NCBI GenBank assembly: GCA_938038785.1
Contig: CALHTB010000008.1
Coordinates: 1-64,000 of the forward strand
Direction: 5' to 3'
DNA length: 64,000 nucleotides
Origin: an uncultured Acidimicrobiales bacterium
GTDB taxonomy: Bacteria; Actinomycetota; Acidimicrobiia; Acidimicrobiales; SHLQ01
The translations under genes and the position numbers were made by a program. The number at the start of each line of letters is the position of its first letter. Position 1 is the first letter of the stretch. Positions 1 through 64,000 of this stretch are shown here, in pieces. The notes beneath the pieces were generated by a model. That model did no database searches, was not told the DNA's origin, and saw only the letters and a list, made by a program, of their open reading frames with translations.

Positions 1-83
1 GGGTCTTCGGACAATCGCGAAGCGAGCACCGCCCCAGCTGAACCTGCCCCTACCACTACAAAGTCGAACTCGTCTGCGCTCAT
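1..83 (-). CDS. GMC-family FAD oxidoreductase, N-terminal fragment
   Basis: Only the first 27 codons lie inside the window. On the minus strand they read MSADEFDFVVVGAGSAGAVL followed by ASRLSEDP. This is the Rossmann FAD-binding start (VVxGxGSAGxVxAxRLSE) typical of glucose-methanol-choline oxidoreductases such as choline dehydrogenase-like enzymes. The ATG at 83 is preceded by a G-rich stretch that could act as a ribosome binding site. An ATG at 90 is in another frame. The substrate cannot be told from this fragment. The gene is divergent from the MttB-family gene at 219, and the 135 bp between them must hold both promoters. Confidence 0.85.
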   Translation of the reverse strand, partial: MSADEFDFVVVGAGSAGAVLASRLSED

Positions 84-218
84 CGCTCATCCCCCTGATT
101 GTCAATGTCGAGACAGTAGCCGAGCCGTGCGCGTCTCGCCGACGAACAGTTCTTCTCGATTGGGCGTCTCCATCGGGCCGGAGCACCCGTTCACCGCGGA
201 TTGTGCTGATTGTGACGA

Positions 219-1751
219 ATGTCTCATACTGTGTTGATGGGAGCTCAGCGACAAGGGCGTCGTAAACGTGCTGTCCGGTCGACGGCGATCGCCTCGGTTC
301 CGGCGATAGTCAACCAAATGCCTCCCTATGAGCCGTTTAGCTCGGCTCAGATTGATGCCATCGAAGCGCACGCCGACAGAATTCTTGACGAGATCGGCAT
401 CGAGTTCCGCGGCGACGAAGAGGCGCTCGAACTGTTCCGCGCCGCAGGTGCTCGGGTCTCGGGCGAGCGCGTACGTTTCGACCCAGGACAAGCCGCTCAC
501 CTCTGTTCGACCGCACCAGCCACGTTCAACATGTATGGCCGCAATGGTGCAGTCGTGCCGATCGGCGGCGACAACGTGGTCTTCTTGCCTGCCTATGGGC
601 CACCCTTTGTTACCGACCTCGATAATGGCCGGCGCTACGCAACGCTCGAAGATTTCGAGAACATCGTCAAGCTCACCTATGCCACCCCGTGGCTGCATCA
701 CTCCGGCGGCACTGTGTGTGAACCGGTCGACGTGCCGGTGAACAAACGTCACCTCGACATGACCTATGCCCATCTGCGCTGGTCGACCAAGCCGTTCATG
801 GGAGCGGTCACCGCACCCTCGCGGGCTGAAGACTCCATCGAAATGGCGCGGATTGCGTTCGGCGCCGAATACCTCGAGGACCATTGCGTTATCCAGGGCA
901 ACATCAACGTCAACAGTCCGCTCGTGTGGGACGACGTCATGAGCGGTGCGCTCAAGGCGTATGCGCGGGCAAACCAAGGCTGTGTGATTTCACCGTTTAT
1001 CATCGGAGGCGCCATGGGGCCGGTGACGATCCCGGCGCTTGTGGCCCAGGCCCACGCAGAAGCGATGAGCGGCATCGCGCTAGCGCAGCTCGTTCGGCCG
1101 GGCTCGCCCATGGTGTACGGCAACTTTCTGACCACCATGAACCTGCGCTCAGGAGCTCCGACGTTTGGCACCGCCGAATCGACGCTGGGCACCTACGCCG
1201 TGGGCCAGCTCGCTCGCCGCATCGGGCTACCGCTTCGCTGCGGCGCTCACTACACCGCATCGAAGATCGCCGATGGGCAGGCGATGCAAGAATCCGTCGA
1301 TGCAATGTCGTCGGGGATCCTCGCCGGCACGAATTACGTGATCCATGCAGCGGGGTGGCTCGAGGGTGGGCTCTCGTTCGGTTACGAGAAGTTCGTCATG
1401 GACCTGGACCGTTGCGCCATGTTGCACAAACAGCTCGGCGGGCTAGCCGTCGACGACGAGCAGCTTGGAATGGACGCCTACCGTGAAGCTGGGCCAGGGG
1501 GCAACTACCTGGCTAGCGCACACACGTTGCGGCACTACGCCACCGCAAACCACGAATCGCTGCTCGCCGACACCAACTCGTTTGAACAATGGACCGACGA
1601 CGGCTCGCTCGACGAGGCCCAGCGGGCCAACGTGCACTGGAAGCAGATGCTTGCCGACTACGAAGCTCCAGCGATCGACCCAGAAGTCGACCGCCAACTC
1701 CTGGCCTTTATTCAAGATCGCAAGAGCACCATGCCTGACGCTTGGTACTAA
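219..1751 (+). CDS. Trimethylamine methyltransferase family protein (MttB-like, non-pyrrolysine)
   Basis: The 510-residue product matches the MttB/trimethylamine:corrinoid methyltransferase family in length and in blocks such as LEDFENIVKLTYATPWLHHS, GNINVNSPLVWDD and the glycine-rich GGAMGPVTIPALVAQAHAE segment. There is no internal TAG, so it belongs to the non-pyrrolysine branch. Members of that branch demethylate quaternary amines such as glycine betaine, or have unknown methyl donors. No corrinoid protein or methyltransferase II gene lies beside it, so the methyl acceptor is unknown. The first 30 residues are basic and poorly conserved, so the start could be internal. The EamA transporter follows 51 bp downstream and may be co-transcribed. 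Family assignment is firm; substrate is not. Confidence 0.85.
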   Translation: MSHTVLMGAQRQGRRKRAVRSTAIASVPAIVNQMPPYEPFSSAQIDAIEAHADRILDEIGIEFRGDEEALELFRAAGARVSGERVRFDPGQAAHLCSTAPATFNMYGRNGAVVPIGGDNVVFLPAYGPPFVTDLDNGRRYATLEDFENIVKLTYATPWLHHSGGTVCEPVDVPVNKRHLDMTYAHLRWSTKPFMGAVTAPSRAEDSIEMARIAFGAEYLEDHCVIQGNINVNSPLVWDDVMSGALKAYARANQGCVISPFIIGGAMGPVTIPALVAQAHAEAMSGIALAQLVRPGSPMVYGNFLTTMNLRSGAPTFGTAESTLGTYAVGQLARRIGLPLRCGAHYTASKIADGQAMQESVDAMSSGILAGTNYVIHAAGWLEGGLSFGYEKFVMDLDRCAMLHKQLGGLAVDDEQLGMDAYREAGPGGNYLASAHTLRHYATANHESLLADTNSFEQWTDDGSLDEAQRANVHWKQMLADYEAPAIDPEVDRQLLAFIQDRKSTMPDAWY

Positions 1752-1802
1752 CAAGCCCGCGGAGTTGTGCGGCCGAATTGGCGGTCGCTGAAATTCAAAA
1801 TC

Positions 1803-2669
1803 ATGCTGTCCGACCGGATGGCGATCTTCATAGCAGTGCTCAGCACCATCTCGATCGGGGTAGGTGAGTTCTTCGCGTCAGACGCGACCAAGCGAGCGCG
1901 CTCGCACGAGGTCACGTCGATGATGTTTGTTGCTGGTGTGCTGTTGACGGGTGCGGTCGCGCTCGTCTGGCCCGGTAACCCAACCTCTCGCGACCTCGCG
2001 TTCGGCGCGTTGGCCGGCATTGCAAACGGGCTCGGCGTTCTGCTGCTGTACGCCGCCTACTCACGTGGTTCGCTGCGCTCCGCCGCGCCCTCTGCTGCAG
2101 TTGTCATGACCGGTGTCCCGGTTCTTTGGGCAGTGCTCGTTAGCGGAGAGAATCCGTCGTTGGTCGTCTCTGTTGGTATTGCCATTGGCCTAGTGGCGAT
2201 TGCACTTTCGTCCTACCAGCCCGCCGACGCCGAAGACGCCGGAGATGACGACGATCGGGGCGCCCTACCAATTGCCATTGTTGCCGGAGCGGTGTTCGGT
2301 GTCTTGTTGATCCTGCTCGGGGAGATTGGCGAAGGGTCCGGGGGAACACCGTTGGTGGTGCAGCGTTCGGTGGGGTTCGTCGTCGCCGCGTCACTCACGC
2401 GTGCAACTGGGCCGAGGGTGTTCCCCGAGAACCCGCAAGATCGCCTGTTGTCGTTCGTTGTCGGGTTGTTTGCCACCGGGGCGATCGTTCTGTTTGTGGT
2501 CGCCCTTCAGTTGGGTGCGAGCTTGTCGATCGCAAGCGTTCTCTCGTCGCAATATGCCGGAGTAGCCGTGCTTTTGCGCGTTGCCTTCAAGGGGCAACGT
2601 CTGCTGCCCACCCAGGCGGCGGGCCTCCTGGCAGCAAGTGTCGCTGTTGCGCTGATTACGCTCGGATAG
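1803..2669 (+). CDS. EamA/DMT-superfamily transporter
   Basis: A predicted 288-residue integral membrane protein with about ten hydrophobic segments in two similar halves, the layout of EamA drug/metabolite transporters. The first half carries FGALAGIANGLGVLLLYAAY and the second ends with a hydrophobic LLAASVAVALITLG. A charged acidic linker (ADAEDAGDDDDRG, about residues 140-155) separates the halves. The ATG at 1803 was chosen over an upstream GTG at 1767 because the membrane segment begins soon after it. It lies 51 bp after the MttB-family gene on the same strand and may export or import a related metabolite; that link is inference. Confidence 0.8.
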   Translation: MLSDRMAIFIAVLSTISIGVGEFFASDATKRARSHEVTSMMFVAGVLLTGAVALVWPGNPTSRDLAFGALAGIANGLGVLLLYAAYSRGSLRSAAPSAAVVMTGVPVLWAVLVSGENPSLVVSVGIAIGLVAIALSSYQPADAEDAGDDDDRGALPIAIVAGAVFGVLLILLGEIGEGSGGTPLVVQRSVGFVVAASLTRATGPRVFPENPQDRLLSFVVGLFATGAIVLFVVALQLGASLSIASVLSSQYAGVAVLLRVAFKGQRLLPTQAAGLLAASVAVALITLG

Positions 2670-2685
2670 CCGAGACCGTTCGAGC

Positions 2686-3912
2686 TCAGTCGTCGGTTAC
2701 TAGTGAGCGGTCGATGTCCGCAATCGAGTTCACACCGGTGAGCGCCATCGTCTGTTCGATGCCGTCCTGGAAGAAGTCGAGCATGTGGTCGACCCCGGCT
2801 TCTCCCGCAGCGCCGAGGGCGTAGAGGTGCGGTCGGCCGATCATGCAGGCGTTTGCGCCCAGAGCCACAGCCTTCACCACGTCAGAGCCACGGCGTACAC
2901 CGCCATCGCAGTAGATCTCGATCTGGCCGCCGACGGCGTCGGCAACGGGGGCGACCAAGTCGATGATGGCGGGGGAGGAGTCGAGCTGACGGCCGCCATG
3001 ATTCGACAAAGCAATGGCGTCCAGCCCCTGTTCGACGGCGATCTTTGCGTCGGCAACCGACTGAATGCCCTTCAAGATGACCGGGCCATCCCATTGTGAG
3101 CGGATCCACTCGACATCGTCCCACGACAGGCGCGGATCGAACTGACTGTTGATGTACTCGGCCAGCGACACCGCTGACGAGCCGTCCTCGGTACCATCGC
3201 CGAGACGCTTCGTGCTGACGGCCACGTTCGAGAACACGATCGGGTCGTTTCGCAAGAACTCGAGCACCCAGCCGGGGCGAAGCGCACCCTCGATGAACGT
3301 GTCGAGGCCAAGCTTTGGCGGCAGTGACATGCCTCGGCGCACATCGCGTTCACGTCGTCCGAGCACTGCGGTGTCGACGGTGATGTAGAGGGCCTCAAAG
3401 CCGCTCTCTTTGCAGCGCACCAACATGTCCTTGGTGAGCTCGCGGTCGCGCCACACATAGACCTGGAACCACTTACGGCCTGGGCATACCTCGGCCACTT
3501 CTTCGATCGACCGAGTACCCATGGTCGACAACGAGAACGGAATGTCGTGGCGAGCAGCCGAGCGCGCGGTAGCAAGTTCGCCTTCAGGGTGGGCAATCCG
3601 AGGGAACCCCGTCGGCGCAATGATGAGCGGCATCGAGGACGGGCCGCCCAGAATCGTGGTGTTGGTCGTGATGTTCGATACGTCTCGCAAGACACGCGGC
3701 ACCAGCGTGCGATCGCCGAAGCGGCTCGCATTGCGGCGCATGGCCGACTCGTCTTCGGCAGCGCCGTCGATGTAGTCGAACACGCCTGCGGGTAGTCGAC
3801 GTTTCGCCATTGCCCGGTAGTCGTCCACGTTGGCCGCAGAAGCGAGCCGACGTTTGGTCGCATCTCGTTCAAACGACTTCAAGCTAACGACCGAGCGGAG
3901 TGATTCGAGCAC
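2686..3912 (-). CDS. FMN-dependent alpha-hydroxy-acid dehydrogenase/oxidase (LldD/glycolate oxidase family)
   Basis: About 408 residues with the full TIM-barrel signature of the FMN 2-hydroxyacid family. The N-terminus has NVDDYRAMAKRRLPAGVFDY, the middle has YITVDTAVLGRRERDVRRG, and the active-site block is ALSNHGGRQLDSSPA with the catalytic His and the substrate-binding Arg. The FMN-phosphate loop IYCDGGVRRGSDVVKA follows. The family oxidises L-lactate, glycolate, mandelate or similar 2-hydroxyacids to 2-oxoacids. The exact substrate is not readable. The start is uncertain: GTG at 3912 fits the usual family N-terminus, and a GTG at 3930 is possible. It is convergent with the EamA gene and divergent from the amidase. 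Confidence 0.88.
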   Translation of the reverse strand: MLESLRSVVSLKSFERDATKRRLASAANVDDYRAMAKRRLPAGVFDYIDGAAEDESAMRRNASRFGDRTLVPRVLRDVSNITTNTTILGGPSSMPLIIAPTGFPRIAHPEGELATARSAARHDIPFSLSTMGTRSIEEVAEVCPGRKWFQVYVWRDRELTKDMLVRCKESGFEALYITVDTAVLGRRERDVRRGMSLPPKLGLDTFIEGALRPGWVLEFLRNDPIVFSNVAVSTKRLGDGTEDGSSAVSLAEYINSQFDPRLSWDDVEWIRSQWDGPVILKGIQSVADAKIAVEQGLDAIALSNHGGRQLDSSPAIIDLVAPVADAVGGQIEIYCDGGVRRGSDVVKAVALGANACMIGRPHLYALGAAGEAGVDHMLDFFQDGIEQTMALTGVNSIADIDRSLVTDD

Positions 3913-3987
3913 GGTTCTAGCGTCGCACACGACAAACCGTCAGCGCCAGACTTGCTGTTCGCGACCGCCGACAGTAACGATGGCCCG

Positions 3988-5406
3988 ATGAATGTTGCCC
4001 TGCTCTCAGCGATTGAACAGCGGCGTCTGCTCGATGCCGGCGAGTTGTCTGCGGTCGAACTTCTCGATGCCTCTCTGGCCCAACACGACCAGCACAACCC
4101 CGAGCTCAACGCGGTGGTGTTCACCGAACTCGCCTCTGCCCGAGCTGCAGCCCAGGCCGCTGATGCCGCCCACGCTGAGGGTCGTTCGCTCGGTCCGCTG
4201 CACGGCTTGCCGATGACCATCAAAGACAGCGTCGATGTGGCGGGTGCGCCCACAACATGGGGCGACCCGGTCCATGTCGGGCACCGCCCAACCGAAGATG
4301 CCGACGTAGTCAAACAGCTCAAGGACGCGGGCGTTGTGGTGTACGGCAAGACCAACGTTCCCAAGCATCTGGGCGACTGGCAGACCTTCAACGACATCTA
4401 CGGCCGTACGAACAACCCGTGGGACCACAGCCGCAGCGCCGGAGGTTCGTCGGGCGGGTCTGCCGTGGCCGTGGCCACTGGCATGGCATCACTCGAGATC
4501 GGCAGCGACATCGGCGGCTCGATCCGGTGGCCATCGAACTACAACGGCTTGGCTGGCATCAAGACGAGCTTCGGGCTGATCTCCCAACATGGCCACACCT
4601 TTCCGGGCCACGAAGGCATCGTCGACAACAACGTGCTGGGCCCCATCGCCCGGACCGTGGCTGACCTGTCGTTGGCGCTGCCGGTGATGTGGCAACCGCA
4701 TATGTGCCCACCTGCCACCGACAAGACCTCGCTGTCGGACTTCACGGTCGGCGTGTTGTTCGACAATCCGTTGGGTGAACAGGACAACGCGGTGACCGCT
4801 GTTCTGACGTCTGCCGCTGCACAGCTAGAAGACGCAGGCGTCACGCTGGCAGCGCCACCCGAGCTCGACTTCGCCATTCGCGGCCACGAGGCAGGCTTGG
4901 AGATCGGACGCGCCGCAGCATCTGGGCCAGATGCGCCTCCAAACCCTGAGGACCTTGCCCGCTACGACGCCGGTGGACGTGACTACGCCGCGCTCATGGC
5001 CCAAGCCTCCCGGTTGACCTATCGACAGTGGATCGATCTCAACAACGAACGTGAACGCAGCCGTTTGGCCTGGCGCGACTACTTCACCAACGTCGACCTT
5101 CTCCTCACACCGATCACCGCGTCGACCGCTCCGCCCCATGACACCGACCGGCCGTTCAGCGATCGCACGGTGCCGGTGAACGGTGAACAACGATCAACCC
5201 TCGAGCAGTGGTTCTGGGCCGGGCTGGCCAACGCCACGTATCTTCCGGGGCTAGCGTTACCCGCTGGCTTTGCCGCCGACGGCATGCCCGTGGGTATGCA
5301 AGTCCTTGGGCCGTTCATGGGCGACTTGCTCGCACTTCGATTCGGCGAGCTCGCCGAACAAGTTCTCGGCCACCCACTCCACACCCTGCACCAACGGCTC
5401 GTCTAG
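3988..5406 (+). CDS. Amidase, amidase-signature family
   Basis: The 472-residue product has the Ser-cisSer-Lys triad of the amidase signature family: Lys79 in LPMTIKDSVD, Ser154 in SAGGSSGGSA and Ser178 in GSDIGGSIR. The C-terminal block GLALPAGFAADGMPVGMQVL is also typical. Enzymes of this family hydrolyse amides, aryl amides or carbamates in the cytoplasm; GatA would sit with gatB/gatC, which are absent here. ATG at 3988 was chosen because ISAIEQRRLL-type N-termini are usual and the upstream 12 codons are not conserved-looking. It is divergent from the 2-hydroxyacid dehydrogenase gene, with about 75 bp between them. Confidence 0.88.
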   Translation: MNVALLSAIEQRRLLDAGELSAVELLDASLAQHDQHNPELNAVVFTELASARAAAQAADAAHAEGRSLGPLHGLPMTIKDSVDVAGAPTTWGDPVHVGHRPTEDADVVKQLKDAGVVVYGKTNVPKHLGDWQTFNDIYGRTNNPWDHSRSAGGSSGGSAVAVATGMASLEIGSDIGGSIRWPSNYNGLAGIKTSFGLISQHGHTFPGHEGIVDNNVLGPIARTVADLSLALPVMWQPHMCPPATDKTSLSDFTVGVLFDNPLGEQDNAVTAVLTSAAAQLEDAGVTLAAPPELDFAIRGHEAGLEIGRAAASGPDAPPNPEDLARYDAGGRDYAALMAQASRLTYRQWIDLNNERERSRLAWRDYFTNVDLLLTPITASTAPPHDTDRPFSDRTVPVNGEQRSTLEQWFWAGLANATYLPGLALPAGFAADGMPVGMQVLGPFMGDLLALRFGELAEQVLGHPLHTLHQRLV

Positions 5407-5484
5407 TCCGCTCCATCGGGAGATCTAGATTCCAAAAGCAGGGCGGATTCGGTTGGCTGGACGACCGACCAGTACGTTGTGACC

Positions 5485-6345
5485 GTGGCCACACAGCAGC
5501 GCACAACTCGACAGGTGCAGGCGTTTTCCGCCGATGCCGCCGACGTTGTTCCGACGCGAAACGCGTTGGCGGCCGATGGCGTTGTTTGTCTGCGAAATGC
5601 AATTCCGCGTCCGTGGCTGGACACGATCGAATCGGGCATTGTTGACGCGCTTGCGGGCGCCAGCTCCGACGTCGATGTCGTGCAGCGAGACGGCGATGCG
5701 GGGAGGTTCACGTTTAGCTCCGGAGCGTGGCGCTCGGTTGACGGCTTCCGGTCCTACATCTTCGACTCGCCGTTACCAGACCTGGTGTGGCGTCTGCTCG
5801 ACAGCACCGACCTCACGCTCTTCTACGACTTCCTCCTGATCAAGGAGGGTCGTAGCGACAGCGCTGCTACACCGTGGCACCAAGACCACTCGTACTACCC
5901 AGTCGACGGGTTCAAGGTCGTCAATAGCTGGGTCGCTCTCGATGACATACCCGCCGAGTCGGCCTTGCGGTTCCTCGCCGGGTCACATCACGCCCGCACG
6001 CTGTATCGCGCTGTTGACTTCGACGACCCGAACCGCCCGTACCGCCACGCCCGCAACGAACTTCCACTTCCTCCCGACGGCATCAACCCTGACGAGGTGC
6101 TGGTAGCGCCGCTCCAGGCAGGCGACATGCTCGTGTGGTGGTCGTACACGCTGCACAGCGCACCGGGGAATAGCCAGCCCAATCGCCGGGCAGCGTTCTC
6201 GGTCAACTGGGTTGGCGATGATGTCACCTACAACGCAAAGCCTGCGCTTGACACGTACCTCGAGCCGTCGCTCACCGTCGGCGCGCCGATTGCGTGCGAG
6301 AAGTTTCCCCGTGTCCGGGGCGGAGGTGGCCGTGCGCTGGGCTGA
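5485..6345 (+). CDS. Phytanoyl-CoA dioxygenase (PhyH) family protein, copy 1
   Basis: Fe(II)/2-oxoglutarate dioxygenase of about 286 residues. The HxD iron ligands are in WHQDHSYYPVDGF, and the distal His and Arg region is LVWWSYTLHSAPGNSQPNRR. The intact Asp argues against a halogenase. GTG at 5485 was chosen because a TACGTT box ends 6 nt before it (leaderless pattern); GTG at 5479 is the alternative. The gene overlaps the second PhyH gene by 14 bp, and that gene overlaps eutD, so the three are probably translated as one operon. It lacks the FxWHSDFETWH signature of ectoine hydroxylase EctD, so a role on ectoine is only suggested by context. Confidence 0.85.
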   Translation: MATQQRTTRQVQAFSADAADVVPTRNALAADGVVCLRNAIPRPWLDTIESGIVDALAGASSDVDVVQRDGDAGRFTFSSGAWRSVDGFRSYIFDSPLPDLVWRLLDSTDLTLFYDFLLIKEGRSDSAATPWHQDHSYYPVDGFKVVNSWVALDDIPAESALRFLAGSHHARTLYRAVDFDDPNRPYRHARNELPLPPDGINPDEVLVAPLQAGDMLVWWSYTLHSAPGNSQPNRRAAFSVNWVGDDVTYNAKPALDTYLEPSLTVGAPIACEKFPRVRGGGGRALG

Positions 6346-7213
6346 GGTGTGTTCGGTTCCGCCGAAGGTCGTGGGCGACGATGGTCGGCGACAGTGGGAC
6401 GACCAAGGCTATTTGGCGTTTCCCGGGCTGCTATCGCAGGACCAGCTCGCCCCATTGAAGGCCGCGCTCGAAGATGTCATCGAGGCGAGCCGTAGCCAGA
6501 CCGAGTCGACCCACCTGATCGATCTGGAGCCTGGACATACCGCCGAATCGCCTCGCCTACGGCGCGCTGCTGACATCGACGATGTGTCTCCGGCCTATTG
6601 GGACTTGTGCAGCAACTCGGTCATCGTCGACATCGCCGAGGACATCCTCGGGCCAAACCTTCGGTTCCGCGAGGCCTACGTCAACCTGAAGTGGGCGGGC
6701 GGGGGAGCAGCGGTGAAATGGCACCAAGACCTCGCGTTCTACCCGCACACGAACACGAGCACCTGCCAGGTTGTGGTCATGCTCGACGACGTAACGCCCG
6801 AGAAGGGTGCGGTCAGCTTCGTGCCTGGCAGCAACAACGGACCCATGTACTCCCACTACGACGCCGACGGCGAATGGCTAGGCGCAATCCCGGTCGAAAC
6901 CTTGCCCGAAGGCTTGCTCGACACTGCGGTCCAGGTCACCGGGCCTGCTGGAAGTGTCACGGTGCATCACGGCCTGACTTTGCACTATTCGCCACCGAAC
7001 CTCACCGATACGAGCCGTCCTGCGCTGATCGTCACGTTCACCGCTGCCGACTCGATTCCATATACTGCGTCGCCCTATCGCAGCTCGCACCACGGCCAGC
7101 TCATCCGCGGTGTCGAGCCAGGTATTGCCCACCACGAAGATCTCACGTTCATCCTGCCTCCCGACTGGAGCCAGGGGTACACATCCCTCTTTGACCACCA
7201 GGAGAAGAACTGA
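6332..7213 (+). CDS. Phytanoyl-CoA dioxygenase (PhyH) family protein, copy 2
   Basis: A second 2-oxoglutarate-dependent oxygenase, about 293 residues from this start. The HxD ligands are in KWHQDLAFYPHTN, and the distal His is in SVTVHHGLTLHYSPPNLTDTS. The start was set at GTG 6332 because GGAGG at 6322-6326 sits 5 nt upstream; GTG 6326 and 6347 are other options. An upstream ATG at 6212 would run deep inside the preceding gene and adds unlike sequence. The stop shares bases with the eutD ATG (TGATG). It is more similar in feel to the 31449 copy (LEPGH, SxAPxLRR blocks) than to its neighbour. Substrate unknown. Confidence 0.83.
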   Translation: MRWAEVCSVPPKVVGDDGRRQWDDQGYLAFPGLLSQDQLAPLKAALEDVIEASRSQTESTHLIDLEPGHTAESPRLRRAADIDDVSPAYWDLCSNSVIVDIAEDILGPNLRFREAYVNLKWAGGGAAVKWHQDLAFYPHTNTSTCQVVVMLDDVTPEKGAVSFVPGSNNGPMYSHYDADGEWLGAIPVETLPEGLLDTAVQVTGPAGSVTVHHGLTLHYSPPNLTDTSRPALIVTFTAADSIPYTASPYRSSHHGQLIRGVEPGIAHHEDLTFILPPDWSQGYTSLFDHQEKN

Positions 7214-8385
7214 TGCCTCCCGCATTTCCCAAAGCCGAATACGACGCTCGACTCGCCAAGGTTCGCGCCGAGATGGCCAGCCGCGACCTCGATGTCTTGG
7301 TCATTGGCGACCCGAACAATCACAACTGGCTGACCGGTTATGACGCGTGGTCGTTCTACACGCCGCAAATCGTCGTCGTCCAGCACGATGTTGACCCGAT
7401 CTGGATCGGGCGCAAAATGGATGCCGGCGCCGCCTGGTTGTCCACCCATATGACCGAAGCCGACGTGCGCCCGTACCCCGAGGACTGCGTTCAGAAGCCC
7501 GGCACGCATCCAATGCTGGTGGCTGGTGGCTATCTCAAGGACATGGGGCTTGACGGCAAGGCCATTGGTTACGAGAGCGACACCTACTACTTCACCCCTA
7601 AGGCGGTGTCGTCGTTACAGGCGTCATTGCCGAATGCGAACTGGGTCGACGCCGACCTGCTCGTCAACTGGTGCCGCACGGTCAAGTCCGATGCCGAGAT
7701 TGCGGTGATGCGCGAAGCGGCAACGCTGGTGGAAGGCGCCATGGGTCATGCCTACGACATCATCGAGCCAGGCATGCGCCAGTGCGACCTGGTCGCCGAG
7801 GTCGTTGGCAAACAGATCGGCGGCAACCCGAACTACAGCGGCGACACCACGGCGCTATCTCCGCTCGTTCTCGCTGGCGAAGCTGCAATGACGGCGCATC
7901 CAATGTGGACCGACGAGAAGTTCGCCGCTGGCCAAACCGTGGCGCTCGAACTCGGCGGCGCTCGCAAGCGCTACAACGCCGGGCTTGCCCGAACGGTGCA
8001 GCTCGGCGGCGGCTCCGGTGAGCTGTTCAGTACCGCCAAGGCGGTCGAAGAGGGCTTGGAGGCGGTGCTGTCGGTGATGAAGCCGGGAGCGATCGCCCAT
8101 GATGTGCATCGGGCCTGGCAGGACGTGCTCGACCAGTACGGGCTAACCAAAGACAGCCGCATTGGCTATGGCATCGGTGTGGGCTACGTACCCGACTGGG
8201 GCGAACACACCGTGAGCCTGCGCCCCGATGATCAAACGGTCCTCGAACAAAACATGACCATCCACGTCATGCTCGGCATGTGGATGGACGACTGGGGCAT
8301 GGAGATGAGCGAAACCACCCTCATCACCGCAGACGGCGTCGAATGCCTCACCAGCTTCCCCCGAGGCGTCCACGTCAAGGACTGA
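7213..8385 (+). CDS. eutD: Ectoine hydrolase (EutD/DoeA family, M24 fold)
   Basis: The 390-residue protein has the creatinase-type N-domain and M24 pita-bread C-domain. Close matches to remembered DoeA/EutD blocks run through it: AEYDARLAK near residue 8, NWLTGYDAWSFY, VDADLLVNWCRTVKSD, EPGMRQCDLVAEV, and the C-terminal GYVPDWGEHTVSLRPDD with TIHVMLGMWMDDWGMEMSE. EutD opens the ectoine ring to N-acetyl-diaminobutyrate in the cytoplasm. The deacetylase for the next step, EutE, is encoded convergently just downstream, which supports the call. It is translationally coupled to the preceding PhyH gene. Members of this branch can look like Xaa-Pro peptidases in automatic annotation. Confidence 0.85.
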   Translation: MPPAFPKAEYDARLAKVRAEMASRDLDVLVIGDPNNHNWLTGYDAWSFYTPQIVVVQHDVDPIWIGRKMDAGAAWLSTHMTEADVRPYPEDCVQKPGTHPMLVAGGYLKDMGLDGKAIGYESDTYYFTPKAVSSLQASLPNANWVDADLLVNWCRTVKSDAEIAVMREAATLVEGAMGHAYDIIEPGMRQCDLVAEVVGKQIGGNPNYSGDTTALSPLVLAGEAAMTAHPMWTDEKFAAGQTVALELGGARKRYNAGLARTVQLGGGSGELFSTAKAVEEGLEAVLSVMKPGAIAHDVHRAWQDVLDQYGLTKDSRIGYGIGVGYVPDWGEHTVSLRPDDQTVLEQNMTIHVMLGMWMDDWGMEMSETTLITADGVECLTSFPRGVHVKD

Positions 8386-8387
8386 AA

Positions 8388-8500
8388 ATCTGTGGTCCGT
8401 AAGCGGGAAGGGTTCCGCTAGCAGACCACAGAATCAGCGCGTTGGGATCTGTGGTCCGTTAGCGGGAAGGGTTCCGCTAGCAGACCACAGAATCAGCGCG
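8388..8500. repeat. Tandem 54-bp hairpin repeat, likely bidirectional terminator
   Basis: Two copies of a 54-bp unit lie at 8388-8441 and 8447-8500, with one mismatch (A8401 versus T8460) and a 5-bp spacer. Each unit folds on itself: an outer stem TCTGTGGTC/GACCACAGA and an inner stem AGCGG/CCGCT around a GAAGGGTT loop. The copies fill the space between the convergent eutD and eutE stops, and the second copy runs 8 bp into the eutE 3' end. There is no long T run, so it may be a factor-dependent or imperfect terminator for both genes. Confidence 0.8.
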
Positions 8501-9494
8501 CAGATGCTTGCATCGCTATGGCGTCGCCCATTTTGACTAGGCCGGGGAAGTGGCGCATGGCGATGATGCCGTCGATGGTCGCTGGTACGTCGATGGGTGG
8601 GGCGCCGAGCTTCACGGTGTTGTAGATCCGGGCGACCGCTTGGCCCTTGGCGACCTCATCGCCGAGCTCGACCAGCCATTCGATGAGGCCCTCTTCGTCG
8701 CTGATGAGGTAGGCGTCGTCTTCGGGAATATCGAGCACGACCGAGGTGGACGGCGTCGGGTCGCCAGCGAGGGCTCCCCAGTGCTGCAACACGTTTCGCA
8801 CGCCGTCGAGGGTGATTTTGGTCGACGACGGCCGGGTGGTACCGCCGCCGGCGATCTCGGTGCTGAGAAACGGCGTGCCCGAGTCTTCGACTACCGCATC
8901 CCACATGCCCAACATGTCGAGCTCGACCAGCTTGGTGACGTACGGCGCCCCGAAGGCCAAGGCGGCTTCCCAGTTGCGAGCTTCGTCGGCCTTGTTGTCC
9001 ATCACATGTGATGCGGCCATCGGAAGGAACTCGAGAGTCTTGCCGCCATCGTGAATATCGAGAACCGCGTCAGCGATCGGCAGCAAGTATCGGGTCAGGT
9101 AATCGGCGATCTTCTGGGTCACGCCACCGGTAGGGGAGCCGGGGAACACCCGGTTGAGGTTGGCACCGTCGATGGGTGAGTTGCGGGCGGCGCTGGTGAA
9201 CGCCGGATGGTTCATGTACGGGACGGCAATGATGCGGCCGGTGACCTCAGAGATGTTGAGGGAGTTCATGAGCTTTGTTAGTGCCAGCGGCCCGTGGTAT
9301 TCGTCGCCATGGTTCCCGCCGGTCAACAGCACCGTTGGCCCGTCGCCGTTCACCGCAACAGAAATCGGAATCATGATGGCCCCATAGGCCGAGTCGTCGC
9401 GGCTATGCGGAAGGTGCAAATGCCCGTGGGTGATGCCCGGTGCGTCCAGGGCAATGGTCGGGCTGATCGGCGATGCCGGAAGCTGGGTGCTCAT
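8493..9494 (-). CDS. eutE: N-acetyl-diaminobutyrate deacetylase (EutE/DoeB family)
   Basis: The 333-residue protein is a succinylglutamate desuccinylase/aspartoacylase-type zinc amidohydrolase. It starts SPISPTIALDAPGITHGHLH and keeps the blocks SRDDSAYGAIMIPI, LLTGGNHGDEYHGP (His and Glu zinc ligands), SPIDGANLNRVFPG, GVTQKIADYLTR and VLDIHDGGKTL (third zinc ligand). The order and spacing match DoeB/EutE, which removes the acetyl group from N2-acetyl-L-2,4-diaminobutyrate made by ectoine hydrolase. It faces eutD tail to tail, unlike the usual co-directional arrangement. ATG at 9494 is 50 bp from the divergent PLP gene start, so the two share a short promoter region. The rest of the pathway is not seen nearby. 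Confidence 0.85.
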   Translation of the reverse strand: MSTQLPASPISPTIALDAPGITHGHLHLPHSRDDSAYGAIMIPISVAVNGDGPTVLLTGGNHGDEYHGPLALTKLMNSLNISEVTGRIIAVPYMNHPAFTSAARNSPIDGANLNRVFPGSPTGGVTQKIADYLTRYLLPIADAVLDIHDGGKTLEFLPMAASHVMDNKADEARNWEAALAFGAPYVTKLVELDMLGMWDAVVEDSGTPFLSTEIAGGGTTRPSSTKITLDGVRNVLQHWGALAGDPTPSTSVVLDIPEDDAYLISDEEGLIEWLVELGDEVAKGQAVARIYNTVKLGAPPIDVPATIDGIIAMRHFPGLVKMGDAIAMQASAR

Positions 9495-9544
9495 GGCCCG
9501 GCAGCGTAGTGTGTGGCCGTTCCGCAATGCCAAGGAGAACGACC

Positions 9545-10735
9545 ATGCCAAACGAAGAGACATCCGCACGCGGGGTTGCGTCCCAATCGGTCTGGGGCGG
9601 CGAAGATCGCTACCTACTCGACCGGGCAACACAGGTGCCGGTCGTTCACAGCGTCGCGTTTGGCTACCCCGATTTCGACGAATGGTACGACGTTGCCACC
9701 GGCAAGGCCGAGGGCCACATCTACGGACGGAACACGAACCCCACCGTTGCCGTGTTCGAAGAGAAGGTTCGGGTGCTCGAAGGTGGCGAGGCGGCAACCT
9801 CGGCGTCTACGGGCATGGCTGCAATCTCGAACATGTTGCACGCGCTGCTGCGCCCGGGAAACAAGGTGGTGTCGGTCAAGGACACCTACGGCGGCACCAG
9901 CTTGTTGTTCACCGAGTTCCTGCCAGCGTTCGGCATCAACTGCGAGCTCATCGACACCACCGACACCGAGGCCATTGAAGCCGCAGTGGCTGCGGGTTGC
10001 GACATGCTGTACCTCGAGACGCCCACCAACCCCACGTTGAAGGTGCTCGACCTGCGCCGCCTCATCAAGGCTGGCCACGATGCTGGCGCAACCGTGGTGG
10101 TTGACAACACCTTCGCAACGCCGGTCAATCAGCTTCCGCTGTCGCTTGGGGCAGACCTCGTGGTCCATTCGGCCACCAAGTTCCTCGGCGGCCATGCGGA
10201 CGCCCTTGGCGGTGTCGTGGTTGGCAATGCCGAGCTCGTCAAGAAGGTGTACCAGTACCGCGAGATCAACGGCGCCACCCTCGACCCAATGGCTGCCTAC
10301 CTGTTGCTGCGGGGCATGAAGACCCTCGAGCTCCGAGTTCGCCGCCAGGCCGAGAACGCAATGGCCGTTGCGACGTTCCTCGAAAGCCACGACCGCATCA
10401 CCAAGGTGAACTACCCAGGCCTCGCCTCACATGATCAACACGAGATCGCTGCTTCCCAGATGACGGGCTTTGGCGGCATGCTCAGCTTTGCGATCGACGG
10501 TGGGCTGGACGCGGTCAAGGCGTTCCTGCCGCACTTGCAGATGGCGCACCGGGCAGCGAACCTCGGTGCGGTCGAAACAACCGTTGGGCCGCCAGCTACC
10601 ACAAGCCACGTTGAATGCACCCCAGAAGAGCGGGCGGCATTCGGAATCCCCGAAGGCCTCGTCCGCTACTCAGCGGGCATCGAAGACATCGCCGACCTCC
10701 TCGCCGACCTCGAACAGGCCTTGGCCAAGGATTAG
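9545..10735 (+). CDS. Cys/Met metabolism PLP enzyme (cystathionine gamma-synthase/lyase or O-succinylhomoserine sulfhydrylase type)
   Basis: A 396-residue fold-type I PLP enzyme. The substrate-side block IYGRNTNPTVAVFEEKV, the pocket ASTGMAAISN, the DNTFATPVNQ segment and the PLP lysine in HSATKFLGGHAD (about residue 212) are all present, and the C-terminus has VRYSAGIEDIADLLADLEQAL. These enzymes make or break C-S bonds in cysteine and methionine metabolism; the exact reaction cannot be read from sequence alone. The ATG at 9545 has AGGAG at 9532-9536. It lies divergent from eutE. A strong hairpin at 10760-10816 probably ends its transcript. Confidence 0.88.
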   Translation: MPNEETSARGVASQSVWGGEDRYLLDRATQVPVVHSVAFGYPDFDEWYDVATGKAEGHIYGRNTNPTVAVFEEKVRVLEGGEAATSASTGMAAISNMLHALLRPGNKVVSVKDTYGGTSLLFTEFLPAFGINCELIDTTDTEAIEAAVAAGCDMLYLETPTNPTLKVLDLRRLIKAGHDAGATVVVDNTFATPVNQLPLSLGADLVVHSATKFLGGHADALGGVVVGNAELVKKVYQYREINGATLDPMAAYLLLRGMKTLELRVRRQAENAMAVATFLESHDRITKVNYPGLASHDQHEIAASQMTGFGGMLSFAIDGGLDAVKAFLPHLQMAHRAANLGAVETTVGPPATTSHVECTPEERAAFGIPEGLVRYSAGIEDIADLLADLEQALAKD

Positions 10736-10759
10736 TTGAGCCTTGACCACTTGGTGAGA

Positions 10760-10816
10760 CGAGAATCTAGAGGCTGTGGCCTACGTCCTGCGTGGGCTAC
10801 AGCCTCTAGATTCTCG
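10760..10816. terminator. Long bidirectional hairpin between convergent genes
   Basis: A near-perfect inverted repeat of 18 bp (CGAGAATCTAGAGGCTGT and its complement) encloses a second short stem CCTACG/CGTGGG around a TCCTG loop. It sits between the stops of the PLP lyase (plus) and the aquaporin (minus), so it can terminate both. There is no strong T run on either side. Confidence 0.7.
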
Positions 10817-10832
10817 CACGGGCGTTGAAGTG

Positions 10833-11513
10833 CTAGTCGGGGTAGATCACCTTGATGATGGCTACGCCGACGACGGTGGCTACGAGTTGTGCGCCGATGA
10901 ATGCGGGTGCTGATGCTGGTTCGATCCCGGCGAAGGTGTCGCTGAAGGTTCGGGCGATCGTGACGGCGGGGTTCGCAAAGCTGGTCGACGACGTGAAGTA
11001 GTAGGCGCCTGCGATGTAGCCGCCCACCGAGAATGCAGCGAGTGTCGACTTGCCCGAGCGCACCACGCCGTAGATGACGAGCAAGAGGCCAATGGTGGCT
11101 ATGCCTTCGGCGAACACGAGATTGCCCGACGAACGATCTTTGGTCGACCAGTTGATCGCCGACAGGTCGAACATCAGGTTGGCGACGATTACGCCAACGA
11201 TGCCACCGACGATCTGGACGACGATGTACAGGCCGGCCGTCTTGTTATCGATGCCGCCGAGGAGCCGGTCGGCAATGGTGACCGCCGGGTTGAAGTGCGC
11301 TCCCGATGCGGGGCCGAGGGCCAAGATCAGCGCCACCAGTACGCCCGCTGTCGCCACGGCGTTCTGGAACAGCTGCAGCCCGACGTCTTCGGACAGGTTC
11401 TCGGCCATAATGCCCGAGCCAACCACACCCGCAAGCAGGAACGCGGTGCCAACGAACTCGGCGGTGAGCTTGGAGGCCAGGCTCGGCCCAGCACTCTCAG
11501 GTTGTTCGCTCAT
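10833..11513 (-). CDS. MIP-family channel (aquaglyceroporin, AqpS-like by context)
   Basis: A 226-residue membrane protein with six hydrophobic helices and both channel-forming boxes: HFNPAVTIAD near residue 78 and FANPAVTIARTFS near residue 182, with the selectivity-filter Arg after the second NPA. MIP proteins conduct water, glycerol or metalloids. Its ATG overlaps the end of the arsenate reductase gene by 4 bp, and in several bacteria such a pair lets arsenite made by ArsC leave through the channel (AqpS in Sinorhizobium). That function is inferred from the pairing. No ArsB/Acr3 pump or ArsR regulator is seen in the window. Confidence 0.85.
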   Translation of the reverse strand: MSEQPESAGPSLASKLTAEFVGTAFLLAGVVGSGIMAENLSEDVGLQLFQNAVATAGVLVALILALGPASGAHFNPAVTIADRLLGGIDNKTAGLYIVVQIVGGIVGVIVANLMFDLSAINWSTKDRSSGNLVFAEGIATIGLLLVIYGVVRSGKSTLAAFSVGGYIAGAYYFTSSTSFANPAVTIARTFSDTFAGIEPASAPAFIGAQLVATVVGVAIIKVIYPD

Positions 11514-11935
11514 ACGGTCTCGATGCCCAAGCTCGCAATGAGCTCGTCGACGTGGGTGCGGATCTGGTCGCGCACCTCCCGCACGAGTTCGATGCCTTGG
11601 CCTGCCGGGTCGGTGAGTTCCCAGTCCTCGTACCGTTTGCCTGGGTAGACGGGGCAGGTGTCGCCGCAGCCCATGCTGATGATGGCGTCGGCGGCCCTGA
11701 CGGCGCTATCGGTCCACTTCTTGGGCTGTTCGGCGGAGATATCGATACCCACCTCGTGCATGGCCTCGACCGCCTGCGGGTTCACGTCATCGCTTGGGTT
11801 CGAGCCGCCCGAATACACGTCGACCCTGTCGCCAGCGAGGTGACGCAGCCAGCCCGCTGCCATCTGCGACCGACCCGCGTTATGCCCACACAGGAACAGC
11901 ACGGCGGGTCTTGTCGGAGCCGGGGGAGTTGTCAC
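11510..11935 (-). CDS. arsC: Arsenate reductase, low-molecular-weight phosphatase type
   Basis: A 141-residue protein with the CX5RS phosphate-binding loop in VLFLCGHNAGRSQMAA near residue 16 and the blocks YSGGSNPSDDVNPQAVEAMHE, ISMGCGDTCPVYPGK (extra cysteine typical of the thioredoxin-coupled ArsC class) and DWELTDPAGQ. It reduces arsenate to arsenite. GTG at 11935 was chosen because a TACATT box (11943-11948 on the minus strand) ends 7 nt before it, a leaderless arrangement; an ATG at 11989 would add 18 unlike residues. It is co-transcribed with the aquaporin gene, which it overlaps. Confidence 0.87.
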   Translation of the reverse strand: MTTPPAPTRPAVLFLCGHNAGRSQMAAGWLRHLAGDRVDVYSGGSNPSDDVNPQAVEAMHEVGIDISAEQPKKWTDSAVRAADAIISMGCGDTCPVYPGKRYEDWELTDPAGQGIELVREVRDQIRTHVDELIASLGIETV

Positions 11936-11942
11936 AGAAGAA

Positions 11943-11948
11943 AATGTA
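11943..11948 (-). promoter_or_regulatory. Putative -10 box (TACATT) of leaderless arsC
   Basis: On the minus strand TACATT is followed by 7 nt and then the GTG start of arsC. This matches the TAnnnT-plus-short-spacer pattern of leaderless actinobacterial transcripts seen at several other starts in the window. No clear -35 box is visible. Confidence 0.45.
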
Positions 11949-12014
11949 GGCAGGTTGAGGTCAATTGGCCCACTACGGCAGGTGAACATTGGTTTACACG
12001 ATCGTTGTGTAGCA

Positions 12015-12052
12015 AGCGGTGTACTCCGGGTCTGACCCCGGGGTACACCGCT
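12015..12052. repeat. Palindromic hairpin with GGGTCTGACCCC core, copy 1
   Basis: The segment starts AGCGGTGTACTCCGGG and ends CCCCGGGGTACACCGCT, forming a stem of about 17 bp around TCTGA. The core GGGTCTGACCCCGG plus GTACAC recurs at 14641-14681, and an inverted GGGGTCAGACC lies at about 12068-12078. This looks like a small dispersed palindromic repeat. Between arsC and the EEP gene it has no coding role that I can see. Confidence 0.6.
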
Positions 12053-12096
12053 AGGTGAGGTCGGGCTGGGGTCAGACCTCGGACTTGACCTGTCGG

Positions 12097-12150
12097 CCGC
12101 AAGATGTCATAAGACCGCAAGATGTTATAAGACCGCAAGATGTCATAAGA
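12097..12150. repeat. 18-bp tandem repeat, three copies plus a decayed fourth
   Basis: The unit CCGCAAGATGTCATAAGA occurs at 12097-12114, 12115-12132 (one change, GTT for GTC) and 12133-12150, followed by a degenerate copy starting CCGTAAGAC at 12151. It sits about 40 bp before the -10 box of the EEP gene and 160 bp upstream of arsC. It may bind a regulator or be a neutral minisatellite; the sequence does not decide. Confidence 0.75.
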
Positions 12151-12190
12151 CCGTAAGACAGTGCTTAGACGAGCTTTCGGGCAATGTGCG

Positions 12191-12196
12191 TACGTT
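12191..12196 (+). promoter_or_regulatory. Putative -10 box (TACGTT) of leaderless EEP gene
   Basis: TACGTT is followed by 8 nt and the ATG at 12205. This favours 12205 over the upstream ATG at 12184, which lies before the box. Confidence 0.45.
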
Positions 12197-12204
12197 TCAG
12201 CGAT

Positions 12205-13209
12205 ATGGCCAAGAGGTTTCGATTCTCCGCACTGAGCTCCTTGCGAGCGGCGATGCTCATCACCGGGTTTCTGATCGGCATCACGCTCAAACTCGATGGG
12301 CGATTTCCGTTCTTTGAGATGGTCAGCAACTTCTGGCCTCAGTTTTTCCTCTATTCGATCCTGATTCTGGTCGCGCTCATGCTGGCCCGACTTTGGCGAG
12401 AGGCGCTGGTCATGGGGGTCTTTGCAATCGTGCTCGGCACCTCTGTCGTGCCGTACCTCACCGCCACCCCCGAACCTCCCGCCGACGGGGATGTGGCGGC
12501 GTCGATCTTGCAATACAACATCTTGTTCTCCAACAACGACGTCGACGCGATAGCCGAGGTGGTCCTCGACGCTGATGCCGACGTCGTCGGGCTTCACGAA
12601 CTCACCGTTGTGCAGTGGGAACTCTTGCAGGTGAGTCTCGGCGATGCGTATCCGCATCAGCTCGCGCTGCCGGGAGGCGAAGGGTCTGGCTATTCGTCTC
12701 GTGGCGGTGGCAAGGCACTGCTCAGCAAGACGCCGCTCACGAACGTGCCGGTCAACTTCGAATTGGAGTTTGACCGCACGTTCATCCCACCACTCGCTGC
12801 AACCACCGAGGTCGATGGCCAGGAAGTGCTTGCCGTAGCGCTGCACCCGAGCCCCTCGCGCACCGGTGCAAAACGCATCCTCGAGCGACAGGACAAGCTC
12901 AGAGTGGTGCGCGAAGTGATCGAGGCCTACGGCGGCCCAGCGATCATCATCACCGACCTCAACATCGCCCCGACATCTCCGAAGTACCACAGCTTCCTCG
13001 AGTCGGTCGGCTGGGATGACCCGCGTCGAAACGTCGGCATCGAGGGCACCTACACCCTGTGGGGAATTCCGACGATGGGCTTGGCGATCGACCACGTCTT
13101 CGTGTCTCCCGACCTCACGGTCTACGACTATCAGGTCGGTCCAACCGGCGGTTCGGACCATCGGTCGCTGGTCGCTACCGTTGGCTGGACGCGGACGCCC
13201 GAGGTCTAG
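12205..13209 (+). CDS. Membrane-anchored endonuclease/exonuclease/phosphatase (EEP) family protein
   Basis: The 334-residue protein has two or three hydrophobic segments in the first 85 residues (AAMLITGFLIGITLKL, FFLYSILILVALMLARL, MGVFAIVLGTSVVPYL), followed by an EEP domain. Domain motifs are ASILQYNIL with ADVVGLHEL (metal-binding Glu region), VALHPSPS, ITDLNIAPTSPKY (the usual GDFN is TDLN here), and GLAIDHVFVSP with GSDHRSLVATV (catalytic Asp-His). The layout resembles YafD-like membrane proteins of unknown substrate, with the catalytic domain probably outside the membrane. Start 12205 is supported by a TACGTT box 8 nt upstream. The next gene begins 8 bp after its stop. Confidence 0.82.
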   Translation: MAKRFRFSALSSLRAAMLITGFLIGITLKLDGRFPFFEMVSNFWPQFFLYSILILVALMLARLWREALVMGVFAIVLGTSVVPYLTATPEPPADGDVAASILQYNILFSNNDVDAIAEVVLDADADVVGLHELTVVQWELLQVSLGDAYPHQLALPGGEGSGYSSRGGGKALLSKTPLTNVPVNFELEFDRTFIPPLAATTEVDGQEVLAVALHPSPSRTGAKRILERQDKLRVVREVIEAYGGPAIIITDLNIAPTSPKYHSFLESVGWDDPRRNVGIEGTYTLWGIPTMGLAIDHVFVSPDLTVYDYQVGPTGGSDHRSLVATVGWTRTPEV

Positions 13210-13217
13210 CCGAGCTG

Positions 13218-14033
13218 GTGGAGTATGCAGCCGAGCCAGTGGGCGCAGCTTCGCCGCGCCGGAATCGGGTCTCGATAGTCGCAATCGTCGTCTGTGCGGC
13301 GCTCCTGGGTGTGTTTCAGCTATTGGGCCCAGTGCCGCGCCCGGTGTCGCTGTACGGCCCACTCGATGCGCCACGAGTGAACGCCTGGCCCGAAATGGAA
13401 ACGGGAGGTGCCTCAAGCCCGGGGTTCCCGTCCGTTTTTCGAACCGACGATTGGGACTACTTCGTCCGGCCATTCCCGGGAGGCGAACTTCAGGTGTCAG
13501 CGAGCCGCGAAGCCTCGGTGAGGATCGTCACCGACGAAGGGACCGTCGCAGTCGAGGCTCCGTTCGATACTTGGGGCGCACCAAGCTTCCTAGCCGCGGC
13601 GGCCCGGTCAGATGGCTCGCTGGTGATGGCCGACTCCGAAGATGTCTGGACGGCGGCACCACCATATGAAAAGTGGGAGCTGGTCGATAGCGCACCCTTC
13701 GGGCTATTCAGATTCGACGTGGGCCCAGAGCGGCTTGTGCGCGACGTCGGATGGTTCGAGATCAGCCCTGACGGCGAAGCCCTCATGTTCCACGAAATAC
13801 ATCGAGGTCGGCTTTGGACGTCCTGGCTCGGAGGCGAATGGGCTCTCGTCGACGTCAGCGCAGTGACCGGAACACTTCAGTTGGGCGACGGTCAGGTGCT
13901 TCTCTCGATCGTGGGTCGCACCGACGACGTCTTGCTGCTCCGCACCTACGACGGGTGGCATGAGGTCGAGTTGCCGCCGCGTGGTAACAACATAGGTGTC
14001 AGTCCGGACCTGCAGGAGACAGATGAGCGTTGA
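13218..14033 (+). CDS. Single-pass membrane protein of unknown function
   Basis: About 271 residues. After a short basic N-terminus (SPRRNR) there is one membrane segment, VSIVAIVVCAALLGVFQLLG, near residues 18-38, so most of the protein would lie outside the membrane. The outer part has several short repeating patterns of the kind found in beta-rich folds (for example DDWDYFVRPFPGGELQ, EKWELVDSAPFG, DGWHEVELPPRG), but I do not recognise the family. The GTG at 13218 is a best guess; longer starts fall inside the EEP gene. Its end overlaps the isochorismatase-like gene by 11 bp, so the two are likely co-translated. Confidence 0.65.
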   Translation: MEYAAEPVGAASPRRNRVSIVAIVVCAALLGVFQLLGPVPRPVSLYGPLDAPRVNAWPEMETGGASSPGFPSVFRTDDWDYFVRPFPGGELQVSASREASVRIVTDEGTVAVEAPFDTWGAPSFLAAAARSDGSLVMADSEDVWTAAPPYEKWELVDSAPFGLFRFDVGPERLVRDVGWFEISPDGEALMFHEIHRGRLWTSWLGGEWALVDVSAVTGTLQLGDGQVLLSIVGRTDDVLLLRTYDGWHEVELPPRGNNIGVSPDLQETDER

Positions 14034-14649
14034 ACAACCCGTACGGGAGTTGATCGAGGGGCAACCGGTGTTGCTGGTCATCGACATTCAAGGCGGCGAA
14101 GGTGCAAGCGAACCCGATGCTCCAGTGACGATCCCCCTCATGGACGGCTACGACGAGCGCCTCAGTTCGGCTCCCAAGCTCATCGCAAAGGCACGAGAGT
14201 GCGACGTGCCGATCATCTTCTTTCAAGAAGCACACCGCCGAAACCTCGTCGACTTCGGACGAGAACTCGACGGCGTCGAAGGCGTGCACCTCCTCGAGGG
14301 GGACCCCGGAACGGCCGTAGATCCAGCGGTCGGCATGCGCGATGATGACTACTTCATCCGGAAGCGTCGGTACTCCTGCTTCTTTGGCACGGAGCTCGAA
14401 ATTCTGCTCAAAGGCCTCAAGGCCGACACACTGATCCTCATCGGTGGCCACACCGACGTGTGCGTTCACTACACCTTCGTCGATGGGCACCAGCACGACT
14501 ACTTCTGCCGGGTCGTCGAGGATTGCGTGGCCGGGTCCAGTCTCGACGCCCACAACGCGTCGTTGAACGCCATGGAGTACCTCCAGACCGGTGCCCGCCG
14601 AACAACCGCCGAAGTACTCGACGCATTCAGCGCCTTATCCCATACGTGA
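14023..14649 (+). CDS. Isochorismatase-like cysteine hydrolase
   Basis: The 208-residue protein has the cysteine hydrolase triad: Asp in VLLVIDIQGGEG, Lys in YFIRKRRYSCFFGTELE, and Cys in LIGGHTDVCVHYTFVDGHQ. The family includes isochorismatase, nicotinamidase, ureidoglycolate/biuret-type amidases and many uncharacterised amidohydrolases. No siderophore or NAD genes are adjacent, so the substrate is open. The ATG at 14023 has CAGGAG at 14012-14017 and lies inside the end of the membrane-protein gene. The stop lies within a hairpin repeat (14641-14681). Confidence 0.85.
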   Translation: MSVEQPVRELIEGQPVLLVIDIQGGEGASEPDAPVTIPLMDGYDERLSSAPKLIAKARECDVPIIFFQEAHRRNLVDFGRELDGVEGVHLLEGDPGTAVDPAVGMRDDDYFIRKRRYSCFFGTELEILLKGLKADTLILIGGHTDVCVHYTFVDGHQHDYFCRVVEDCVAGSSLDAHNASLNAMEYLQTGARRTTAEVLDAFSALSHT

Positions 14650-14681
14650 ACTCGGGGGTCTGACCCCGGAGTACACGTATG
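14641..14681. repeat. Palindromic hairpin with GGGTCTGACCCC core, copy 2
   Basis: CATACGTG at the left pairs with CACGTATG at the right, and the GGGGTC/GACCCC core pairs in the middle. It shares the GGGTCTGACCCCGG-GTACAC core with the 12015-12052 element. It overlaps the stop of the isochorismatase-like gene and lies just before the convergent haloalkane dehalogenase stop, so it may end both transcripts. Confidence 0.65.
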
Positions 14682-14694
14682 GAGCCAGGTGGGC

Positions 14695-15558
14695 TTAGCT
14701 GAGCCAGCTTGCGAGGGCCTCGCCGATGGCGTCTGCGCTGTCTTCCTGGATGAAGTGAATTCCCGGCACGGTTACTTCGGTCTGGTTGGGCCAGGTGCGG
14801 CAGAACTCGCGCTGCGGGCCGGTGAGGATGATGCCCGGGTCAGCGTTCACGAAGAGCTTCGGAAGTTCGGAGGTTGACAGCCAGTCGGCGTATGACTGCA
14901 CGATTTCGACCACGTCGGCGGGTTCGCCGTCGATGGGAATTTGGCGAGGCCAGGTGAGGGTGGGGCGCCGATCGGCCGGGTCGGCGAACGGGCGCCGGTA
15001 TTCGTTCATTTCCTCGTCGCTGAGCTTGCGAATGATCGACGACGGCAAGATGGCCTCGACAAACAGGTTCTTGGTCATCACGATTTCTTCGCCAGCTTCG
15101 GTGCGCATGTTCTGGAAAATCCCACGGGCGGACTCGGGCCATTCGTCCCACGTCACCGGGCGAACAATCGCCTCCATGTAGCAAATGCCCCCAACGCGGT
15201 CCTGATGGCGGTTGGCCCAATCGAAGCCAAGCGCCGAACCCCAGTCGTGGATCACAAAGGTGATGTTGTCGCCCAGGTCGAGCTGATCGAGCAACCCATC
15301 GAGGTACTCACGGTGCTCGACAAAGCTGTACGAATCGACACCAGGGTCATCGAGCTTGTCCGAGTCACCCTGACCAATAAGGTCGGGCACGACGCATCGG
15401 TGAGTCCCTGACACGTAGGGCACGATGTCACGCCACAGGTACGACGAGGTCGGGTTGCCGTGAAGGAACACGACCGCGTCGCCTTCACCAACATCGTGGT
15501 AGGCCATCTGCTTGCCGTTGACGGACAGATATTGCTTGCTCAGCGGTTCGATGCTCAT
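14695..15558 (-). CDS. Haloalkane dehalogenase, LinB/DhaA-like (HLD-II)
   Basis: The 287-residue alpha/beta hydrolase has the complete HLD-II pentad: Asn35 in FLHGNPTSSYLWR (halide-binding), nucleophile Asp105 and halide-binding Trp106 in VIHDWGSALGFDWA, acid Glu129 in ICYMEAIV, and base His268 in PGIHFIQEDS. Blocks such as RRPTLTWPRQIPIDGEPADV and REFCRTWPNQTEVTVPG are the same order as in LinB. It should hydrolyse haloalkanes to alcohol plus halide. It is the last gene of a minus-strand operon with a PhyH oxygenase (14 bp gap) and a class III CoA-transferase, which suggests a catabolic unit. The natural substrate is unknown. Confidence 0.92.
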   Translation of the reverse strand: MSIEPLSKQYLSVNGKQMAYHDVGEGDAVVFLHGNPTSSYLWRDIVPYVSGTHRCVVPDLIGQGDSDKLDDPGVDSYSFVEHREYLDGLLDQLDLGDNITFVIHDWGSALGFDWANRHQDRVGGICYMEAIVRPVTWDEWPESARGIFQNMRTEAGEEIVMTKNLFVEAILPSSIIRKLSDEEMNEYRRPFADPADRRPTLTWPRQIPIDGEPADVVEIVQSYADWLSTSELPKLFVNADPGIILTGPQREFCRTWPNQTEVTVPGIHFIQEDSADAIGEALASWLS

Positions 15559-15572
15559 GGGCCGATTCTTGC

Positions 15573-16433
15573 TTACGCGTCAGCTCGCCGCCACACCTCT
15601 GGGTACAGTTCAGTGCCGAGCCGGTCGCCCGGCGCCAGACCCGCATCGGTCATGACCTGGGTGTGATCGGGGTCCATGCCGGTGTCGCGAAAGGTCACCC
15701 GAACGTCGTCGCCCGCCCATTTGGTGTTGAACACCTTGAGCTCGCTTCCTTCGGGCAGGTTGCCCGACCCGCCGTGAATGGCTCGGCCGTTGAAGCAGAT
15801 CACGTCGCCAGGTTCCATATCCCAACTGGCAATGTCGTAGTCGGCCCGGTTGCCTTCGATGTCGGGGAAGTCAACAAGGCCGTCATCGGTGCCGTCGAAG
15901 GTGACCTGATCACGTTCGTCGCCGGTCAGCGCGCCGAAGTTCTCTTGACGGTAGGTCTGCTCATAGCGGTGCGAGCCGCGCACGATTTCGAGGCAGCTCG
16001 CCTTGGCAACTGGCACCAGCGGCATCCAGGACGACACGGTCTGGAAGCCCTCGATCGACCAGAACGGCTCGTCTTGGTGAAACGGCGTACGAAACTGGGT
16101 ACCTGGGGTGCGGGCGAACATAGCGTCGAAGAAAAAGTTGACCCGGTCCGACTCCATGAGTTCGCCAGCGATGCCGCTCAGCGGGGATTCGAACACAAAT
16201 TCTCGGAACTCGGGCCGGGTGGTCCAGGCCTGGCTGTCGTATCTCGACTCGCGGCCCTGTTCGTCCCGATTCCACAACCGGCCCCGGGAGGTTGGGTTCT
16301 CGAGGGTGTAGTTCACCCCAACCAACAAACGGTCGATCCAGTCCTGACCGATGACCCCGCGAAGGCAGACCACGCCGTCTCGTGAGAAGGTCTCGATGTC
16401 TTGAGAAGTAACCGCGGGGGAGGTGTTGCTCAT
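15573..16433 (-). CDS. Phytanoyl-CoA dioxygenase (PhyH) family protein, copy 3
   Basis: A 286-residue 2-oxoglutarate oxygenase. The HxD iron motif is in TPFHQDEPFWSIEGFQ; the distal His is in ICFNGRAIHGGSGNLP, and the product ends with LAPGDRLGTELYPEVW. It overlaps the CoA-transferase gene by 4 bp (ATGA) and is followed by the haloalkane dehalogenase after 14 bp. PhyH enzymes often hydroxylate acyl-CoA thioesters next to the thioester, so a CoA-transferase partner is reasonable, but the substrate is not shown by the sequence. Confidence 0.87.
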   Translation of the reverse strand: MSNTSPAVTSQDIETFSRDGVVCLRGVIGQDWIDRLLVGVNYTLENPTSRGRLWNRDEQGRESRYDSQAWTTRPEFREFVFESPLSGIAGELMESDRVNFFFDAMFARTPGTQFRTPFHQDEPFWSIEGFQTVSSWMPLVPVAKASCLEIVRGSHRYEQTYRQENFGALTGDERDQVTFDGTDDGLVDFPDIEGNRADYDIASWDMEPGDVICFNGRAIHGGSGNLPEGSELKVFNTKWAGDDVRVTFRDTGMDPDHTQVMTDAGLAPGDRLGTELYPEVWRRADA

Positions 16434-17560
16434 GTGAACTCCTTGCGAATTGCCGCTCCATGTTGGTCCAGCTTCGGCACGGGTGCAGTGTCGGAGTCGC
16501 TGGTCGAACCGGTCGTCCGCACCGGGTGCGCTGGGAGGTCGATAGTGCCGCCCGTACTCGACGTGACATCGCGAGTGCGAAGGGCCGGGTGTGCCAACAG
16601 GTCATCGAGCGAGCTCACCATGCCCCACGCAATGGCTGCGTCTTGTAAGCGTTGCTGAAAGGTTCCAGCATCCAACGTCGCGATGACGCCCGACAGTTCG
16701 GCCTCGAGGTCGTGGCGATGCTCCACGCGGGCGTTGTTCGACGAGAAGCGGTCGTCGGTGGCAAGTTCGGGTCGGCCAAGGACGTTGGCGCACAGGCGCT
16801 GCCACTCTCGCTCGTTCTGAATCGACAGAAGCGTCAGCTGTCCGTCGCTCGTTTCGTACGCACCGTAGGGGGCGATCGTAGGATGGCGCAGTCCGACCCG
16901 GGTCGGTCCACCGTCTCCGTGCTTGTGTTGTGCGAACGGCACGGCCATCCATTCAGCGGCGACGTCAAACAGCGACACCGAGATGCCACGACCCTCGCCA
17001 TGCACACCACGTGCCACTAGCGCCTCGAGGATGCCGGTATAGGCCGTTACGCCGGTGCCGATGTCCACGATCGAGATGCCGATGCGCCCAAGTTCGTTCG
17101 GGCCGCCACTAATGCCGATGATGCCGCTTTCGGCCTGCACGAGCAGGTCGTACGCCTTCTTGCCAGCAACCGCCGGCGAATCGCCATACCCCGAGATGTC
17201 GCACGTGATCAGCTTCGGGTTCGTCTGGCGAAGCTCATCGGAACCAAAGCCCATGCGGCCAAGGGCACCCGGCGCCAGGTTCTGCACGAACACGTCAGCG
17301 CTCGCAAGTATCGCGTGCAACACGGCGGCGTCTTGCTCGGCTTTGAGGTCGAGCACTATCGATTCCTTGCCGTGGTTCGTCCACGCAAAGTACGAGCTAT
17401 CGCCGCTCGCAGCGCTGTCATAGCCCCGGGCAAAGTCGCCGCTCGCACGCTCGACCTTGATAACCCGCGCCCCAGCGTCGACGAGGCGCGACGTGCACAA
17501 CGGTCCAGCCACGGCCTGTTCGACCGCGACGACCAGCAGTCCATCGAGCGGTCTACTCAT
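16430..17560 (-). CDS. Class III CoA-transferase (CaiB/BaiF family)
   Basis: A 376-residue CaiB/BaiF protein. Typical blocks are PLDGLLVVAVEQAVAGPLCT at the N-terminus, DAGARVIKVERASGDFARG, NHGKESIVLDLK, and KKAYDLLVQAESGIIGISG, which holds the likely catalytic Asp. These enzymes move CoA between carboxylic acids. The ATG at 17560 has a strong GGAGGAGA ribosome site. It is the first gene of the CoA-transferase/PhyH/dehalogenase operon. The family's substrates range from formyl and succinyl to carnitine, bile acids and methylacyl groups, so none is named. Confidence 0.88.
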   Translation of the reverse strand: MSRPLDGLLVVAVEQAVAGPLCTSRLVDAGARVIKVERASGDFARGYDSAASGDSSYFAWTNHGKESIVLDLKAEQDAAVLHAILASADVFVQNLAPGALGRMGFGSDELRQTNPKLITCDISGYGDSPAVAGKKAYDLLVQAESGIIGISGGPNELGRIGISIVDIGTGVTAYTGILEALVARGVHGEGRGISVSLFDVAAEWMAVPFAQHKHGDGGPTRVGLRHPTIAPYGAYETSDGQLTLLSIQNEREWQRLCANVLGRPELATDDRFSSNNARVEHRHDLEAELSGVIATLDAGTFQQRLQDAAIAWGMVSSLDDLLAHPALRTRDVTSSTGGTIDLPAHPVRTTGSTSDSDTAPVPKLDQHGAAIRKEFT

Positions 17561-17676
17561 CGGTCTCCTCCGTCACTGGCAACTCTCACGCCCTGTATCT
17601 AAGCAGGCGCCGAGCCGGCAGCTGCATATGGCGAAACGACTTCGAGGCCTATAACCGGCGCGCCGGCGAAATCGCC

Positions 17677-18459
17677 TCAGAGGCGGCTGAGGAAGCCCAG
17701 CATGTGCTCGGCGACGAGCTCGCCGGCCTCCAGCAGAATCGAGTGCTTTAGCTCGGGCAAGATCACAAGCTCGGAATGGGGGAGGGCATCATGAATCTGT
17801 TGGTTGAGCCTCGGGTTGCACCCGCCATCGTTCTCGCCCGTGAGAACCAGGGACGGAGCGTCGACCTCGTGCAGCCACGGCGACATCTCACAGTTTGCAT
17901 AGATGTCGAACACGTTGAGGAACACATCAGGGTCACAGGCGATCACTTGATCGAGACGCGCCCGCACAATGTCGGGCCGGTCAGCGAGAAACGCATCGGT
18001 GTACCAGCGGTCGGTGAGCGTCTCGAGCACGTTCGGGATGCCTTGCTCGCGCATCTTGGCCACCACGCCGTTTACTTTTGCGCTGTCGTCAGTTGTGCGG
18101 AACGCAGCGGTTGATAACAACCCAAGCGACGCGACTCGGTCGGGATAGGCGAGCGCATACGCGGGCCCGATCATCCCGCCAAGCGAATGGCCAGCGAAGT
18201 GCGCCCGTTCGAAGCCGGTGCGCTCACGGACTCGTTCGAGGTCGGCAACCAACTCGTCGAGTCCGAACATGCCGTCGGGCATCGGCGACGCGCCATGACC
18301 GCGCAGGTCATAGGACACCACCGTGTACTGCTCAACGAGTAGAGGCGTCAGGAACCGCCAAGTGTCGCGTTGGGCTCCGATGCCATGGATGAGGAACAGC
18401 GGCGGGCCGTCACCTTCCACGGTGTACTCACAGTCGATGGGCGTCGTCATGGCGAACAT
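17677..18459 (-). CDS. Alpha/beta hydrolase (enol-lactonase-like)
   Basis: About 260 residues with an oxyanion HGIGAQRDTWR block, nucleophile in HFAGHSLGGMIGPAYA, acid region LTGENDGG and catalytic His in PELKHSILLE. The general look is of 3-oxoadipate enol-lactonase-type hydrolases or esterases. The start is uncertain: ATG 18459 and ATG 18450 are both possible and neither has a clear ribosome site; a longer frame back to 18519 would begin inside a terminator hairpin. It is upstream of the CoA-transferase operon on the same strand, separated by 116 bp. Confidence 0.8.
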   Translation of the reverse strand: MFAMTTPIDCEYTVEGDGPPLFLIHGIGAQRDTWRFLTPLLVEQYTVVSYDLRGHGASPMPDGMFGLDELVADLERVRERTGFERAHFAGHSLGGMIGPAYALAYPDRVASLGLLSTAAFRTTDDSAKVNGVVAKMREQGIPNVLETLTDRWYTDAFLADRPDIVRARLDQVIACDPDVFLNVFDIYANCEMSPWLHEVDAPSLVLTGENDGGCNPRLNQQIHDALPHSELVILPELKHSILLEAGELVAEHMLGFLSRL

Positions 18460-18467
18460 CTTGAGGT

Positions 18468-18513
18468 CAAAAACAAACAAACGCCAGGTCGGGACAAGGC
18501 CCGGCCTGGCGTT
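18468..18513 (-). terminator. Rho-independent terminator of the DUF2853 gene
   Basis: On the minus strand AACGCCAGGCCGGGC pairs with GTCCCGACCTGGCGTT around a short loop, followed by a T-rich run (TTGTTTGTTTTTG). This is a canonical intrinsic terminator. It lies 40 bp past the DUF2853 stop and just before the hydrolase start, so the hydrolase needs its own promoter or relies on read-through. Confidence 0.8.
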
Positions 18514-18554
18514 CTGCATGTATCAGGGGCACGAAATGCCCAAGTACGCGGTGC

Positions 18555-18893
18555 TTACTTGTACTTGTTTTCCTTCTTCAGGTCCTTGACCAGCAGGTAG
18601 TAAAAGACTGGGCGAAGCTTGTTGCGACGGCTCTGGCCGATCTTCTTCACAGCCTTTGCGAGGGCCTTGTCGAGCTCTGGGCCGTCCTTGCAGCCGAGCT
18701 TCTTGATCAGGAAGTTCTTCTTGATCGTCTCGAGCTCGCTCTTTTGGGCAGCAGCGACGAGCGAGGCGTCACGGCTGTAGAGCGAAGGCCCGAGAGACTT
18801 GCCAATCTTCTCGAGGAGCGGGCGATCCACAGGGATCTTCTGTTCCTTCATCTGCTTTACGCAGCGGTCCATTGCATCGTCAAACTTGCTCAT
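18555..18893 (-). CDS. DUF2853 family protein
   Basis: A 112-residue, lysine-rich, probably cytosolic protein. It begins MSKFDDAMDRCVKQMKEQ and carries LGPSLYSRDASLVAAAQKSE, KNFLIKKLGCKDGPELDKAL and NKLRPVFYYLLVKDLKKE, which I recognise as the DUF2853 pattern. Function is unknown. ATG at 18893 has a strong GGAGAA site 8 nt upstream; a longer frame to 19016 adds a Cys/Arg-rich stretch that does not fit the family. It has its own terminator downstream, so it is likely monocistronic. Confidence 0.85.
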   Translation of the reverse strand: MSKFDDAMDRCVKQMKEQKIPVDRPLLEKIGKSLGPSLYSRDASLVAAAQKSELETIKKNFLIKKLGCKDGPELDKALAKAVKKIGQSRRNKLRPVFYYLLVKDLKKENKYK

Positions 18894-19044
18894 GTCAATT
18901 TCTCCTTCGTGGAGACATCGGCTTTGACATCTCACAGGTTGGTTAGCCGATCCGCCCTGAGCTAGTTCAAGCGCAGAAGTCGGCAGGAGCGATCTTAGTC
19001 TCGGCGTCCGAGCCAATCTGCGGATTCCGACGTCTTAGCTCGCG

Positions 19045-20151
19045 TTAGGCGACGACGATCAGCCCAACACCGGGCGGATATATGCCCGAGACAATGTCGC
19101 TGTAGACCTCGGCGAGCTGCTCGATCCCCGAGCGTCGCTCGATGTCCATCCACGACGATGTGGCCTCGGCCGCCCGGGCGACGAAGGCGCGAGATTCGTG
19201 ATCAAAGCTGTCCATTGGCATGCTCTTCACACGCTCGAGAATGTAGGTCGGGGCAAAGAACTGTTCGATTGGAATGGCGGGCCGTTCGCCTTTCCAACCG
19301 AGCTCTTCCCAATGGGTGATTCCCACCGCGATGTAGTGCGCCAACGAACTGCCCAAGGTGCCATCGAGGGCGACGGTCACCTCAGGATTGCCGGCCATGT
19401 CAATAACCGTTGCAAGCTCGATGTCGAGGGCGTCTGCGATCGAACCGTAGGTAACCACCTGGTCGTACAAGCCGGTTCCTTCGACGAACTCGCGGTTGCG
19501 CTGCGAGGTAAGGCCAACAATGCGTGGAGCGTCGGCTATTTCGCCTAGACCAAACGCGGTGCCAAGGCTTGTTTTCGACGAAGCGCTAGTGATAACCACC
19601 TGCTTTGCTCCGTAGAAGTGCTGCTGTTTGAGCTGATCGACAAGACAGAACGATGTGAGATGAAGCGGCGAGAGCAGGGACGTCACGTCGTCGCGAGCTC
19701 GGTCATAATCAGCCTGGTTCAACACACGTTGGTACCGGTTGTATAGCGGCGGGAGCGACTGGCGGTGCGCGCTCCCGTCGAGCAGCTTCGAACCTGAAAC
19801 ATTTGTGGGCGCCATGATCACCTCAGTCGCCGGCGGAAAGTAGCCGTACAGCCTGTCGCCGACGGGAACCGAATCGATTGTCGACTCGACCACGTCGGCA
19901 AACCCCCACACCGGAAGAATGCCCCACGCTCCGTCAGCATTGTCGCTTGCGGGAAAGAACTGCCAGTACCCAAGAAAGTCGCCCGCTGCTCCGTAGGTGA
20001 TGTTGTTTGCGGTGAACGCAAAGGACTCGACCGACAGTCGAATCTCGCCTTCGGCAATGGCCCGCGAGTCATGTTCAACAACACGAAACATCGTGAGATC
20101 CCTTTGGCCAACCTGAAACTCGCGTGCGGTGTTCGTTGGACTGTCGTTCAC
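19045..20151 (-). CDS. DUF2855 family protein
   Basis: About 368 residues. It has an MDR-reductase-like plan: an N-terminal part with GDFLGYWQFFPAS and WGILPVWGFADVVES, and a nucleotide-binding-like stretch KQVVITSASSKTSLGTAFGL, followed by IVGLTSQRN and TVIDMAGNPEV. This is the DUF2855 pattern; a reductase role is likely from fold but unproven. GTG at 20151 has GGAG 7 nt upstream, so it is preferred to a start at 20217. It is divergent from the AhpD-like selenoprotein gene. Confidence 0.82.
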   Translation of the reverse strand: MNDSPTNTAREFQVGQRDLTMFRVVEHDSRAIAEGEIRLSVESFAFTANNITYGAAGDFLGYWQFFPASDNADGAWGILPVWGFADVVESTIDSVPVGDRLYGYFPPATEVIMAPTNVSGSKLLDGSAHRQSLPPLYNRYQRVLNQADYDRARDDVTSLLSPLHLTSFCLVDQLKQQHFYGAKQVVITSASSKTSLGTAFGLGEIADAPRIVGLTSQRNREFVEGTGLYDQVVTYGSIADALDIELATVIDMAGNPEVTVALDGTLGSSLAHYIAVGITHWEELGWKGERPAIPIEQFFAPTYILERVKSMPMDSFDHESRAFVARAAEATSSWMDIERRSGIEQLAEVYSDIVSGIYPPGVGLIVVA

Positions 20152-20270
20152 GTCATAGCTCCGTGTCTGCCGGCACCTCACCGTAGCCAACGAGCATCTC
20201 GGGCAACACGTTGACAAACGCGAGGCTCGGATTACCCAGGCGAGCGTTCTTCCTGGGACATACTGGGGGA

Positions 20271-20747
20271 ATGGCCATACGTCTCAAGCTCTCCGGTGCT
20301 CCTCTCGGGTACACGCTTTCCAAGGTTGATGACGCCACCGCCCCATACAAGGCGTTTGGCGAGGCAATCTGGTCAGAGGACGGGGCCGTGGCTCCGGCGG
20401 TGAAAGAGCTGGTGTTCCTGCGCACATCGATCGTCAACGAATGCCCCACTTGACTGACCTCTCATGTTGCCTCGGCGAGGCGACGCGGACTTACCGATGC
20501 CCAGATCGACGCGCTCGAAACGCCCGAGACGTGGACCGATGTCTTCGATGATGCCGAGCGCGCAGCATTGGCGTTGGCAGACGCCATGTGTGGCCAAACC
20601 AGTCAGCTCGAGCCGACGTTGATTGGTCAACTTCGGAAGCAGTACACCGAAGTTCAGCTCAGCGAGCTGATTTTGGTGTGCGGGCAAGCAAACTTGAACA
20701 ACCGAGCGGGAAATGCCGCCAAGCAACTGCTTGGCGAGAAAGACTAA
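20271..20747 (+). CDS. AhpD-like/carboxymuconolactone decarboxylase-family selenoprotein (CxxU)
   Basis: Reading from ATG 20271 (GGGGGA just upstream), codon 61 is TGA (20451-20453), and the same frame stays open to TAA at 20745-20747, giving 158 residues. The halves join into one CMD/AhpD domain: KELVFLRTSIVNECPT, then the TGA, then LTSHVASARRRGLTDAQIDA, AERAALALADAM and LSELILVCGQANLNNRAGNA. The TGA falls exactly on the second Cys of the AhpD CxxC-x3-His centre (Cys58, Sec61, His65). A SECIS-type hairpin follows at 20465-20485. AhpD-type proteins act in thiol/peroxide redox. Alternatives are a nonsense mutation or TGA-terminated short peptide; conservation after the TGA and motif placement argue against both. 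Confidence 0.88.
20465..20485 (+). promoter_or_regulatory. Candidate bacterial SECIS hairpin
   Basis: TGTTGCCTC (20465-20473) pairs with GAGGCGACG (20477-20485), nine pairs including G-U, around a GGC loop. The loop starts 20 nt after the TGA. The bacterial SECIS consensus asks for a small hairpin with the loop about 16-37 nt from the UGA and a G in the first two loop positions; this fits. Confidence 0.7.
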
Positions 20748-20750
20748 ACA

Positions 20751-22037
20751 GTGGGACATATCGTCACGATCATCGCCATTACGGTGATGCTTGCGCTCAA
20801 CGCCTTGTACGTCGCCGCCGAGTTTGCGACCGTCGGCGCCCGCAAGTCACGCATCCAGGCCGAAGCCCAAGGAGGCAACAAAGCAGCTGGCAAGCTATTC
20901 GAGATCGTCCGCGATCCGGTCAAGCTCGACAACTACGTCGCTGCATGCCAGGTGGGAATTACCCTCAGCAGCCTCATTGCCGGTTTCCTTGGCCAGGACC
21001 GCCTCACGCCAGTCTTCGAGAATTACGGCGGCCGGGCAGCGGCGATCATCGTCACCCTGATAATCATCACTGCGCTGCAGGTGATCCTCGGAGAGCTCCT
21101 CCCAAAGACCGCCGCGCTTCGCTACCCCGAGAAGCTTGCGATCGCCACGCTTCGGCCGATGCAGATCAGTCAAATGCTGTTTCGCCCGCTCGTTGCGGTC
21201 TTTAATGGTTCGGCCTTTGCGCTGATGCGGGCGGTTGGGCTCAACACCGAACACAGCCACGCCCATGTCCACTCGCCTGAAGAACTCGCGGCGTTGTTCG
21301 ACGAGAGTGCTCAGGGCGGCCTCATCGATGCCTCCGAACGAAACATGGTCGCTGGGGTGCTCAATGTTGAGCAGCGTCTTGTGCGCGAGATCATGACCCC
21401 GCGCCGACGCCTCACCGGCGTCGACGGGTCAACGACGATCGCCGACGCGCTCGAAGAGCTCGTCGGCACTCCGTTTACTCGGTTCCCGGTGTGGTCGGCA
21501 GAGTCACACGACGATGTCATCGGTCTTGCTCATGTTCGCGATCTCTACGTTGAGGCCAAACGCAGCCCCGACGCTCCTGTGGCCTCGATTGCGCGCCCGG
21601 TCCTCGACGTCGCCGAAACCCTGACGGTCCCGGCCTTGTGGAGCCGTCTCGATGAAGCTGACCGCCACGCCGCTCTCGTGATCAACGAATACGGCGACGT
21701 TGCAGGTCTCGTAACCCTCGAAGACGCAATCGAAGAAGTCTTCGGCGAAGTACGCGATGAATTCGATGTCGACCCCGATCCCATCGTGGTAAGCGACGGA
21801 CGGGTATCAGTGCAGGGCGAGGTCCTGCTCGAATCCCTGAACCAGCAGTTCCGCCTGAAGCTCCCAACCACCGATGTCGACACGATCGGCGGATTGATCT
21901 GGCACGAGCTCTCCCGAGCCCCTGACGTTGGCGAGACGGTGATGCTCGCTGGTGGAGAGCTCGAGGTGACGATCGAACAGATGGACGGGAACGCGATCGA
22001 ACGTGTCAGCTTCGTTGACCCGGAGGGAGGCCGATGA
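20751..22037 (+). CDS. CNNM/CorC-type membrane protein with CBS pair, copy 1
   Basis: A 428-residue protein with the DUF21 membrane domain (four hydrophobic segments, starting IVTIIAITVMLALNALYVAAE), a CBS-domain pair (RLVREIMTPRRRLTGVDG to LVTLEDAIEEVFGEV) and a C-terminal CorC/HlyC domain (VSVQGEVLLESLNQQFRLKL). The family is annotated as hemolysin-like and is linked to Mg2+/Co2+ export or homeostasis. GTG at 20751 begins 3 nt after the selenoprotein stop, so the two are probably coupled. The next gene overlaps by 4 bp and is a paralogue. Confidence 0.9.
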   Translation: MGHIVTIIAITVMLALNALYVAAEFATVGARKSRIQAEAQGGNKAAGKLFEIVRDPVKLDNYVAACQVGITLSSLIAGFLGQDRLTPVFENYGGRAAAIIVTLIIITALQVILGELLPKTAALRYPEKLAIATLRPMQISQMLFRPLVAVFNGSAFALMRAVGLNTEHSHAHVHSPEELAALFDESAQGGLIDASERNMVAGVLNVEQRLVREIMTPRRRLTGVDGSTTIADALEELVGTPFTRFPVWSAESHDDVIGLAHVRDLYVEAKRSPDAPVASIARPVLDVAETLTVPALWSRLDEADRHAALVINEYGDVAGLVTLEDAIEEVFGEVRDEFDVDPDPIVVSDGRVSVQGEVLLESLNQQFRLKLPTTDVDTIGGLIWHELSRAPDVGETVMLAGGELEVTIEQMDGNAIERVSFVDPEGGR

Positions 22038-23419
22038 CTGTTTCGCCCTCCCTCTTCGCCGCCGAGGCCAGCGGTGGTGGCGGCTTTGGCTCCATTGCCT
22101 TGCCAATCATTGCCATATTCTTCCTCGTCGTGATCAACGGCATGTTTGTCGCTGCGGAGTTCGCTCTTGTAGGTGCGCGGGCGAGCCGTCTTGAGCGCAT
22201 GGCTGACGGCGGCAGTAGTGCCGCGCGCTGGCTCCTCGATGTGTTTACCCGCCACGCGGGCAAGGACAGCTACATCGCCGTGGCCCAGCTCGGCATCACC
22301 TTGGCCTCGATTGGCCTCGGTATGTACGGCGAGCCAGCGATTGCAAAATGGTTTTACGGCCCGCTCGAGGATCTCGGTGTGCCCGAGACGTTCTCGCACA
22401 CGTTGGGCTTCATCATTGCGCTCAGCATCATCACCTTCTTGCACGTCGTGTTCGGCGAGATGATCCCCAAGGCGCTCGCTCTGCAGTCGCCCGAAGCGGT
22501 CAGCGTGAAGCTCAACCCGCTCATGCGGGCCTTCTCGGCCCTGTTCAAGCCAATGGTTGCCGTGTTGAACGCGATCGCATTTGCGCTCATGCGGATGCTG
22601 CGGATTCCCGAGCCCGACAAGGCCATGTCATTGCACACCAGCGATGAGCTCACGATCGTCACTGACGAGTCAGCCGAGAGCGGTGAACTCGGTGGCTTGC
22701 AGCGTGACTTGATCCGAAACATTTTCGAGCTCAGCGAGCATCCTGCCGAGGAGCTCATGGTGTCGCGTAGTCACATTCTGGCAATCGACAAGTCGGCATC
22801 GGCCGATGACATCGAGAAGCTCCTGGCCGAGTCGCCGCGAAGCCGCTACCCGGTCATCGACGGTGATCTTGATCATGTCGAGGGCCTGCTTCATGTGAAG
22901 GACTACATCCGTGTCGCTCACAGCAACACGTTTACGTCGGTCTCCGACATCGCCCGCGAAGTCCCCGCCGTCGCTGCGAGCACCTCCGCTGAAGATCTGC
23001 TCGATCGGTTCAAGCAAGCTGGCACCCACGCGGCGCTCGTGATCGACGAGTTCGGGGCCACGATCGGACTGGTGTCGCTCGACGATGTCATTGCCGAGGT
23101 CATGGAGGACGAACAGCTTGAGGAAGTTGTTACCCATGAGGACGGCTCGATGTCGGTCGATGGCGAGACGCCGTTGAGCGATCTTCGTGAGCACCTGGGT
23201 AACTCGGCGTTCGACAACAGCGATGTCGTGACGATCGCTGGCCTGGTGCTTGCCGGCCACGGCGCGGTTCCCGAGGTTGGCACGACACTGCGCCACGGCC
23301 CCTACGACGTCACCGTTGAAGCGCTCGACGGCCGCCAGATTACCAAGGTTCGGATTCTTGCAATCGACGACCTTGCCAAAGACACACCTACCGACGATCA
23401 CCACAACGACGGGCACTAG
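22034..23419 (+). CDS. CNNM/CorC-type membrane protein with CBS pair, copy 2
   Basis: A 461-residue paralogue of the preceding gene: DUF21 membrane domain (IALPIIAIFFLVVINGMFVA, AAEFALVGARASRLERM), CBS pair (HPAEELMVSRSHILAIDK to TIGLVSLDDVIAEVMEDE), and a CorC domain (MSVDGETPLSDLREHLG). The C-terminus is His/Asp-rich (DDHHNDGH). Paired CorC-type genes in tandem are common in Actinomycetota, and the two may form a heteromer; that is inference. ATG overlaps the previous stop (ATGA). Confidence 0.9.
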   Translation: MTVSPSLFAAEASGGGGFGSIALPIIAIFFLVVINGMFVAAEFALVGARASRLERMADGGSSAARWLLDVFTRHAGKDSYIAVAQLGITLASIGLGMYGEPAIAKWFYGPLEDLGVPETFSHTLGFIIALSIITFLHVVFGEMIPKALALQSPEAVSVKLNPLMRAFSALFKPMVAVLNAIAFALMRMLRIPEPDKAMSLHTSDELTIVTDESAESGELGGLQRDLIRNIFELSEHPAEELMVSRSHILAIDKSASADDIEKLLAESPRSRYPVIDGDLDHVEGLLHVKDYIRVAHSNTFTSVSDIAREVPAVAASTSAEDLLDRFKQAGTHAALVIDEFGATIGLVSLDDVIAEVMEDEQLEEVVTHEDGSMSVDGETPLSDLREHLGNSAFDNSDVVTIAGLVLAGHGAVPEVGTTLRHGPYDVTVEALDGRQITKVRILAIDDLAKDTPTDDHHNDGH

Positions 23420-23578
23420 CGGCAAGCGTCGGTCGAAGCGGCTTCGGAGCTTTGTCGGCACCAGCGGGTAAGTGATTCGTACACGAAGCGGCCAGTTCTA
23501 CACCTGTTCGATACGAACCACCATCGGGTTGGTAGAGCACGTACCCTCTAGGTACTCCCCGATACGAAAGTTCTCGCC

Positions 23579-24556
23579 GTGTATCGAATTGATTGTCTGC
23601 AGTTTGCGAATTGGTCCGAGCCGATCTTTCGCGAGATGCGTTCGGGCGGGGTCGACGCGGTGCACGTCACGATTGCCTATCACGAGACCTTCCGCGAGAC
23701 CGTCGCCGAGATCTCAAAGTGGAACCGCTGGTTCGACACCCACAACGACCTGATTCTTCATGGTCGGACGGCAGCCGACATCGACGTGGCGAAGGAAACG
23801 AATCGCACCGCCATCTTCTTCGGCTTCCAAAACCCATCACCGATCGAAGCTGACATCGACCTTGTCGAGATCCTCCATACCCTCGGCGCGCGGTTTATGC
23901 AGCTCAGCTACAACAACCAATCGCTGCTCGCCACCGGCTGCTACGAAGACGACGACCCCGGCATCACCCGGATGGGCAAAGAGGTCATCAAGGAAATGAA
24001 TCGTGTCGGGCTGGTCGTTGACATGAGCCATTCCGCTGACCGCTCGACCATCGAGGCCGCCGAGCTCTCCGAACGTCCAATCGCCATCACCCACGCCAAC
24101 CCGCACGCATGGCATCCGGCGCTGCGAAACAAGCGTGAAGAGGTCATTCGTGCAGTCACGAGCAATGGCGGCATGATGGGGTTCTCGCTGTACCCGCATC
24201 ACCTCAAAGACAAGACTGAGTGCACCCTCGAGAGCTTCTGCCAGATGGTGGCCGACTCGGCAGAGATGTATGGCGTCGAGCACTTCGGCTTGGGAAGTGA
24301 CCTTTGCCAAGACCAGCCCGACAGCATCGTCGAATGGATGCGAGTTGGTCGCTGGACCAAAGCAATCGACTACGGAGAAGGTTCAGCGTCAGCGCCTGGC
24401 TTTCCGCCGCAGCCAACCTGGTTCGAGACGAACAACGACTTTGGCAACATCGAGGTTGGGCTAGGCGAAGTGGGCTTCAGCGTCGACGAGGTCGCTGCGC
24501 TCATGGGTGGGAATTGGTATCGCTTCTTCGACGAGAACTTCGGGCCACAGTCGTGA
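23579..24556 (+). CDS. M19 membrane-dipeptidase-like protein lacking key metal ligands
   Basis: A 325-residue protein of the M19/renal dipeptidase fold. Recognisable blocks are FMQLSYNNQSLLATG, MNRVGLVVDMSHSADRSTIEAA (His ligand), PIAITHANPHAWHPALRNK (His ligand), EHFGLGSDLCQDQ and a C-terminal MGGNWYRFF. The N-terminal HxD metal pair (usually in DGHNDLP) is replaced by DCLQ at residues 5-8, and the usual bridging Glu of the EG motif is Gln in FFGFQNPSP. So it may have a changed metal centre or another reaction. GTG at 23579 is the only clear start. It begins a three-gene operon with overlapping stops and starts. Confidence 0.8.
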   Translation: MYRIDCLQFANWSEPIFREMRSGGVDAVHVTIAYHETFRETVAEISKWNRWFDTHNDLILHGRTAADIDVAKETNRTAIFFGFQNPSPIEADIDLVEILHTLGARFMQLSYNNQSLLATGCYEDDDPGITRMGKEVIKEMNRVGLVVDMSHSADRSTIEAAELSERPIAITHANPHAWHPALRNKREEVIRAVTSNGGMMGFSLYPHHLKDKTECTLESFCQMVADSAEMYGVEHFGLGSDLCQDQPDSIVEWMRVGRWTKAIDYGEGSASAPGFPPQPTWFETNNDFGNIEVGLGEVGFSVDEVAALMGGNWYRFFDENFGPQS

Positions 24557-26220
24557 CCGCCACGATCGAACGCCGCCCGCCGAGTACGGTGATGCGCCTC
24601 GACCGAATGGGTTCGTTCCATCAGAGCCGGTTGTCGTTCATGCGCATCTTGCTGCGCCGGATGAAGCGCGAAGCGTGGACCTTCGACCGTCCGCGCTTCG
24701 ATGTCGACGCCAACGGTGTTGGCACCGCCCTGTACTGCGCCCACACACCCGAACGCACCTACACGTTGGTGGCGTTCGCTCACGATCTACCGGATGATCA
24801 ACGCTCTGACCGGGTCATCGCCACGGCCTGGGACACCACGTTTACGCTGCACGACGGTGTGCCCACGGAGAACGACGTCGAACGGCTCCGCGCCAACGTG
24901 CCCCTGCAAGAGGCCGGGCGGGTTGCTGGAACCGAGCTCACGTTGTCGCGTGCGAACCGGTCGGTGCGGCTCTGGTCGAAGGTCATCGATGCGCTTGCTG
25001 GGGGTGAACAACCCGACGCTGACGCCGTTGAAGAAGTTGGCTACCTCATGCGCACCACTGCGGTGTATGGCAGCGGCAAGTTTGGCGCCGCCGATCGTCA
25101 GTCGGTTGCTGACCGCGAAGAGCTCCTCGCACCGTTCCAAGCCGAGATGCTCACCGTCTACCTCATCCGTACCTTCGTCATGGACCTCGTCGAGAACATG
25201 GCCAAGCACGTTTCGCCCAACGCCGTTGCCCTCGAGCCAGCGCTTCGTCGCCGGTTTGGTATCGGGAACTCCACCGGGCTGGGTATGGCGCCGTTCTTGT
25301 TGACCCACCCCCGGCTCATCAACAACTGGATCGCTGCCCGCGAAGAGGGCTTGCGTCGAGTGCGTTCGGTCGAGTCAGCCACCAGCGACGAACAAGAGAT
25401 GTTCCGTCGGGTCGTGGCGCAATCTCGTCAGCTCGTCGACAGCTGGCACTCGGCCCACGAGATCCAACAAACCAAACTCGCTGAGCTGCGAGACGACATC
25501 GACGCCATCGACCGCTACCTCGAAGCCGCTGACCTATTGCGGGACTATGCGTGGAACGACCTCGTCACCTGGAGCGAAACAGCACTCTCTCTCGAAGGCC
25601 AAGAACTCGTCGTTTCGCTCCTGCTTGAGCCATACGGCCACCTCGTCGACGAACTGGTCGACCAGATGCACGCCGATGAGTCCGCTCCCGCCGCGATCGA
25701 TGGCCGAACCCCTGTGGCAGACGTGCGCTCTGCGATCGAGCGATCGTACCCGTGGGCGCTGGAGATCGATTGGGATGGCGATGACGCCGATGCCCGTGCC
25801 TGGTACGTGTCGGAAGAGAAGCTTGAACCACGGTTGGGGGAGCGCCATGAGGAGCCCATTGGGCCCTTTGAGCAGCCGCTCCAGCCTGGACGCGACGTGG
25901 CCCGCATGTACGGCGACCTTGGGCAGTGGAGCGATACCGACGACCTTGCAGCGTTCCTGCGGCTCCACCCAGAGCATCGACACGTCGCTCGACGGGTTCT
26001 GCTGATGGACGACAAGCCTTACGCAGAGGTTCGCGACAACACGATTGCATCGGACATGTTGCCGATCGATCTGCTGCGGGCAAAGCTCAGCTTCTTTGGA
26101 GCTACCCGCTTTGACCCCCGCTCTGACCGGTGGGTGCGAATCACCATGTTCCAAGGAGCACCGTTTCCCCACGAGCTCTCGAGCGCTGACCCTGACTCGT
26201 GGGTGTATCCGGCCCCATGA
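24553..26220 (+). CDS. Conserved-looking protein of unknown function, 555 aa
   Basis: Soluble, 555 residues, no signal peptide or membrane segment. It opens with RMGSFHQSRLSFMRILLRRM and has a TLVAFAHDLPDDQRSDRVIA stretch, a tract RTFVMDLVENMAKHVSP, the glycine-rich RRRFGIGNSTGLGMAPFLLT, and a C-terminal VRITMFQGAPFPHEL. I do not recognise a family, but the patterning (GNSTGLGMAPFL, EIDWDGDDADARAWYVSEEK) looks conserved. GTG at 24553 overlaps the M19 stop (GTGA), and its stop overlaps the DUF3726 start (ATGA), so its job is probably linked to those genes. Confidence 0.8.
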   Translation: MTATIERRPPSTVMRLDRMGSFHQSRLSFMRILLRRMKREAWTFDRPRFDVDANGVGTALYCAHTPERTYTLVAFAHDLPDDQRSDRVIATAWDTTFTLHDGVPTENDVERLRANVPLQEAGRVAGTELTLSRANRSVRLWSKVIDALAGGEQPDADAVEEVGYLMRTTAVYGSGKFGAADRQSVADREELLAPFQAEMLTVYLIRTFVMDLVENMAKHVSPNAVALEPALRRRFGIGNSTGLGMAPFLLTHPRLINNWIAAREEGLRRVRSVESATSDEQEMFRRVVAQSRQLVDSWHSAHEIQQTKLAELRDDIDAIDRYLEAADLLRDYAWNDLVTWSETALSLEGQELVVSLLLEPYGHLVDELVDQMHADESAPAAIDGRTPVADVRSAIERSYPWALEIDWDGDDADARAWYVSEEKLEPRLGERHEEPIGPFEQPLQPGRDVARMYGDLGQWSDTDDLAAFLRLHPEHRHVARRVLLMDDKPYAEVRDNTIASDMLPIDLLRAKLSFFGATRFDPRSDRWVRITMFQGAPFPHELSSADPDSWVYPAP

Positions 26221-26888
26221 ACCTTTCGCTCGATGAGTACCGGGCTCTGGTAGCTAAGGCATTTCGAGGCGTTGGCTATCCGTGGGGTCTTACCGAAGAC
26301 GCCTCGTGGGCGGCTCGCCGCCTCGCCGAGTTGGACGGTTCGTCTCCCGCAGCGGTTGTTGGTTTACTCGACCAGTTGGCGAGCCGAGATAGCGACGTAT
26401 TGGGGATGCCTGAAGCTGACTGGACCAGCGCTAACGAGGGCGTTCTCTGCCCTGTCTGTGTTGGCACGTCCCTGCTCGATCGTGGTGTGAGCGACCTCGA
26501 TAACCCGCTCAGCCTGGGCCGCACCTTCACTCCCGAATTGCTCGTGCCTTTTGTTTTTGAACTGCTGGGCTCAGGCACGGCGTCGTTCGTTGTGGAATGG
26601 CCCGAAGGTGCAAGCCACATCACCGCGCAAAACACTGTGTTCTATGGCGACATAACCACCATGACCGATTCCGTGACGATCACCCGCGCAACGCAATCAG
26701 AAGATCATGGTCGGCACCTGAGTGGGTTGGCCGGCCGATCTCCGTGTGTGTCTGGGCAGTCGAATAACCGAGTGATACTCGATATTCCGCTAGTGCAGCG
26801 CCTCGAACAGCTAGCCCACCGCACCTACGCACCAGCAACAGATGCCAGCCGTGCCGGCGCTGGCGCTGGCACGACCGACAACGATTAG
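26217..26888 (+). CDS. DUF3726 family protein
   Basis: About 223 residues. The start LSLDEYRALVAKAFRGVGY and PWGLTEDASWAARRLAELDG fit my memory of DUF3726 proteins of marine alphaproteobacteria, whose function is unknown. A Cys pair (LCPVCVG) lies mid-protein, and an Ala/Gly/Asp-rich tail ends it. It overlaps the 555-aa gene by 4 bp. Whether this M19-like/unknown/DUF3726 trio exists elsewhere could not be checked here. A CCCCAT/ATGGGG palindrome after the stop (about 26898-26910) may end the transcript. Confidence 0.72.
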   Translation: MNLSLDEYRALVAKAFRGVGYPWGLTEDASWAARRLAELDGSSPAAVVGLLDQLASRDSDVLGMPEADWTSANEGVLCPVCVGTSLLDRGVSDLDNPLSLGRTFTPELLVPFVFELLGSGTASFVVEWPEGASHITAQNTVFYGDITTMTDSVTITRATQSEDHGRHLSGLAGRSPCVSGQSNNRVILDIPLVQRLEQLAHRTYAPATDASRAGAGAGTTDND

Positions 26889-26985
26889 TAGGTCTCACCC
26901 CATCATGGGGATTTGGTGTTGATACGCCAGATCAGATGCCGATCCGGATACTGTTTGAAACTTCGGACCAGCTGAAGGTGAAATC

Positions 26986-27978
26986 ATGGCCGGTGGACTT
27001 GTAGGACTACTAGACGACGTCGCAGCGTTGGCAAAGCTTGCCGCTGCGTCTGTAGATGATGTTGGCGTCGCTGCCGCAAAGGCAAGTGCGAAAGCCGCAG
27101 GTGTTGTTATCGACGATGCCGCAGTCACCCCTGCATATGTGCAAGGCCTCGCCGCTGAACGCGAACTTCCGATCATCAAACGAATCGCCACCGGCTCGCT
27201 CAAGAGCAAGCTGATCTTCATCCTGCCCGTCGTGCTTCTGCTCAGCACCTACGCACCCGATGTCATCAACATCATCTTGATGTTCGGCGGCGCATTCCTC
27301 TGCTACGAGGGCGCCCACAAGATCATCCACTACCTCCAAGGCCACGAAGACAAAGACCACGGAGCTCCAGCCGCAATGCAGGGCCCCGAAGCCGAAGAAA
27401 AGACGATCCAAGGCGCGATTCGCACCGACTTCATTCTGTCGGCTGAGATTATGGTGATCTCCTCAAAGGCATTGCTCGAGGACAACAGCGCTGGCGAGAC
27501 CGGCATCGTGCAGCAAGGATTCACCCTCGCCGCCATCGCCATTCTCATCACGGTCGTGGTCTACGGCGCTGTCGCTCTCATCGTGAAGATGGACGACATT
27601 GGCCTGGCGATGGCACAACGAGATGACGAAGCGTCCCAGAAGACCGGCGCTGCGCTCGTCGCAGCCATGCCGATCGTGTTGAAGTGGCTCACGATCATCG
27701 GCACTGCCGCAATGTTGTGGGTAGGTGGCCACATCATCCTTGCCGGCACACACGGCTCGCCCATCAACTGGGACGGCATCTACGGCCCCGTGCACGACTT
27801 CGAAGGCTGGCTGGCCGGCTCACCATTCCTCGGCGGCCTCTTCGGCTGGCTCGGCAACACCGTGGCCTCGGCCATCCTTGGGTTCATCGTGGGCGCCATC
27901 ATCTACTTCGCCATTACCGCCATCAAGGGCAAAGACGACGCCCACGGTGCCCACGGCGAAGAAGCACACGCTCACTAG
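26986..27978 (+). CDS. DUF808/YedI family membrane protein
   Basis: A 330-residue inner-membrane protein. It starts AGGLVGLLDDVAALAKLAAA and contains ASVDDVGVAAAKASAKAAGV, VTPAYVQGLAAERELPII and the GAIRTDFILSAEIMVISSKA block that marks DUF808/YedI. About five or six hydrophobic helices follow, and a His-rich tail ends it. Function is unknown. ATG at 26986 has GAAGGTGA just upstream. It appears to be monocistronic; the next gene starts 50 bp later with its own -10 box. Confidence 0.88.
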   Translation: MAGGLVGLLDDVAALAKLAAASVDDVGVAAAKASAKAAGVVIDDAAVTPAYVQGLAAERELPIIKRIATGSLKSKLIFILPVVLLLSTYAPDVINIILMFGGAFLCYEGAHKIIHYLQGHEDKDHGAPAAMQGPEAEEKTIQGAIRTDFILSAEIMVISSKALLEDNSAGETGIVQQGFTLAAIAILITVVVYGAVALIVKMDDIGLAMAQRDDEASQKTGAALVAAMPIVLKWLTIIGTAAMLWVGGHIILAGTHGSPINWDGIYGPVHDFEGWLAGSPFLGGLFGWLGNTVASAILGFIVGAIIYFAITAIKGKDDAHGAHGEEAHAH

Positions 27979-28014
27979 ACGCCAATGAGTCCGGGGCGAA
28001 CGTACGCCCACTCA

Positions 28015-28020
28015 TACACT
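28015..28020 (+). promoter_or_regulatory. Putative -10 box (TACACT) of leaderless SRPBCC gene
   Basis: TACACT is followed by 7 nt and the ATG at 28028. The same hexamer with an 8-nt spacer precedes modA. Confidence 0.45.
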
Positions 28021-28027
28021 TTTGGCA

Positions 28028-28477
28028 ATGGCTGCAAAGGTTGACTTTGAGGTGTCCCTGCCGGTGAAGGCCGAGCCTCGCCGCGTGTGGGACTTACTCG
28101 TTGACTGGAAGGCTCACGAGGAGTTCATTCCCGCGACAAGGGTCGAGATCGAAACCGCGGTTACTAACGAGGTGGGCACGATCTTTACCGCAACAACTGG
28201 GTTTGGTCCCATGGCTCTCATCGACAGGATGCGGGTGACCCAGCTCGACTGGGATGCCGGTTCCGAGCAGGGCTATTGCGAGGTAGAGAAACTTGGCCCC
28301 GTCCTTGGCGGCACAGCCAGCTTTCGGGTCGCAAAGGCACCTGGCGGGTCAACGGTGGCGTGGGTCGAGGACCTGACGATCGACAAACTCCCCGCAGCTC
28401 TTGGACGGTTTGTTGGCCCTGTTGCCGGTCTCGGGTTCCGCGTGGTTGGCCCGCTACTGAGCCGGCAGCTCCGCTAA
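28028..28477 (+). CDS. SRPBCC-family protein (polyketide cyclase/START-like)
   Basis: A 149-residue single-domain protein: VDFEVSLPVKAEPRRVWDLL at the start, then VDWKAHEEFIPATRVE, VGTIFTATTGFGPMALIDRM, and a C-terminal helix ALGRFVGPVAGLGFRVVGPLL. This is the START/Bet v 1-like hydrophobic-pocket fold. The ligand is unknown. The ATG at 28028 lies 7 nt after a TACACT box. Its stop overlaps the convergent TPMT-like stop by 4 bp. Confidence 0.8.
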   Translation: MAAKVDFEVSLPVKAEPRRVWDLLVDWKAHEEFIPATRVEIETAVTNEVGTIFTATTGFGPMALIDRMRVTQLDWDAGSEQGYCEVEKLGPVLGGTASFRVAKAPGGSTVAWVEDLTIDKLPAALGRFVGPVAGLGFRVVGPLLSRQLR

Positions 28478-29121
28478 CGTCGCACCATTTTGTAGGCGGT
28501 GGACTCAAAGGTTGTTGCTCCCCGTGACCGCATTTCATCGTTCAACGCGTCGATCGTCTCGAGATGTTCGATGGTGAAGTTGGTCTCGAACAAGGCGTGG
28601 ACTTCTTCGTCAGGTACCGCAAAGGGTGGCCCGGCCATAAACGATTGGTTGTAGTCGAAGGTGATGAGTAGCACCGTGGCGCCCGCTGAGAGCAGTGAGG
28701 CGAGGTGCTGGGCATATCGAGCTCGCGTGTCAGCGTCGAGAGCGACGATCGACGCTCGGTCGAACACCGAGTTGATCTCGCCGGTGTGTTCGGTGTTGAT
28801 CGAAAAGAAGTCGGCGGCGAACAGCGTGTACGGGCCCGACTCGTATCGGACCGGGGGAGTGGCGTCGACTTTGGCTACCAGGCCACGTTCGGCAAAGAAC
28901 TCCTGCACGGCCTGTTCGACGAATTCGACCCCGATGACCGCATCGGCGGTGTTCGCCAGGTGCACCATGTCGAGGGTCTTTCCGCACAGTGGAACCAACA
29001 CGCGCCCCGGCGTCTCGCCCAGCACCTGCTCGCCGAGACGGGCGAGGAAGTCGTTGGTCTCGCTTTGGTGAAAGCCAATCTGGCCATGCTCCCAGGCATC
29101 AGCCCAGTCTTTGTCGCTCAT
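28474..29121 (-). CDS. Thiopurine S-methyltransferase (TPMT) family protein
   Basis: A 215-residue SAM-dependent methyltransferase. Key blocks are DKDWADAWEHGQIGFHQSET, RVLVPLCGKTLDMVHLANT (SAM-binding loop), VIGVEFVEQAVQEFFAERG, DRASIVALDADTRARYAQHL and LLITFDYNQSFMAGPPFAVP. Bacterial TPMTs methylate sulfur, selenium or tellurium compounds, but that role here is unproven. ATG at 29121 was preferred to TTG 29127. It is divergent from the MalY/PatB-like lyase with only 23 bp between starts. Confidence 0.9.
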   Translation of the reverse strand: MSDKDWADAWEHGQIGFHQSETNDFLARLGEQVLGETPGRVLVPLCGKTLDMVHLANTADAVIGVEFVEQAVQEFFAERGLVAKVDATPPVRYESGPYTLFAADFFSINTEHTGEINSVFDRASIVALDADTRARYAQHLASLLSAGATVLLITFDYNQSFMAGPPFAVPDEEVHALFETNFTIEHLETIDALNDEMRSRGATTFESTAYKMVRR

Positions 29122-29144
29122 GTCCAAAGGCTAGTGTCACTTGC

Positions 29145-30389
29145 GTGAGCTACGACTTTGACGAAGTGATCGATCGGCGTAACACCGGGGCCATGGCCAA
29201 GGACGGCTTTCGCAACTATCTCTTTGGTGGCCAGGATCCAGTGGTCTTGCCATGCGCCGATGAAGACGCAATCTCGATGTGGGTTGCCGACATGGCCTTT
29301 GCGTCTGCACCCGCCGCGCGTGCAGCCATGGTCGACCGGGTCGAAAGACATCCGATCTTCGGCTATTCGGCGGTGTTCGAGCCCGAGTTGTACGACTCGT
29401 TTGCTCGGTGGTGCGACGCTCACTACCGCTGGCGACCCCAAGCCGAACACTTCACGACGTCGGCAGGCATTGTTCCCGCGCTGATGGACTTCGCCGAGAT
29501 CTTCGTGGGCGACGGCGATGCAGTGCTCACGCTTACGCCTGCATACGGCTACTTCAAGCATTCAAGTGCGAAGTACGACCGCGAGCTCATCACCTGCGCG
29601 CTCGTCGAGGACGAGTCGGGCCGGTACACCGTCGACATGGCCGACTTTGAAGCCAAGATCACCACCTCTCCGGTTCGCATGTTCTTCCTGTGCCACCCCC
29701 ACAATCCAACCGGACGGCTATGGACGAACGACGAACTGCGTCAGATGGCTGACGTGTGCATAGCCAACGAGGTGCTGATCATCTCTGACGAGATTCACTG
29801 CGACCTGCTTCGCGCTGGTACCACCCATACACCGCTCGCCAAGCTCTACCCCGACTACGACAAGATCGTGACCTGCATGTCGTCGAGCAAGACCTTCAAC
29901 CTCGCTGGGCTGGGAATCGCCAACGTCATCATCGCCAACGACGAGCTACGTGAACGCTGGCTCGACCATGTCTCACCATTGGTGAACCCTCTCAGTGAAG
30001 CCGCAGCGATCGGGGTCTTCTCCCACGGGCACGCCTGGCACCGTGATCTCATCAACTATCTCGACGCCAACTTCGCATACCTCGCCGAGGTACTGGCCGA
30101 GAAGCTACCCAAGGCGGTCTTTTCGATACCCGACGCCACATATCTGGCGTGGGTGAACCTTGCCGCATACTTCCCCAACGACCTGAACCTCACCCGCTAC
30201 TTCGCCGAGACCTGTGGTGTCCTGCTCGAGGGCGGCGACATGTTCGTCGCCGACGCCGACGGCCACGTCCGACTTAATCTCGCATGCCCTCGCTCGGTGC
30301 TGGCCAACGGCCTCGACAAAATCGTCGACGCAACCAACAACTTTGCAGGGCTGCGAACGGATTCCGTTGCGAATCCTCCAAAAGTGTGA
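29145..30389 (+). CDS. MalY/PatB-family aminotransferase-like C-S lyase
   Basis: A 414-residue fold-type I PLP enzyme. It begins with the family pattern SYDFDEVIDRRNTGAMAKDG, has SMWVADMAFASAPA, CHPHNPTGRLWTNDEL, ISDEIHCDLLRAG and the PLP lysine in MSSSKTFNLAGLGIANV (about residue 248). MalY/PatB enzymes cleave cystathionine or other cysteine conjugates. GTG 29145 is the only reasonable start. The DUF1905 gene begins 7 bp after its stop. Confidence 0.9.
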   Translation: MSYDFDEVIDRRNTGAMAKDGFRNYLFGGQDPVVLPCADEDAISMWVADMAFASAPAARAAMVDRVERHPIFGYSAVFEPELYDSFARWCDAHYRWRPQAEHFTTSAGIVPALMDFAEIFVGDGDAVLTLTPAYGYFKHSSAKYDRELITCALVEDESGRYTVDMADFEAKITTSPVRMFFLCHPHNPTGRLWTNDELRQMADVCIANEVLIISDEIHCDLLRAGTTHTPLAKLYPDYDKIVTCMSSSKTFNLAGLGIANVIIANDELRERWLDHVSPLVNPLSEAAAIGVFSHGHAWHRDLINYLDANFAYLAEVLAEKLPKAVFSIPDATYLAWVNLAAYFPNDLNLTRYFAETCGVLLEGGDMFVADADGHVRLNLACPRSVLANGLDKIVDATNNFAGLRTDSVANPPKV

Positions 30390-30396
30390 CCGTGCT

Positions 30397-30693
30397 GTGC
30401 AGGTAACGTTTGAGGCCGAGCCATTTCCGTGGCACAGCGACAAGACATCGTGGGTATTTGTTGCCGTGCCGCCCGACGACGCCGATGCCATCGACGATGC
30501 GACGTCGATGACCGGTGGCTTTGGCAGCGTCAAGGTCGCAGTACAGATCGGCAAGACGTCGTGGACTACATCGCTGTTCCCCAGCAAGGAGATGGAGACG
30601 TACGTGCTACCGCTGAAGAAGGCTGTGCGTCAGGCCGAAGGTGTGGAGGTCGGAAAGCCCGTGGAGGTCACGATTGAGCTGGTGCACATCTAA
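30397..30693 (+). CDS. DUF1905 family protein
   Basis: A 98-residue protein with the DUF1905 pattern: VQVTFEAEPFPWHSDKTSWV and FVAVPPDDADAI at the start, GFGSVKVAVQIGKTSWTTSL in the centre, and PLKKAVRQAEGVEVGKPVEV at the end. The fold is a small beta-barrel of unknown role. GTG at 30397 follows the MalY/PatB stop by 7 bp. Its 3' end overlaps the convergent Asp/Glu-racemase-like gene by 26 bp. Confidence 0.85.
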   Translation: MQVTFEAEPFPWHSDKTSWVFVAVPPDDADAIDDATSMTGGFGSVKVAVQIGKTSWTTSLFPSKEMETYVLPLKKAVRQAEGVEVGKPVEVTIELVHI

Positions 30694-31435
30694 ACAGCTG
30701 GCCCAGGCCCTCGATGGTGTCGTCGATGCCAGCAAGGCGCAGCAGGTGCCAACTCAAGGCGAGGTTGCTCGACACGACCGGCAGGCCGAGCTCGGTTTCG
30801 AGTGACTCGACGATGCCAAAGGTCCGCAAGCTCGTGCACGAGATGAACACGCCGTCGCAATCGGTGGACGACACGATCTCGCGAACGCCAGCGGCGATCG
30901 ACTCGGGCGCGATCTTCGCCACCACGTGATCGCGCGACTCGTTGAACGAACCGAAGTTGTCTACCTCGATGCCATGATCACGAAAGTGCTCGATGATCGG
31001 TGCGGTCACGTCAGCGGTGTAGGGGGTGACCACCGCGATTCGGGACACGTCGAGTGCACGAAACGCCTCGACCGCAGCGCTGATCGGGTTTGAGCAGGCC
31101 ATATCGGGGTGGGCACTGCGGATCGCTCCGGTCACGCCTTCCTCGCCAATAAGGGTGGCTGCGGACGTGCAGCCATAGCCAATGGCGTCGAACTCGAACT
31201 CGGCGGGAAGTAGCTTGGCTGCCTCTGGCAGGCGAGCGCGCATATCGGTGAGCGTCTGTGGTGTTACCTCGGGCTCCATTGGAATGCGCGAGTGGTACCA
31301 CACCACCCCGTCGACATCGATGCTGCGAAACTCGGGTTCGACCGTGTGGTCGGTTTCGAGCACGACCAGGCCGATCGTTGCTCGTGCCCCAAACCCACCG
31401 TCGGTTTCAAATGGCAGTTCGATTAGATCGCTCAT
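30668..31435 (-). CDS. Asp/Glu racemase-superfamily protein (maleate isomerase/arylmalonate decarboxylase-like)
   Basis: A 255-residue protein with the two catalytic-cysteine blocks of this fold: FDAIGYGCTSAATLIGEEG and CDGVFISCTSLRTFGIVES. Other matches are TIGLVVLETDHTVEPEF, ACSNPISAAVEAFRALDVSR and RIAVVTPYTADV. Maleate isomerase and arylmalonate decarboxylase are the nearest known activities; the substrate is not clear. A GAGGA site precedes the ATG. It lies 13 bp after the PhyH gene at 31449-32321, so the two probably form an operon. Confidence 0.85.
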   Translation of the reverse strand: MSDLIELPFETDGGFGARATIGLVVLETDHTVEPEFRSIDVDGVVWYHSRIPMEPEVTPQTLTDMRARLPEAAKLLPAEFEFDAIGYGCTSAATLIGEEGVTGAIRSAHPDMACSNPISAAVEAFRALDVSRIAVVTPYTADVTAPIIEHFRDHGIEVDNFGSFNESRDHVVAKIAPESIAAGVREIVSSTDCDGVFISCTSLRTFGIVESLETELGLPVVSSNLALSWHLLRLAGIDDTIEGLGQLFRCAPAQS

Positions 31436-31448
31436 TGCACGGTCCTCA

Positions 31449-32321
31449 CTAGCTAGGCGCCTTTGCTTGCTGAGAAAAGAATGACGCTCCCGTGGGAACT
31501 TCGGGGTAGATCATCTCGTAATCCGAGCATCGAACTCGGTTGGTACGTTCGCCCCGCACCAGTTCGCCCTCGTAGATGCTTGGCAAATGGTTCACTTGCA
31601 ACGGCTTGGCATCCTCGGCTCGGTACTCGCTGATGAACAGCGTTCGCGGTCGGTCCGAAAGGTTGGGGGCCGAGCCATGCAGCAGGCGGGTATGCATGAG
31701 GCACGCAGATCCTGCAGGCCCATGGATCGGCACCGCGTTCGGCTGGTGCTCGGCAGCCACGTCGGGAGCGACAGCGCCGGTATAGACCCCGGCGTGCCAA
31801 TGGTCGTACATCGGGCCACGATGCGTGCCAGGTACGACCTCTAGGGGGCCGTTGTCGAGCGTTACGTCGTCGAGGAAGAAGAGCACCGCTATGAGGTCTT
31901 CGTTGGTGTGGGGCTGGAAGAGGAAGTCTTGGTGGAACTTCACTTCGGTAGCAGCACCCGGCTGCTTTGAGTTGATCTTGCTGTTGTTGAACTCGACATT
32001 GGGGCCGATGAGCTGGGCTACGGCGTCGAGTGCTGGGCTGGTGCGCATGGCATCGAGGTAGGCAGCGGAAACCTCCACGGGCGATGCAACCCGGCGCAAT
32101 GCAGGAGCGTCACTCGAATGGCCAGGTTCGAGGTCGAAGCGGGCCCGCTCATCGAGGGTTTCGCCGTAGGCCTCGTCGTGCGAGCGGCTTTCGTCTTTCC
32201 ACGCTTCGAAGTCTGCCGAGAGCGCTAGAAGCTGCTCGGGGCGAAGCGCATCGGGGAGGAAGAGGAAGCCTTGAGCCCAGTACTGATCGATCTGCTCTTC
32301 TGTCAACATCGTTGTTGCCAT
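31449..32321 (-). CDS. Phytanoyl-CoA dioxygenase (PhyH) family protein, copy 4
   Basis: A 290-residue 2-oxoglutarate oxygenase. HxD is in EVKFHQDFLFQPHTNEDLIA, the double-stranded helix return is DDVTLDNGPLEVVPGTHRGP, and the distal His is in SACLMHTRLLHGSAPNLSDR. It has the LEPGHSSDAPALRRVASP block seen also in copy 2 (LEPGHTAESPRLRRAA). ATG 32321 sits 7 nt after a minus-strand TATTCT box. It is the first gene of an operon with the Asp/Glu-racemase-like gene. Substrate unknown. Confidence 0.88.
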   Translation of the reverse strand: MATTMLTEEQIDQYWAQGFLFLPDALRPEQLLALSADFEAWKDESRSHDEAYGETLDERARFDLEPGHSSDAPALRRVASPVEVSAAYLDAMRTSPALDAVAQLIGPNVEFNNSKINSKQPGAATEVKFHQDFLFQPHTNEDLIAVLFFLDDVTLDNGPLEVVPGTHRGPMYDHWHAGVYTGAVAPDVAAEHQPNAVPIHGPAGSACLMHTRLLHGSAPNLSDRPRTLFISEYRAEDAKPLQVNHLPSIYEGELVRGERTNRVRCSDYEMIYPEVPTGASFFSQQAKAPS

Positions 32322-32328
32322 AGCAGAG

Positions 32329-32338
32329 AGAATACACT
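32329..32338. promoter_or_regulatory. Overlapping back-to-back -10 boxes for PhyH and modA
   Basis: The divergent starts are only 25 bp apart. On the minus strand TATTCT (32334-32329) is 7 nt from the PhyH ATG; on the plus strand TACACT (32333-32338) is 8 nt from the modA ATG. The boxes share two bases, so both genes look leaderless and the promoters should compete. Confidence 0.5.
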
Positions 32339-32346
32339 CGTCTGCC

Positions 32347-33105
32347 ATGCCCACCCGTAGCCGCGTTGCACTTGCCGCCCTGTTGTTTGCAGCAGCGTGC
32401 ACGGGATCTGGCTCGCTTGACGCCGCAGGCGAGGTCAACGTATTTGCGGCAGCGTCTCTTGCCGACGCGTTTGCCGAGATCGAGAAGGCCTTCGAGGCCC
32501 AAGCGCCCGGCGTCGACGTTCGGCTGAACATTGCCGGTAGCTCTGCGCTTCGCGAACAGATCCTCGCTGGAGCGCCCGCCGACGTGTTTGCCTCAGCGAA
32601 CCGGTCGGTCATGGACGATGTGGTTGCGGCCGGGGCCGCAAACCAACCGCAGGACTTTGTGCGCAACTCGCTGGTCATTGGGGTTCCTGAAGGCAATCCA
32701 GCTGGGGTCACCTCGCTCGATGACTTCGCCAATGCCGAGCTGCTGCTCGGAACATGTGCGGTGGGCGTGCCATGTGGAGATGCGGCTCAGCGGCTCTTCG
32801 ATCGTGCATCGATAACCGCCCAACTCGATACGACCGAACCCGACGTTCGGGCACTGGTTACCAAGCTCGCCGCTGGCGAGCTCGACGCTGGAATCGTGTA
32901 TCAAACCAATACCAACGCAAGCGCGGAAGTTGATTTGGCCTACTCGCCGGACGCGGCCGAAGCCACCGTGACGTATCCAATTGCGCCGCTCAATGATGCG
33001 AGCAACCGTGAGGCAGCCATTGCCTTTGTCAACTTCGTATTCAGCGAGGACGCGCAGAGAATCCTCAAGCGAAGCGGGTTCGTGCCGCTCGACGGTGCCG
33101 GGTGA
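32347..33105 (+). CDS. modA: Molybdate ABC transporter substrate-binding lipoprotein
   Basis: A 252-residue lipoprotein: hydrophobic signal VALAALLFAAAC with a Cys lipobox near residue 19, then EVNVFAAASLADAFAEIEKA, NIAGSSALREQILAGAPADV (oxyanion-binding region), DVFASANRSVMDDVV, and a C-terminal AIAFVNFVFSEDAQRILKRSGF. This is the ModA pattern. It captures molybdate or tungstate outside the membrane for ModBC. GTG of modB overlaps its stop by 4 bp. Confidence 0.92.
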   Translation: MPTRSRVALAALLFAAACTGSGSLDAAGEVNVFAAASLADAFAEIEKAFEAQAPGVDVRLNIAGSSALREQILAGAPADVFASANRSVMDDVVAAGAANQPQDFVRNSLVIGVPEGNPAGVTSLDDFANAELLLGTCAVGVPCGDAAQRLFDRASITAQLDTTEPDVRALVTKLAAGELDAGIVYQTNTNASAEVDLAYSPDAAEATVTYPIAPLNDASNREAAIAFVNFVFSEDAQRILKRSGFVPLDGAG

Positions 33106-33896
33106 GCGAAACGCGCCGAGTGCGACGTCGACCACCGACCGTTTTGCTGGTCCTTGCTGCGGTGGCGGTGCTGCTGTTCGTGCTTCCACTCGTTGGCTTG
33201 CTCAGCCGAACACCGTGGTCACGCCTGGGCGAGCTCCTTACTTCCGACCTCGTGCTCGACGCTCTCTGGTTGTCGTTCATCTCGTCGCTGGCCGCTGCGT
33301 TCATCTCGACAATTCTGGGAGTTCCTCTCGCGTGGGTGTTGTCTCGCGTCGAGTTCCCAGGCCGGTCAATCGTGCGAGCCATCGTCACGCTGCCGATGGT
33401 GTTGCCACCGGTGGTCGGCGGTGCCGCATTGCTGTTCGCCCTTGGTCGACGTGGCCTCGTCGGCGAATCGTTAGACGCAGTAGGCATCGTGCTTCCGTTC
33501 TCGCTCGCCGGCGTCATCCTCGCGAACGTGTTTGTTGCACTGCCGTTCTTGATAATCACTGTCGAAGGAGCGCTGCGGTCCACCGACGTGCGCTTCGAGC
33601 AAGCGGCCGCATCACTTGGAGCCTCACGGCTCACCGTGTTTCGGCGGGTCACCCTGCCGATGATCCGTCCATCGCTCATCGCCGGAGTCGTCCTTGCGTG
33701 GGCTCGAGCCTTGGGCGAATTCGGTGCGACGGTCACGTTCGCCGGAAACCTGCAGGGTCGGACGCAAACGTTGCCGCTCGCGGTGTTCTTGTCGCTCGAG
33801 TCTGATCGTGACGCCGCAGTAGCGATCAGCCTCTTGCTCGTGGCGATTTCGCTGATCGTGCTTGTTGCATTGCGTGACCGGTGGTGGCGATCATGA
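33102..33896 (+). CDS. modB: Molybdate ABC transporter permease
   Basis: A 264-residue membrane protein with five or six helices and the permease EAA-type loop EQAAASLGASRLTVFRRVTLP. Other ModB-like parts are the early helix pair around FISTILGVPLAWVLSRVEFP, VTLPMVLPPVVGGAALLFAL, and ARALGEFGATVTFAGNLQGR with TQTLPLAVF. It starts at GTG 33102 inside the modA stop and overlaps modC by 4 bp. Confidence 0.92.
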   Translation: MSETRRVRRRPPTVLLVLAAVAVLLFVLPLVGLLSRTPWSRLGELLTSDLVLDALWLSFISSLAAAFISTILGVPLAWVLSRVEFPGRSIVRAIVTLPMVLPPVVGGAALLFALGRRGLVGESLDAVGIVLPFSLAGVILANVFVALPFLIITVEGALRSTDVRFEQAAASLGASRLTVFRRVTLPMIRPSLIAGVVLAWARALGEFGATVTFAGNLQGRTQTLPLAVFLSLESDRDAAVAISLLLVAISLIVLVALRDRWWRS

Positions 33897-34963
33897 CGTT
33901 TGGTCCACTCGATGCCCGGCTAATCGTGCACCGTGACAACGGGTTCGTTCTCGACATCACGCTCGATATAGAACCTGGAACCACCGTGGCGCTGCTCGGC
34001 CCGAACGGCGCCGGCAAGTCCACAACCGTCGATGCACTGGGTGGCCTTCTGCCGATCAGCGACGGACGCATTGCTCTTGACGGTGCCGTTCTCGACGACC
34101 CCAGCCAGGATGTGTTCGCTCCCCCCGAGGCTCGCGAGATCGGCATCGTGTTCCAGGACTATCTACTGTTTGAACATCTGTCGGTTCGCGACAACGTGTC
34201 GTTTGGGCCGGTGGCGGCGGGCAACTCGAATGCCAACGCGATCGCCGAAACCTGGATGCAGACGCTCGATATCGCAGCGTTCGCAAACCGGTCACCAACC
34301 GACCTTTCGGGCGGGCAAGCTCAGCGAGTGGCTCTGGCCCGAGCGCTGGCGTCAGAACCGAAGCTGTTGCTTCTCGACGAACCGCTTGCGGCGCTCGATG
34401 TCGAGACGAGAACTGGTTTGCGTCGGACGTTGGCCAGCCACCTCGGACACTTTGAGGGGCCTCGGCTGCTCATTACCCACGACCCGACCGACGCCTTTCT
34501 CCTCGCCGACGAGATCGCTATTTTGGAGGACGGCAAAGTTACCCAGCGCGGCACCCCCGACGAATTACGGCGGGCACCAGCGACGTCCTACGCCGCGGCT
34601 TTGGCCGGGCTGAATCTGTTGTCGGGTACAACTCGCGGAGGTGTCCTCGAGCTCGATGACTTTGCGCAATCGCTGTCAGCTGCCGACACCCAACTTGACG
34701 GCGCAGTGTTGATCACGATCCGTCCAAATGCAATTGCGCTTCACGCCCAACAACCGCACGGCAGCCCGCGAAACACCTGGTCGACAACGATTCGAAGCGT
34801 CGAGCCGCTGGGGGATATCACCCGGGTGGTTCTCGATTTGCCCTTACCGCTGAGCGTTGATGTCACTCCGGGAGCCGTCTCAGCGTTGTCACTGGCACCG
34901 GGAGCTGACGTGTGGGCCTCGGTAAAGGCAACCGAGATCAATCTCAGCCCAACAGGGTCGTAG
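33893..34963 (+). CDS. modC: Molybdate ABC transporter ATPase
   Basis: A 356-residue ATPase: Walker A LLGPNGAGKST near residue 43, signature DLSGGQAQRVALARAL, Walker B LLLLDEPLAALD, and H-loop LLITHDPTDA. The last 90 residues (VLITIRPNAIALHAQQP and WTTIRS-like stretch) are a TOBE-type molybdate-binding domain typical of ModC. ATG at 33893 overlaps the modB stop. The operon modABC ends here; the YjdF-like gene follows after 104 bp with its own -10 box. Confidence 0.92.
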   Translation: MTFGPLDARLIVHRDNGFVLDITLDIEPGTTVALLGPNGAGKSTTVDALGGLLPISDGRIALDGAVLDDPSQDVFAPPEAREIGIVFQDYLLFEHLSVRDNVSFGPVAAGNSNANAIAETWMQTLDIAAFANRSPTDLSGGQAQRVALARALASEPKLLLLDEPLAALDVETRTGLRRTLASHLGHFEGPRLLITHDPTDAFLLADEIAILEDGKVTQRGTPDELRRAPATSYAAALAGLNLLSGTTRGGVLELDDFAQSLSAADTQLDGAVLITIRPNAIALHAQQPHGSPRNTWSTTIRSVEPLGDITRVVLDLPLPLSVDVTPGAVSALSLAPGADVWASVKATEINLSPTGS

Positions 34964-35054
34964 CGCGCACGGCCCGAGGGAAACGGGCTGAATCATTTCC
35001 AGAGCCTTGCTGCCGATAGGTGCGTATTGTTTCATCACGCAACCTGCGGGAAAG

Positions 35055-35060
35055 TAGCGT
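35055..35060 (+). promoter_or_regulatory. Putative -10 box (TAGCGT) of leaderless YjdF-like gene
   Basis: TAGCGT is followed by 7 nt and the ATG at 35068, the leaderless pattern. This supports 35068 over an upstream start at 35020. Confidence 0.4.
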
Positions 35061-35067
35061 CACGACT

Positions 35068-35703
35068 ATGGACTACCCAACACATGTGCTGAGGCTTGAC
35101 CGAGAGCAATGGGTCAAGGTGGCAAACATCGTCATAAAGATCGCTCTTGTTGCCTGCTTCTTCGTCGCGATCGTCATCGTCCCGCCGGGAGCCGAAGGCA
35201 AGGGCATGGAGTACCGGGCGCCGATGTTCCTCGGCTCGGCCATCTTCGTGCCCATCATTGCCAAGGTCCGAAACTGGGACCCGTACCCTCACGCCGCGGA
35301 TGCGCTGTTGGCCCTGCCGTTCTTGCTCGACACCTTCGCAAACGTTGCCGGGCTCTACGAGTCGTTCAACGCCACCGACGATGTTCTGCACCTCGTCAAC
35401 TGGATTTCGCTTGTCGCTGCGTTTGCGGCCTTCCGGTTCCGCAACGTGCACCACCGCCAAGACGCCATCATGCTCGGCTATGGCTTTGGCGGGCTCATGA
35501 TTATCTGGTGGGAGGCGTTCGAGTGGGTGATCTCGACCGACGGGCCCTTCGGCGGCGGAGGGTTGCTCGAACTGGGCTACACCGACACCGTGGGCGACCT
35601 GGTCTTGTCGTCATCGGGCGGGCTTCTCGGTGCGTTCCTCGCTCTGAAGTTCCTTGGACCAACCGCCGAGCGTGTCGCCGCAATGAAGCTAGCTGACGCC
35701 TAG
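35068..35703 (+). CDS. YjdF/DUF2238-like membrane protein
   Basis: A 211-residue protein with about five hydrophobic helices. The block WWEAFEWVIS followed by GYTDTVGDLVLSSSGGLLGA resembles the WExFEW / DTxGDLxxNxxGxxxG pattern of YjdF (DUF2238) proteins, and HLVN stands in the earlier DxxxH-like region. Function unknown. The gene stops 2 bp from the convergent DNA polymerase stop. Confidence 0.72.
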   Translation: MDYPTHVLRLDREQWVKVANIVIKIALVACFFVAIVIVPPGAEGKGMEYRAPMFLGSAIFVPIIAKVRNWDPYPHAADALLALPFLLDTFANVAGLYESFNATDDVLHLVNWISLVAAFAAFRFRNVHHRQDAIMLGYGFGGLMIIWWEAFEWVISTDGPFGGGGLLELGYTDTVGDLVLSSSGGLLGAFLALKFLGPTAERVAAMKLADA

Positions 35704-35705
35704 CT

Positions 35706-37430
35706 TTACTCCTTGGCCTGCGACCATCGGTCGATCACGCTCACGTCAGCAACGAAACGAACATCGGGTTGTGGTGACCAGTAGAACGCCGCTTCGGCCA
35801 CGGCGTCACCGACCATCTGCGCCGCTTCGCCTGCCTGTCCCTGGGGGACGTGTATCAGCAGTTCGTCGTGAAGACATAGCACCACTTGCGCACCCAATGG
35901 ACGTCCTCGACGCCGCACCAAAATCGCCCATACCTTAAAGAACTCGGCGGCCGCGCCTTGGATCAGTGCATTGCGAGCAAAGCGGCCGCGGGATTCCGCC
36001 GCAGAGCGCGCTCCATCGAGATCGCCATCGACGCCGACGGCTGACCCGGTTCGAATCCGGCGGCCTCCCGAAGTGGTGACCGGCTGACGTTGACGGCCGC
36101 GGTCAGCTGCATCATCGAGCATTGCCATGGCCACGGGGTAGCTCTTGTGAAGCTTGGGTAATACGTGGGCTGACTCGCCGGTGGTGGCACCGTACATGGC
36201 ACCGAGCACGGCGAGCTTTGCCACCTGGCGAGCCACGCCAAGTTGGTCAGCAACCACTTGATAGAGGTCGTCGGCTTGCGTGGCCTCAATAAAGGCCCGG
36301 TCGCCCGAGACTGCTGCGAGTACCCGAGGCTCGACCTGACCGAGGTCGGCGCGAACAAATCGAAAGCCGGGTTCAGCTGCCACCGCCGAACGCATTTCGG
36401 TGGGGAGGTTGTGCAAGCCAGCTGATGCGGTCATTCGCCCGGCTGCTCCGTCGCTGCTCGACCAGCCACCTCGCAGCCTGCCGCCGTGCACATGCTCGTC
36501 CATCCATCGGTATCCGTACGTGGTGGCGATCCGTTCGTCCTTGCGCCAGTGCAGTAGCGCCTCGATGATCGGATGCTCGCCTCGAAGCTGTTCAAGTCGC
36601 CACGCGCGTGTGTTCTCAACGTCGAGCCCCTCACGTCGAAGCATCGACTTCACCTCGTTCGGATTCCGCAGGTTGACCGGCTGGGGCGCGCTGAGGTGAC
36701 GAAGTACGACCTCGTCGCGTTCGGCCCGGATCGCGTCCTCGTGCGAAATCGTCTTCGGTCGAGGCCCGGCCGCTTCAGCGATGATCCGTTCTGCCTCGAG
36801 CATGTCGACGGGAAGTCCGTGGTGGGCGAGCTCAGCGCACAGAAATTCCGCCAGTGACTCGGACCGCGCGGTCGAGCGGCAGCGGTCAGCGTCGGTTCGA
36901 GCATCGATGAGCTTCTCCTGGCCTTCAGCGACTGTCACCGCTAGTCCAGCCCATGCAGCAGCCCTCTCGAGGGTCTTGGCCCACGCCCCGTGTGTCCATT
37001 CGGGTTGCAGATGCCCGTCGTGGCGCACGGGAACGTCGAGATCGCCGTCAGCGTCACTGGGTGCGTCCAACAAGCCCATTTGCCCCATCTTTGGCACGTC
37101 GTCAACGTCGAGGTCGCGCAAGGTCGCCCACACTTCACCGATCGTTGTGCGCCAACCGCCATGCAACAGACGGTGCACGGTCAGAACGTCCCAACAGCGA
37201 TCGATGATCGTGCCCAATCGGACCAACTCGCTCGGGGTTGACGAATCCCACCACACCCAACGTGGTTCCTGGGCGTCGAGGTTACGTACCGCTGCTCGGA
37301 GGTCGTCGTCGGTTTCAGCTGCGACCCACCAGGTCGCGGTTGGCGTCGAAAGGCCAAGGCCAACGCCCGGCACGACGGCAAGGCCAAGGAATTCACCCTT
37401 GTCGATTCGTCGATCGTCGCTGGTCGGCAC
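35706..37430 (-). CDS. Family A DNA polymerase-like protein (bifunctional exonuclease/polymerase type), divergent
   Basis: A 574-residue protein: a weak N-terminal RNase H-like region (residues 1-170) and a family-A polymerase domain. Motif A is FRFVRADLGQVEPRVLAAVS where Pol I usually has DYSQIELR; motif B is RQVAKLAVLGAMYG; motif C is LCLHDELLIHVP with the catalytic Asp. There is no 5' nuclease domain. Such shorter second polymerases occur in many Actinomycetota and are annotated as bifunctional 3'-5' exonuclease/DNA polymerase. Whether the altered motif A is active is unknown. It is divergent from the LLM gene, with 64 bp between starts. Confidence 0.83.
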   Translation of the reverse strand: MPTSDDRRIDKGEFLGLAVVPGVGLGLSTPTATWWVAAETDDDLRAAVRNLDAQEPRWVWWDSSTPSELVRLGTIIDRCWDVLTVHRLLHGGWRTTIGEVWATLRDLDVDDVPKMGQMGLLDAPSDADGDLDVPVRHDGHLQPEWTHGAWAKTLERAAAWAGLAVTVAEGQEKLIDARTDADRCRSTARSESLAEFLCAELAHHGLPVDMLEAERIIAEAAGPRPKTISHEDAIRAERDEVVLRHLSAPQPVNLRNPNEVKSMLRREGLDVENTRAWRLEQLRGEHPIIEALLHWRKDERIATTYGYRWMDEHVHGGRLRGGWSSSDGAAGRMTASAGLHNLPTEMRSAVAAEPGFRFVRADLGQVEPRVLAAVSGDRAFIEATQADDLYQVVADQLGVARQVAKLAVLGAMYGATTGESAHVLPKLHKSYPVAMAMLDDAADRGRQRQPVTTSGGRRIRTGSAVGVDGDLDGARSAAESRGRFARNALIQGAAAEFFKVWAILVRRRGRPLGAQVVLCLHDELLIHVPQGQAGEAAQMVGDAVAEAAFYWSPQPDVRFVADVSVIDRWSQAKE

Positions 37431-37494
37431 GTGCGGAACCTACGAGTCGTCGTTGCGCTGGTCAAGCGTTCGTACCGACTGGCAGAATGAAGTG

Positions 37495-38511
37495 GTGAAG
37501 TTCAGCATTCAGCTGTCGGCTGATTACCCGGACAAGTCCTACGGCGGTGACCGTGTCTACGCCGACATGATCGACCAGGCCGTACTCGCCGATCGTCTGG
37601 GTTACGACGCCGTCGGCCTCACCGAGCATCACTTGATCAACTGTCTGATGAATCCGGCGCCGTTGCAGTTTGCGGTGAAGATCGCGGCCCACACCGAGAA
37701 GGTCAACATCATGACTTCGGTGATTGTGCTGCCACTGCACGACATGCGGATCTTGGCGGGCGAGCTTGTGGTTGCCGACATCTTCACCGAAGGCCGTTTG
37801 ATGGTTGGTGTTGGCCGAGGTGCGTTCGCCTTTGAGATGGAACGCCTTGGGGTGCCTATGGCTGAGACCCGCGAGCGCTTCGACGAATCCCTCGACGTTC
37901 TCGAGGCGCTACTGACCCAAGAAGAGGTGTCGTGGTCGGGCGATCACTACAACTTCGAAGCGCTCACGATCATGCCCCGACCGGTTGGCCCGGGTCGCCC
38001 GCAGCTCATGATGGCGGTGATGAACCCGGCAGGTATCGAGGCATCGACCAAGCGAGGCTTCCACATTCAAACGACTGCACTCTCTGGCAACCATCAGATG
38101 CTCGTGGATCAGGTCGCTGCCCACAAGACCGCCAAGGAATCTCTCGGAGCTGATGGCGAGGGTCTCACGATCAGCTTGTCGCGCGTTGCCCATATGGCTG
38201 ACGATGCCGTCGACCGACAGCGCAAGCTCGATGCAGCCCAGAGCTACTACAGCCGTTTCGACAACGTCTTTACCGGACCGGGGCTTGTTGATGCGGGAAT
38301 GATTCGCACGCTGCCGCGAGAGCAAACTGTCGACGAACTCGCCGAGAGCCTGTTGGTGTGCACGGCGAGCGAAATGGTCGACAAGCTGGGTGTGTACGAC
38401 GACCTCAACGTCGACCGGGTCATCCTCAACCCCAACTTCGGCCTCCCGCAATCCGAGACGATGGAGATGATCGAACGCTTCGCCGAAGAAGTGATGGTCC
38501 ATTTCACATGA
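37495..38511 (+). CDS. LLM-class flavin-dependent oxidoreductase
   Basis: A 338-residue luciferase-like TIM barrel. Typical blocks: VKFSIQLSADYPDKSYGGDR, DRLGYDAVGLTEHHLINCLM (Glu-His-His motif), VNIMTSVIVLPLHDMRILAG, and EGRLMVGVGRGAFAFEMERL. These enzymes use FMNH2 or F420 to oxidise organic substrates. The GTG at 37495 was chosen (37492 is equally possible). The alcohol dehydrogenase overlaps its stop by 4 bp, so the two are an operon. Confidence 0.88.
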   Translation: MKFSIQLSADYPDKSYGGDRVYADMIDQAVLADRLGYDAVGLTEHHLINCLMNPAPLQFAVKIAAHTEKVNIMTSVIVLPLHDMRILAGELVVADIFTEGRLMVGVGRGAFAFEMERLGVPMAETRERFDESLDVLEALLTQEEVSWSGDHYNFEALTIMPRPVGPGRPQLMMAVMNPAGIEASTKRGFHIQTTALSGNHQMLVDQVAAHKTAKESLGADGEGLTISLSRVAHMADDAVDRQRKLDAAQSYYSRFDNVFTGPGLVDAGMIRTLPREQTVDELAESLLVCTASEMVDKLGVYDDLNVDRVILNPNFGLPQSETMEMIERFAEEVMVHFT

Positions 38512-39605
38512 GCAAGACCGCACGGGCGGCTGTGCTCCGCGAAATCGACGCTCCGCTCACTATCGAAGAGATCGAAATCGACGACCCAGGCCCCGGCGAG
38601 GTTCGAATCGCCACCGCCGCAGCCGGCGTGTGTCACAGCGACTACCACTTTATGAACGGCCATTACGGCTGTGAGCTGCCGGTAGTGCCGGGTCACGAGT
38701 CTGCCGGCGTAGTGGAAGCCGTTGGGTTGGGCGTCGACTATGTCGAACCTGGCGACCACGTCATCACGTGCATGTCGGTGGCCTGCGGCGCCTGCAAGTT
38801 CTGCATCACGGGCCGGCCGGTTCTGTGTTCGACGCCCAGCGCTCAACGTCCGTCTACCTCAGCGCCTCGTCTCACTGGTGCGAGCGGGCCACTGGGTCAG
38901 CTCTACAACCTTGCTTCCTATGCCGACTCGATGTTGGTGAGCGAGCGCGCGGTGGTCAAAATCCGTGACGACATGCCCTTAGATCGCGCCGCGCTCATCG
39001 GGTGCGCGGTAATGACCGGCTTTGGCTCGGTGGTCAACACCGCAGATGTTCCGCTCGGTGCTACTACGGCCGTCGTCGGTTGTGGTGGGGTGGGGCTGTC
39101 GACCATCCTCGGCGCTGTTGCTGCCGGTGCTTCGCAGATCATCGCGATCGATGTGCAAGCAGACAAGCTTGAGGTCGCGAAACGGTTCGGCGCGACACAC
39201 GTAGTGAACGCTGCTGAGGTCGATCCGGTGCAAGCCGTTCTCGAATTGACCGACGGGGGAGTTGAGTACTCCTTCGAAGCGCTTGGCCGAAAACGGACGA
39301 GCGAACAGTGCTTTGAAATGCTCGCAAACGGAGGGTTCGCCACGATTGTGGGCATGGTTCCCGAACATCAAGACCTCGAGATCAACGCGTCTCAGCTATT
39401 GATGGAGAAGACGTTGCAGGGTTCGAACATGGGGTCGAACCGGTTCCGCCTCGATATGCCCGACCTCGTCGACCGATACATGGCAGGCGTGCTGCCACTC
39501 GATGACATGATCACCGCCCGCGTCGGGCTCGATGACATCAACGACGCGTTCTCAAACATGCTGAACGGCACCGTGTCACGATCGGTCATCATCTTTGATC
39601 AGTAA
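38508..39605 (+). CDS. Zinc-dependent alcohol dehydrogenase (MDR family)
   Basis: A 365-residue medium-chain dehydrogenase. Catalytic zinc: Cys in AAGVCHSDYHFMNGHYG and His in VVPGHESAGVVEAVG. Structural zinc: the four-Cys lobe CGACKFCITGRPVLC. NAD binding: AVVGCGGVGLSTILGAVAAG. The size and lobe fit class III-like or NDMA-dependent alcohol dehydrogenases. It overlaps the LLM flavoprotein gene (ATGA), which suggests sequential oxidation of one substrate; the substrate is unknown. Confidence 0.9.
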   Translation: MSKTARAAVLREIDAPLTIEEIEIDDPGPGEVRIATAAAGVCHSDYHFMNGHYGCELPVVPGHESAGVVEAVGLGVDYVEPGDHVITCMSVACGACKFCITGRPVLCSTPSAQRPSTSAPRLTGASGPLGQLYNLASYADSMLVSERAVVKIRDDMPLDRAALIGCAVMTGFGSVVNTADVPLGATTAVVGCGGVGLSTILGAVAAGASQIIAIDVQADKLEVAKRFGATHVVNAAEVDPVQAVLELTDGGVEYSFEALGRKRTSEQCFEMLANGGFATIVGMVPEHQDLEINASQLLMEKTLQGSNMGSNRFRLDMPDLVDRYMAGVLPLDDMITARVGLDDINDAFSNMLNGTVSRSVIIFDQ

Positions 39606-39631
39606 GGCATCGCTTTACATGGGGGGCGGCA

Positions 39632-40936
39632 TTACCCGGCGAAGTGGATGTTGGTGAATTGCGATCGGAATTCAGTGACATCGGTGGCCACTGTTGATGG
39701 ATCTTCGGCGTCTAGCGCCCTCGAGATGAGCTCGGCGAGGGGTGCCATGTGCGTCGCTGACGCGCCCCAGCGCACGAGTTCGTTGGTGCCAACTCGAAGA
39801 CCGTCGCCGTCGCCAGAGGGCAAGCCAATGGCGCAGGTGAGGAGATTTGCTAGCCGTAGGCGCTTTGCACACTCGTGCCCGCCGCCATAGCTCCGAGCGT
39901 CGATGGCCAACGCATGTGACACCGTGAACCCGCCGGCGGCGGTTGCAATAGGCACACCCAATTCGTCGAGCGCGGAGGCTAGAACCGATGCGGTCTCGAC
40001 CATGGCCGCGGCGTGGTCGTGGCCGAACTCTCGCCAGTCCGCAAGGGTGACGGCGAGGCCCGCCGTCTTCGCCGCGTCGAAGTTCGCGGTGAGCCCGGGG
40101 AACGCGATTTGGTCGACACGCGAAGCGATTGCTTCGTCGTTGGTGACCAGCAGTCCGCCCGCCGGACCGGCCAAACTCTTGTAGGTGCTCATCGTCATGA
40201 TGTGCGCGCCATCGTTCAGCGGATTTGGCCATGCTCCGCCAGCGATCGGCCCCGACAGGTGTGCCGCATCGAAGAGCAAGGTTGCTCCCACTTCATCGGC
40301 CACGGCACGCAGCCCGACGACGTCATGGAAGGCGAGGTTCAAGCTGCATCCAATGGTGATCATCGATGGCTTGATCTGGTGTGCCAGCTCCCGCGTTTTC
40401 TCAACATCGACCGTGTAGTTCGCGGCGTCGATTGGCGCTGGATGAATAGTGAGGCCAAAGTGGCCAGCTGCACCAGGGGAGTGGTGCGTGACATGGCCAG
40501 CGATCGATGCCGGCGGGGCGATGATTGCATCGCCTGGCTCGCAGCAGGCCATAAACGCATACAAGTTGGCCAATGCGCCCGACGGAATCCGGACCTCCGC
40601 GAAGCTGGCATCGAATACCTCGGCAGCAAGTTCGGCGGCAATGATCTCGATCTGTTCGATCCCTTCGAGACCCATCTCATACTTATCGCCGGGATACCCA
40701 AGCGATGGTCGAGGGTTGAGGGCATGCATCGCCGCGACCGCTCGAGGACTCATGGTGTTTGTCGCCGGGTTGAGGTTGACGCACTCGATGTCGTGGATAG
40801 CCTCGCTTGTTCGAACCAGTGATTCGATCGAGTCGCGGACATCGCTGGTGCTGGCCGACGATGTCGTACCTGCCACCGATTGAACGAAGTCCTCAGAGGC
40901 GGCGGGAACCCACGAACGGGCAGATAGACGAGGCAT
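39632..40936 (-). CDS. Serine hydroxymethyltransferase-like PLP enzyme, atypical
   Basis: A 434-residue fold-type I PLP enzyme with an SHMT plan: LNPATNTMSPRAVAAMHA, RPSLGYPGDKYEMGLEGIEQ, PSGALANLYAFMACCEPGD, LLFDAAHLSGPIAGGAWPNP, and the PLP lysine in IMTMSTYKSLAGPAGGLLVT (about residue 254). True GlyA has THKTLRGPRGG here. The substitution of His by Tyr before the lysine and the looser N-terminus suggest another aldolase or transferase reaction. The RsmJ-like gene lies 15 bp upstream on the same strand. Confidence 0.8.
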   Translation of the reverse strand: MPRLSARSWVPAASEDFVQSVAGTTSSASTSDVRDSIESLVRTSEAIHDIECVNLNPATNTMSPRAVAAMHALNPRPSLGYPGDKYEMGLEGIEQIEIIAAELAAEVFDASFAEVRIPSGALANLYAFMACCEPGDAIIAPPASIAGHVTHHSPGAAGHFGLTIHPAPIDAANYTVDVEKTRELAHQIKPSMITIGCSLNLAFHDVVGLRAVADEVGATLLFDAAHLSGPIAGGAWPNPLNDGAHIMTMSTYKSLAGPAGGLLVTNDEAIASRVDQIAFPGLTANFDAAKTAGLAVTLADWREFGHDHAAAMVETASVLASALDELGVPIATAAGGFTVSHALAIDARSYGGGHECAKRLRLANLLTCAIGLPSGDGDGLRVGTNELVRWGASATHMAPLAELISRALDAEDPSTVATDVTEFRSQFTNIHFAG

Positions 40937-40951
40937 GACGAGAAGCGTACG

Positions 40952-41752
40952 TCAGGTTGTTGCGGGTGCCCGATACCAGCCAGCGTTGCTGTTGCTGGGC
41001 ACCCACTCAAGGCCTTGCTTGCTAAACCACGGCTGGGAATCCGATGCCTTGATGACCACCCACCGGCGAGCAACCCGGCGCGCCGCATGAACCCAAGCTT
41101 CGGTCAGCGGAGTTGGGTTGGCCACTACACGAAGAAGCTCGAAGCCTCGATCCGAGGTGGTGGGTGTGTCGAACATCGGATCGATGAGCACCGTGTCGAA
41201 ATCGTTCGCGCTGCATGTCTGTAGATAGCTTTGCGCATCGGCCAGAATGAGCCGAATTTGCCCACTCGAGCGCGTGGGCTCGACATCGGGGTCGAGCTGT
41301 TTCAGTCCTTGTGTTGCAAGATGAAACAACGCTCGACTCGATTCGATGCCGACCACCTGGCCGGTTACACCGACCGCGCGAGCCATAACCCGTGCGTCTC
41401 TTCCTAGGCCGAACGTCGTATCGAGGACGCGGTCTCCTGCAACTGCCTCAGCAGCGCGCAACAGTGGGTCGATTTCGCCTCGTACAAGGGCTTGAAGACG
41501 GATGTAGGCCGTCCCGAGGTGAAACTTCAAGACCCCTTCAGAACTAGCGAGATGCACCCCATCGTTGGTGAATAGAAGCGACACCTGCCCTCCACCCAGA
41601 ACAGCGCGTATGGGCCGGTCGCTGCGCTCGACGAATGGCAGCCCCCACAAGATGGCAAGCGTGCGCGCTTGATCAACAACGTCCGCCCCGGCCTTTCGAC
41701 TCGTCGATACGACAAGATCAGGTTGAGAGTTGTTGCCGAGCTCGGGGGTCAA
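40952..41752 (-). CDS. RsmJ-like SAM-dependent methyltransferase
   Basis: About 266 residues. The N-domain has RKAGADVVDQARTLAILWGL and VKFHLGTAY-like LKFHLGTAYIRLQAL; the SAM domain has DRVLDTTFGLGRDARVMARA, VVGIESSRALFHLATQGL and the DTVLIDPMFDTPTTSDRG motif, close to the DPMFP of RsmJ, the 16S rRNA m2G1516 methyltransferase. The product may instead be another tRNA/rRNA methylase. The start is uncertain: TTG 41752 lies in the loop of a GGGGG/CCCCC hairpin. It lies in a minus-strand series behind the giant gene. Confidence 0.78.
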   Translation of the reverse strand: MTPELGNNSQPDLVVSTSRKAGADVVDQARTLAILWGLPFVERSDRPIRAVLGGGQVSLLFTNDGVHLASSEGVLKFHLGTAYIRLQALVRGEIDPLLRAAEAVAGDRVLDTTFGLGRDARVMARAVGVTGQVVGIESSRALFHLATQGLKQLDPDVEPTRSSGQIRLILADAQSYLQTCSANDFDTVLIDPMFDTPTTSDRGFELLRVVANPTPLTEAWVHAARRVARRWVVIKASDSQPWFSKQGLEWVPSNSNAGWYRAPATT

Positions 41753-41775
41753 GCCCCCACGGTAACGCCTCTCGG

Positions 41776-44700
41776 CTAGCTACAAGGAGTTGCCGTAGCC
41801 GGATTTGATGCGCGCGGCGTGGCGATCGACCGCCACTCAAAGTCGAACGACGCGTTGCCTGAGTTCTGGCAACCGTTGTTCCCTCGTTCCCAACTGGTGA
41901 GTCGATTCCGCGTCGCAGGTAGGTCGACAGCGAAGGTAATCTGGTCGATGACGGTGCCTGCCGGATCTCGCAAGTCCACCACATTGTCTTGACTGATGTT
42001 CTTTGTGAAGGAGCGGTTTGCTAAAGGCCCAGAATAGGACTGTCCGCCAAGTAGGTACGTATCACCGGGTTGCAACGTGAAGTTCGGCAGGTTCGCGACC
42101 AAGCCGCCATCCTCGTAGATTCGGTAGCCCCTGAGGCTGATCGGGGTAGTCGACGGGTTGAACAGCTCGATGAACTCATCTTCGTCAACGCCAAGTCCGG
42201 TTGTGATCTCGCCGATGACGAGCCGGGCTGCTGGGTCGGACTGGTACGTCGGTGGTGTACACGGAATAATGCCATCCACGATACGTGTGGCCGTGATGTC
42301 GTAGTTGTGCTTGGTGAAGTCGGTTGCGTTGTCATTGGTGTCCTGGCACGTGCCTTGGCCATACACCGATTTACGTTTGAAGCTCTGGGGGCGGTTGGTG
42401 ACAACCGAGCGTGAGACGCCGGTGCCTTCGGACAAGCCCGAACTTGAGCTGCCAACCAAATCCAACACTCCGTACTGGTTGTGCACGATCTGGAACGAAT
42501 AGTCCCAGCTGTTGATCGCCGGGAGGAAAATCGCGTCGGTGTTGTTTCCAGGGATGCCGAACGGACCGAAGAGCTGTCCAATTAGGTAGTGTTCGCCAGC
42601 GGTCCACGGGTCAGCTTCGGCCCCTCCGATCGAAATTGGGGAATTCCCTACGAGCGTGCCGTTTTGATAGATCTCAAGCCGTATGTCTTTGCGATCGTAG
42701 GTGTACGGCGAAGCGTTATAGAGCTCGATGAAGTTGGCGTTGCCGGTGCCACTGTCGACCATTCCGTTGACGGCGAACTCACTGATGACCGGGTTGGCAA
42801 GGGCGAGGCCGGGTGCGTGTATCGGATCGTTCGAATCGCCCGCGCTGTTCGTGCGGGTTGGGTCCGGATCGGTATCGACAGATCCGATCGCAGTTGCACA
42901 GTTTCCGTTGGCGAGAGCGTCCCCGCTGCCGGTCCGTTCCCAACATCCGCTCATTGTGTGGTTGATGCCATCTGCGGTGAGTGACAACGAGTCGTTGCCG
43001 CTAAGGATGAGGTCAGCCTCGAACGTTGGATCCCAAACTCCCCACTGGACAAACGGCGGTCGCAAGCCAATTTCAGAGTCGGCCGCGGCCTCATCTCCCC
43101 ATGCCAAGTACGCGACGAGAAGCCCGTTGTCGTCATACATGAAGAGATCGTCGTTTGGTCGCAGCGTTTCGTTTGTTGTTGTGCTCGTAGGTGGAACCAC
43201 GAGCTCGAGGTCGGCGTCCGGAGCGGTCTCAGTTGTATTCGGGTCGAGCCAAATGACTGCCCGGCCCCCGTCGACGAGAGATTGACCTGGCCCAAACCCA
43301 ATGCCCAAGGGGTTGGCGTCGGGTTCTGCAGCGGGGTAGTCAAATATCGTCCAGCCTTCCAGGGAGACGGTGCCTCCGCTGATGTTGTAGATCTCGATGA
43401 AGTCGGTCTGGGTGCTGCCAGGCTTGTGTCCGGAGAAGGACACCTCATTGAAGATGACCTGACCCATGAACGGTGATGGGGTTGCGCCGAACCGACTTTC
43501 GACCGTAACGGTCACGCTTTGTGGTGCGCTGGTTTCAGCTGGCGTACCGTCGTCGGTCGCCTCAATCAGGAGGGTACGAACAGGGCCGTCATCGAAGTTG
43601 ATTGCGGTAGCGAGCGAAAGAGCACCCGACGAGTCGATCGTGAAGTTGCCAAGTGGGTCGCCGCCCACGATCGCGTAGTTCACTATCGAGCTGTCGACGT
43701 CGGTGGCGATAACGACGCCAGCGTTGCCGTTCAGGATCGTGCCAGCTGGCTGGTCATCGGCGATGGCGAAGATCTGCCCAGCAGCGACGACCGGCGGATC
43801 ATTTGCATCGTTGATGTCGATAGTGATCGTTCCTGTGTCATCAAAGTTGTCGGCAGTGCCAGTTTCGAAGACACGGAGGTCGAGGGTGTAGCTGTTCGTT
43901 GCTTCGAAGTCGAACTCTGCACTCGTGCTGATCACTCCGGTTGTTGGATCTATCGAGAACAGGCCAAGTCCCGTGCCGCCGGTGATCTCGTACTGGAACG
44001 AATCGCCGTCAGGCTCGAAGGTGCTGATCGTGGAAACGACCTGAACCGATGGCGTGAGGTTCTCGTCAACGTTGCCCCGACCAGAAATGGTCAACTCCGG
44101 TGGCTCGTTGACGTCGCCGACGGTGATGATTACCGACTCGGTAGACGGTTGGGCCGCTGGGCTGCCGGTTGCCGTTACCTGGACGGTGTAGGTGTCAAAC
44201 GACTCGACGTCGATCGTCGCTGGGCCGGCTCGGAAGATGTTTCCGTTGGCGTCGATGCCGAAGGTATTGGTCGGGTCGACGATGCTCCAGGTGACGGGGT
44301 CACCGTCGGGATCGACAAACGTTACGGCCCCTCCGGTCACTGGTGTTGAAGTAGGGACGTTCTCGTCGATCGTGAAGGTCTGGTTCGGGTTGATGACCGG
44401 CGGCTCGTCGAAGTTTCCAATAGGAATAACGATGGTTTGGGTATCGGTGAGCAGGCCATCATCGACGATGATGTCCAGCGTGTGCTGGGTGGTCGGCGGT
44501 GCGGTGTCGTAGTCGACGGCAACGTCGAGGGTGATTTCGCCGGTCAACGGGTCGATTGAGAAGATGCCGTCGCCAGTGCCGCCGACGATGCTCCAACTCA
44601 GCGTGTCATTTTCGGGGTCGGTTGCGACCAAGGAGGCGACAACCGCCGACGGGGTGGTGTTCTCGAGCATCACGGGAATGATCGTCGGCGTGATTTCCGG

Positions 44701-47700
44701 AGCTTCATTCTGGTCGGTGACGTCGATGTCGAGTGTCAGCGTGTCGCTGCCGGTCCCGCCCGAAAGCGAGTCGTCGACGGTGATGACCACCGTATGAAGG
44801 GTTTGGTTTTCGGTATCGAGGTCGGTGTTGTCAAATACGCTGATTTCGCCTGTGGTTGGGTCGATTGCGAATATCCCCGAAGGGTCGTTCATCGCAAAGG
44901 TGAGTTGGTTGCCTTCTGGATCGGTGGCGGTGATCTGGTCGGTGACAACGGTGCCCGCTGGGCTGTTCTCAAGAACGCGAACTGGCACCACCGGTGGAGC
45001 AACAATGGTCGGTGCTTCGTTGACGTCGATGATGTCGATCGTTGCTGGCTCCGAACCAGTCGCTCCGTCGGGATCGGTGGCGATGATAGTGATCGGATAG
45101 CTCGTAGCGGCCTCAAAGTCGAGCGATGACGCCAGACTGATTTCTCCGGTCGTTGGGTTGATTGCAAACGTGTTCGATGGGTCGTCGAGAGAGAACGTCA
45201 ACGCATCGGCGTCGCCGTCGGAGGCCTTTGCAACGGCCGGCGTGACCGCAAGTGGTGGTGCTGCGTCTTCAGAGATGGTGAACGTCTGTGCTGGCTCAAC
45301 GACAGGTGTTTCGTTGACGTCATTCACCACAATGACTACTGGCGCGGTGGCCGTTGCGCCAGGCACCGCGCTGTCGGTGACTGTCAGCGTAAGGCTGTAG
45401 GACGAGGCGGTCTCAAAGTCGAGCGGGGAGGTGTTTCGAATCTTGCCCAGCGCATCGATAGCAAAGTTGGAAGAGCCAGGACCGGTAAGTGAGTAGGTGA
45501 GCGCGTCACCATCTTCGTCCGAAGCGTTGATCTGCCCGACCAGGGTGGCGTTCGCTTGGTTCTCGTCGATGTCGAACGGTCCAAACGGTGCAATGGTGGG
45601 CGAGTCATTGCGATCGGTTACAAATACCGTCACCGGTGCGCTGCCCTGGCCTCCTGATGGATCTGTTGCCGTGACGGTCACCGTGAGCTGCGGCGTCGCC
45701 TCGTGATTGAGCGGCTTGGCTGTTCGAATGATCTCGCCGGTGGCAGGATCGATCGTGACATAACCACCGGGGTCGACGAGGCTGTACGTCAACGTGTCGT
45801 TCTCGATATCGGTAGCAACGATTGGAGGATCAAGCGTGACCGTTCCCGCAGGCGTATTCTCGCCAACGCTCACGGTTTGTCCAGTAACCACGATCGGTGC
45901 ATCGTTGGTGTCGACGACCGAAATGGTGATCGTCTCGGTGGCTGTCAGTGCCGGAGATCCGTCATCGGTGACTTCCACATCGAGCGTGTACGACGAGGTC
46001 GTTTCGAAGTCCAGAGGTTGTGTCACCGTGATTGCGCCGGTGGTTGGGTCGATTGTAAACACTGGTTCGCCGGTGCCACCAACGATCGCGTAGGTCAAGG
46101 AGTCGGCGTCGATATCGCTGGCCACAACAGTTGCAATATCGGTGCCTGGGATCGCGTTTTCTGGGACGCCTGGCACGGCAAGCGGCGCAATGGCTGGAGC
46201 TTCGTTGACATTGACGACGTTGATTACGACGGGCAACGTTGTTTGCGAACCGCTCGCTGCATCGGTTGCGATGATGGTCACGGCGAACAAATTCGAATTC
46301 TCGAAATCAAGAGGGGGAGCAACCAAGCTGATCTCGCCGGTCGCTGGATCGATCGCGAAGGTATTGCTGAGGTCGACGATCGAGTAGGTGATTGCGTCTC
46401 CCTCTGGGTCCGTTGCAGAAATTGCGCCGTTGGTAACGGGAACGTTCAGGCCAGCGTTCTCGGCGATGGTCAAGGTCTCAGGTGTTGCAAAGACGGGAGG
46501 TTGGTTGACGTTCGCAACAGGTTCGCTTGGCTTTGCTCCGACGGTGATGGTCACCTGTGCCGGAGGGCTCTCGAGCTCGCCGTCGGACGCGAGATAACTA
46601 AAGACAGTCTCACCAGAAAATCCAGGTGTAGGAGTAAAGGTGACGATGCCGTCAGCCAACGTGACCGTTCCATTTGGCGAGCTGCCAACGGTGGAGACCG
46701 ACAGCGAATCACTGTCGACATCGGTGTCGTTCGCTAGGAGGCTTGTGACGGGAATCTGGACAGCCTCGTCAAAGAGGGTTGTAGCACTATCTGGCTCTGC
46801 GACCGGCGCATCGTTTATGGGGTTGACATCAACGACGACGTTCTGTGTAACGGTGGTGGTGCCGTCGGAAACTGCGATGGTCAGAGCGACTTCAGCAGTC
46901 TCGGATCCATCATGGGTGATGGTCAGCTCTTGGCCCTGAATCGACGCGGTGCCGTTGGTGGGGGCTTCAACAATGGTGAGGGTCAGCTCGTCGCCATCGA
47001 GATCACGAGTGTCGATCTGCGCTGAGGCAGTCCCTCCTTCATCCACCGACACGCTTGGCGCCGAAAGAGAGGGCACATCATCGATTGGAGCAATGGAGAC
47101 AACGATGTTCTGGCTGCTGCACAGATTGGTCGCATCGCACACTTGGACTGCGAATGCGTCCGTGCCGTTGCTGTTGGAGTCTGGGGTGTAGACAAACTCG
47201 AGATCGCCGCCTGCACCCGATGGAACGATGGTACTAAGTGCGCCGTCCCCAAGTGCGACGTCCCCGCGCGATGGTTCGATGGTGACGGTGATACTAAATG
47301 GGCCGGTTCCAGAAACGGTAACAGATCCGGGAATCGGTTGGTCTTCGTCGCCGCTGACATCGAGGGCAGCGATCACTGGTGGTTCAGCTTCAGCAAAGGC
47401 GAGCTGTTCGGGCGCCGGCGGTTGCGCTTCGGGAAGCCCGACGATGGCGTTGACTGCGATCGCCACAGCCGCAGTGGCAGCTGACGCTGCGCTAGATACT
47501 GCAGTGGTGAGCGCGTTTCCGAGCGGAACGCCACGGATGATCGGCAGGTTGGTGAAGAAGGCGAGAGGGCCAGCGGTTCGACGGAGGTCACCCAGACCGA
47601 TGTTCATGAACGCTCGGGAGACAACAGGGTCGAACTGGCTGCCCGCCTTGTCTGCGACTTCCTGGCGGGCGAGCTCGGCGGGCATCGGCTTCTTGTACGA

Positions 47701-48561
47701 GCGCGTTGACGTCATCACGTCGAACGCGTCGGCGACTGCGACGATGCGAGCCGAGAGAGGGATATCAGTTCCTGCTTGGCCGAGCGGATAACCATTGCCA
47801 TCCCAGCGCTCGTGATGGCCAACCGCGGCGTGACGCCACTCGCCCAACCAGTCAGCGAGCGGTGCGAGGTATTCCTCAGCTTTCGCGGGGTGTTCTTTGA
47901 GAATGGCCCACTCTTCGTCGGTTGGTCGACCTTCCTTGTTCAGGATCTCCGAAGGCACGTGGAGCTTGCCCATATCGTGCAGAAGCGCCGACCAGCGGAG
48001 CTTGCCGAGTTCATCGTCTCCAAGGCCCATCTCTTCGCCGATGAGTTCGGAGTAGGCACGGACACGCTCGGCGTGGCCGCGGGTCATGCGGTCGTGCTCT
48101 GCGAGGACAGCCACGAGCTCGAGCATCTGCTCGGAGTAGGTGTCCTCGTCACTAAACAGCTCGCCGCTTTCTTGGATATCGGCGAGGCGTCGTTTGACAG
48201 ATCGGGTAGAGCCCGTTTTCAGCGCCACGGAAAATCGCGACGGAGCTTGATCGGGGAAGATCAGCGAGAGACGGAACAGCACCGTCAGGGGGGTCAGTTT
48301 CGACATGGCTCGCTCGAGAACCCGAACGAGAAGCATCGCGGCGATGGCAAGGCCGATCCACCACACCCACTTGTTCAATCCAACGCGCTCAGGTGGAAAG
48401 TTCTTTGAGACCCAAAGCGACGCGATGATCGAGACAACGAGTGGAAAGATGAAGATTAAGAATCGGACAATGCGCGCAAACCACTGATGGCTTTCCCATC
48501 GCGAAGTTTGAAGCTCGTCACTAGCCGTCTGTGTTGGGCCAGCCACCGGACCTGATGACAT
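41776..48561 (-). CDS. Giant HD-GYP / cadherin-repeat / lamin-tail-domain transmembrane protein, 2261 aa
   Basis: Two membrane helices (residues 31-51 and 65-82) are followed by a complete HD-GYP domain (about 145-320): His163, HD195-196 in LLHDMGKLHVP, HP224-225, HH249-250 and DGNGYP. A third hydrophobic segment (348-374) should put the rest outside. From about 395 to 690 there are Ig/cadherin-like modules, and from about 690 to 1690 ten cadherin-type repeats (each with ATDPEGD-, FAIDPTTGEI- and LDFE-like cores). Three lamin-tail domains end it, near 1697-1850, 1920-2003 and 2110-2184. HD-GYP domains break down cyclic di-GMP. No LPXTG or C-terminal anchor. A TTGACA lies about 50 bp upstream; no good -10 was seen. 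Confidence 0.92.
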   Translation of the reverse strand: MSSGPVAGPTQTASDELQTSRWESHQWFARIVRFLIFIFPLVVSIIASLWVSKNFPPERVGLNKWVWWIGLAIAAMLLVRVLERAMSKLTPLTVLFRLSLIFPDQAPSRFSVALKTGSTRSVKRRLADIQESGELFSDEDTYSEQMLELVAVLAEHDRMTRGHAERVRAYSELIGEEMGLGDDELGKLRWSALLHDMGKLHVPSEILNKEGRPTDEEWAILKEHPAKAEEYLAPLADWLGEWRHAAVGHHERWDGNGYPLGQAGTDIPLSARIVAVADAFDVMTSTRSYKKPMPAELARQEVADKAGSQFDPVVSRAFMNIGLGDLRRTAGPLAFFTNLPIIRGVPLGNALTTAVSSAASAATAAVAIAVNAIVGLPEAQPPAPEQLAFAEAEPPVIAALDVSGDEDQPIPGSVTVSGTGPFSITVTIEPSRGDVALGDGALSTIVPSGAGGDLEFVYTPDSNSNGTDAFAVQVCDATNLCSSQNIVVSIAPIDDVPSLSAPSVSVDEGGTASAQIDTRDLDGDELTLTIVEAPTNGTASIQGQELTITHDGSETAEVALTIAVSDGTTTVTQNVVVDVNPINDAPVAEPDSATTLFDEAVQIPVTSLLANDTDVDSDSLSVSTVGSSPNGTVTLADGIVTFTPTPGFSGETVFSYLASDGELESPPAQVTITVGAKPSEPVANVNQPPVFATPETLTIAENAGLNVPVTNGAISATDPEGDAITYSIVDLSNTFAIDPATGEISLVAPPLDFENSNLFAVTIIATDAASGSQTTLPVVINVVNVNEAPAIAPLAVPGVPENAIPGTDIATVVASDIDADSLTYAIVGGTGEPVFTIDPTTGAITVTQPLDFETTSSYTLDVEVTDDGSPALTATETITISVVDTNDAPIVVTGQTVSVGENTPAGTVTLDPPIVATDIENDTLTYSLVDPGGYVTIDPATGEIIRTAKPLNHEATPQLTVTVTATDPSGGQGSAPVTVFVTDRNDSPTIAPFGPFDIDENQANATLVGQINASDEDGDALTYSLTGPGSSNFAIDALGKIRNTSPLDFETASSYSLTLTVTDSAVPGATATAPVVIVVNDVNETPVVEPAQTFTISEDAAPPLAVTPAVAKASDGDADALTFSLDDPSNTFAINPTTGEISLASSLDFEAATSYPITIIATDPDGATGSEPATIDIIDVNEAPTIVAPPVVPVRVLENSPAGTVVTDQITATDPEGNQLTFAMNDPSGIFAIDPTTGEISVFDNTDLDTENQTLHTVVITVDDSLSGGTGSDTLTLDIDVTDQNEAPEITPTIIPVMLENTTPSAVVASLVATDPENDTLSWSIVGGTGDGIFSIDPLTGEITLDVAVDYDTAPPTTQHTLDIIVDDGLLTDTQTIVIPIGNFDEPPVINPNQTFTIDENVPTSTPVTGGAVTFVDPDGDPVTWSIVDPTNTFGIDANGNIFRAGPATIDVESFDTYTVQVTATGSPAAQPSTESVIITVGDVNEPPELTISGRGNVDENLTPSVQVVSTISTFEPDGDSFQYEITGGTGLGLFSIDPTTGVISTSAEFDFEATNSYTLDLRVFETGTADNFDDTGTITIDINDANDPPVVAAGQIFAIADDQPAGTILNGNAGVVIATDVDSSIVNYAIVGGDPLGNFTIDSSGALSLATAINFDDGPVRTLLIEATDDGTPAETSAPQSVTVTVESRFGATPSPFMGQVIFNEVSFSGHKPGSTQTDFIEIYNISGGTVSLEGWTIFDYPAAEPDANPLGIGFGPGQSLVDGGRAVIWLDPNTTETAPDADLELVVPPTSTTTNETLRPNDDLFMYDDNGLLVAYLAWGDEAAADSEIGLRPPFVQWGVWDPTFEADLILSGNDSLSLTADGINHTMSGCWERTGSGDALANGNCATAIGSVDTDPDPTRTNSAGDSNDPIHAPGLALANPVISEFAVNGMVDSGTGNANFIELYNASPYTYDRKDIRLEIYQNGTLVGNSPISIGGAEADPWTAGEHYLIGQLFGPFGIPGNNTDAIFLPAINSWDYSFQIVHNQYGVLDLVGSSSSGLSEGTGVSRSVVTNRPQSFKRKSVYGQGTCQDTNDNATDFTKHNYDITATRIVDGIIPCTPPTYQSDPAARLVIGEITTGLGVDEDEFIELFNPSTTPISLRGYRIYEDGGLVANLPNFTLQPGDTYLLGGQSYSGPLANRSFTKNISQDNVVDLRDPAGTVIDQITFAVDLPATRNRLTSWERGNNGCQNSGNASFDFEWRSIATPRASNPATATPCS

Positions 48562-48730
48562 ACAGGCTTAATCGGTGCGAGTACCCCAAAAGTAAGATTC
48601 CGTATGTCAAAATGTACGGCCCATACCCCCTGCTAATTCAGGGCTTTATGTGTTGTTCTCGGTTGTGATGGAGGGGTTCCCGCAAGGCTTTTCACGAAAA
48701 GTCGCAGGATTCGTGGAGGACCCGAGATAC
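48562..48730. other. Non-coding gap between the giant gene and gcvP
   Basis: 169 bp that must hold the promoter of the giant minus-strand gene and the end of the gcvP gene upstream of it. A TTGACA (minus strand, about 48605-48610) could be a -35 box. I see no RNA gene and no clear terminator. Confidence 0.3.
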
Positions 48731-51574
48731 CTAGCCTTCGTAGGCGCTCATCGGCGGGCACGAACACTGCAGATTTCGATCGCCGAAACTGTTGTCGACC
48801 CTGGCAATTGCCGGCCAGAATTTTGTGCCTGTGAGCCACGGCGCAGGGTAGGCCGCGGATGCCCGCGAGTAGGGATGTGACCAGTCGTCGCTGGTGACCT
48901 CGGCGACGGTGTGCGGTGCGTTGACCAAGACATTGTCCTCCGGGTCGGCGTCCCCTTTTTCAACTGATCGGATCTCGTCGCGGATCGAGATGAGGGCATC
49001 GCAGAAGCGGTCGATCTCGGCGAGTGATTCGCTCTCGGTCGGCTCGATCATGAGGGTGCCAGCGACCGGCCACGACATGGTCGGAGCGTGGAAGCCATAG
49101 TCGATCAGGCGCTTTGCGATGTCTTCAGCATCGGCAATTTCCTTAACCCCGCGAATGTCGATGATGCACTCGTGGGCAACGTGTCCTTGTGCTCCCTTGT
49201 AGAGGACCGGGAAGTGTGGATCGAGACGTGCCGCAATGTAGTTGGCGTTCAAGATTGCGAGCCGGCTCGCATCAGCGAGACCGTCAGGCCCCATCATCGC
49301 GATGTAGGCGTAGCTGATCGGCAGAATCGCGGCCGACCCCCACGGCGCGGCGCTGACGATATAGCCATCGTCTTTCGAGGTGGCAGGGTTGCTGTTGGAG
49401 GTTGGCAGGTGCGCCTCCAGGTGGGGTGCGACACAGATCGGACCGACACCAGGGCCGCCTCCGCCGTGGGGGATGCAGAAGGTCTTGTGCAAGTTCAAGT
49501 GGCACACGTCAGCGCCGAAGTCTCCCGGCCGACTCAGGCCGACCTGAGCGTTCATGTTGGCGCCATCGAGGTACACCTGACCCCCGTCGGCGTGGATGAT
49601 CTCGCACACTCGCTCGATGGACTCCTCGAAGACACCGTGGGTTGATGGGTAGGTAACCATCAACGCTGCGAGCTCGGCTGAATGCTCGATCGCCTTGGCC
49701 TCCAAGTCAGCAACATCGATGTTGCCATCGCTGTCGGTTCCAACAGCGACGACGGTCATCCCGGCCATCACCGCCGATGCCGGATTTGTGCCGTGCGCCG
49801 AGTCGGGAATTAGGCAGATACGGCGGCCATCGTCTCCGTTGGCTGCATGAAAGGAGGCAATGGTGAGCAGACCGGCGTATTCGCCTTGTGATCCGGCATT
49901 GGGCTGAAGCGAAGTAGCAGTGAAGCCGGTGATCTCGGCGAGCCAGGCTTCTAGTCGACGGGTGAGCTCGGCATACCCCTGTTGCTGGTCGAGCGGGGCA
50001 TAGGGATGGATGCGCGCGAAACCCTCCCAGGTAACTGGGATCATCTCGGTCGTCGCGTTGAGTTTCATCGTGCACGAGCCAAGCGGGATCATCGAGTGCG
50101 CAAGCGACAGGTCCTTGTTTCGCAAGCTCGTGATGTAGCGCAACATCTCGGTTTCGCTGTGGTGGCTGTTGAAGACCGGGTGGGTCATGAACGGGCTTGT
50201 GCGGGCGAACGCTTGGGCAACCTGGCCACCAGCGTTGGTGGCCGGGTCGTTCCCGAAGAGCGCATTGGTGAGCGCGGCGAGGTCGACATGGCTGATTGTC
50301 TCGTCCATGGCCACGCCAACCGAGCCGTCTTCGTAGGTGCGCAGGTTGAACCCAGCAGCGCGGGCCAACTCGGGCAAGGTTGCGAGGTCGGGCCCGCCGA
50401 CAAGTGTGACGGTGTCGAAGAACGCTTCGGACTGCAGCTCGTAGCCTGCCGCGATTGCGGTTGAGGCAAATTGAGAAGCTCGTTCGTGGATGCCCATCGC
50501 AATGCTGCGAATGCCACGCGGTCCGTGGTACACCCCGTACATCGATGCCATCACTGCGAGGAGAACCTGCGCCGTGCAGATGTTCGACGTGGCCGAGTCG
50601 CGGCGGATGTGTTGCTCGCGGGTTTGCAGCGCCATGCGAAGAGCGGGAGCACCGTGGCGGTCCTTGGAAACCGAAATCAGACGCCCAGGGAGGCTTCGGG
50701 CGTTTGCCTCGGCGGTCGCAAGAAACGCTGCGTGCGGTCCGCCAGCGCCCAGGGGTACACCAAAGCGTTGTGATGAGCCGACGACGATGTCGGCGCCCCA
50801 TTCGCCCGGAGGTGTGAGGAGCGCGCACGCCATCAAATCGGTGGCCGCAATCACGTATGCGCCAGCCTCGTGAGCTTTGTCGGCGAGGCTCTGGTAGCTG
50901 TCGACCGAGCCGCGGGTGTCGGGGTATTGCACCAGCACCCCGAACACGTCGTCGTCGAAGGTGGCAGCGTCGGCGTCGCCAACCACAAGGTTGATGCCCA
51001 GCGGGACCGCTCGTGTTCGAACGACGTCGAGAGTTTGCGGGTGGCAACGGTCAGACACAACAAAGGTGCTGGCGGTGCTCTTGCGTCCCTTCATTCGTCG
51101 CGCCATCGTCATTGCCTCGGCAGCGGCGGTGGCCTCGTCGAGCAGTGATGCGTTGCTCATCTCCATGCCGGTGAGGTCTGCCACCATGGTCTGGAAGTTG
51201 AGGAGCGCCTCGAGACGGCCTTGGGCGATTTCGGCCTGGTACGGCGTGTAGGCGGTATACCACCCCGGGTCTTCCAGCACGTTTCGCAAGATGACCGTCG
51301 GAGTGAGCGTGTCGTAATACCCCTGCCCAATGAGCGACCGCAGCACCGTGTTCTGTTCGGCGAGACCCCGCAAATCGGCGAGCGTCTCGACTTCGCTCAT
51401 TGCTTGGGGAAGATCGAGCAAGCCATCGAACGCAATGTTCTCGGGCACGGTCTCGGTGATGAGCTGTTCGAGGGTGGCCACCCCAACGGTCGCCAGCATC
51501 TTTTCCTGTGCGTGATCATCGGGCCCGTTGTGCCTGTCGACGAACTCTCGGTGTGTGTGGTTGTCGGTGTCCAT
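48731..51574 (-). CDS. gcvP: Glycine dehydrogenase (decarboxylating), P protein
   Basis: Full-length, 947 residues, the single-chain P protein. N-half blocks: [52 protein letters not shown], and [21 protein letters not shown]-half: [32 protein letters not shown] and the PLP lysine in [20 protein letters not shown] (about residue 695). It decarboxylates glycine and loads aminomethyl onto lipoyl-GcvH. It follows gcvT by 65 bp under the same glycine riboswitch. gcvH is not in the window. Confidence 0.95.
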
Positions 51575-51639
51575 GGAGGTCTTTCAGAGTCGGGTAGGTA
51601 TGTGGTCGGGTGGGTTGAGGTGGTGTTAGACGGAGATCG

Positions 51640-52752
51640 TTAGGGGCGGTAGAGCGGTCGTTTCGCGACGACGGCGCTCTTGGCCTTGCCTCGAATGTCG
51701 ATGGCGAGTTTGGTGCCGACTGCGCCGTGGGAGCGGGGGAGAAGGGCGTTGCATGCAAAGACGTCGGCGGTAGGGGCGAACATGCCGCTAACGACATCGG
51801 CCAGAGCGTTGCCGTCGCCGTCGATCACCGTCGAACCTTCTCGGGGAACACCCTTGTCGACCATGGTCAGTGTCTCGAGCCGTCTGGTGATTCCGGCTTC
51901 GGCGATCGAGCGAAGCGCTGTTGCGCCGATGAAGTCCTTCTCGTTTCCGGCGTCGTCGGTGAAGTCGACCGCCCAGCTGAGGCGGGCCTCGAGCGGGTTG
52001 ATGTTGCGGCTGAGTTCGTGGCCGTAGAGGGGGTATCCGGGCTCGAATCGAAGGCTGTCACGCGCCCCAAGCCCGATTGGCTTGGCATCGATGTTTAGCT
52101 CGAGGGCGAGGTCGAAGAGCCCGGCCCACACGTCGAGCACTCCACCATCGATGTACAGCTCGACCCCATCCTCGCCCGTGTAGCCCGTCCGGCCAACGAG
52201 TGCAGTGGCTCCGAACAGTTCGATGGGGCGAGACGTGAAACGCTCCACGTCGGCCACGCCCGGCGACGCCGCGTTAACGAGCTCGACCGCGCGGGGGCCT
52301 TGGATAGCGATCATCTCCAACGCGTCGGAACGGTCGGTGACCTCGACGTCGTGGCCATTGGTGTGCTCGAGAATCCAGGCGAGGTCGATTTGCCGGTTGG
52401 CGGCGTTGACGACCACGAGCATGGTCGACTCACCAGTGCGATACACGATGACGTCATCGATGACCCCACCATCTTCGGCACAGAGCAAGCCGTACTTTGC
52501 ATGCCCGACAGGCAGGACGGTCATGTCGGAGGTGACCAGGGAGTCGGTTGCGGCGACGGCCGCTGCACCGGTGATCTCGATCTGGCCCATGTGGTCGATG
52601 TCGAAAAGCCCAACCGAGGTACGGGTGGCGTGGTGCTCATCGATCGCACTCTCATAGAAGACGGGAAGTTCCCATCCAGCGAAGTCAACCATTCGGCCAC
52701 CGTGGTCGGTGTGCCAATCGAACAGCGCTGTTCGTTGCAAGAGTTGGGTCAT
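51640..52752 (-). CDS. gcvT: Aminomethyltransferase, glycine cleavage T protein
   Basis: A 370-residue T protein: LLQRTALFDWHTDHGGRMVD, FAGWELPVFYESAIDEHHAT, FDIDHMGQIEITG, YTGEDGVELYI, and a C-terminal GTKLAIDIRGKAKSAVV. It transfers the methylene group to tetrahydrofolate and releases ammonia. ATG at 52752 begins 19 nt after the T-rich end of the riboswitch terminator; a longer frame back to 52785 would run into that terminator. It is the first gene of gcvT-gcvP. Confidence 0.95.
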   Translation of the reverse strand: MTQLLQRTALFDWHTDHGGRMVDFAGWELPVFYESAIDEHHATRTSVGLFDIDHMGQIEITGAAAVAATDSLVTSDMTVLPVGHAKYGLLCAEDGGVIDDVIVYRTGESTMLVVVNAANRQIDLAWILEHTNGHDVEVTDRSDALEMIAIQGPRAVELVNAASPGVADVERFTSRPIELFGATALVGRTGYTGEDGVELYIDGGVLDVWAGLFDLALELNIDAKPIGLGARDSLRFEPGYPLYGHELSRNINPLEARLSWAVDFTDDAGNEKDFIGATALRSIAEAGITRRLETLTMVDKGVPREGSTVIDGDGNALADVVSGMFAPTADVFACNALLPRSHGAVGTKLAIDIRGKAKSAVVAKRPLYRP

Positions 52753-52770
52753 GATCAGGTCCAGTCGGGG

Positions 52771-52808
52771 TAAAACGCACAACACGCAAGGCGGTTGCCT
52801 TGCGTGTG
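52771..52808 (-). terminator. Riboswitch expression-platform terminator
   Basis: On the minus strand CACGCAAGGC and GCCTTGCGTG form a perfect 10-bp stem around AACC, followed by a TTGTGCGTTTTA tail, between the second glycine aptamer and gcvT. Glycine binding would be expected to prevent this hairpin and allow transcription, as in other gcvT-linked switches. Confidence 0.8.
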
Positions 52809-52810
52809 AC

Positions 52811-52975
52811 CCTGTCTGTGAACCTGAGAGATTGAAGCCCCGTCGGTGCGAATCAGATGATTCGGCTCTCCAGAGATGCCACCGAGGCGATCCTTTTGCC
52901 TGAGAGTTTCGCTTTGGAACCTGGCGGGTTCGTCAGCTTGCACCTTCGGCGGTCGAATTCACGACGCTCTCTCAC
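52811..52975 (-). promoter_or_regulatory. Tandem glycine riboswitch
   Basis: Two consecutive aptamer cores are readable on the minus strand. First: GAGAGCG, then CGCCGAAGGTGCAA, then ACTCTCAGGCAAAAGGATCG. Second: TCTGGAGAGCCG, then CACCGACGGGGC, then AATCTCTCAGG. These are the conserved GAGAG / CCGAnGGnGCAA / CTCAGGnAAAAGGA blocks of glycine aptamers in the usual tandem order. It lies directly ahead of gcvT. The second aptamer's distal AAAAGGA is less well conserved. Confidence 0.92.
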
Positions 52976-53102
52976 TTCGGTTGATGGCGATATGAAGTTG
53001 TGCTGACACCGTACCCGCATTGGCGCTGCGTGACCAGGACCAAGCCTCACAGCGCAACCGGCGCTATCTTGGCGGAACTGACCTCTAGCTCAGGGAGCTT
53101 TC

Positions 53103-54560
53103 ATGTCTGATACCTTGACCGACCGCCGGAACTTCTACATCAACGGAGAGTGGGTGGCCCCAGCGGTTGCCAACGACTTCGAAGTTGTTGATCCATCCAC
53201 CGAAGAAGCAACGGCGGTCATTTCGCTCGGTGGCGAAGCTGACACCAACGCAGCTGTAGCTGCAGCCAAGGCGGCGTTCCCTGCATGGTCGATGCGTCCT
53301 GTAGCTGAACGCATTGAGATGCTCGAGAACCTGCTCGAGATCTACAAGGCTCGTAGCGGCGAGATGGCCGAAGCCATCTCGACCGAAATGGGCGCCCCGA
53401 TGGCACTGGCGTCGACCTCTCAGGTCGGAGCAGGCGCTGGCCACATCAAGAGCATCATTCGTGCGCTCAAGGAGTTCGAGTTCGAACGGCCGCTCGGCGA
53501 CCATGCTCCAGACAACGCAATCCTCTACGAAGCAGTGGGCGTGTGCGCGCTGATCACACCGTGGAACTGGCCGATGAACCAGGTGACCCTCAAGGTGGTC
53601 CCGGCTCTCGGCGTTGGTTGCACCATGGTGCTCAAGCCCAGCGAGATCGCTCCGCTCAGCTCGGCGTTGTTCGCCGAGATGGTGCACGAGGCCGGGTTCC
53701 CTCCGGGCGTGTTCAACATGGTCAACGGCGATGGCCTCGGCGTCGGAACCCAGCTTTCTGGCCATGCCGATGTCGACATGGTGTCGTTCACCGGTTCAAC
53801 TCGCGCAGGTGTCGCCATCACAAAGAACGCAGCTGACTCGGTGAAGCGGGTAGCCCTCGAGCTCGGCGGTAAGGGCGCAAACATCGTGTTTGCCGACGCT
53901 GACGAGAAGGCTGTGGTTCGCGGCGTGCGTCACTGCTTCAGCAACTCGGGTCAGTCGTGCAACGCCCCGACTCGCATGCTGGTCGAGCGTTCGATCTACG
54001 ACCAGGCCGTGGCGACGGCTCAGGAAGTGGCCGAGAAGACCTCGGTGGACATCGCAAGCAAAGAAGGCCGCCACATCGGCCCGGTGGTCAGCGAAGTGCA
54101 GTGGAACAAGATCCAAGACCTCATCGCCAAGGGTGAAGAAGAGGGCGCTCGTATGGTCGCTGGTGGCACTGGACGCCCCGAAGGGTTCGACAAGGGCTAT
54201 TTCGTGAAGCCAACCGTATTTGTCGATGTCGACCCGGACATGACTATCGCTCGTGAAGAGATCTTCGGCCCGGTGCTGTCGATCACTCCGTTCGATACCG
54301 AAGAGGAAGCGATCGCTATCGCCAACGACACCCCGTACGGGCTCACGAACTACGTGCAGACCACCGACAACGACAAGGCCCGCCGAGTCGCCCGTCAGCT
54401 TCGCTCGGGCATGGTCGAGATGAACGGCTTGTCCCGCGGTGCTGGTGCACCCTTTGGCGGCTATGGCCAAAGCGGTAACGGCCGTGAGGGCGGCGAATGG
54501 GGAATTGAAGAGTTCCTCGAGGTCAAAGCCATCTCCGGGTGGAACGCTCCAGCTGAGTAA
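53103..54560 (+). CDS. Aldehyde dehydrogenase family protein
   Basis: A 485-residue NAD(P)-dependent aldehyde dehydrogenase. Motifs: ALITPWNWPMNQVTLKVVPA, VSFTGSTRAGVAITKNAA, general-base Glu in LELGGKGANIVF, catalytic Cys287 in NSGQSCNAPTRMLVERSI, and EEIFGPVLSITPF. The substrate is unclear; many similar proteins are annotated as betaine-aldehyde or succinate-semialdehyde dehydrogenases. A link to ectoine catabolism (DoeC) is possible but the gene is 43 kb away. AGGGAG precedes the ATG. The class V aminotransferase begins 6 bp after the stop. Confidence 0.9.
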   Translation: MSDTLTDRRNFYINGEWVAPAVANDFEVVDPSTEEATAVISLGGEADTNAAVAAAKAAFPAWSMRPVAERIEMLENLLEIYKARSGEMAEAISTEMGAPMALASTSQVGAGAGHIKSIIRALKEFEFERPLGDHAPDNAILYEAVGVCALITPWNWPMNQVTLKVVPALGVGCTMVLKPSEIAPLSSALFAEMVHEAGFPPGVFNMVNGDGLGVGTQLSGHADVDMVSFTGSTRAGVAITKNAADSVKRVALELGGKGANIVFADADEKAVVRGVRHCFSNSGQSCNAPTRMLVERSIYDQAVATAQEVAEKTSVDIASKEGRHIGPVVSEVQWNKIQDLIAKGEEEGARMVAGGTGRPEGFDKGYFVKPTVFVDVDPDMTIAREEIFGPVLSITPFDTEEEAIAIANDTPYGLTNYVQTTDNDKARRVARQLRSGMVEMNGLSRGAGAPFGGYGQSGNGREGGEWGIEEFLEVKAISGWNAPAE

Positions 54561-54566
54561 CCGCCC

Positions 54567-55727
54567 GTGGCCACCTGGTCTCTCGACCCGAACGTCATCC
54601 ATCTGAACCACGGATCGTTCGGTGCATGCCCCAACGAGGTTCTCGATGTGCAGGCCGGGTTGCGTTCTGAGCTAGAGCGCAACCCAGTCGCCTTCATGTT
54701 GCACACCTATCAGCCGTTGCTAGAGCAAAATCGCGCTGCGGTGGCGTCGTTTGTTGGCGCTGACGCTGACGGCCTTGTGTTCGTGCCAAACGCTACGTAC
54801 GGCGTGAACTCGGTCCTGCGTTCCCTCGAGGGGCAGCTCCCGAATGGTGGAGAGATTCTGGTCACCAACCAGACGTACAACGCCTGTGTGAACGCAGCGA
54901 CCGTTGCCGCTGAACGCATAGGCGGCTCTGTCGTGGTCGTCGATGTTCCGTTCCCTTTGGCCTCTCCGGCCGACGTCGTCGACGCGGTTCTCAGCGCGGT
55001 AACCGACCGAACTGTGCTCGTTATGCTCGATCATGTCACCTCGCCAACGGGCGTGGTTTGGCCAGTGCGCGATATCACCGCCGTTCTCGAGCCAGATATC
55101 CCGGTGCTGATCGACGGTGCTCACGCTCCGGGAATGATCGAGCTCGACCTGGCCGACATCGGCGCCTCGTTCTACACCGCGAACTGTCACAAGTGGATCT
55201 GTTCGCCCAAAGGTGCGGCGTTCCTCCATGTCGCCGAGCATCACCGTGAACACATGCATGCTGCCGTGGTGAGTCACGGCTACAACGACGGCTGGCCCGA
55301 GAGCGGAAGCCGCTTCCACGCACAATTCGATTGGACGGGCACCGACGACCCTACGGCTCGCTTGTCGGTCGCCGCCGCGATCGAGGTTATGGGGCAACAC
55401 CGAGCTAACGGTTGGGACGGTGTACGACAGTCGAATCACGAACTGGTGCTTGCTGGCAGGGACATTGTGGCAAAGGCCTTGGGTGTCGAGACTCCCGTGC
55501 CCAACGACATGATCGGTTCGATTGCAGCGTTACAACTCCCGCCGCCCGAAGCTGTCAGTGACAGCATCTTCGATGAACTCATGAACGAACTTCACCACAC
55601 GTGGAAGATCGAGGTCCCAGTGTTCACCTGGCCACATGCACCCCACCGGGTGATTCGAGTTTCGGCCCAGCAGTACAACGAGCTTGGCCACTACGAACGC
55701 TTGGCCGAGGCGCTGACTGCCACCTGA
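54567..55727 (+). CDS. Class V aminotransferase-like PLP enzyme (isopenicillin-N-epimerase-like)
   Basis: A 386-residue fold-type I PLP enzyme. It has VIHLNHGSFGACPNEVLDVQ at the start, VNSVLRSLEGQLPNGGEIL, VLMLDHVTSPTGVVWPVRDI, VLIDGAHAPGMIELDLADIG, and the PLP lysine in ANCHKWICSPKGAAFL (about residue 208). The pattern matches the CefD/ergothioneine-type class V group; epimerase, lyase and desulfurase activities are all known in it. GTG 54567 lies 6 bp after the aldehyde dehydrogenase, so they may be an operon. Confidence 0.88.
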   Translation: MATWSLDPNVIHLNHGSFGACPNEVLDVQAGLRSELERNPVAFMLHTYQPLLEQNRAAVASFVGADADGLVFVPNATYGVNSVLRSLEGQLPNGGEILVTNQTYNACVNAATVAAERIGGSVVVVDVPFPLASPADVVDAVLSAVTDRTVLVMLDHVTSPTGVVWPVRDITAVLEPDIPVLIDGAHAPGMIELDLADIGASFYTANCHKWICSPKGAAFLHVAEHHREHMHAAVVSHGYNDGWPESGSRFHAQFDWTGTDDPTARLSVAAAIEVMGQHRANGWDGVRQSNHELVLAGRDIVAKALGVETPVPNDMIGSIAALQLPPPEAVSDSIFDELMNELHHTWKIEVPVFTWPHAPHRVIRVSAQQYNELGHYERLAEALTAT

Positions 55728-55745
55728 GTTCGGCCATGATGGGGT

Positions 55746-56693
55746 ATGGCCAACGACGCAGTCTCCAACCACCCAGCCTTCGACAATCGGGTTAGCCGCG
55801 ACCTCGGGGTGCCCATACCCATCGTCCAGGCCCCGATGGGTTGGATTGCGCGCAGCCAACTCGCCTCGGCCGTTTCGCGGACCGGAGCATGCGGAATCAT
55901 CGAAACCTCCTCGGGTGAGCTCGATGCCGTCAAGGCCGAGATCCAAACAATGCGGGGCCTCGACCTGACCTTTGGCGTGAACATTGCTCAGGCGTTCGTC
56001 CGCGATCCGTCGATTGCCGAGTTCGTAATCGAGCAGGGCGTCAAGTTCGTGACCACCTCTGCGGGGTCGCCAACCAAATACACCGGTGTGCTCAAGGAGG
56101 CAGGCCTAACCGTCTACCACGTGGTTCCGACGCTGGCAGCGGCCAAAAAGGCAGTCGACGCCGGTGTGGATGGCCTCGTCGTCGAAGGTGGGGAAGGGGG
56201 CGGCTTCAAGAGCCCGACCCCAGTGTCCACCATGGTGTTGCTGCCGCTTGTGCGTGACGCAGTCGATGTACCTATCATCGCCGCGGGCGGCATCACGTGT
56301 GGTCGGACGATGGCCGCGGCGTTCGCGCTTGGCGCCGAGGGCGTGCAGATGGGAACCCGGATGGTGTCAGCGGCCGAGTCGCCGGTTCACGACAATTGGA
56401 AGAACGCGATCATCGATGCGGCCGAGACCGACACGCTGTTCCTCAACCAGAAACACTCGCCGGCGTTGCGAGCTCTCCGAACCGAACGAAGCGAGCGTCT
56501 AGCCGATGTCGACGAGAACGTCTTTGGTGAGTTCGGCGACCCGCAAGCGCTGTACTTCGGCGGCGACATGAACGCCGCCATTGCCCTGAGCGGTCAGGTC
56601 GCGGGTCGAATCGACGCGATTTCCCCAGTGGCCGACATCATCAAAAACACGGTCGCCGAGTTCACAGAAACAGTGGCCGCCCTGAACGGCTAG
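55746..56693 (+). CDS. Nitronate monooxygenase/2-nitropropane dioxygenase-like FMN protein
   Basis: A 315-residue FMN TIM barrel. Blocks: DLGVPIPIVQAPMGWIARSQ, LTFGVNIAQAFVRD, VKFVTTSAGSPTKYTGVLKE, VVEGGEGGGFKSPTPVSTMV, PIIAAGGITCGRTMAAAFAL and GAEGVQMGTRMVSAAES. These mark the nitronate monooxygenase family, which also includes enoyl-ACP reductase II-like proteins. It detoxifies nitronates or oxidises a related substrate. It starts 18 bp after the aminotransferase and may be in the same operon. Confidence 0.88.
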   Translation: MANDAVSNHPAFDNRVSRDLGVPIPIVQAPMGWIARSQLASAVSRTGACGIIETSSGELDAVKAEIQTMRGLDLTFGVNIAQAFVRDPSIAEFVIEQGVKFVTTSAGSPTKYTGVLKEAGLTVYHVVPTLAAAKKAVDAGVDGLVVEGGEGGGFKSPTPVSTMVLLPLVRDAVDVPIIAAGGITCGRTMAAAFALGAEGVQMGTRMVSAAESPVHDNWKNAIIDAAETDTLFLNQKHSPALRALRTERSERLADVDENVFGEFGDPQALYFGGDMNAAIALSGQVAGRIDAISPVADIIKNTVAEFTETVAALNG

Positions 56694-56743
56694 TTGTACC
56701 GGCCTCGTTGCCCATCAACGTTGCCACGCAGACGCCGTGTGGC

Positions 56744-57851
56744 TTACGCGCTGACTAATGCTTCGCGGCGGTGGCGGGCTCGGTGGCATGGGGCGCAGCG
56801 GGGTTCGAGTTCGGTGGTGACGGTGTGCTGCGTCTGCTCATACGGCGGGTTGTGGTCGAGTTCGAGCAGGTCGGGGCCTTGGCAATCGACACACTCGTGG
56901 TTGTGGGCCTCGAGAACGACGCGTTTTTGGCGTGTTGTGGGGTGACGACGACGGTTTGAGGCATCGATCGGTTTGCCCTCGATGTCGTGCAACAACGCTC
57001 GGATAAATGACTGGTCAAGTCGCTTGCACACGGCATTGTTAGTGACCGGTGTGCCGTCGTCGAACGCGGTCCCGTCGCCACGCACATGGACCACGACCTC
57101 GGTGGTCAGCTCGATGTTCTTGCCCAGGAACAACAGGACGAACGCATCGGCCCGTTGCTGAGCAAGACACGGCATAAACGAACCGTCATCGTCTGCTGGT
57201 TGCCACTGTTGTTTCAGCTACCGAAGCTGTTCTCCCATCGTTGGACGCACCTAACTCGTCTATCGCTAGGTCTTCTTCGGCAAGCTCTTCAACTTCGCCA
57301 TCGACCGGGGTTGCGACCACCTTTTGGATGATCGTGTCCATCGCCGCTGCCACATACTTACCGATGTTGGCTGGCAACGCCGCCCGAATGATGACCATGC
57401 CATCAGCGTCGGTGTAGACGGTGACGCTCCGGTTCTCATGTTGACGTTGGTCGCGCTCGTCGTCGGTTTCATCGTCAGCGAGATATTTTGCGATCGCAGT
57501 CGTAAGCCGGTTGGCGGTGCGATTGTGGGCGAGCTCGAGAAGGTCTACCTCGTTTTCGCTGTCGGCCCACCGAGTGACAATTCGTGTCTTGGCATACGAC
57601 AACGTCTTCGTGGCGAACGCATCGTGGACAAGCGGAAGTTCGTCGAGGGCGTGACCAACCCGTATCCACTCCCGTGCGGTTGAATCATGGATGTCGAGCG
57701 CGTGGGCGATTGCCACCGCCGGACTTTTGAAGCCTTCGTGAAACCACTCGAGCGTGGTGTCGTAAGCGGCGGCGAGGCGAACGACTTTGTATTGGTTGGC
57801 GTTGAGCTCAACACCGAGGGAAGCGATCTGTTCAACAAGTGATGGGGCCAT
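56744..57851 (-). pseudogene. DUF222/HNH endonuclease-type gene, frameshifted
   Basis: The N-terminal DUF222-like part runs from ATG 57851 and ends at TGA 57186 (AIAHALDIHDSTAREWIRVG, NEVDLLELAHNRTANRLTTA, IRAALPANIGKYVAAAMDTI). The HNH part continues one frame on: DDGSFMPCLAQQRADAFV to the zinc/HNH block HNHECVDCQGPDLLELDHNP and CAPCHRARHRREALVSA, ending at 56744. The switch must lie between 57186 and 57220, where the frames overlap. The span is 1108 bp, 369 codons plus one base, so one extra base explains it. It could be a mutation, an assembly error, or less likely a +1 frameshift at CGA TGA C. Such genes are common and multicopy in Actinomycetota. Confidence 0.8.
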
Positions 57852-58150
57852 GGGCGTGTCCTGACAATCGGCGAAGCAACCCACCAGAAGGGTGGGCCGA
57901 ATCGGGTTCGTTTGTAAGGACAGCTGGAACGCTGCTTGCGCAGTTCCTAAGGACGAGCCGTCGATCCACCCACCGAAGCAAAGAACACCCCGACAACCCA
58001 AACACTACTGACCGACTATGACATCGAACTCGGGTTGTTAACGCCGCCGCCGGCGTTCGGCCCGCGTGGCCCGAACGCTCTCCCCGAAGGGGAAGTGATG
58101 GCTGTAACCGGAAGGGTCAAAATCGCGACGGAGTCGCTGACCCTGACGGG
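57852..58150. other. Non-coding gap upstream of the HNH gene
   Basis: About 299 bp with no convincing gene. It holds a GCGTTCGG/CCGAACGC inverted repeat and a CCCC-GAA-GGGG hairpin around 58050-58100, and the hairpin at the SulP stop. It probably contains the SulP terminator and the HNH gene's promoter. Confidence 0.4.
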
Positions 58151-58154
58151 TCAG
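58137..58154 (-). terminator. Hairpin at the SulP stop
   Basis: CTGACCC and GGGTCAG pair around TGAC, overlapping the SulP stop codon. It could end the SulP transcript; there is no T run. Confidence 0.45.
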
Positions 58155-59764
58155 CCGTGACCGGTACCGACTCCGGTTGTGCGTTGGTGGAGGTGTTCGG
58201 CGTGTTTGTTGAGGCCGACGAGGTGGGCTTCGATGCCGCGTTCGGCGAACTTTGCGACCACGGCATCGAGGGCGACGACCGAGGACGAGTCCCAGATGCG
58301 GGCGTTGGAGAGGTCGATCTCGACTCGATCGACCTTCACTGCGTCGTAGTCGAACAGATGAGTCAGAGTGTTGGTCGAGGCAAAGAAGAGTTCGCCGCTC
58401 ACGGCGAAGAGACGTTCGGTGTTGTCCGGGTCAACGACGCTCGTGACTTCCACGATCTGAGAAACGTTTCGAGCAAAGAAGATGGCCGAAAGCACAACGC
58501 CTGCAGCCACACCGAACGCAAGGTTGTGGGTGAGGACAACAATGAGCACGGTGGCTGCCATGACCATCGATTCGGTCTTCGGCATGTTTCGCAGCATGGT
58601 TGGCGAGATGCTCTTCCAGTCGAACGTGCCGACCGACACCATGATCATTACTGCAACGAGGGCGGCCATTGGAATCTGGGCCACAAGGTCGCCGAGGACC
58701 AGGACCAAGATGATGAGGAAGACGCCAGACGCCAAGGTCGAAAGACGAGTACGTCCGCCCGAGCTGTGGTTGATCATCGACTGACCGATCATTGCGCACC
58801 CGGCCATTCCGCCGAGGAAACCGGTGGCGATGTTGGCAATGCCCTGGCCACGAGACTCGACGTTCTTGTCTGAGTCGGTGTCGGTCATGTCGTCGAGGAG
58901 CTGTGCGGTGAGGAGCGACTCGAGGAGCCCCACGATTGCGAGGGTGATCGCATACGGCAAGATGATCCGGAACGTTTCGACTGTGAATGGAACTTCGGGC
59001 AAGGCCACCCACGGCAACGCGTCGGGGAGGTCGCCTAGGTCGTCGACGGTGCGAAGTCGCTCTGCGTTCTCGGGTGAGGTGTCGGTCATGAACTGTGACA
59101 CAACGGTCAACACGACGATCGCCACCAATGGAGACGGCACTGCCTTGGTAATCCGGGGAAGGCCGTAGATAATTGCAAGGCCACCAGCGATGAACAGGAT
59201 GTTCTGGCTGAGTCCAGGCGCCCCGCCACCGGTAAGGAGCGAGAAGGGCAGGGTGAGGAGGCCCCCTATTTCGGAAAGGAGACCGTGGCTGTCCTCGAGA
59301 AGGATGTGTGGCACCTGGGCCAGGAAGATGAGGATTGCGAGGGCGTTGACGAAGCCGATCATCACCGTCCGTGGAACGAACCGCATGAGTTCGCCGACGC
59401 CGAGGTAACCGAGCAAAATTTGGAGAATGCCGGCGAGGATGGTGGCTGCGAAGAGATGCCCAAGTCCGTGGTCGGCCACGAGTTGAACGATGACGAGGGC
59501 CATTGCGCCGGTGGCAGCCGAGATCATTCCGGGACGTCCACCGGTGAACGAGATCAGGATGGCGATCGAGAACGATGCGTAGAGACCGACCTTGGGGTCG
59601 ACGCCAGCGATGATCGAGAAGGAAATGGCCTCGGGAATGAGTGCGAGGGCGACCACAAGTCCCGAGATGATGTTGACCCGTGGGTTCGAGAACCAGCCAT
59701 TGTCCTCGTCTACATGGTCGGGCAGCGGCAGCGCGCGAGGTTCGAGGGGTGTGGAGTTTGACAT
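58151..59764 (-). CDS. SulP-family anion transporter with STAS domain
   Basis: A 537-residue membrane protein with about 10-12 helices (SulP signature region IISGLVVALALIPEAISFSI with AGVDPKVGLYASF) and a C-terminal STAS domain (about 440-537: FAVSGELFFASTNTLTHLFD, VDRVEIDLSNARIWDSSSVV). Members carry sulfate, bicarbonate or other anions. No carbonic anhydrase or sulfate assimilation gene is next to it, so the ion is not decided. ATG 59764 has AAGGGCG upstream. A hairpin overlaps its stop. Confidence 0.9.
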   Translation of the reverse strand: MSNSTPLEPRALPLPDHVDEDNGWFSNPRVNIISGLVVALALIPEAISFSIIAGVDPKVGLYASFSIAILISFTGGRPGMISAATGAMALVIVQLVADHGLGHLFAATILAGILQILLGYLGVGELMRFVPRTVMIGFVNALAILIFLAQVPHILLEDSHGLLSEIGGLLTLPFSLLTGGGAPGLSQNILFIAGGLAIIYGLPRITKAVPSPLVAIVVLTVVSQFMTDTSPENAERLRTVDDLGDLPDALPWVALPEVPFTVETFRIILPYAITLAIVGLLESLLTAQLLDDMTDTDSDKNVESRGQGIANIATGFLGGMAGCAMIGQSMINHSSGGRTRLSTLASGVFLIILVLVLGDLVAQIPMAALVAVMIMVSVGTFDWKSISPTMLRNMPKTESMVMAATVLIVVLTHNLAFGVAAGVVLSAIFFARNVSQIVEVTSVVDPDNTERLFAVSGELFFASTNTLTHLFDYDAVKVDRVEIDLSNARIWDSSSVVALDAVVAKFAERGIEAHLVGLNKHAEHLHQRTTGVGTGHG

Positions 59765-59916
59765 TTCGCCCTTTGGTGCGATCGATGCGTATACGCCAAC
59801 GGTCGTTTTCGGGCGTAACTAAAGGGTATGAGACCAGGTTCGGTCCGTCCGGCCCAGAACTGTCAACATCGTCACAAGCTGGTGTGAAACTGATCACGCC
59901 ACAGGGAGACTGAGCA

Positions 59917-60909
59917 ATGGTGCAAAAGCGTGTGGTCCTTCCGGCAGCTGGTGTTGGCGTGGCCTTGGCTGGTGGTTTGGCGGGCAACCGTGTTGTCGCG
60001 CGGTGGCGTCGAAACCCTGATCCGCTCGGTGGTCGACCGGTTCACTTCCCCGACGGTGACCATCGCATGGTCAAACTGGCTGACGGCGGCGAGATTTCCA
60101 CGATGATGGTGGGTGACGGACCCACCATCGCGTTGGTGCACGGGCTGACCGCTAATCGGCACGACTGGGGTCCGATGGCTCCCGCGTTGTTGGATGCCGG
60201 CTACCAACTGGTTGCGATCGAGCAGCGAGGGCATGGCGATTCGACGCCGGGCACCGCCGGGTACGGTTCGGCCCAGCTCGGACGTGACCTCGCCGCGGTG
60301 TTCGAAGAGCTCGATCTTCGAGCAGCTGCGTTGGTGGGGCACTCGATGGGTGGCATGGCGATCATGGGCTTCGCCACGCAAGTTCCTGACGTGTTTGCAA
60401 AGCGGGTCGAGTCGATGGTTCTGATCGCCACTGCGGCATCGCTGCAAACCCGTCGCCACGGTGTGGCCCTGTGGGCCGGAGGTATCCCGATCCCGTCCGC
60501 GCTCGTTCCGCAGAGTCAGCGGCTTCGCCTTGGGGCTGGTCTGGGCGTGTTCGGTGCTTCACCGAGCTTGCACATGGTCGATGAAGTGATTCGCCAGTTC
60601 GAGGCGTGCCCGGAGGACGTTCGTAATGAGGCCACCGCTGCGTTGGCCGACCACGATGTCCGTGGACAGCTCAAGAGTCTAGAGATGCCGACGCTTGTCA
60701 TCGGTGGCACTCGCGACTTGCTGATTTCGGCGGCTCAGGTGGCCGAGCTCGCAGATGAGCTCGACGACGCCGACCTGCACATGTTCGATGGCGCTGGCCA
60801 CATGGTGCTGTGGGAGCGCCACGAGGAGATCAGCGCCCTCATGTTGGAGAGGCTGTCGGCTCAGTCGGTTGGCGTGTCCGATTCGGTGGCGTCGGATCTG
60901 GTGCAGTAG
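59917..60909 (+). CDS. Alpha/beta hydrolase with N-terminal hydrophobic segment
   Basis: A 330-residue protein. The first 28 residues are hydrophobic with an alanine/glycine tract (VVLPAAGVGVALAGGLAGN), possibly a signal or anchor. The hydrolase has the HG motif in LVHGLTANRHDWGPMAP, nucleophile in AALVGHSMGGMAIMGF (about residue 142), acid in GGTRDLLISAAQ and His in FDGAGHMVLWERHEE. Substrate unknown. A GGGAGA site precedes the ATG. Its last 49 bp overlap the convergent sulfurtransferase gene. Confidence 0.85.
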   Translation: MVQKRVVLPAAGVGVALAGGLAGNRVVARWRRNPDPLGGRPVHFPDGDHRMVKLADGGEISTMMVGDGPTIALVHGLTANRHDWGPMAPALLDAGYQLVAIEQRGHGDSTPGTAGYGSAQLGRDLAAVFEELDLRAAALVGHSMGGMAIMGFATQVPDVFAKRVESMVLIATAASLQTRRHGVALWAGGIPIPSALVPQSQRLRLGAGLGVFGASPSLHMVDEVIRQFEACPEDVRNEATAALADHDVRGQLKSLEMPTLVIGGTRDLLISAAQVAELADELDDADLHMFDGAGHMVLWERHEEISALMLERLSAQSVGVSDSVASDLVQ

Positions 60910-61691
60910 CCGCTCCAGCTGCCGACATAGAGGCGCCCTCGGCCAAAGCCGTTGGCTTCGGCTGCGAGCATGTTGTTGCAGGCGCTCACTCCGGACCCGC
61001 AGTAGTACACGGTGTCGTCGTCGGCTCCGATGTCAGCGAAGCGTTGGGTTAGCTCTGCGCTCGATTTGAAGTAGCCGTCGGCGAGGTTGCTGGCGAAGGG
61101 CAGGTTGATCGCGCCGGGAACGTGGCCTGCTACCGGGTCGATTGGTTCGACGAGCCCGGCATAACGATCGGGCCCGCGGCTGTCGACGACGACGGTTCCT
61201 TCGGCGACGATTGCGTCGATCTGTTCGGTGGTAACGATTGCGTCGGCGGGCCAGGGGCGTGGGGCGTTGTTGGCTTGGACGATCTCTGGCGGGTTGGTCG
61301 ACAGCTCGCCATCCCAGGCAGCGATGCCTCCATCGAGCAGCGCTGCCGGTTGACCGAGGGTTCGCAACATCCACACGAGCCGACCGGCAATCATGCCGCC
61401 AGCGTCGTCGTAGGCAACGACGGGTGTGTCGTTGGAGATGCCGATGTTGGCGAGGCCTTCGGCGAAGGTCTCGGGGGAGGGAAGTGGGTGGCGTCCTATG
61501 CCGGGGCCCGGTGGTGATGACAGCACGGTCTCGAGGTCGACAAAGCGGGCGCCGGGGATGTGGCCAGCGTTGTACGCGTCGGCACCGTCGCGCTCATCCA
61601 GATAGGCCCGGCAATCACAAATCACCGCGTCGGGATACTCAGCATGGAGCTCTGCAATCGAGATGATCGGAGGAAGCAAAAGAGCGGTCAT
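60861..61691 (-). CDS. Sulfurtransferase, thiosulfate/3-mercaptopyruvate type (two rhodanese domains)
   Basis: A 276-residue tandem-rhodanese protein. The N-domain has VICDCRAYLDERDGADAYNAGHIPGARFVDL split over it, the C-domain has VVDSRGPDRYAGLVEPIDPV and GHVPGAINLPFASN, and the active loop is TVYYCGSGVSACNNMLA (Cys about 233). It moves sulfane sulfur from thiosulfate or mercaptopyruvate to cyanide or thiols. It is convergent with the hydrolase with a 49-bp overlap, and its start is at ATG 61691. Confidence 0.88.
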   Translation of the reverse strand: MTALLLPPIISIAELHAEYPDAVICDCRAYLDERDGADAYNAGHIPGARFVDLETVLSSPPGPGIGRHPLPSPETFAEGLANIGISNDTPVVAYDDAGGMIAGRLVWMLRTLGQPAALLDGGIAAWDGELSTNPPEIVQANNAPRPWPADAIVTTEQIDAIVAEGTVVVDSRGPDRYAGLVEPIDPVAGHVPGAINLPFASNLADGYFKSSAELTQRFADIGADDDTVYYCGSGVSACNNMLAAEANGFGRGRLYVGSWSGYCTRSDATESDTPTD

Positions 61692-61757
61692 ACCAAGAGT
61701 CTCGCACGACGGAATTGATGTTTGGAGCTGAGAAGCCCAGCGGGACCCACAGCGGCC

Positions 61758-62333
61758 TCATTCGATGCTGAACTGTTCACATGAAATTCGGGCTGTCAGA
61801 TCCTCACTGACGTGCGCGCGATATTCGAAACCATCATGCAAGGAGTAGTCGCCTTCGGAGTTAGGGCATCCATCCCACGTTAGGTCTGCGGCCGAGTTGA
61901 GCAGTAGGTCGTACTGCTGGCCTGAGTTGTCCTCCGTGCGGGTTCGGGTCAAGGCGACACGAACTTCGCTAGCATTAGCTGAGTGGACTGGTCCTACTGC
62001 GGGCCCCAACGCACTTGTCTCACCGCTAACCATCACTTGAGCGATGAATCGATCGTTTGTGCCAGCGCTAGTTGTGAAACTTGTGAAGAAGCATGGGGCT
62101 TGCTCGCAGGAAATGTCAATCGACTCCGGAGTTTCCCATCCAAGGATTGACTCGATCTGATCCTGATCTACGAAGTCGATAGACAACGGAACCACCGCGA
62201 CTGCTTGTCGGTCCTCAGGCTCAGCTGCCGATGTGCTGATGAGATCGCTCGCTGATCCACACGATGAGAGCAAGCAACTAGTTCCGATCAGTAGAAGCTT
62301 CCAGATCCCCGGTAGTTGCTCAGAAGGTCCCAT
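61758..62333 (-). CDS. Predicted lipoprotein of unknown function
   Basis: About 191 residues. A signal stretch [17 protein letters not shown] holds a lipobox-like LSSC, followed by an acidic linker and a domain with two Cys pairs ([10 protein letters not shown] and CPNSEGDY...ARISCEQF). I do not recognise the family. ATG 62333 lies 6 nt after a minus-strand TACCGT box, so it looks leaderless. It is divergent from the carboxylase subunit gene with 90 bp between starts. Confidence 0.65.
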
Positions 62334-62339
62334 CGGACA

Positions 62340-62345
62340 ACGGTA
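62340..62345 (-). promoter_or_regulatory. Putative -10 box (TACCGT) of the leaderless lipoprotein gene
   Basis: On the minus strand TACCGT is followed by 6 nt and the ATG at 62333. Confidence 0.4.
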
Positions 62346-62411
62346 TCGGTTGTTGTTCGGCACAGATCGTCACCCAGCTCATCCAACGCCAGGTTGCTCA
62401 CCCGATACTGG

Positions 62412-62417
62412 TACTGT
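62412..62417 (+). promoter_or_regulatory. Putative -10 box (TACTGT) of the leaderless carboxylase gene
   Basis: TACTGT is followed by 6 nt and the ATG at 62424. Confidence 0.4.
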
Positions 62418-62423
62418 TTCCCG

Positions 62424-64000
62424 ATGTTCAGTACCGCGCAGACCGCCGTGCTTCGCACTCGACTCGATACGGGCTCTGAGAGCTACCGAGAGAATGTCTC
62501 GGCGATGGCGGAGATGTGGGACATCGTCGCTGCGGAATTGGCCACCGTGCCAACCGTCGGCGGAGAGCGGTATGTCGATCGGCATCATCGTCGGGGCAAG
62601 CTGCTGGTCCGTGAGCGGATTGAGCTGCTGGTCGATCCTGACTCGGCGTTTCTTGAGCTCAGCCCGTTGGCGGGTTGGGGTACGCAAGACCCTGTGGGCG
62701 TGGGCGTTGCGGTTGGCATCGGTCTGGTTGCGGGTGTCGAGACGATGATTATCGGGTCGGACATGACGTATCGGGGCGGTTCGGCGAATCCGAACACGCT
62801 CGACAAGGTGTCTCGGGCCTACGAGATCGTGCGGGAGAACCGGTTGCCGGTCGTGCATCTGCAGGAGTCTGCTGGTGCGGAGCTTCCTCGCCAGGCCGAC
62901 ATCTTCGTGCGGGGTGGCGAGCAGTTTCGCAACATTACGCAGCTGTCGAAGATGGGCATCCCGACGATCACGGTGGCGTTCGGCCCGAACACCGCCGGCG
63001 GCGCCTACACGCCCGGCATGAGTGATTACACGGTGTTTGTTGCCGAGCGGGGCACTGCCTACTTGGGCGGTCCGCCGTTGGTGAAGATGGCGATCGATGA
63101 GATCGTCGATGAGGAAACGCTCGGCGGTGCCGAGATGCACAGCACCACCAGTGGTTTGTCGGACTACCTTGCGGCCGACGAGCTCGATGGGCTGCGTCAC
63201 GTTCGCCAGATCATCAGTCACCTGCAATGGAAGAAACTTGGCCCGGGCCCAACCGTGCGAGCCGACCCGCCGCTGTATCCAGCGCACGAGCTGATGGGGT
63301 GTGCGTCGGCTGATGTGACCAAGCCGTTCGACATGCATGAGGTGATCGCCCGTCTTGTCGACGGCAGCCGCTTCGAAGCGTTCAAGCCGCTGTATGGCGA
63401 CAAGCTCGTATGCGGGTGGGCATCGATCCATGGGTTCCCGGTTGGCATCCTCGGCAACAACGGAATCTTGTTCAGCGAAGAGGCAGCGAAGGGCGCGCAG
63501 TTCATCCAGCTGTGTAACCGCACCGACACGCCGTTGCTGTTTCTCCACAACATCACCGGATTCATGGTCGGCACCGCAGCCGAACAGGGCGGCATCATCC
63601 GCAACGGCGCCAAGCTCATCAATGCAGTAGCGAACTCGACCGTTCCACACCTGAACCTCATGGTTGGTGCGAGCTACGGCGCGGGCAACTACGGGATGGG
63701 TGGCAAGGCGTACAACCCCCGTTTTATCTTCAGCTGGCCGAACCATCGCATTGCGGTCATGGGCCCGAAACAGCTTGCTGGAGTGATGGACATCGTTGCG
63801 CGGAACGCTGCTGCGGGCCGTGGCATCGAGGTCGACGAAGAGGCGCTTACCGCCCAGCGAAACGCACTCGAGGGGCAGATAGAAATAGAGTCAACGGCCC
63901 TTTTTGCAACAGGGCGCATGTGGGACGATGGGATCATCCATCCGTCTGACAGTCGGACGGTGTTGGGGCTTGCGCTGTCCGCGGTGCACTCCAACGTGGT
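62424..64000 (+). CDS. Acyl-CoA carboxylase beta subunit (carboxyltransferase), 3'-truncated by the window
   Basis: The frame stays open for 525 codons to the window end, close to the 510-540 residues usual for this family. Motifs: [117 protein letters not shown] and [19 protein letters not shown]. This matches the propionyl/methylcrotonyl-CoA carboxylase beta subunits; the NITGFMVG block favours the methylcrotonyl/geranyl type. A biotin subunit would be expected downstream, outside the window. ATG 62424 lies 6 nt after a TACTGT box. Confidence 0.92.

Follow-up and report, generated by a model that had tools for sequence, protein, structure and literature searches.

The window analysed here is a stretch of 64,000 nucleotides from the genome of an uncultured Acidimicrobiales bacterium. 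Translated from the ATG at 20271, it has one reading frame that meets a single TGA, at codon 61, and then stays open to the TAA ending at 20747, just as the original prediction had described. An ordinary listing of open reading frames yielded only 20211-20453 (80 amino acids) at this locus, in agreement with the expectation that gene calling would shorten the gene to 80 amino acids or fewer. The gene is seemingly broken by a stop codon. We consider that it is almost certainly intact and that its TGA is read as selenocysteine (Sec) at a redox active site. The features of the locus are listed in Table 1.

Table 1. Positions of the predicted selenoprotein gene, its active-site codons and its hairpin in the window.
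Feature	Position	Strand	Remarks
Predicted AhpD/CMD-like selenoprotein CDS, complete, 158 residues	20271-20747	+	Stop TAA 20745-20747 included; start position shared by all aligned orthologues
Codon 46, Glu, proton-relay Glu (position of AhpD Glu118 / PA0269 Glu36), 12 residues N-terminal of Cys58	20406-20408	+	Identical across the 19 aligned orthologues; Glu also in most Cys homologues; relay residues from PMC3141380
Codon 58, Cys, start of the CxxU motif	20442-20444	+	TGC/TGT in every orthologue
Codon 61, in-frame TGA, predicted selenocysteine	20451-20453	+	TGA in 21/21 distinct orthologues (that of the window counted); Cys (TGC/TGT) in distant homologues
Codon 65, His, proton relay (CxxU-x3-H)	20463-20465	+	Invariant; CAT in all 19
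SECIS-type hairpin	20465-20485	+	Stem 20465-20473 / 20477-20485 (9 bp), loop GGC 20474-20476; conserved across orthologues

The full-length product matched the Pfam family CMD (PF02627; E = 2e-14, 53.8 bits, cut-off 23) and TIGR00778 (ahpD_dom; E = 1.9e-11, 43.3 bits, cut-off 27.8), and both matches span the TGA. An AlphaFold2 model was all-helical (mean pLDDT 86, pTM 0.82). Its top PDB matches were entries of Pseudomonas aeruginosa PA0269 (2IJC, 2O4D and 7XW1), with query-length TM-scores of 0.69-0.71, and AhpD was also among the top matches. With a CMD domain above the curated cut-off and an AhpD fold, the protein can be assigned to the AhpD/CMD family. The proton relays of Mycobacterium tuberculosis AhpD and PA0269 consist of Glu118/36, Cys130/48, His132/Tyr50, Cys133/51 and His137/55 (PMC3141380). 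The same spacing was found in the window protein, with Glu46, Cys58, Thr60, Sec61 and His65. Sec thus occupies the place of the second Cys, and the fifth relay residue, which is His132 or Tyr50 elsewhere, is Thr60.

Orthologues were searched for in 59 relatives and in the genome_contigs collection, and the close ones came mostly from metagenome-assembled genomes of Acidimicrobiales. A family-profile search of a 395-genome sample of the class added one distinct locus (L060). After duplicates of the same contig were dropped, 21 distinct genes remained, including that of the window. The other 20 are 58-77% identical to it, and in all of them codon 61 is TGA and codon 58 encodes Cys. None of the 21 has Cys at codon 61, and no second internal stop was seen in the orthologues read to their natural end. 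Close relatives in which stops and frameshifts vary at this codon had been named as evidence against a selenoprotein; the relatives have an invariant TGA instead. Glu46, Cys58, Pro59, Thr60, position 61 and His65 are identical in the 19 aligned orthologues, which includes the Glu, Cys, Sec and His positions of the relay, and so is the C-terminal motif GQANLNNR. In orthologue pairs, dN was well below dS on both sides of the TGA, although these values are only indicative because pairwise dS was near saturation for most pairs. Plasmid records contained weak homologues only, which matched part of the query at no more than 42%.

More distant homologues, from the same order and the wider phylum (about 37-71 bits), encode Cys (TGC or TGT) where the orthologues have codon 61, in motifs such as CAFC, CAYC and CRYC. 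Cys occupied the site in all 17 aligned distant homologue loci that lacked the TGA. The PDB chains of PA0269 also align with Cys at position 61. The placement of the TGA at the second Cys of the AhpD CxxC centre, and the Cys homologues that the original prediction suggested looking for, were thus both borne out. An in-frame UGA that is conserved in orthologues and lies at the Cys site of homologues is one of the marks of a selenoprotein. The TGA orthologues and the Cys homologues form the Sec/Cys pairing expected of such a gene.

A second mark, a stem-loop just 3′ of the UGA with G in a small loop, was also present. The 9-bp hairpin with a GGC loop had been placed 20 nt downstream of the TGA; this distance is correct for the loop, but the stem begins after 11 nt. 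Taken alone, the window hairpin is unremarkable (energy z -1.1), and a comparable stem follows 60 of the 1877 TGAs on both strands of the window. Its significance comes from conservation across orthologues and not from single-sequence energy. Over 19 sequences, 169 of 171 base-pair cells (98.8%) were formed, and two pairs were changed on both sides in a compensatory manner. When the codons 3′ of the TGA were reshuffled synonymously in 2000 trials, the mean was 110 paired cells and the maximum 127; no trial reached the observed 169. Codons 65-73 also have the highest synonymous conservation in the gene, with a same-codon fraction of 0.79 versus 0.41-0.42 elsewhere. Ser68, like His65, is always encoded by one codon (TCG) in the 19 orthologues. 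Arg70 is encoded by AGG together with Ala67 (GCC) and by AGA together with Val67 (GTC), and the sole Lys70 (AAA) occurs with GTT. In the aligned codons, the Ala67/Val67 and Arg70/Lys70 replacements are matched by base changes in the opposite arm of the stem, which is the pattern expected if an RNA stem is under selection. The covariation is modest, with five of the nine pairs never varying. An Rfam scan of the window gave no match at the selenoprotein gene. Its sole hit was a glycine riboswitch aptamer (RF00504, 62.7 bits) at 52878-52984 on the minus strand.

The host genome is a metagenome bin of 3.67 Mb that is 73% complete. We found in it selB (285.7 bits, above the cut-off), selD (267.4 bits) and the tRNA-Sec gene selC (66 bits), whose anticodon was given as tca by ARAGORN. 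Of the four genes that the original prediction proposed to look for, only selA was not found in this 73%-complete bin. The contig with selB is 3186 bp long and breaks off shortly 5′ of this gene, on the side where selA immediately precedes selB in each of the four relatives inspected. All 18 further genomes of the genus or family that were tested have selA. The occurrence of selB together with selC is a signature of Sec decoding (Romero et al., PMC1273633). A genome with no selenocysteine machinery, which would have spoken against the prediction, is therefore not what we observed. Among the 59 relatives, none of the 13 genomes without both selA and tRNA-Sec has a close orthologue; this is the expected direction, although with such small numbers it is not evidence by itself. 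The host genome also encodes a formate dehydrogenase alpha subunit (L063, G000:C9:118671-122114, minus strand) with TGA at the usual Sec site (DSCNRT-U-HAPS) followed by a stem-loop. By these features, it is a second predicted selenoprotein gene of the host and provides a positive control for Sec use within the same genome.

In the standard mechanism of bacteria, which depends on SelB and a SECIS element, Sec is inserted at UGA instead of termination. The conserved parts of the window gene suggest that a ribosome at UGA 61 would meet the hairpin 20465-20485 in the mRNA. SelB carrying selenocysteyl-tRNA-Sec would bind this hairpin, and Sec would be inserted without termination. Such insertion at codon 61 is strongly supported by the comparisons above. 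The predicted centre of the product would be C58-P-T-U61-x3-H65, with Glu46 twelve residues before Cys58, i.e. the proton-relay layout of AhpD with selenium replacing the sulfur of the second Cys. Most likely, Sec61 would be activated via Glu46 and His65 and would attack a hydroperoxide or a disulfide. Resolution by Cys58 would then yield a Se-S bond, and the enzyme would be recycled by a dithiol reductant. By analogy with the known relay, we infer the attacking residue, the substrate, the electron donor and the thiol or peroxide redox chemistry of Sec61 and Cys58. The protein is presumably made and active in peroxide or thiol redox. Taken together, the gene very probably encodes an all-helical AhpD/CMD-family selenoprotein of 158 residues in which UGA 61 is decoded through SelB and the hairpin and which would work in thiol or peroxide redox. 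The overall interpretation of the original prediction is thus supported.

A TGA that replaced TGC or TGT through a sequencing or assembly error, or in a young pseudogene, would give the same picture in a single genome. One base change would restore a Cys CxxC centre, and the genome is a metagenome bin. However, the 20 other distinct orthologues come from independent assemblies and carry the same TGA at 58-77% identity, and purifying selection continues 3′ of it. The recurrence in independent genomes excludes a base-calling error, and we rejected error and pseudogene alike as having practically no chance of being correct. The frame that stays open across the TGA would also fit a code change by which TGA is read as an ordinary amino acid, or readthrough without selenium. 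However, TGA is the commonest stop of the long open frames in the window (35 of 61), which excludes a general code change, and several of the orthologues themselves terminate at TGA. The Sec machinery and the conserved hairpin are present, and residue 61 aligns with a catalytic Cys. A code change was therefore rejected, TGA being otherwise used as a stop in the window and in the orthologues; readings of this kind keep a very small probability, slightly above that of an error.

A selenoprotein with another reaction of the AhpD fold deserves more weight, although we consider it rather unlikely. Instead of reducing peroxide directly, the protein might carry out reductive dehalogenation of the type known from the CxxC debrominase Bmp8, or it might be an adaptor that reduces AhpC. 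Bmp8 (6ohi/6ohj) was among the profile and fold matches, but its match was much weaker than that of PA0269 (E = 2e-4 versus 7e-16). Thr60 stands in place of AhpD His132, CPTU is unlike the CxYC and CxFC of the Cys forms, and a conserved AhpC neighbour is lacking; against this, the Glu, Cys, Sec and His positions of the AhpD relay are all present. PA0269 itself reduces H2O2 weakly (PMC3141380). The gene context does not help to decide the function, since its conservation ends with the closest relatives. A tandem pair of CBS-domain HlyC/CorC-like genes (20751-23419, plus strand) begins three bases after the stop of the selenoprotein gene. Such neighbours are kept only in the closest relatives, namely L035 and, as one gene, L020 and L022. 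Among the flanking genes listed for the orthologue loci, no operon partner or redox gene was seen to be conserved. More speculatively, and with a low probability, the subfamily may be a Sec-obligate clade of the AhpD fold, recorded here mainly in Acidimicrobiales and with no known member that has exchanged Sec for Cys. Its reaction would then be one that Cys cannot sustain and not the general peroxidase work of AhpD. Reductive dehalogenation or the reduction of a specific endogenous hydroperoxide could be such a reaction, for example.

AhpD-like (COG2128/TIGR01926) and CMD-like (PF02627) selenoproteins with CxxU were reported in the Sargasso Sea and GOS surveys (PMC1088965, PMC2398784), which confirms that the kind was already known, and they are listed in a 2026 review (PMC13188914). 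The window protein has in common with them the AhpD/CMD domain, a CxxU centre in which Sec is the second Cys, and a SECIS-type hairpin 3′ of the UGA whose small loop contains G. Unlike the AhpD-like survey proteins, which we compared by description only, its subfamily comes from Acidimicrobiales-type genomes and falls below the TIGR01926 (peroxidase-related / AhpD-like) cut-off, scoring 31 bits against a curated 81.8. Four NCBIfam models showed partial similarity over the AhpD core, but the protein is not a member of any of them: NF053654 (39.8 bits, cut-off 310), NF041238 (21.3, cut-off 175), NF041047 (22.5, cut-off 110) and NF041537 (17.5, cut-off 510). With PA0269 it shares the fold, and Glu36, Cys48, Cys51 and His55 correspond to Glu46, Cys58, Sec61 and His65. 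However, the motif is Cys-Ala-Tyr-Cys in PA0269 and Cys-Pro-Thr-Sec in the window protein, whose N-terminal part is also slightly longer. No Cys form of the subfamily was found in the genomes searched. A literature search for selenoproteins together with Acidimicrobi* in one paper found none, which is a weak negative from open-access literature only.

Because the scores are far below the curated selenoprotein models and no Cys form was found in the genomes searched, the window gene and its orthologues would represent a new, uncatalogued, Sec-only subfamily of a known kind in Acidimicrobiales-type bacteria. This subfamily, for which there is no curated model, would be a Sec-only AhpD-like addition to the known selenoproteome. 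As ordinary gene calling cuts such genes at the TGA, about 21 genes could be re-annotated at once. In addition, the lack of close relatives with Cys at the site makes the subfamily a natural case for studying what Sec gives that Cys cannot.

Two divergent CMD proteins of relatives, L028 (G002:C236) and L029 (G022:C117), also have an in-frame TGA, in the motifs CNNU (CNN-TGA) and CHYU (CHY-TGA), respectively. Each TGA is followed by a strong stem-loop with a GGU-type loop. They probably represent additional subfamilies of AhpD-like selenoproteins within the same order.

Follow-up and report, generated by a model that had tools for sequence, protein, structure and literature searches.

The layout of the gene, its domain matches, predicted structure and relatives leave us judging the chances about even that the protein studied here is a transmembrane receptor-type c-di-GMP phosphodiesterase, in which an outer stalk and head control an enzyme inside the cell. 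The protein is encoded by a single minus-strand ORF (41776-48561, ATG start, 2261 aa) in the window, the whole 64,000-nucleotide stretch of DNA analysed, and all of the parts whose coordinates are given below lie on this strand. It runs from two membrane helices through a motif-complete HD-GYP domain and a third hydrophobic stretch into a tail of ~1885 residues, which is low in Lys and Arg and is built of Ig modules, ten cadherin repeats and three lamin-tail (LTD) units. It is the presence on one chain of an intact enzyme, a low-charge stalk with calcium motifs and binding modules that leads us to the receptor reading. The anatomy of the protein is well supported, and from it we infer the exterior location of the tail, its binding and the transmission of a signal, together with the direction of that signal and the ligand.

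One gene in several genomes

The earlier note, made from the DNA letters, had placed this order of domains in one 2261-aa protein, and both Pfam and the ORF confirm it. The window comes from a MAG of 134 contigs, which lends some colour to the alternative that an assembly or annotation artefact has fused two genes; however, the nearest relatives, frames from two other MAGs (L007, 2530 aa, and L008, 2254 aa), match the window protein along its full length. The L007 module (a pair of membrane helices followed by the FP[DE]xAPSR motif, HD-GYP and the Ala-rich third hydrophobic stretch) is 90-96% identical to that of the window over most of its length, and its gene neighbours are those of the window, with gcvP on one side and, on the other, a methyltransferase and then an SHMT-like gene; L008 shares the downstream methyltransferase-SHMT side only. 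Combined with the gcvP-gene-methyltransferase-SHMT order in L007, these full-length collinear orthologues indicate that several MAGs carry the same single gene, and we reject an assembly join, giving an artefact of either kind a negligible probability. Neither the join nor homologues with the parts in separate genes, two of the outcomes that the earlier note had held against its own reading, were seen, as the frame continues past the module in 79 related loci unless the contig ends. On the same strand the gene is preceded by gcvT and gcvP, and upstream of these two lies a glycine riboswitch (RF00504, 62.7 bits; 52878-52984, minus strand). Upstream of the HD-GYP/cadherin gene itself (48400-48900) no c-di-GMP riboswitch or other RNA matched Rfam at E<=1.

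The HD-GYP module

Pfam places an HD_5 domain at residues 151-314 (47620-48111; E 1.3e-34), with no Pfam match at E<=0.01 before residue 151, and the HD-GYP motifs that had been listed from the letters alone are complete and correctly numbered (HD195-196, HP224-225, HH249-250, GYP257-259). Across 86 distinct modules, a set from which five duplicate modules were left out along with three members in which a regex recognised no GYP motif, the metal-ligand positions H163, H195, D196, H224, H249, H250 and D278 are invariant, as are K199, D254, G255, G257, Y258, P259 and R287, with D157 kept in 85/86 and K290 in 83/86. According to the PmGH study (PMC4159591), the equivalents of these residues in PmGH serve as iron ligands, are required for activity or touch the guanine base. 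Catalytic residues that are present in 86/86 modules are as expected for a working enzyme, and their invariance weakens the earlier option that the HD-GYP part serves solely for export or anchoring. The FP[DE]xAPSR segment after TM2 is likewise near-invariant across the family (FPDQAPSRF in the window protein, residues 102-110, 48232-48258), with F102, P103 and P107 found in 86/86 modules.

Position 159, the equivalent of PmGH E185, is Leu in 49 modules, Met in 25, Arg in 8, Ala in 2 and Phe in 1, so that the Glu by which the trinuclear subgroup of HD-GYP domains is recognised is absent from the 85/86 whose residue was recorded. The same study notes that E185 can be replaced with reduced activity, and that a residue other than Glu at this position is associated with a binuclear centre (PMC4159591). 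We predict a metal centre of the binuclear type for the module. The best Foldseek matches in the PDB are HD-GYP structures, the nearest fold being the bimetallic PA4781 (4r8z; E 6.9e-10, TM-score 0.76 over the target). By sequence, the solved structure that matches best is that of the cGAMP phosphodiesterase V-cGAP3 (5z7c, E 1.2e-52), which raises the alternative that the substrate is another cyclic dinucleotide, e.g. 3'3'-cGAMP, instead of c-di-GMP. We give this a slim chance, since the well-kept R287 and K290 correspond to the guanine-contacting R314 and K317 of PmGH (PMC4159591) and the window genome, with 25 GGDEF, 20 EAL and one PilZ match, points to heavy use of c-di-GMP, although its GGDEF domains may include cGAMP makers. 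These GGDEF and EAL domains would supply and share the c-di-GMP substrate.

Membrane topology and the tail

Kyte-Doolittle hydropathy marks segments at residues 31-49, 65-83 and about 357-375, in agreement with the earlier placement of HD-GYP between the second and third predicted helices. AlphaFold models the HD-GYP domain and a membrane hairpin with confidence, the latter made of TM1 (helix 26-54, 48400-48486; hydropathy 2.58, pLDDT about 80-98) and TM2 (64-97, 48271-48372), which continues as a cytoplasmic helix. The Ala-rich TM3 (about residues 358-376, 47434-47490; hydropathy 1.91), predicted to cross to the exterior, is modelled as a low-confidence helix (359-374), and the stretch from HD-GYP to TM3, together with TM3, has a pLDDT of about 37-63. 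Given an N terminus on the inside, the two helices before it would place HD-GYP in the cytoplasm, and the third helix would then export the tail. Composition and hydrophobicity are consistent with HD-GYP inside and the tail outside: Lys plus Arg has a median of 3.0% in the tail against 12.2% in the cytoplasmic part and is lower in the tail of 105/105 members measured (a set that leaves out L050, which is without the spaced motif), and the mean hydropathy of TM3 reaches 1.5 in 89/105, its flanking charge being weak (median 1 Lys/Arg before and 0 after). The exterior tail of the earlier note is thus supported at the level of sequence, and the cytoplasmic tail that would have spoken against it was not seen. 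Just outside TM3 a juxtamembrane pattern, P-x(1,5)-[LIVAM]-A-[FYL] (PPAPEQLAF in the window protein, residues 381-389, 47395-47421), occurs in 57/106 members against 15% of shuffled stretches and is a possible processing or sorting signal.

Beyond this point the window protein has Big_9/cadherin-like Ig modules (about residues 390-680, 46522-47394; Pfam matches to Big_9 and Cadherin_4/5), followed by ten cadherin repeats (about residues 690-1690, 43492-46494) that PF00028 matches in ten stretches with E 1.1e-102. The genome's 10 PF00028 matches, 9 of them above cut-off, all lie inside this gene. Cadherins carry the calcium-ligand motifs DxD, LDxE and DxNDxP, and here these number 7, 8 and 8 against 0.25, 1.3 and 0.08 in shuffled sequence, spaced ~100 residues apart (for DxN[DE]xP also 8 observed against 0.08 shuffled). 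Both Pfam and the calcium motifs bear out the ten cadherin-type repeats and Ig/cadherin-like modules first read from the sequence. The three LTD domains claimed with them are found as well, two by Pfam alone and one by a local HMM made from tail sequences: PF00932 scores 98.4 bits against a cut-off of 34.3, with two stretches that pass alone, and LTD 1 (43096-43464) and LTD 3, close to the C terminus (41932-42237), flank a divergent LTD 2 (about residues 1923-2080, 42322-42795), which is below the Pfam cut-off alone and belongs to a three-unit pattern visible in an alignment with relatives. The structural model of the three LTDs is too weak for use (mean pLDDT 55.9).

Paralogues and distribution of the family

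A search of the window genome found six HD_5 places, five of which share the same module. The paralogue modules are 43-48% identical to the window protein and their tails differ, there being, beside the cadherin/LTD tail of the window protein, Big_9 with FG-GAP repeats (L087), Big_9 (L086), and a Thr-rich spacer joined either to pentapeptide repeats (L088) or to an unnamed domain (L089). All genomes of the genus (11/11) match a model of the module's N-terminal part, with 1-11 matches each, some of them weak or partial. In a sample of the class 137/395 genomes match at E<=1e-3 but no more than 51 do so at E<=1e-20, the weaker matches being mostly to the start of ordinary HD-GYP domains and the copy numbers lower bounds drawn from the best nine candidates per genome; in a sample of the phylum, which overlaps that of the class, 20/396 genomes match at 1e-12, the window genome included. 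Moreover, 155 relatives were found across 84,980 species, taken at one genome each, and most of the best 80 of these 155 (79 loci), which were analysed, come from Acidimicrobiales, Acidimicrobiia or a family within. One single-contig genome carries two copies.

With five paralogues in the genome and a family that extends across genus and class, the idea of a lone oddity is not borne out. The combination of Ig/cadherin modules with LTD recurs in 26/106 tails and 24/86 complete tails (local HMMs); the cadherin-LTD tail of the earlier note is therefore found again in relatives, but the family has at least seven tail types, of which this is one. Of the complete tails, 79/86 have three or more Ig-like modules or else a run of 60 residues with at least 60% Thr/Pro/Ser, a share that has a maximum of 0.30 in the modules, none of which is at stalk level. 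We suggest from these sequences that membrane helix, stalk and binding head form a common plan of the family. Other giant members (L098, L109, L110, L111 and L021) have frames of 1862-2625 aa, and in L021 the local HMM recognises nine LTD units.

A possible mechanism and its alternatives

We envisage that the N terminus and the HD-GYP enzyme would lie in the cytoplasm behind the two-helix membrane hairpin, that the third helix would take the chain out of the cell, and that the Ig/cadherin repeats, once bound to calcium, would make a stiff stalk, in principle long enough to span the wall, that presents the three LTD units at its tip. Binding of the tail to a surface, a polymer or a neighbouring cell could then cluster or reorient the enzyme and in this way change c-di-GMP hydrolysis, and several receptors with different heads in one genome would feed one reaction. 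The flexible-looking link between enzyme and TM3, with its low pLDDT, favours clustering or changed dimerisation on multivalent binding over a piston, and going by the model it is unlikely that the membrane is crossed by a stiff pushing movement.

The main rival to such outside-in signalling is control from the inside out, whereby c-di-GMP bound or hydrolysed in HD-GYP alters how the adhesive tail is displayed, clustered or released. DvhD, as described in PMC13090378, is a membrane protein with an HD-GYP domain that acts inside-out on adhesin retention. This domain (9rbz) is among the closest folds by Foldseek, and the window tail is itself adhesin-like. LapD likewise exerts such control on a separate adhesin. 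However, in that same account DvhD is without the HD and HH motifs and inactive (PMC13090378), whereas the family keeps both in 86/86 modules, and the LapG-type adhesin protease PF06035 had no match in the window genome, which is 73% complete. What we observe is thus not the degenerate c-di-GMP receptor with a LapG-type peptidase that defines Lap/Dvh-type systems, and inside-out control seems to us unlikely, if still worth serious attention.

A rather more doubtful alternative is that no signal crosses the membrane at all, the enzyme being a constitutive local c-di-GMP sink or a platform for export or anchoring, and the tail a plain adhesin or surface-layer element. The poorly ordered link in the AlphaFold model would suit this, as would the toleration of very different tails, among them the low-complexity tail of L118 (710-aa frame), which has no recognised domain; yet the intact enzyme and the FP[DE]xAPSR hairpin region are retained with every tail type, and the expansion of paralogues is hard to explain if any anchor sufficed. 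We think it quite improbable that the tail is exported and then cut near TM3 to give a secreted adhesin and a separate membrane enzyme: the Ala-rich character of TM3 and the conserved motif that follows it in 57/106 members would allow for cleavage, but this motif is missing in the other 49/106, and module and tail stay in one gene at the loci examined.

Relation to known systems

PmGH (4mcw), PA4781 (4r8z) and V-cGAP3 (5z7c) share with the module its fold, the HD, HP, HHExxDGxGYP and RxYK motifs and the first-shell metal residues; the family differs from PmGH in having mostly Leu or Met in place of E185 (predicted binuclear), and from all three in that the enzyme is followed by TM3 and then by an exterior that can reach about 2200 residues. 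Bacterial surface proteins with cadherin/Big_9 and LTD likewise have calcium-motif cadherin repeats, an Ig stalk and a C-terminal LTD, but in the window family the chain also includes a cytoplasmic enzyme. Receptor-type adhesion proteins of animals that have cytoplasmic enzymes are alike in plan only, with adhesive repeats outside and an enzyme inside; as an analogy this would imply no common descent of the whole protein, and the chemistry here would be c-di-GMP hydrolysis. DvhD of Desulfovibrio vulgaris (9rbz, 9rc0) is also a membrane protein whose cytoplasmic HD-GYP is tied to surface adhesion, but its HD-GYP domain has no catalytic activity, a dCache domain makes up the part outside the cell, and the adhesin it acts on is another protein (PMC13090378). 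One-component c-di-GMP enzymes with Cache, CHASE or PBP sensors similarly join a variable extracytoplasmic part to a c-di-GMP enzyme, whereas in the window protein, compared with those described in PMC8846402, the exterior comes after the enzyme, is far longer and consists of adhesion modules.

Full-text literature searches, within the scope of titles and abstract openings and with supplementary architecture tables outside it, gave no description of HD-GYP fused to cadherin or LTD and, in the same scope of titles and abstract openings, no paper on HD-GYP proteins of Acidimicrobiia. What we present as new is a transmembrane c-di-GMP enzyme with an exterior of adhesion modules on its C-terminal side, diversified as a family. 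Adhesion modules and c-di-GMP turnover on one chain offer a testable case in Acidimicrobiia, which have few cultured members, and a set of exchangeable heads on a single conserved enzyme would account for the way in which such bacteria tie attachment to many surfaces to one signal.

Exchange and divergence of the tails

The domain that closes a tail varies across the family and may be LTD, pentapeptide, FG-GAP, C-type lectin, CBM6 or one without a name. When 105 tails (seven duplicates and three members with tails under 60 aa having been removed) were compared with Pfam, Big_9 was found in 53, LTD in 25, Cadherin in 19 and pentapeptide repeats in 8, with FG-GAP_3 (4), C-type lectin (2), CBM_6 (2) and NHL (1) being rarer. 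On the module tree, a quick one with many weak forks, nine tail labels (20 members open at a contig end being left out) need at least 26 changes, where the minimum is 8 and shuffles give 52.6. Tails appear to be inherited in clades but also to have been exchanged repeatedly, and the expectation of one tail type per clade holds only in part.

Between the window protein and L007, its nearest orthologue, dN rises from 0.054 in the module to 0.10 in the TM3 region, and further to 0.41 over the Ig/cadherin modules and 0.60 over the LTDs, with pS near saturation throughout (0.62, 0.61, 0.68 and 0.76, respectively). As synonymous sites are saturated we do not claim positive selection on the tails, and their fast change also fits relaxed constraint or recombination among repeats. 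A constant enzyme inside with a swapped and fast-evolving exterior is what one would expect of a set of surface receptors. A bolder form of this idea, which we hold to be improbable, is that the cadherin/LTD and other heads make up a repertoire of contact receptors that recognise neighbours or partners in trans, that their clustering directly switches c-di-GMP hydrolysis, and that new specificities keep arising, much as in animal receptors, as domains are exchanged on a module that stays the same, through tandem copies and by at least one sharp conversion tract of module length.

The tract in question was seen in one genome (G368, contig C24; L091:3855-7946), where two tandem family genes have an exact 988-nt tract in common that reaches from TM1 to TM3, with both flanks only about 50% identical. 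It is either a recent conversion of module length or an assembly artefact, and among the tandem pairs compared this is the only one with an exact tract. A general rule that tandem copies evolve in concert is unsupported, the orthologues in the G754/G758 pairs being 97 or 91% identical against ~82% for neighbouring copies. Two C-terminal domains recur in the tails without a name. One, of ~130 aa and ending like DQMRIFTAC, is present in 12 tails (including L089, L091, L100, L114, L059, L060, L057 and L067), and the two examples scanned, L089 and L091, had no Pfam match outside the HD domain. The other, ending like YDxxxxPSALTI, was found by local HMM in 17 tails, among them L052, L065, L068, L071, L072, L077, L079, L082 and L117.
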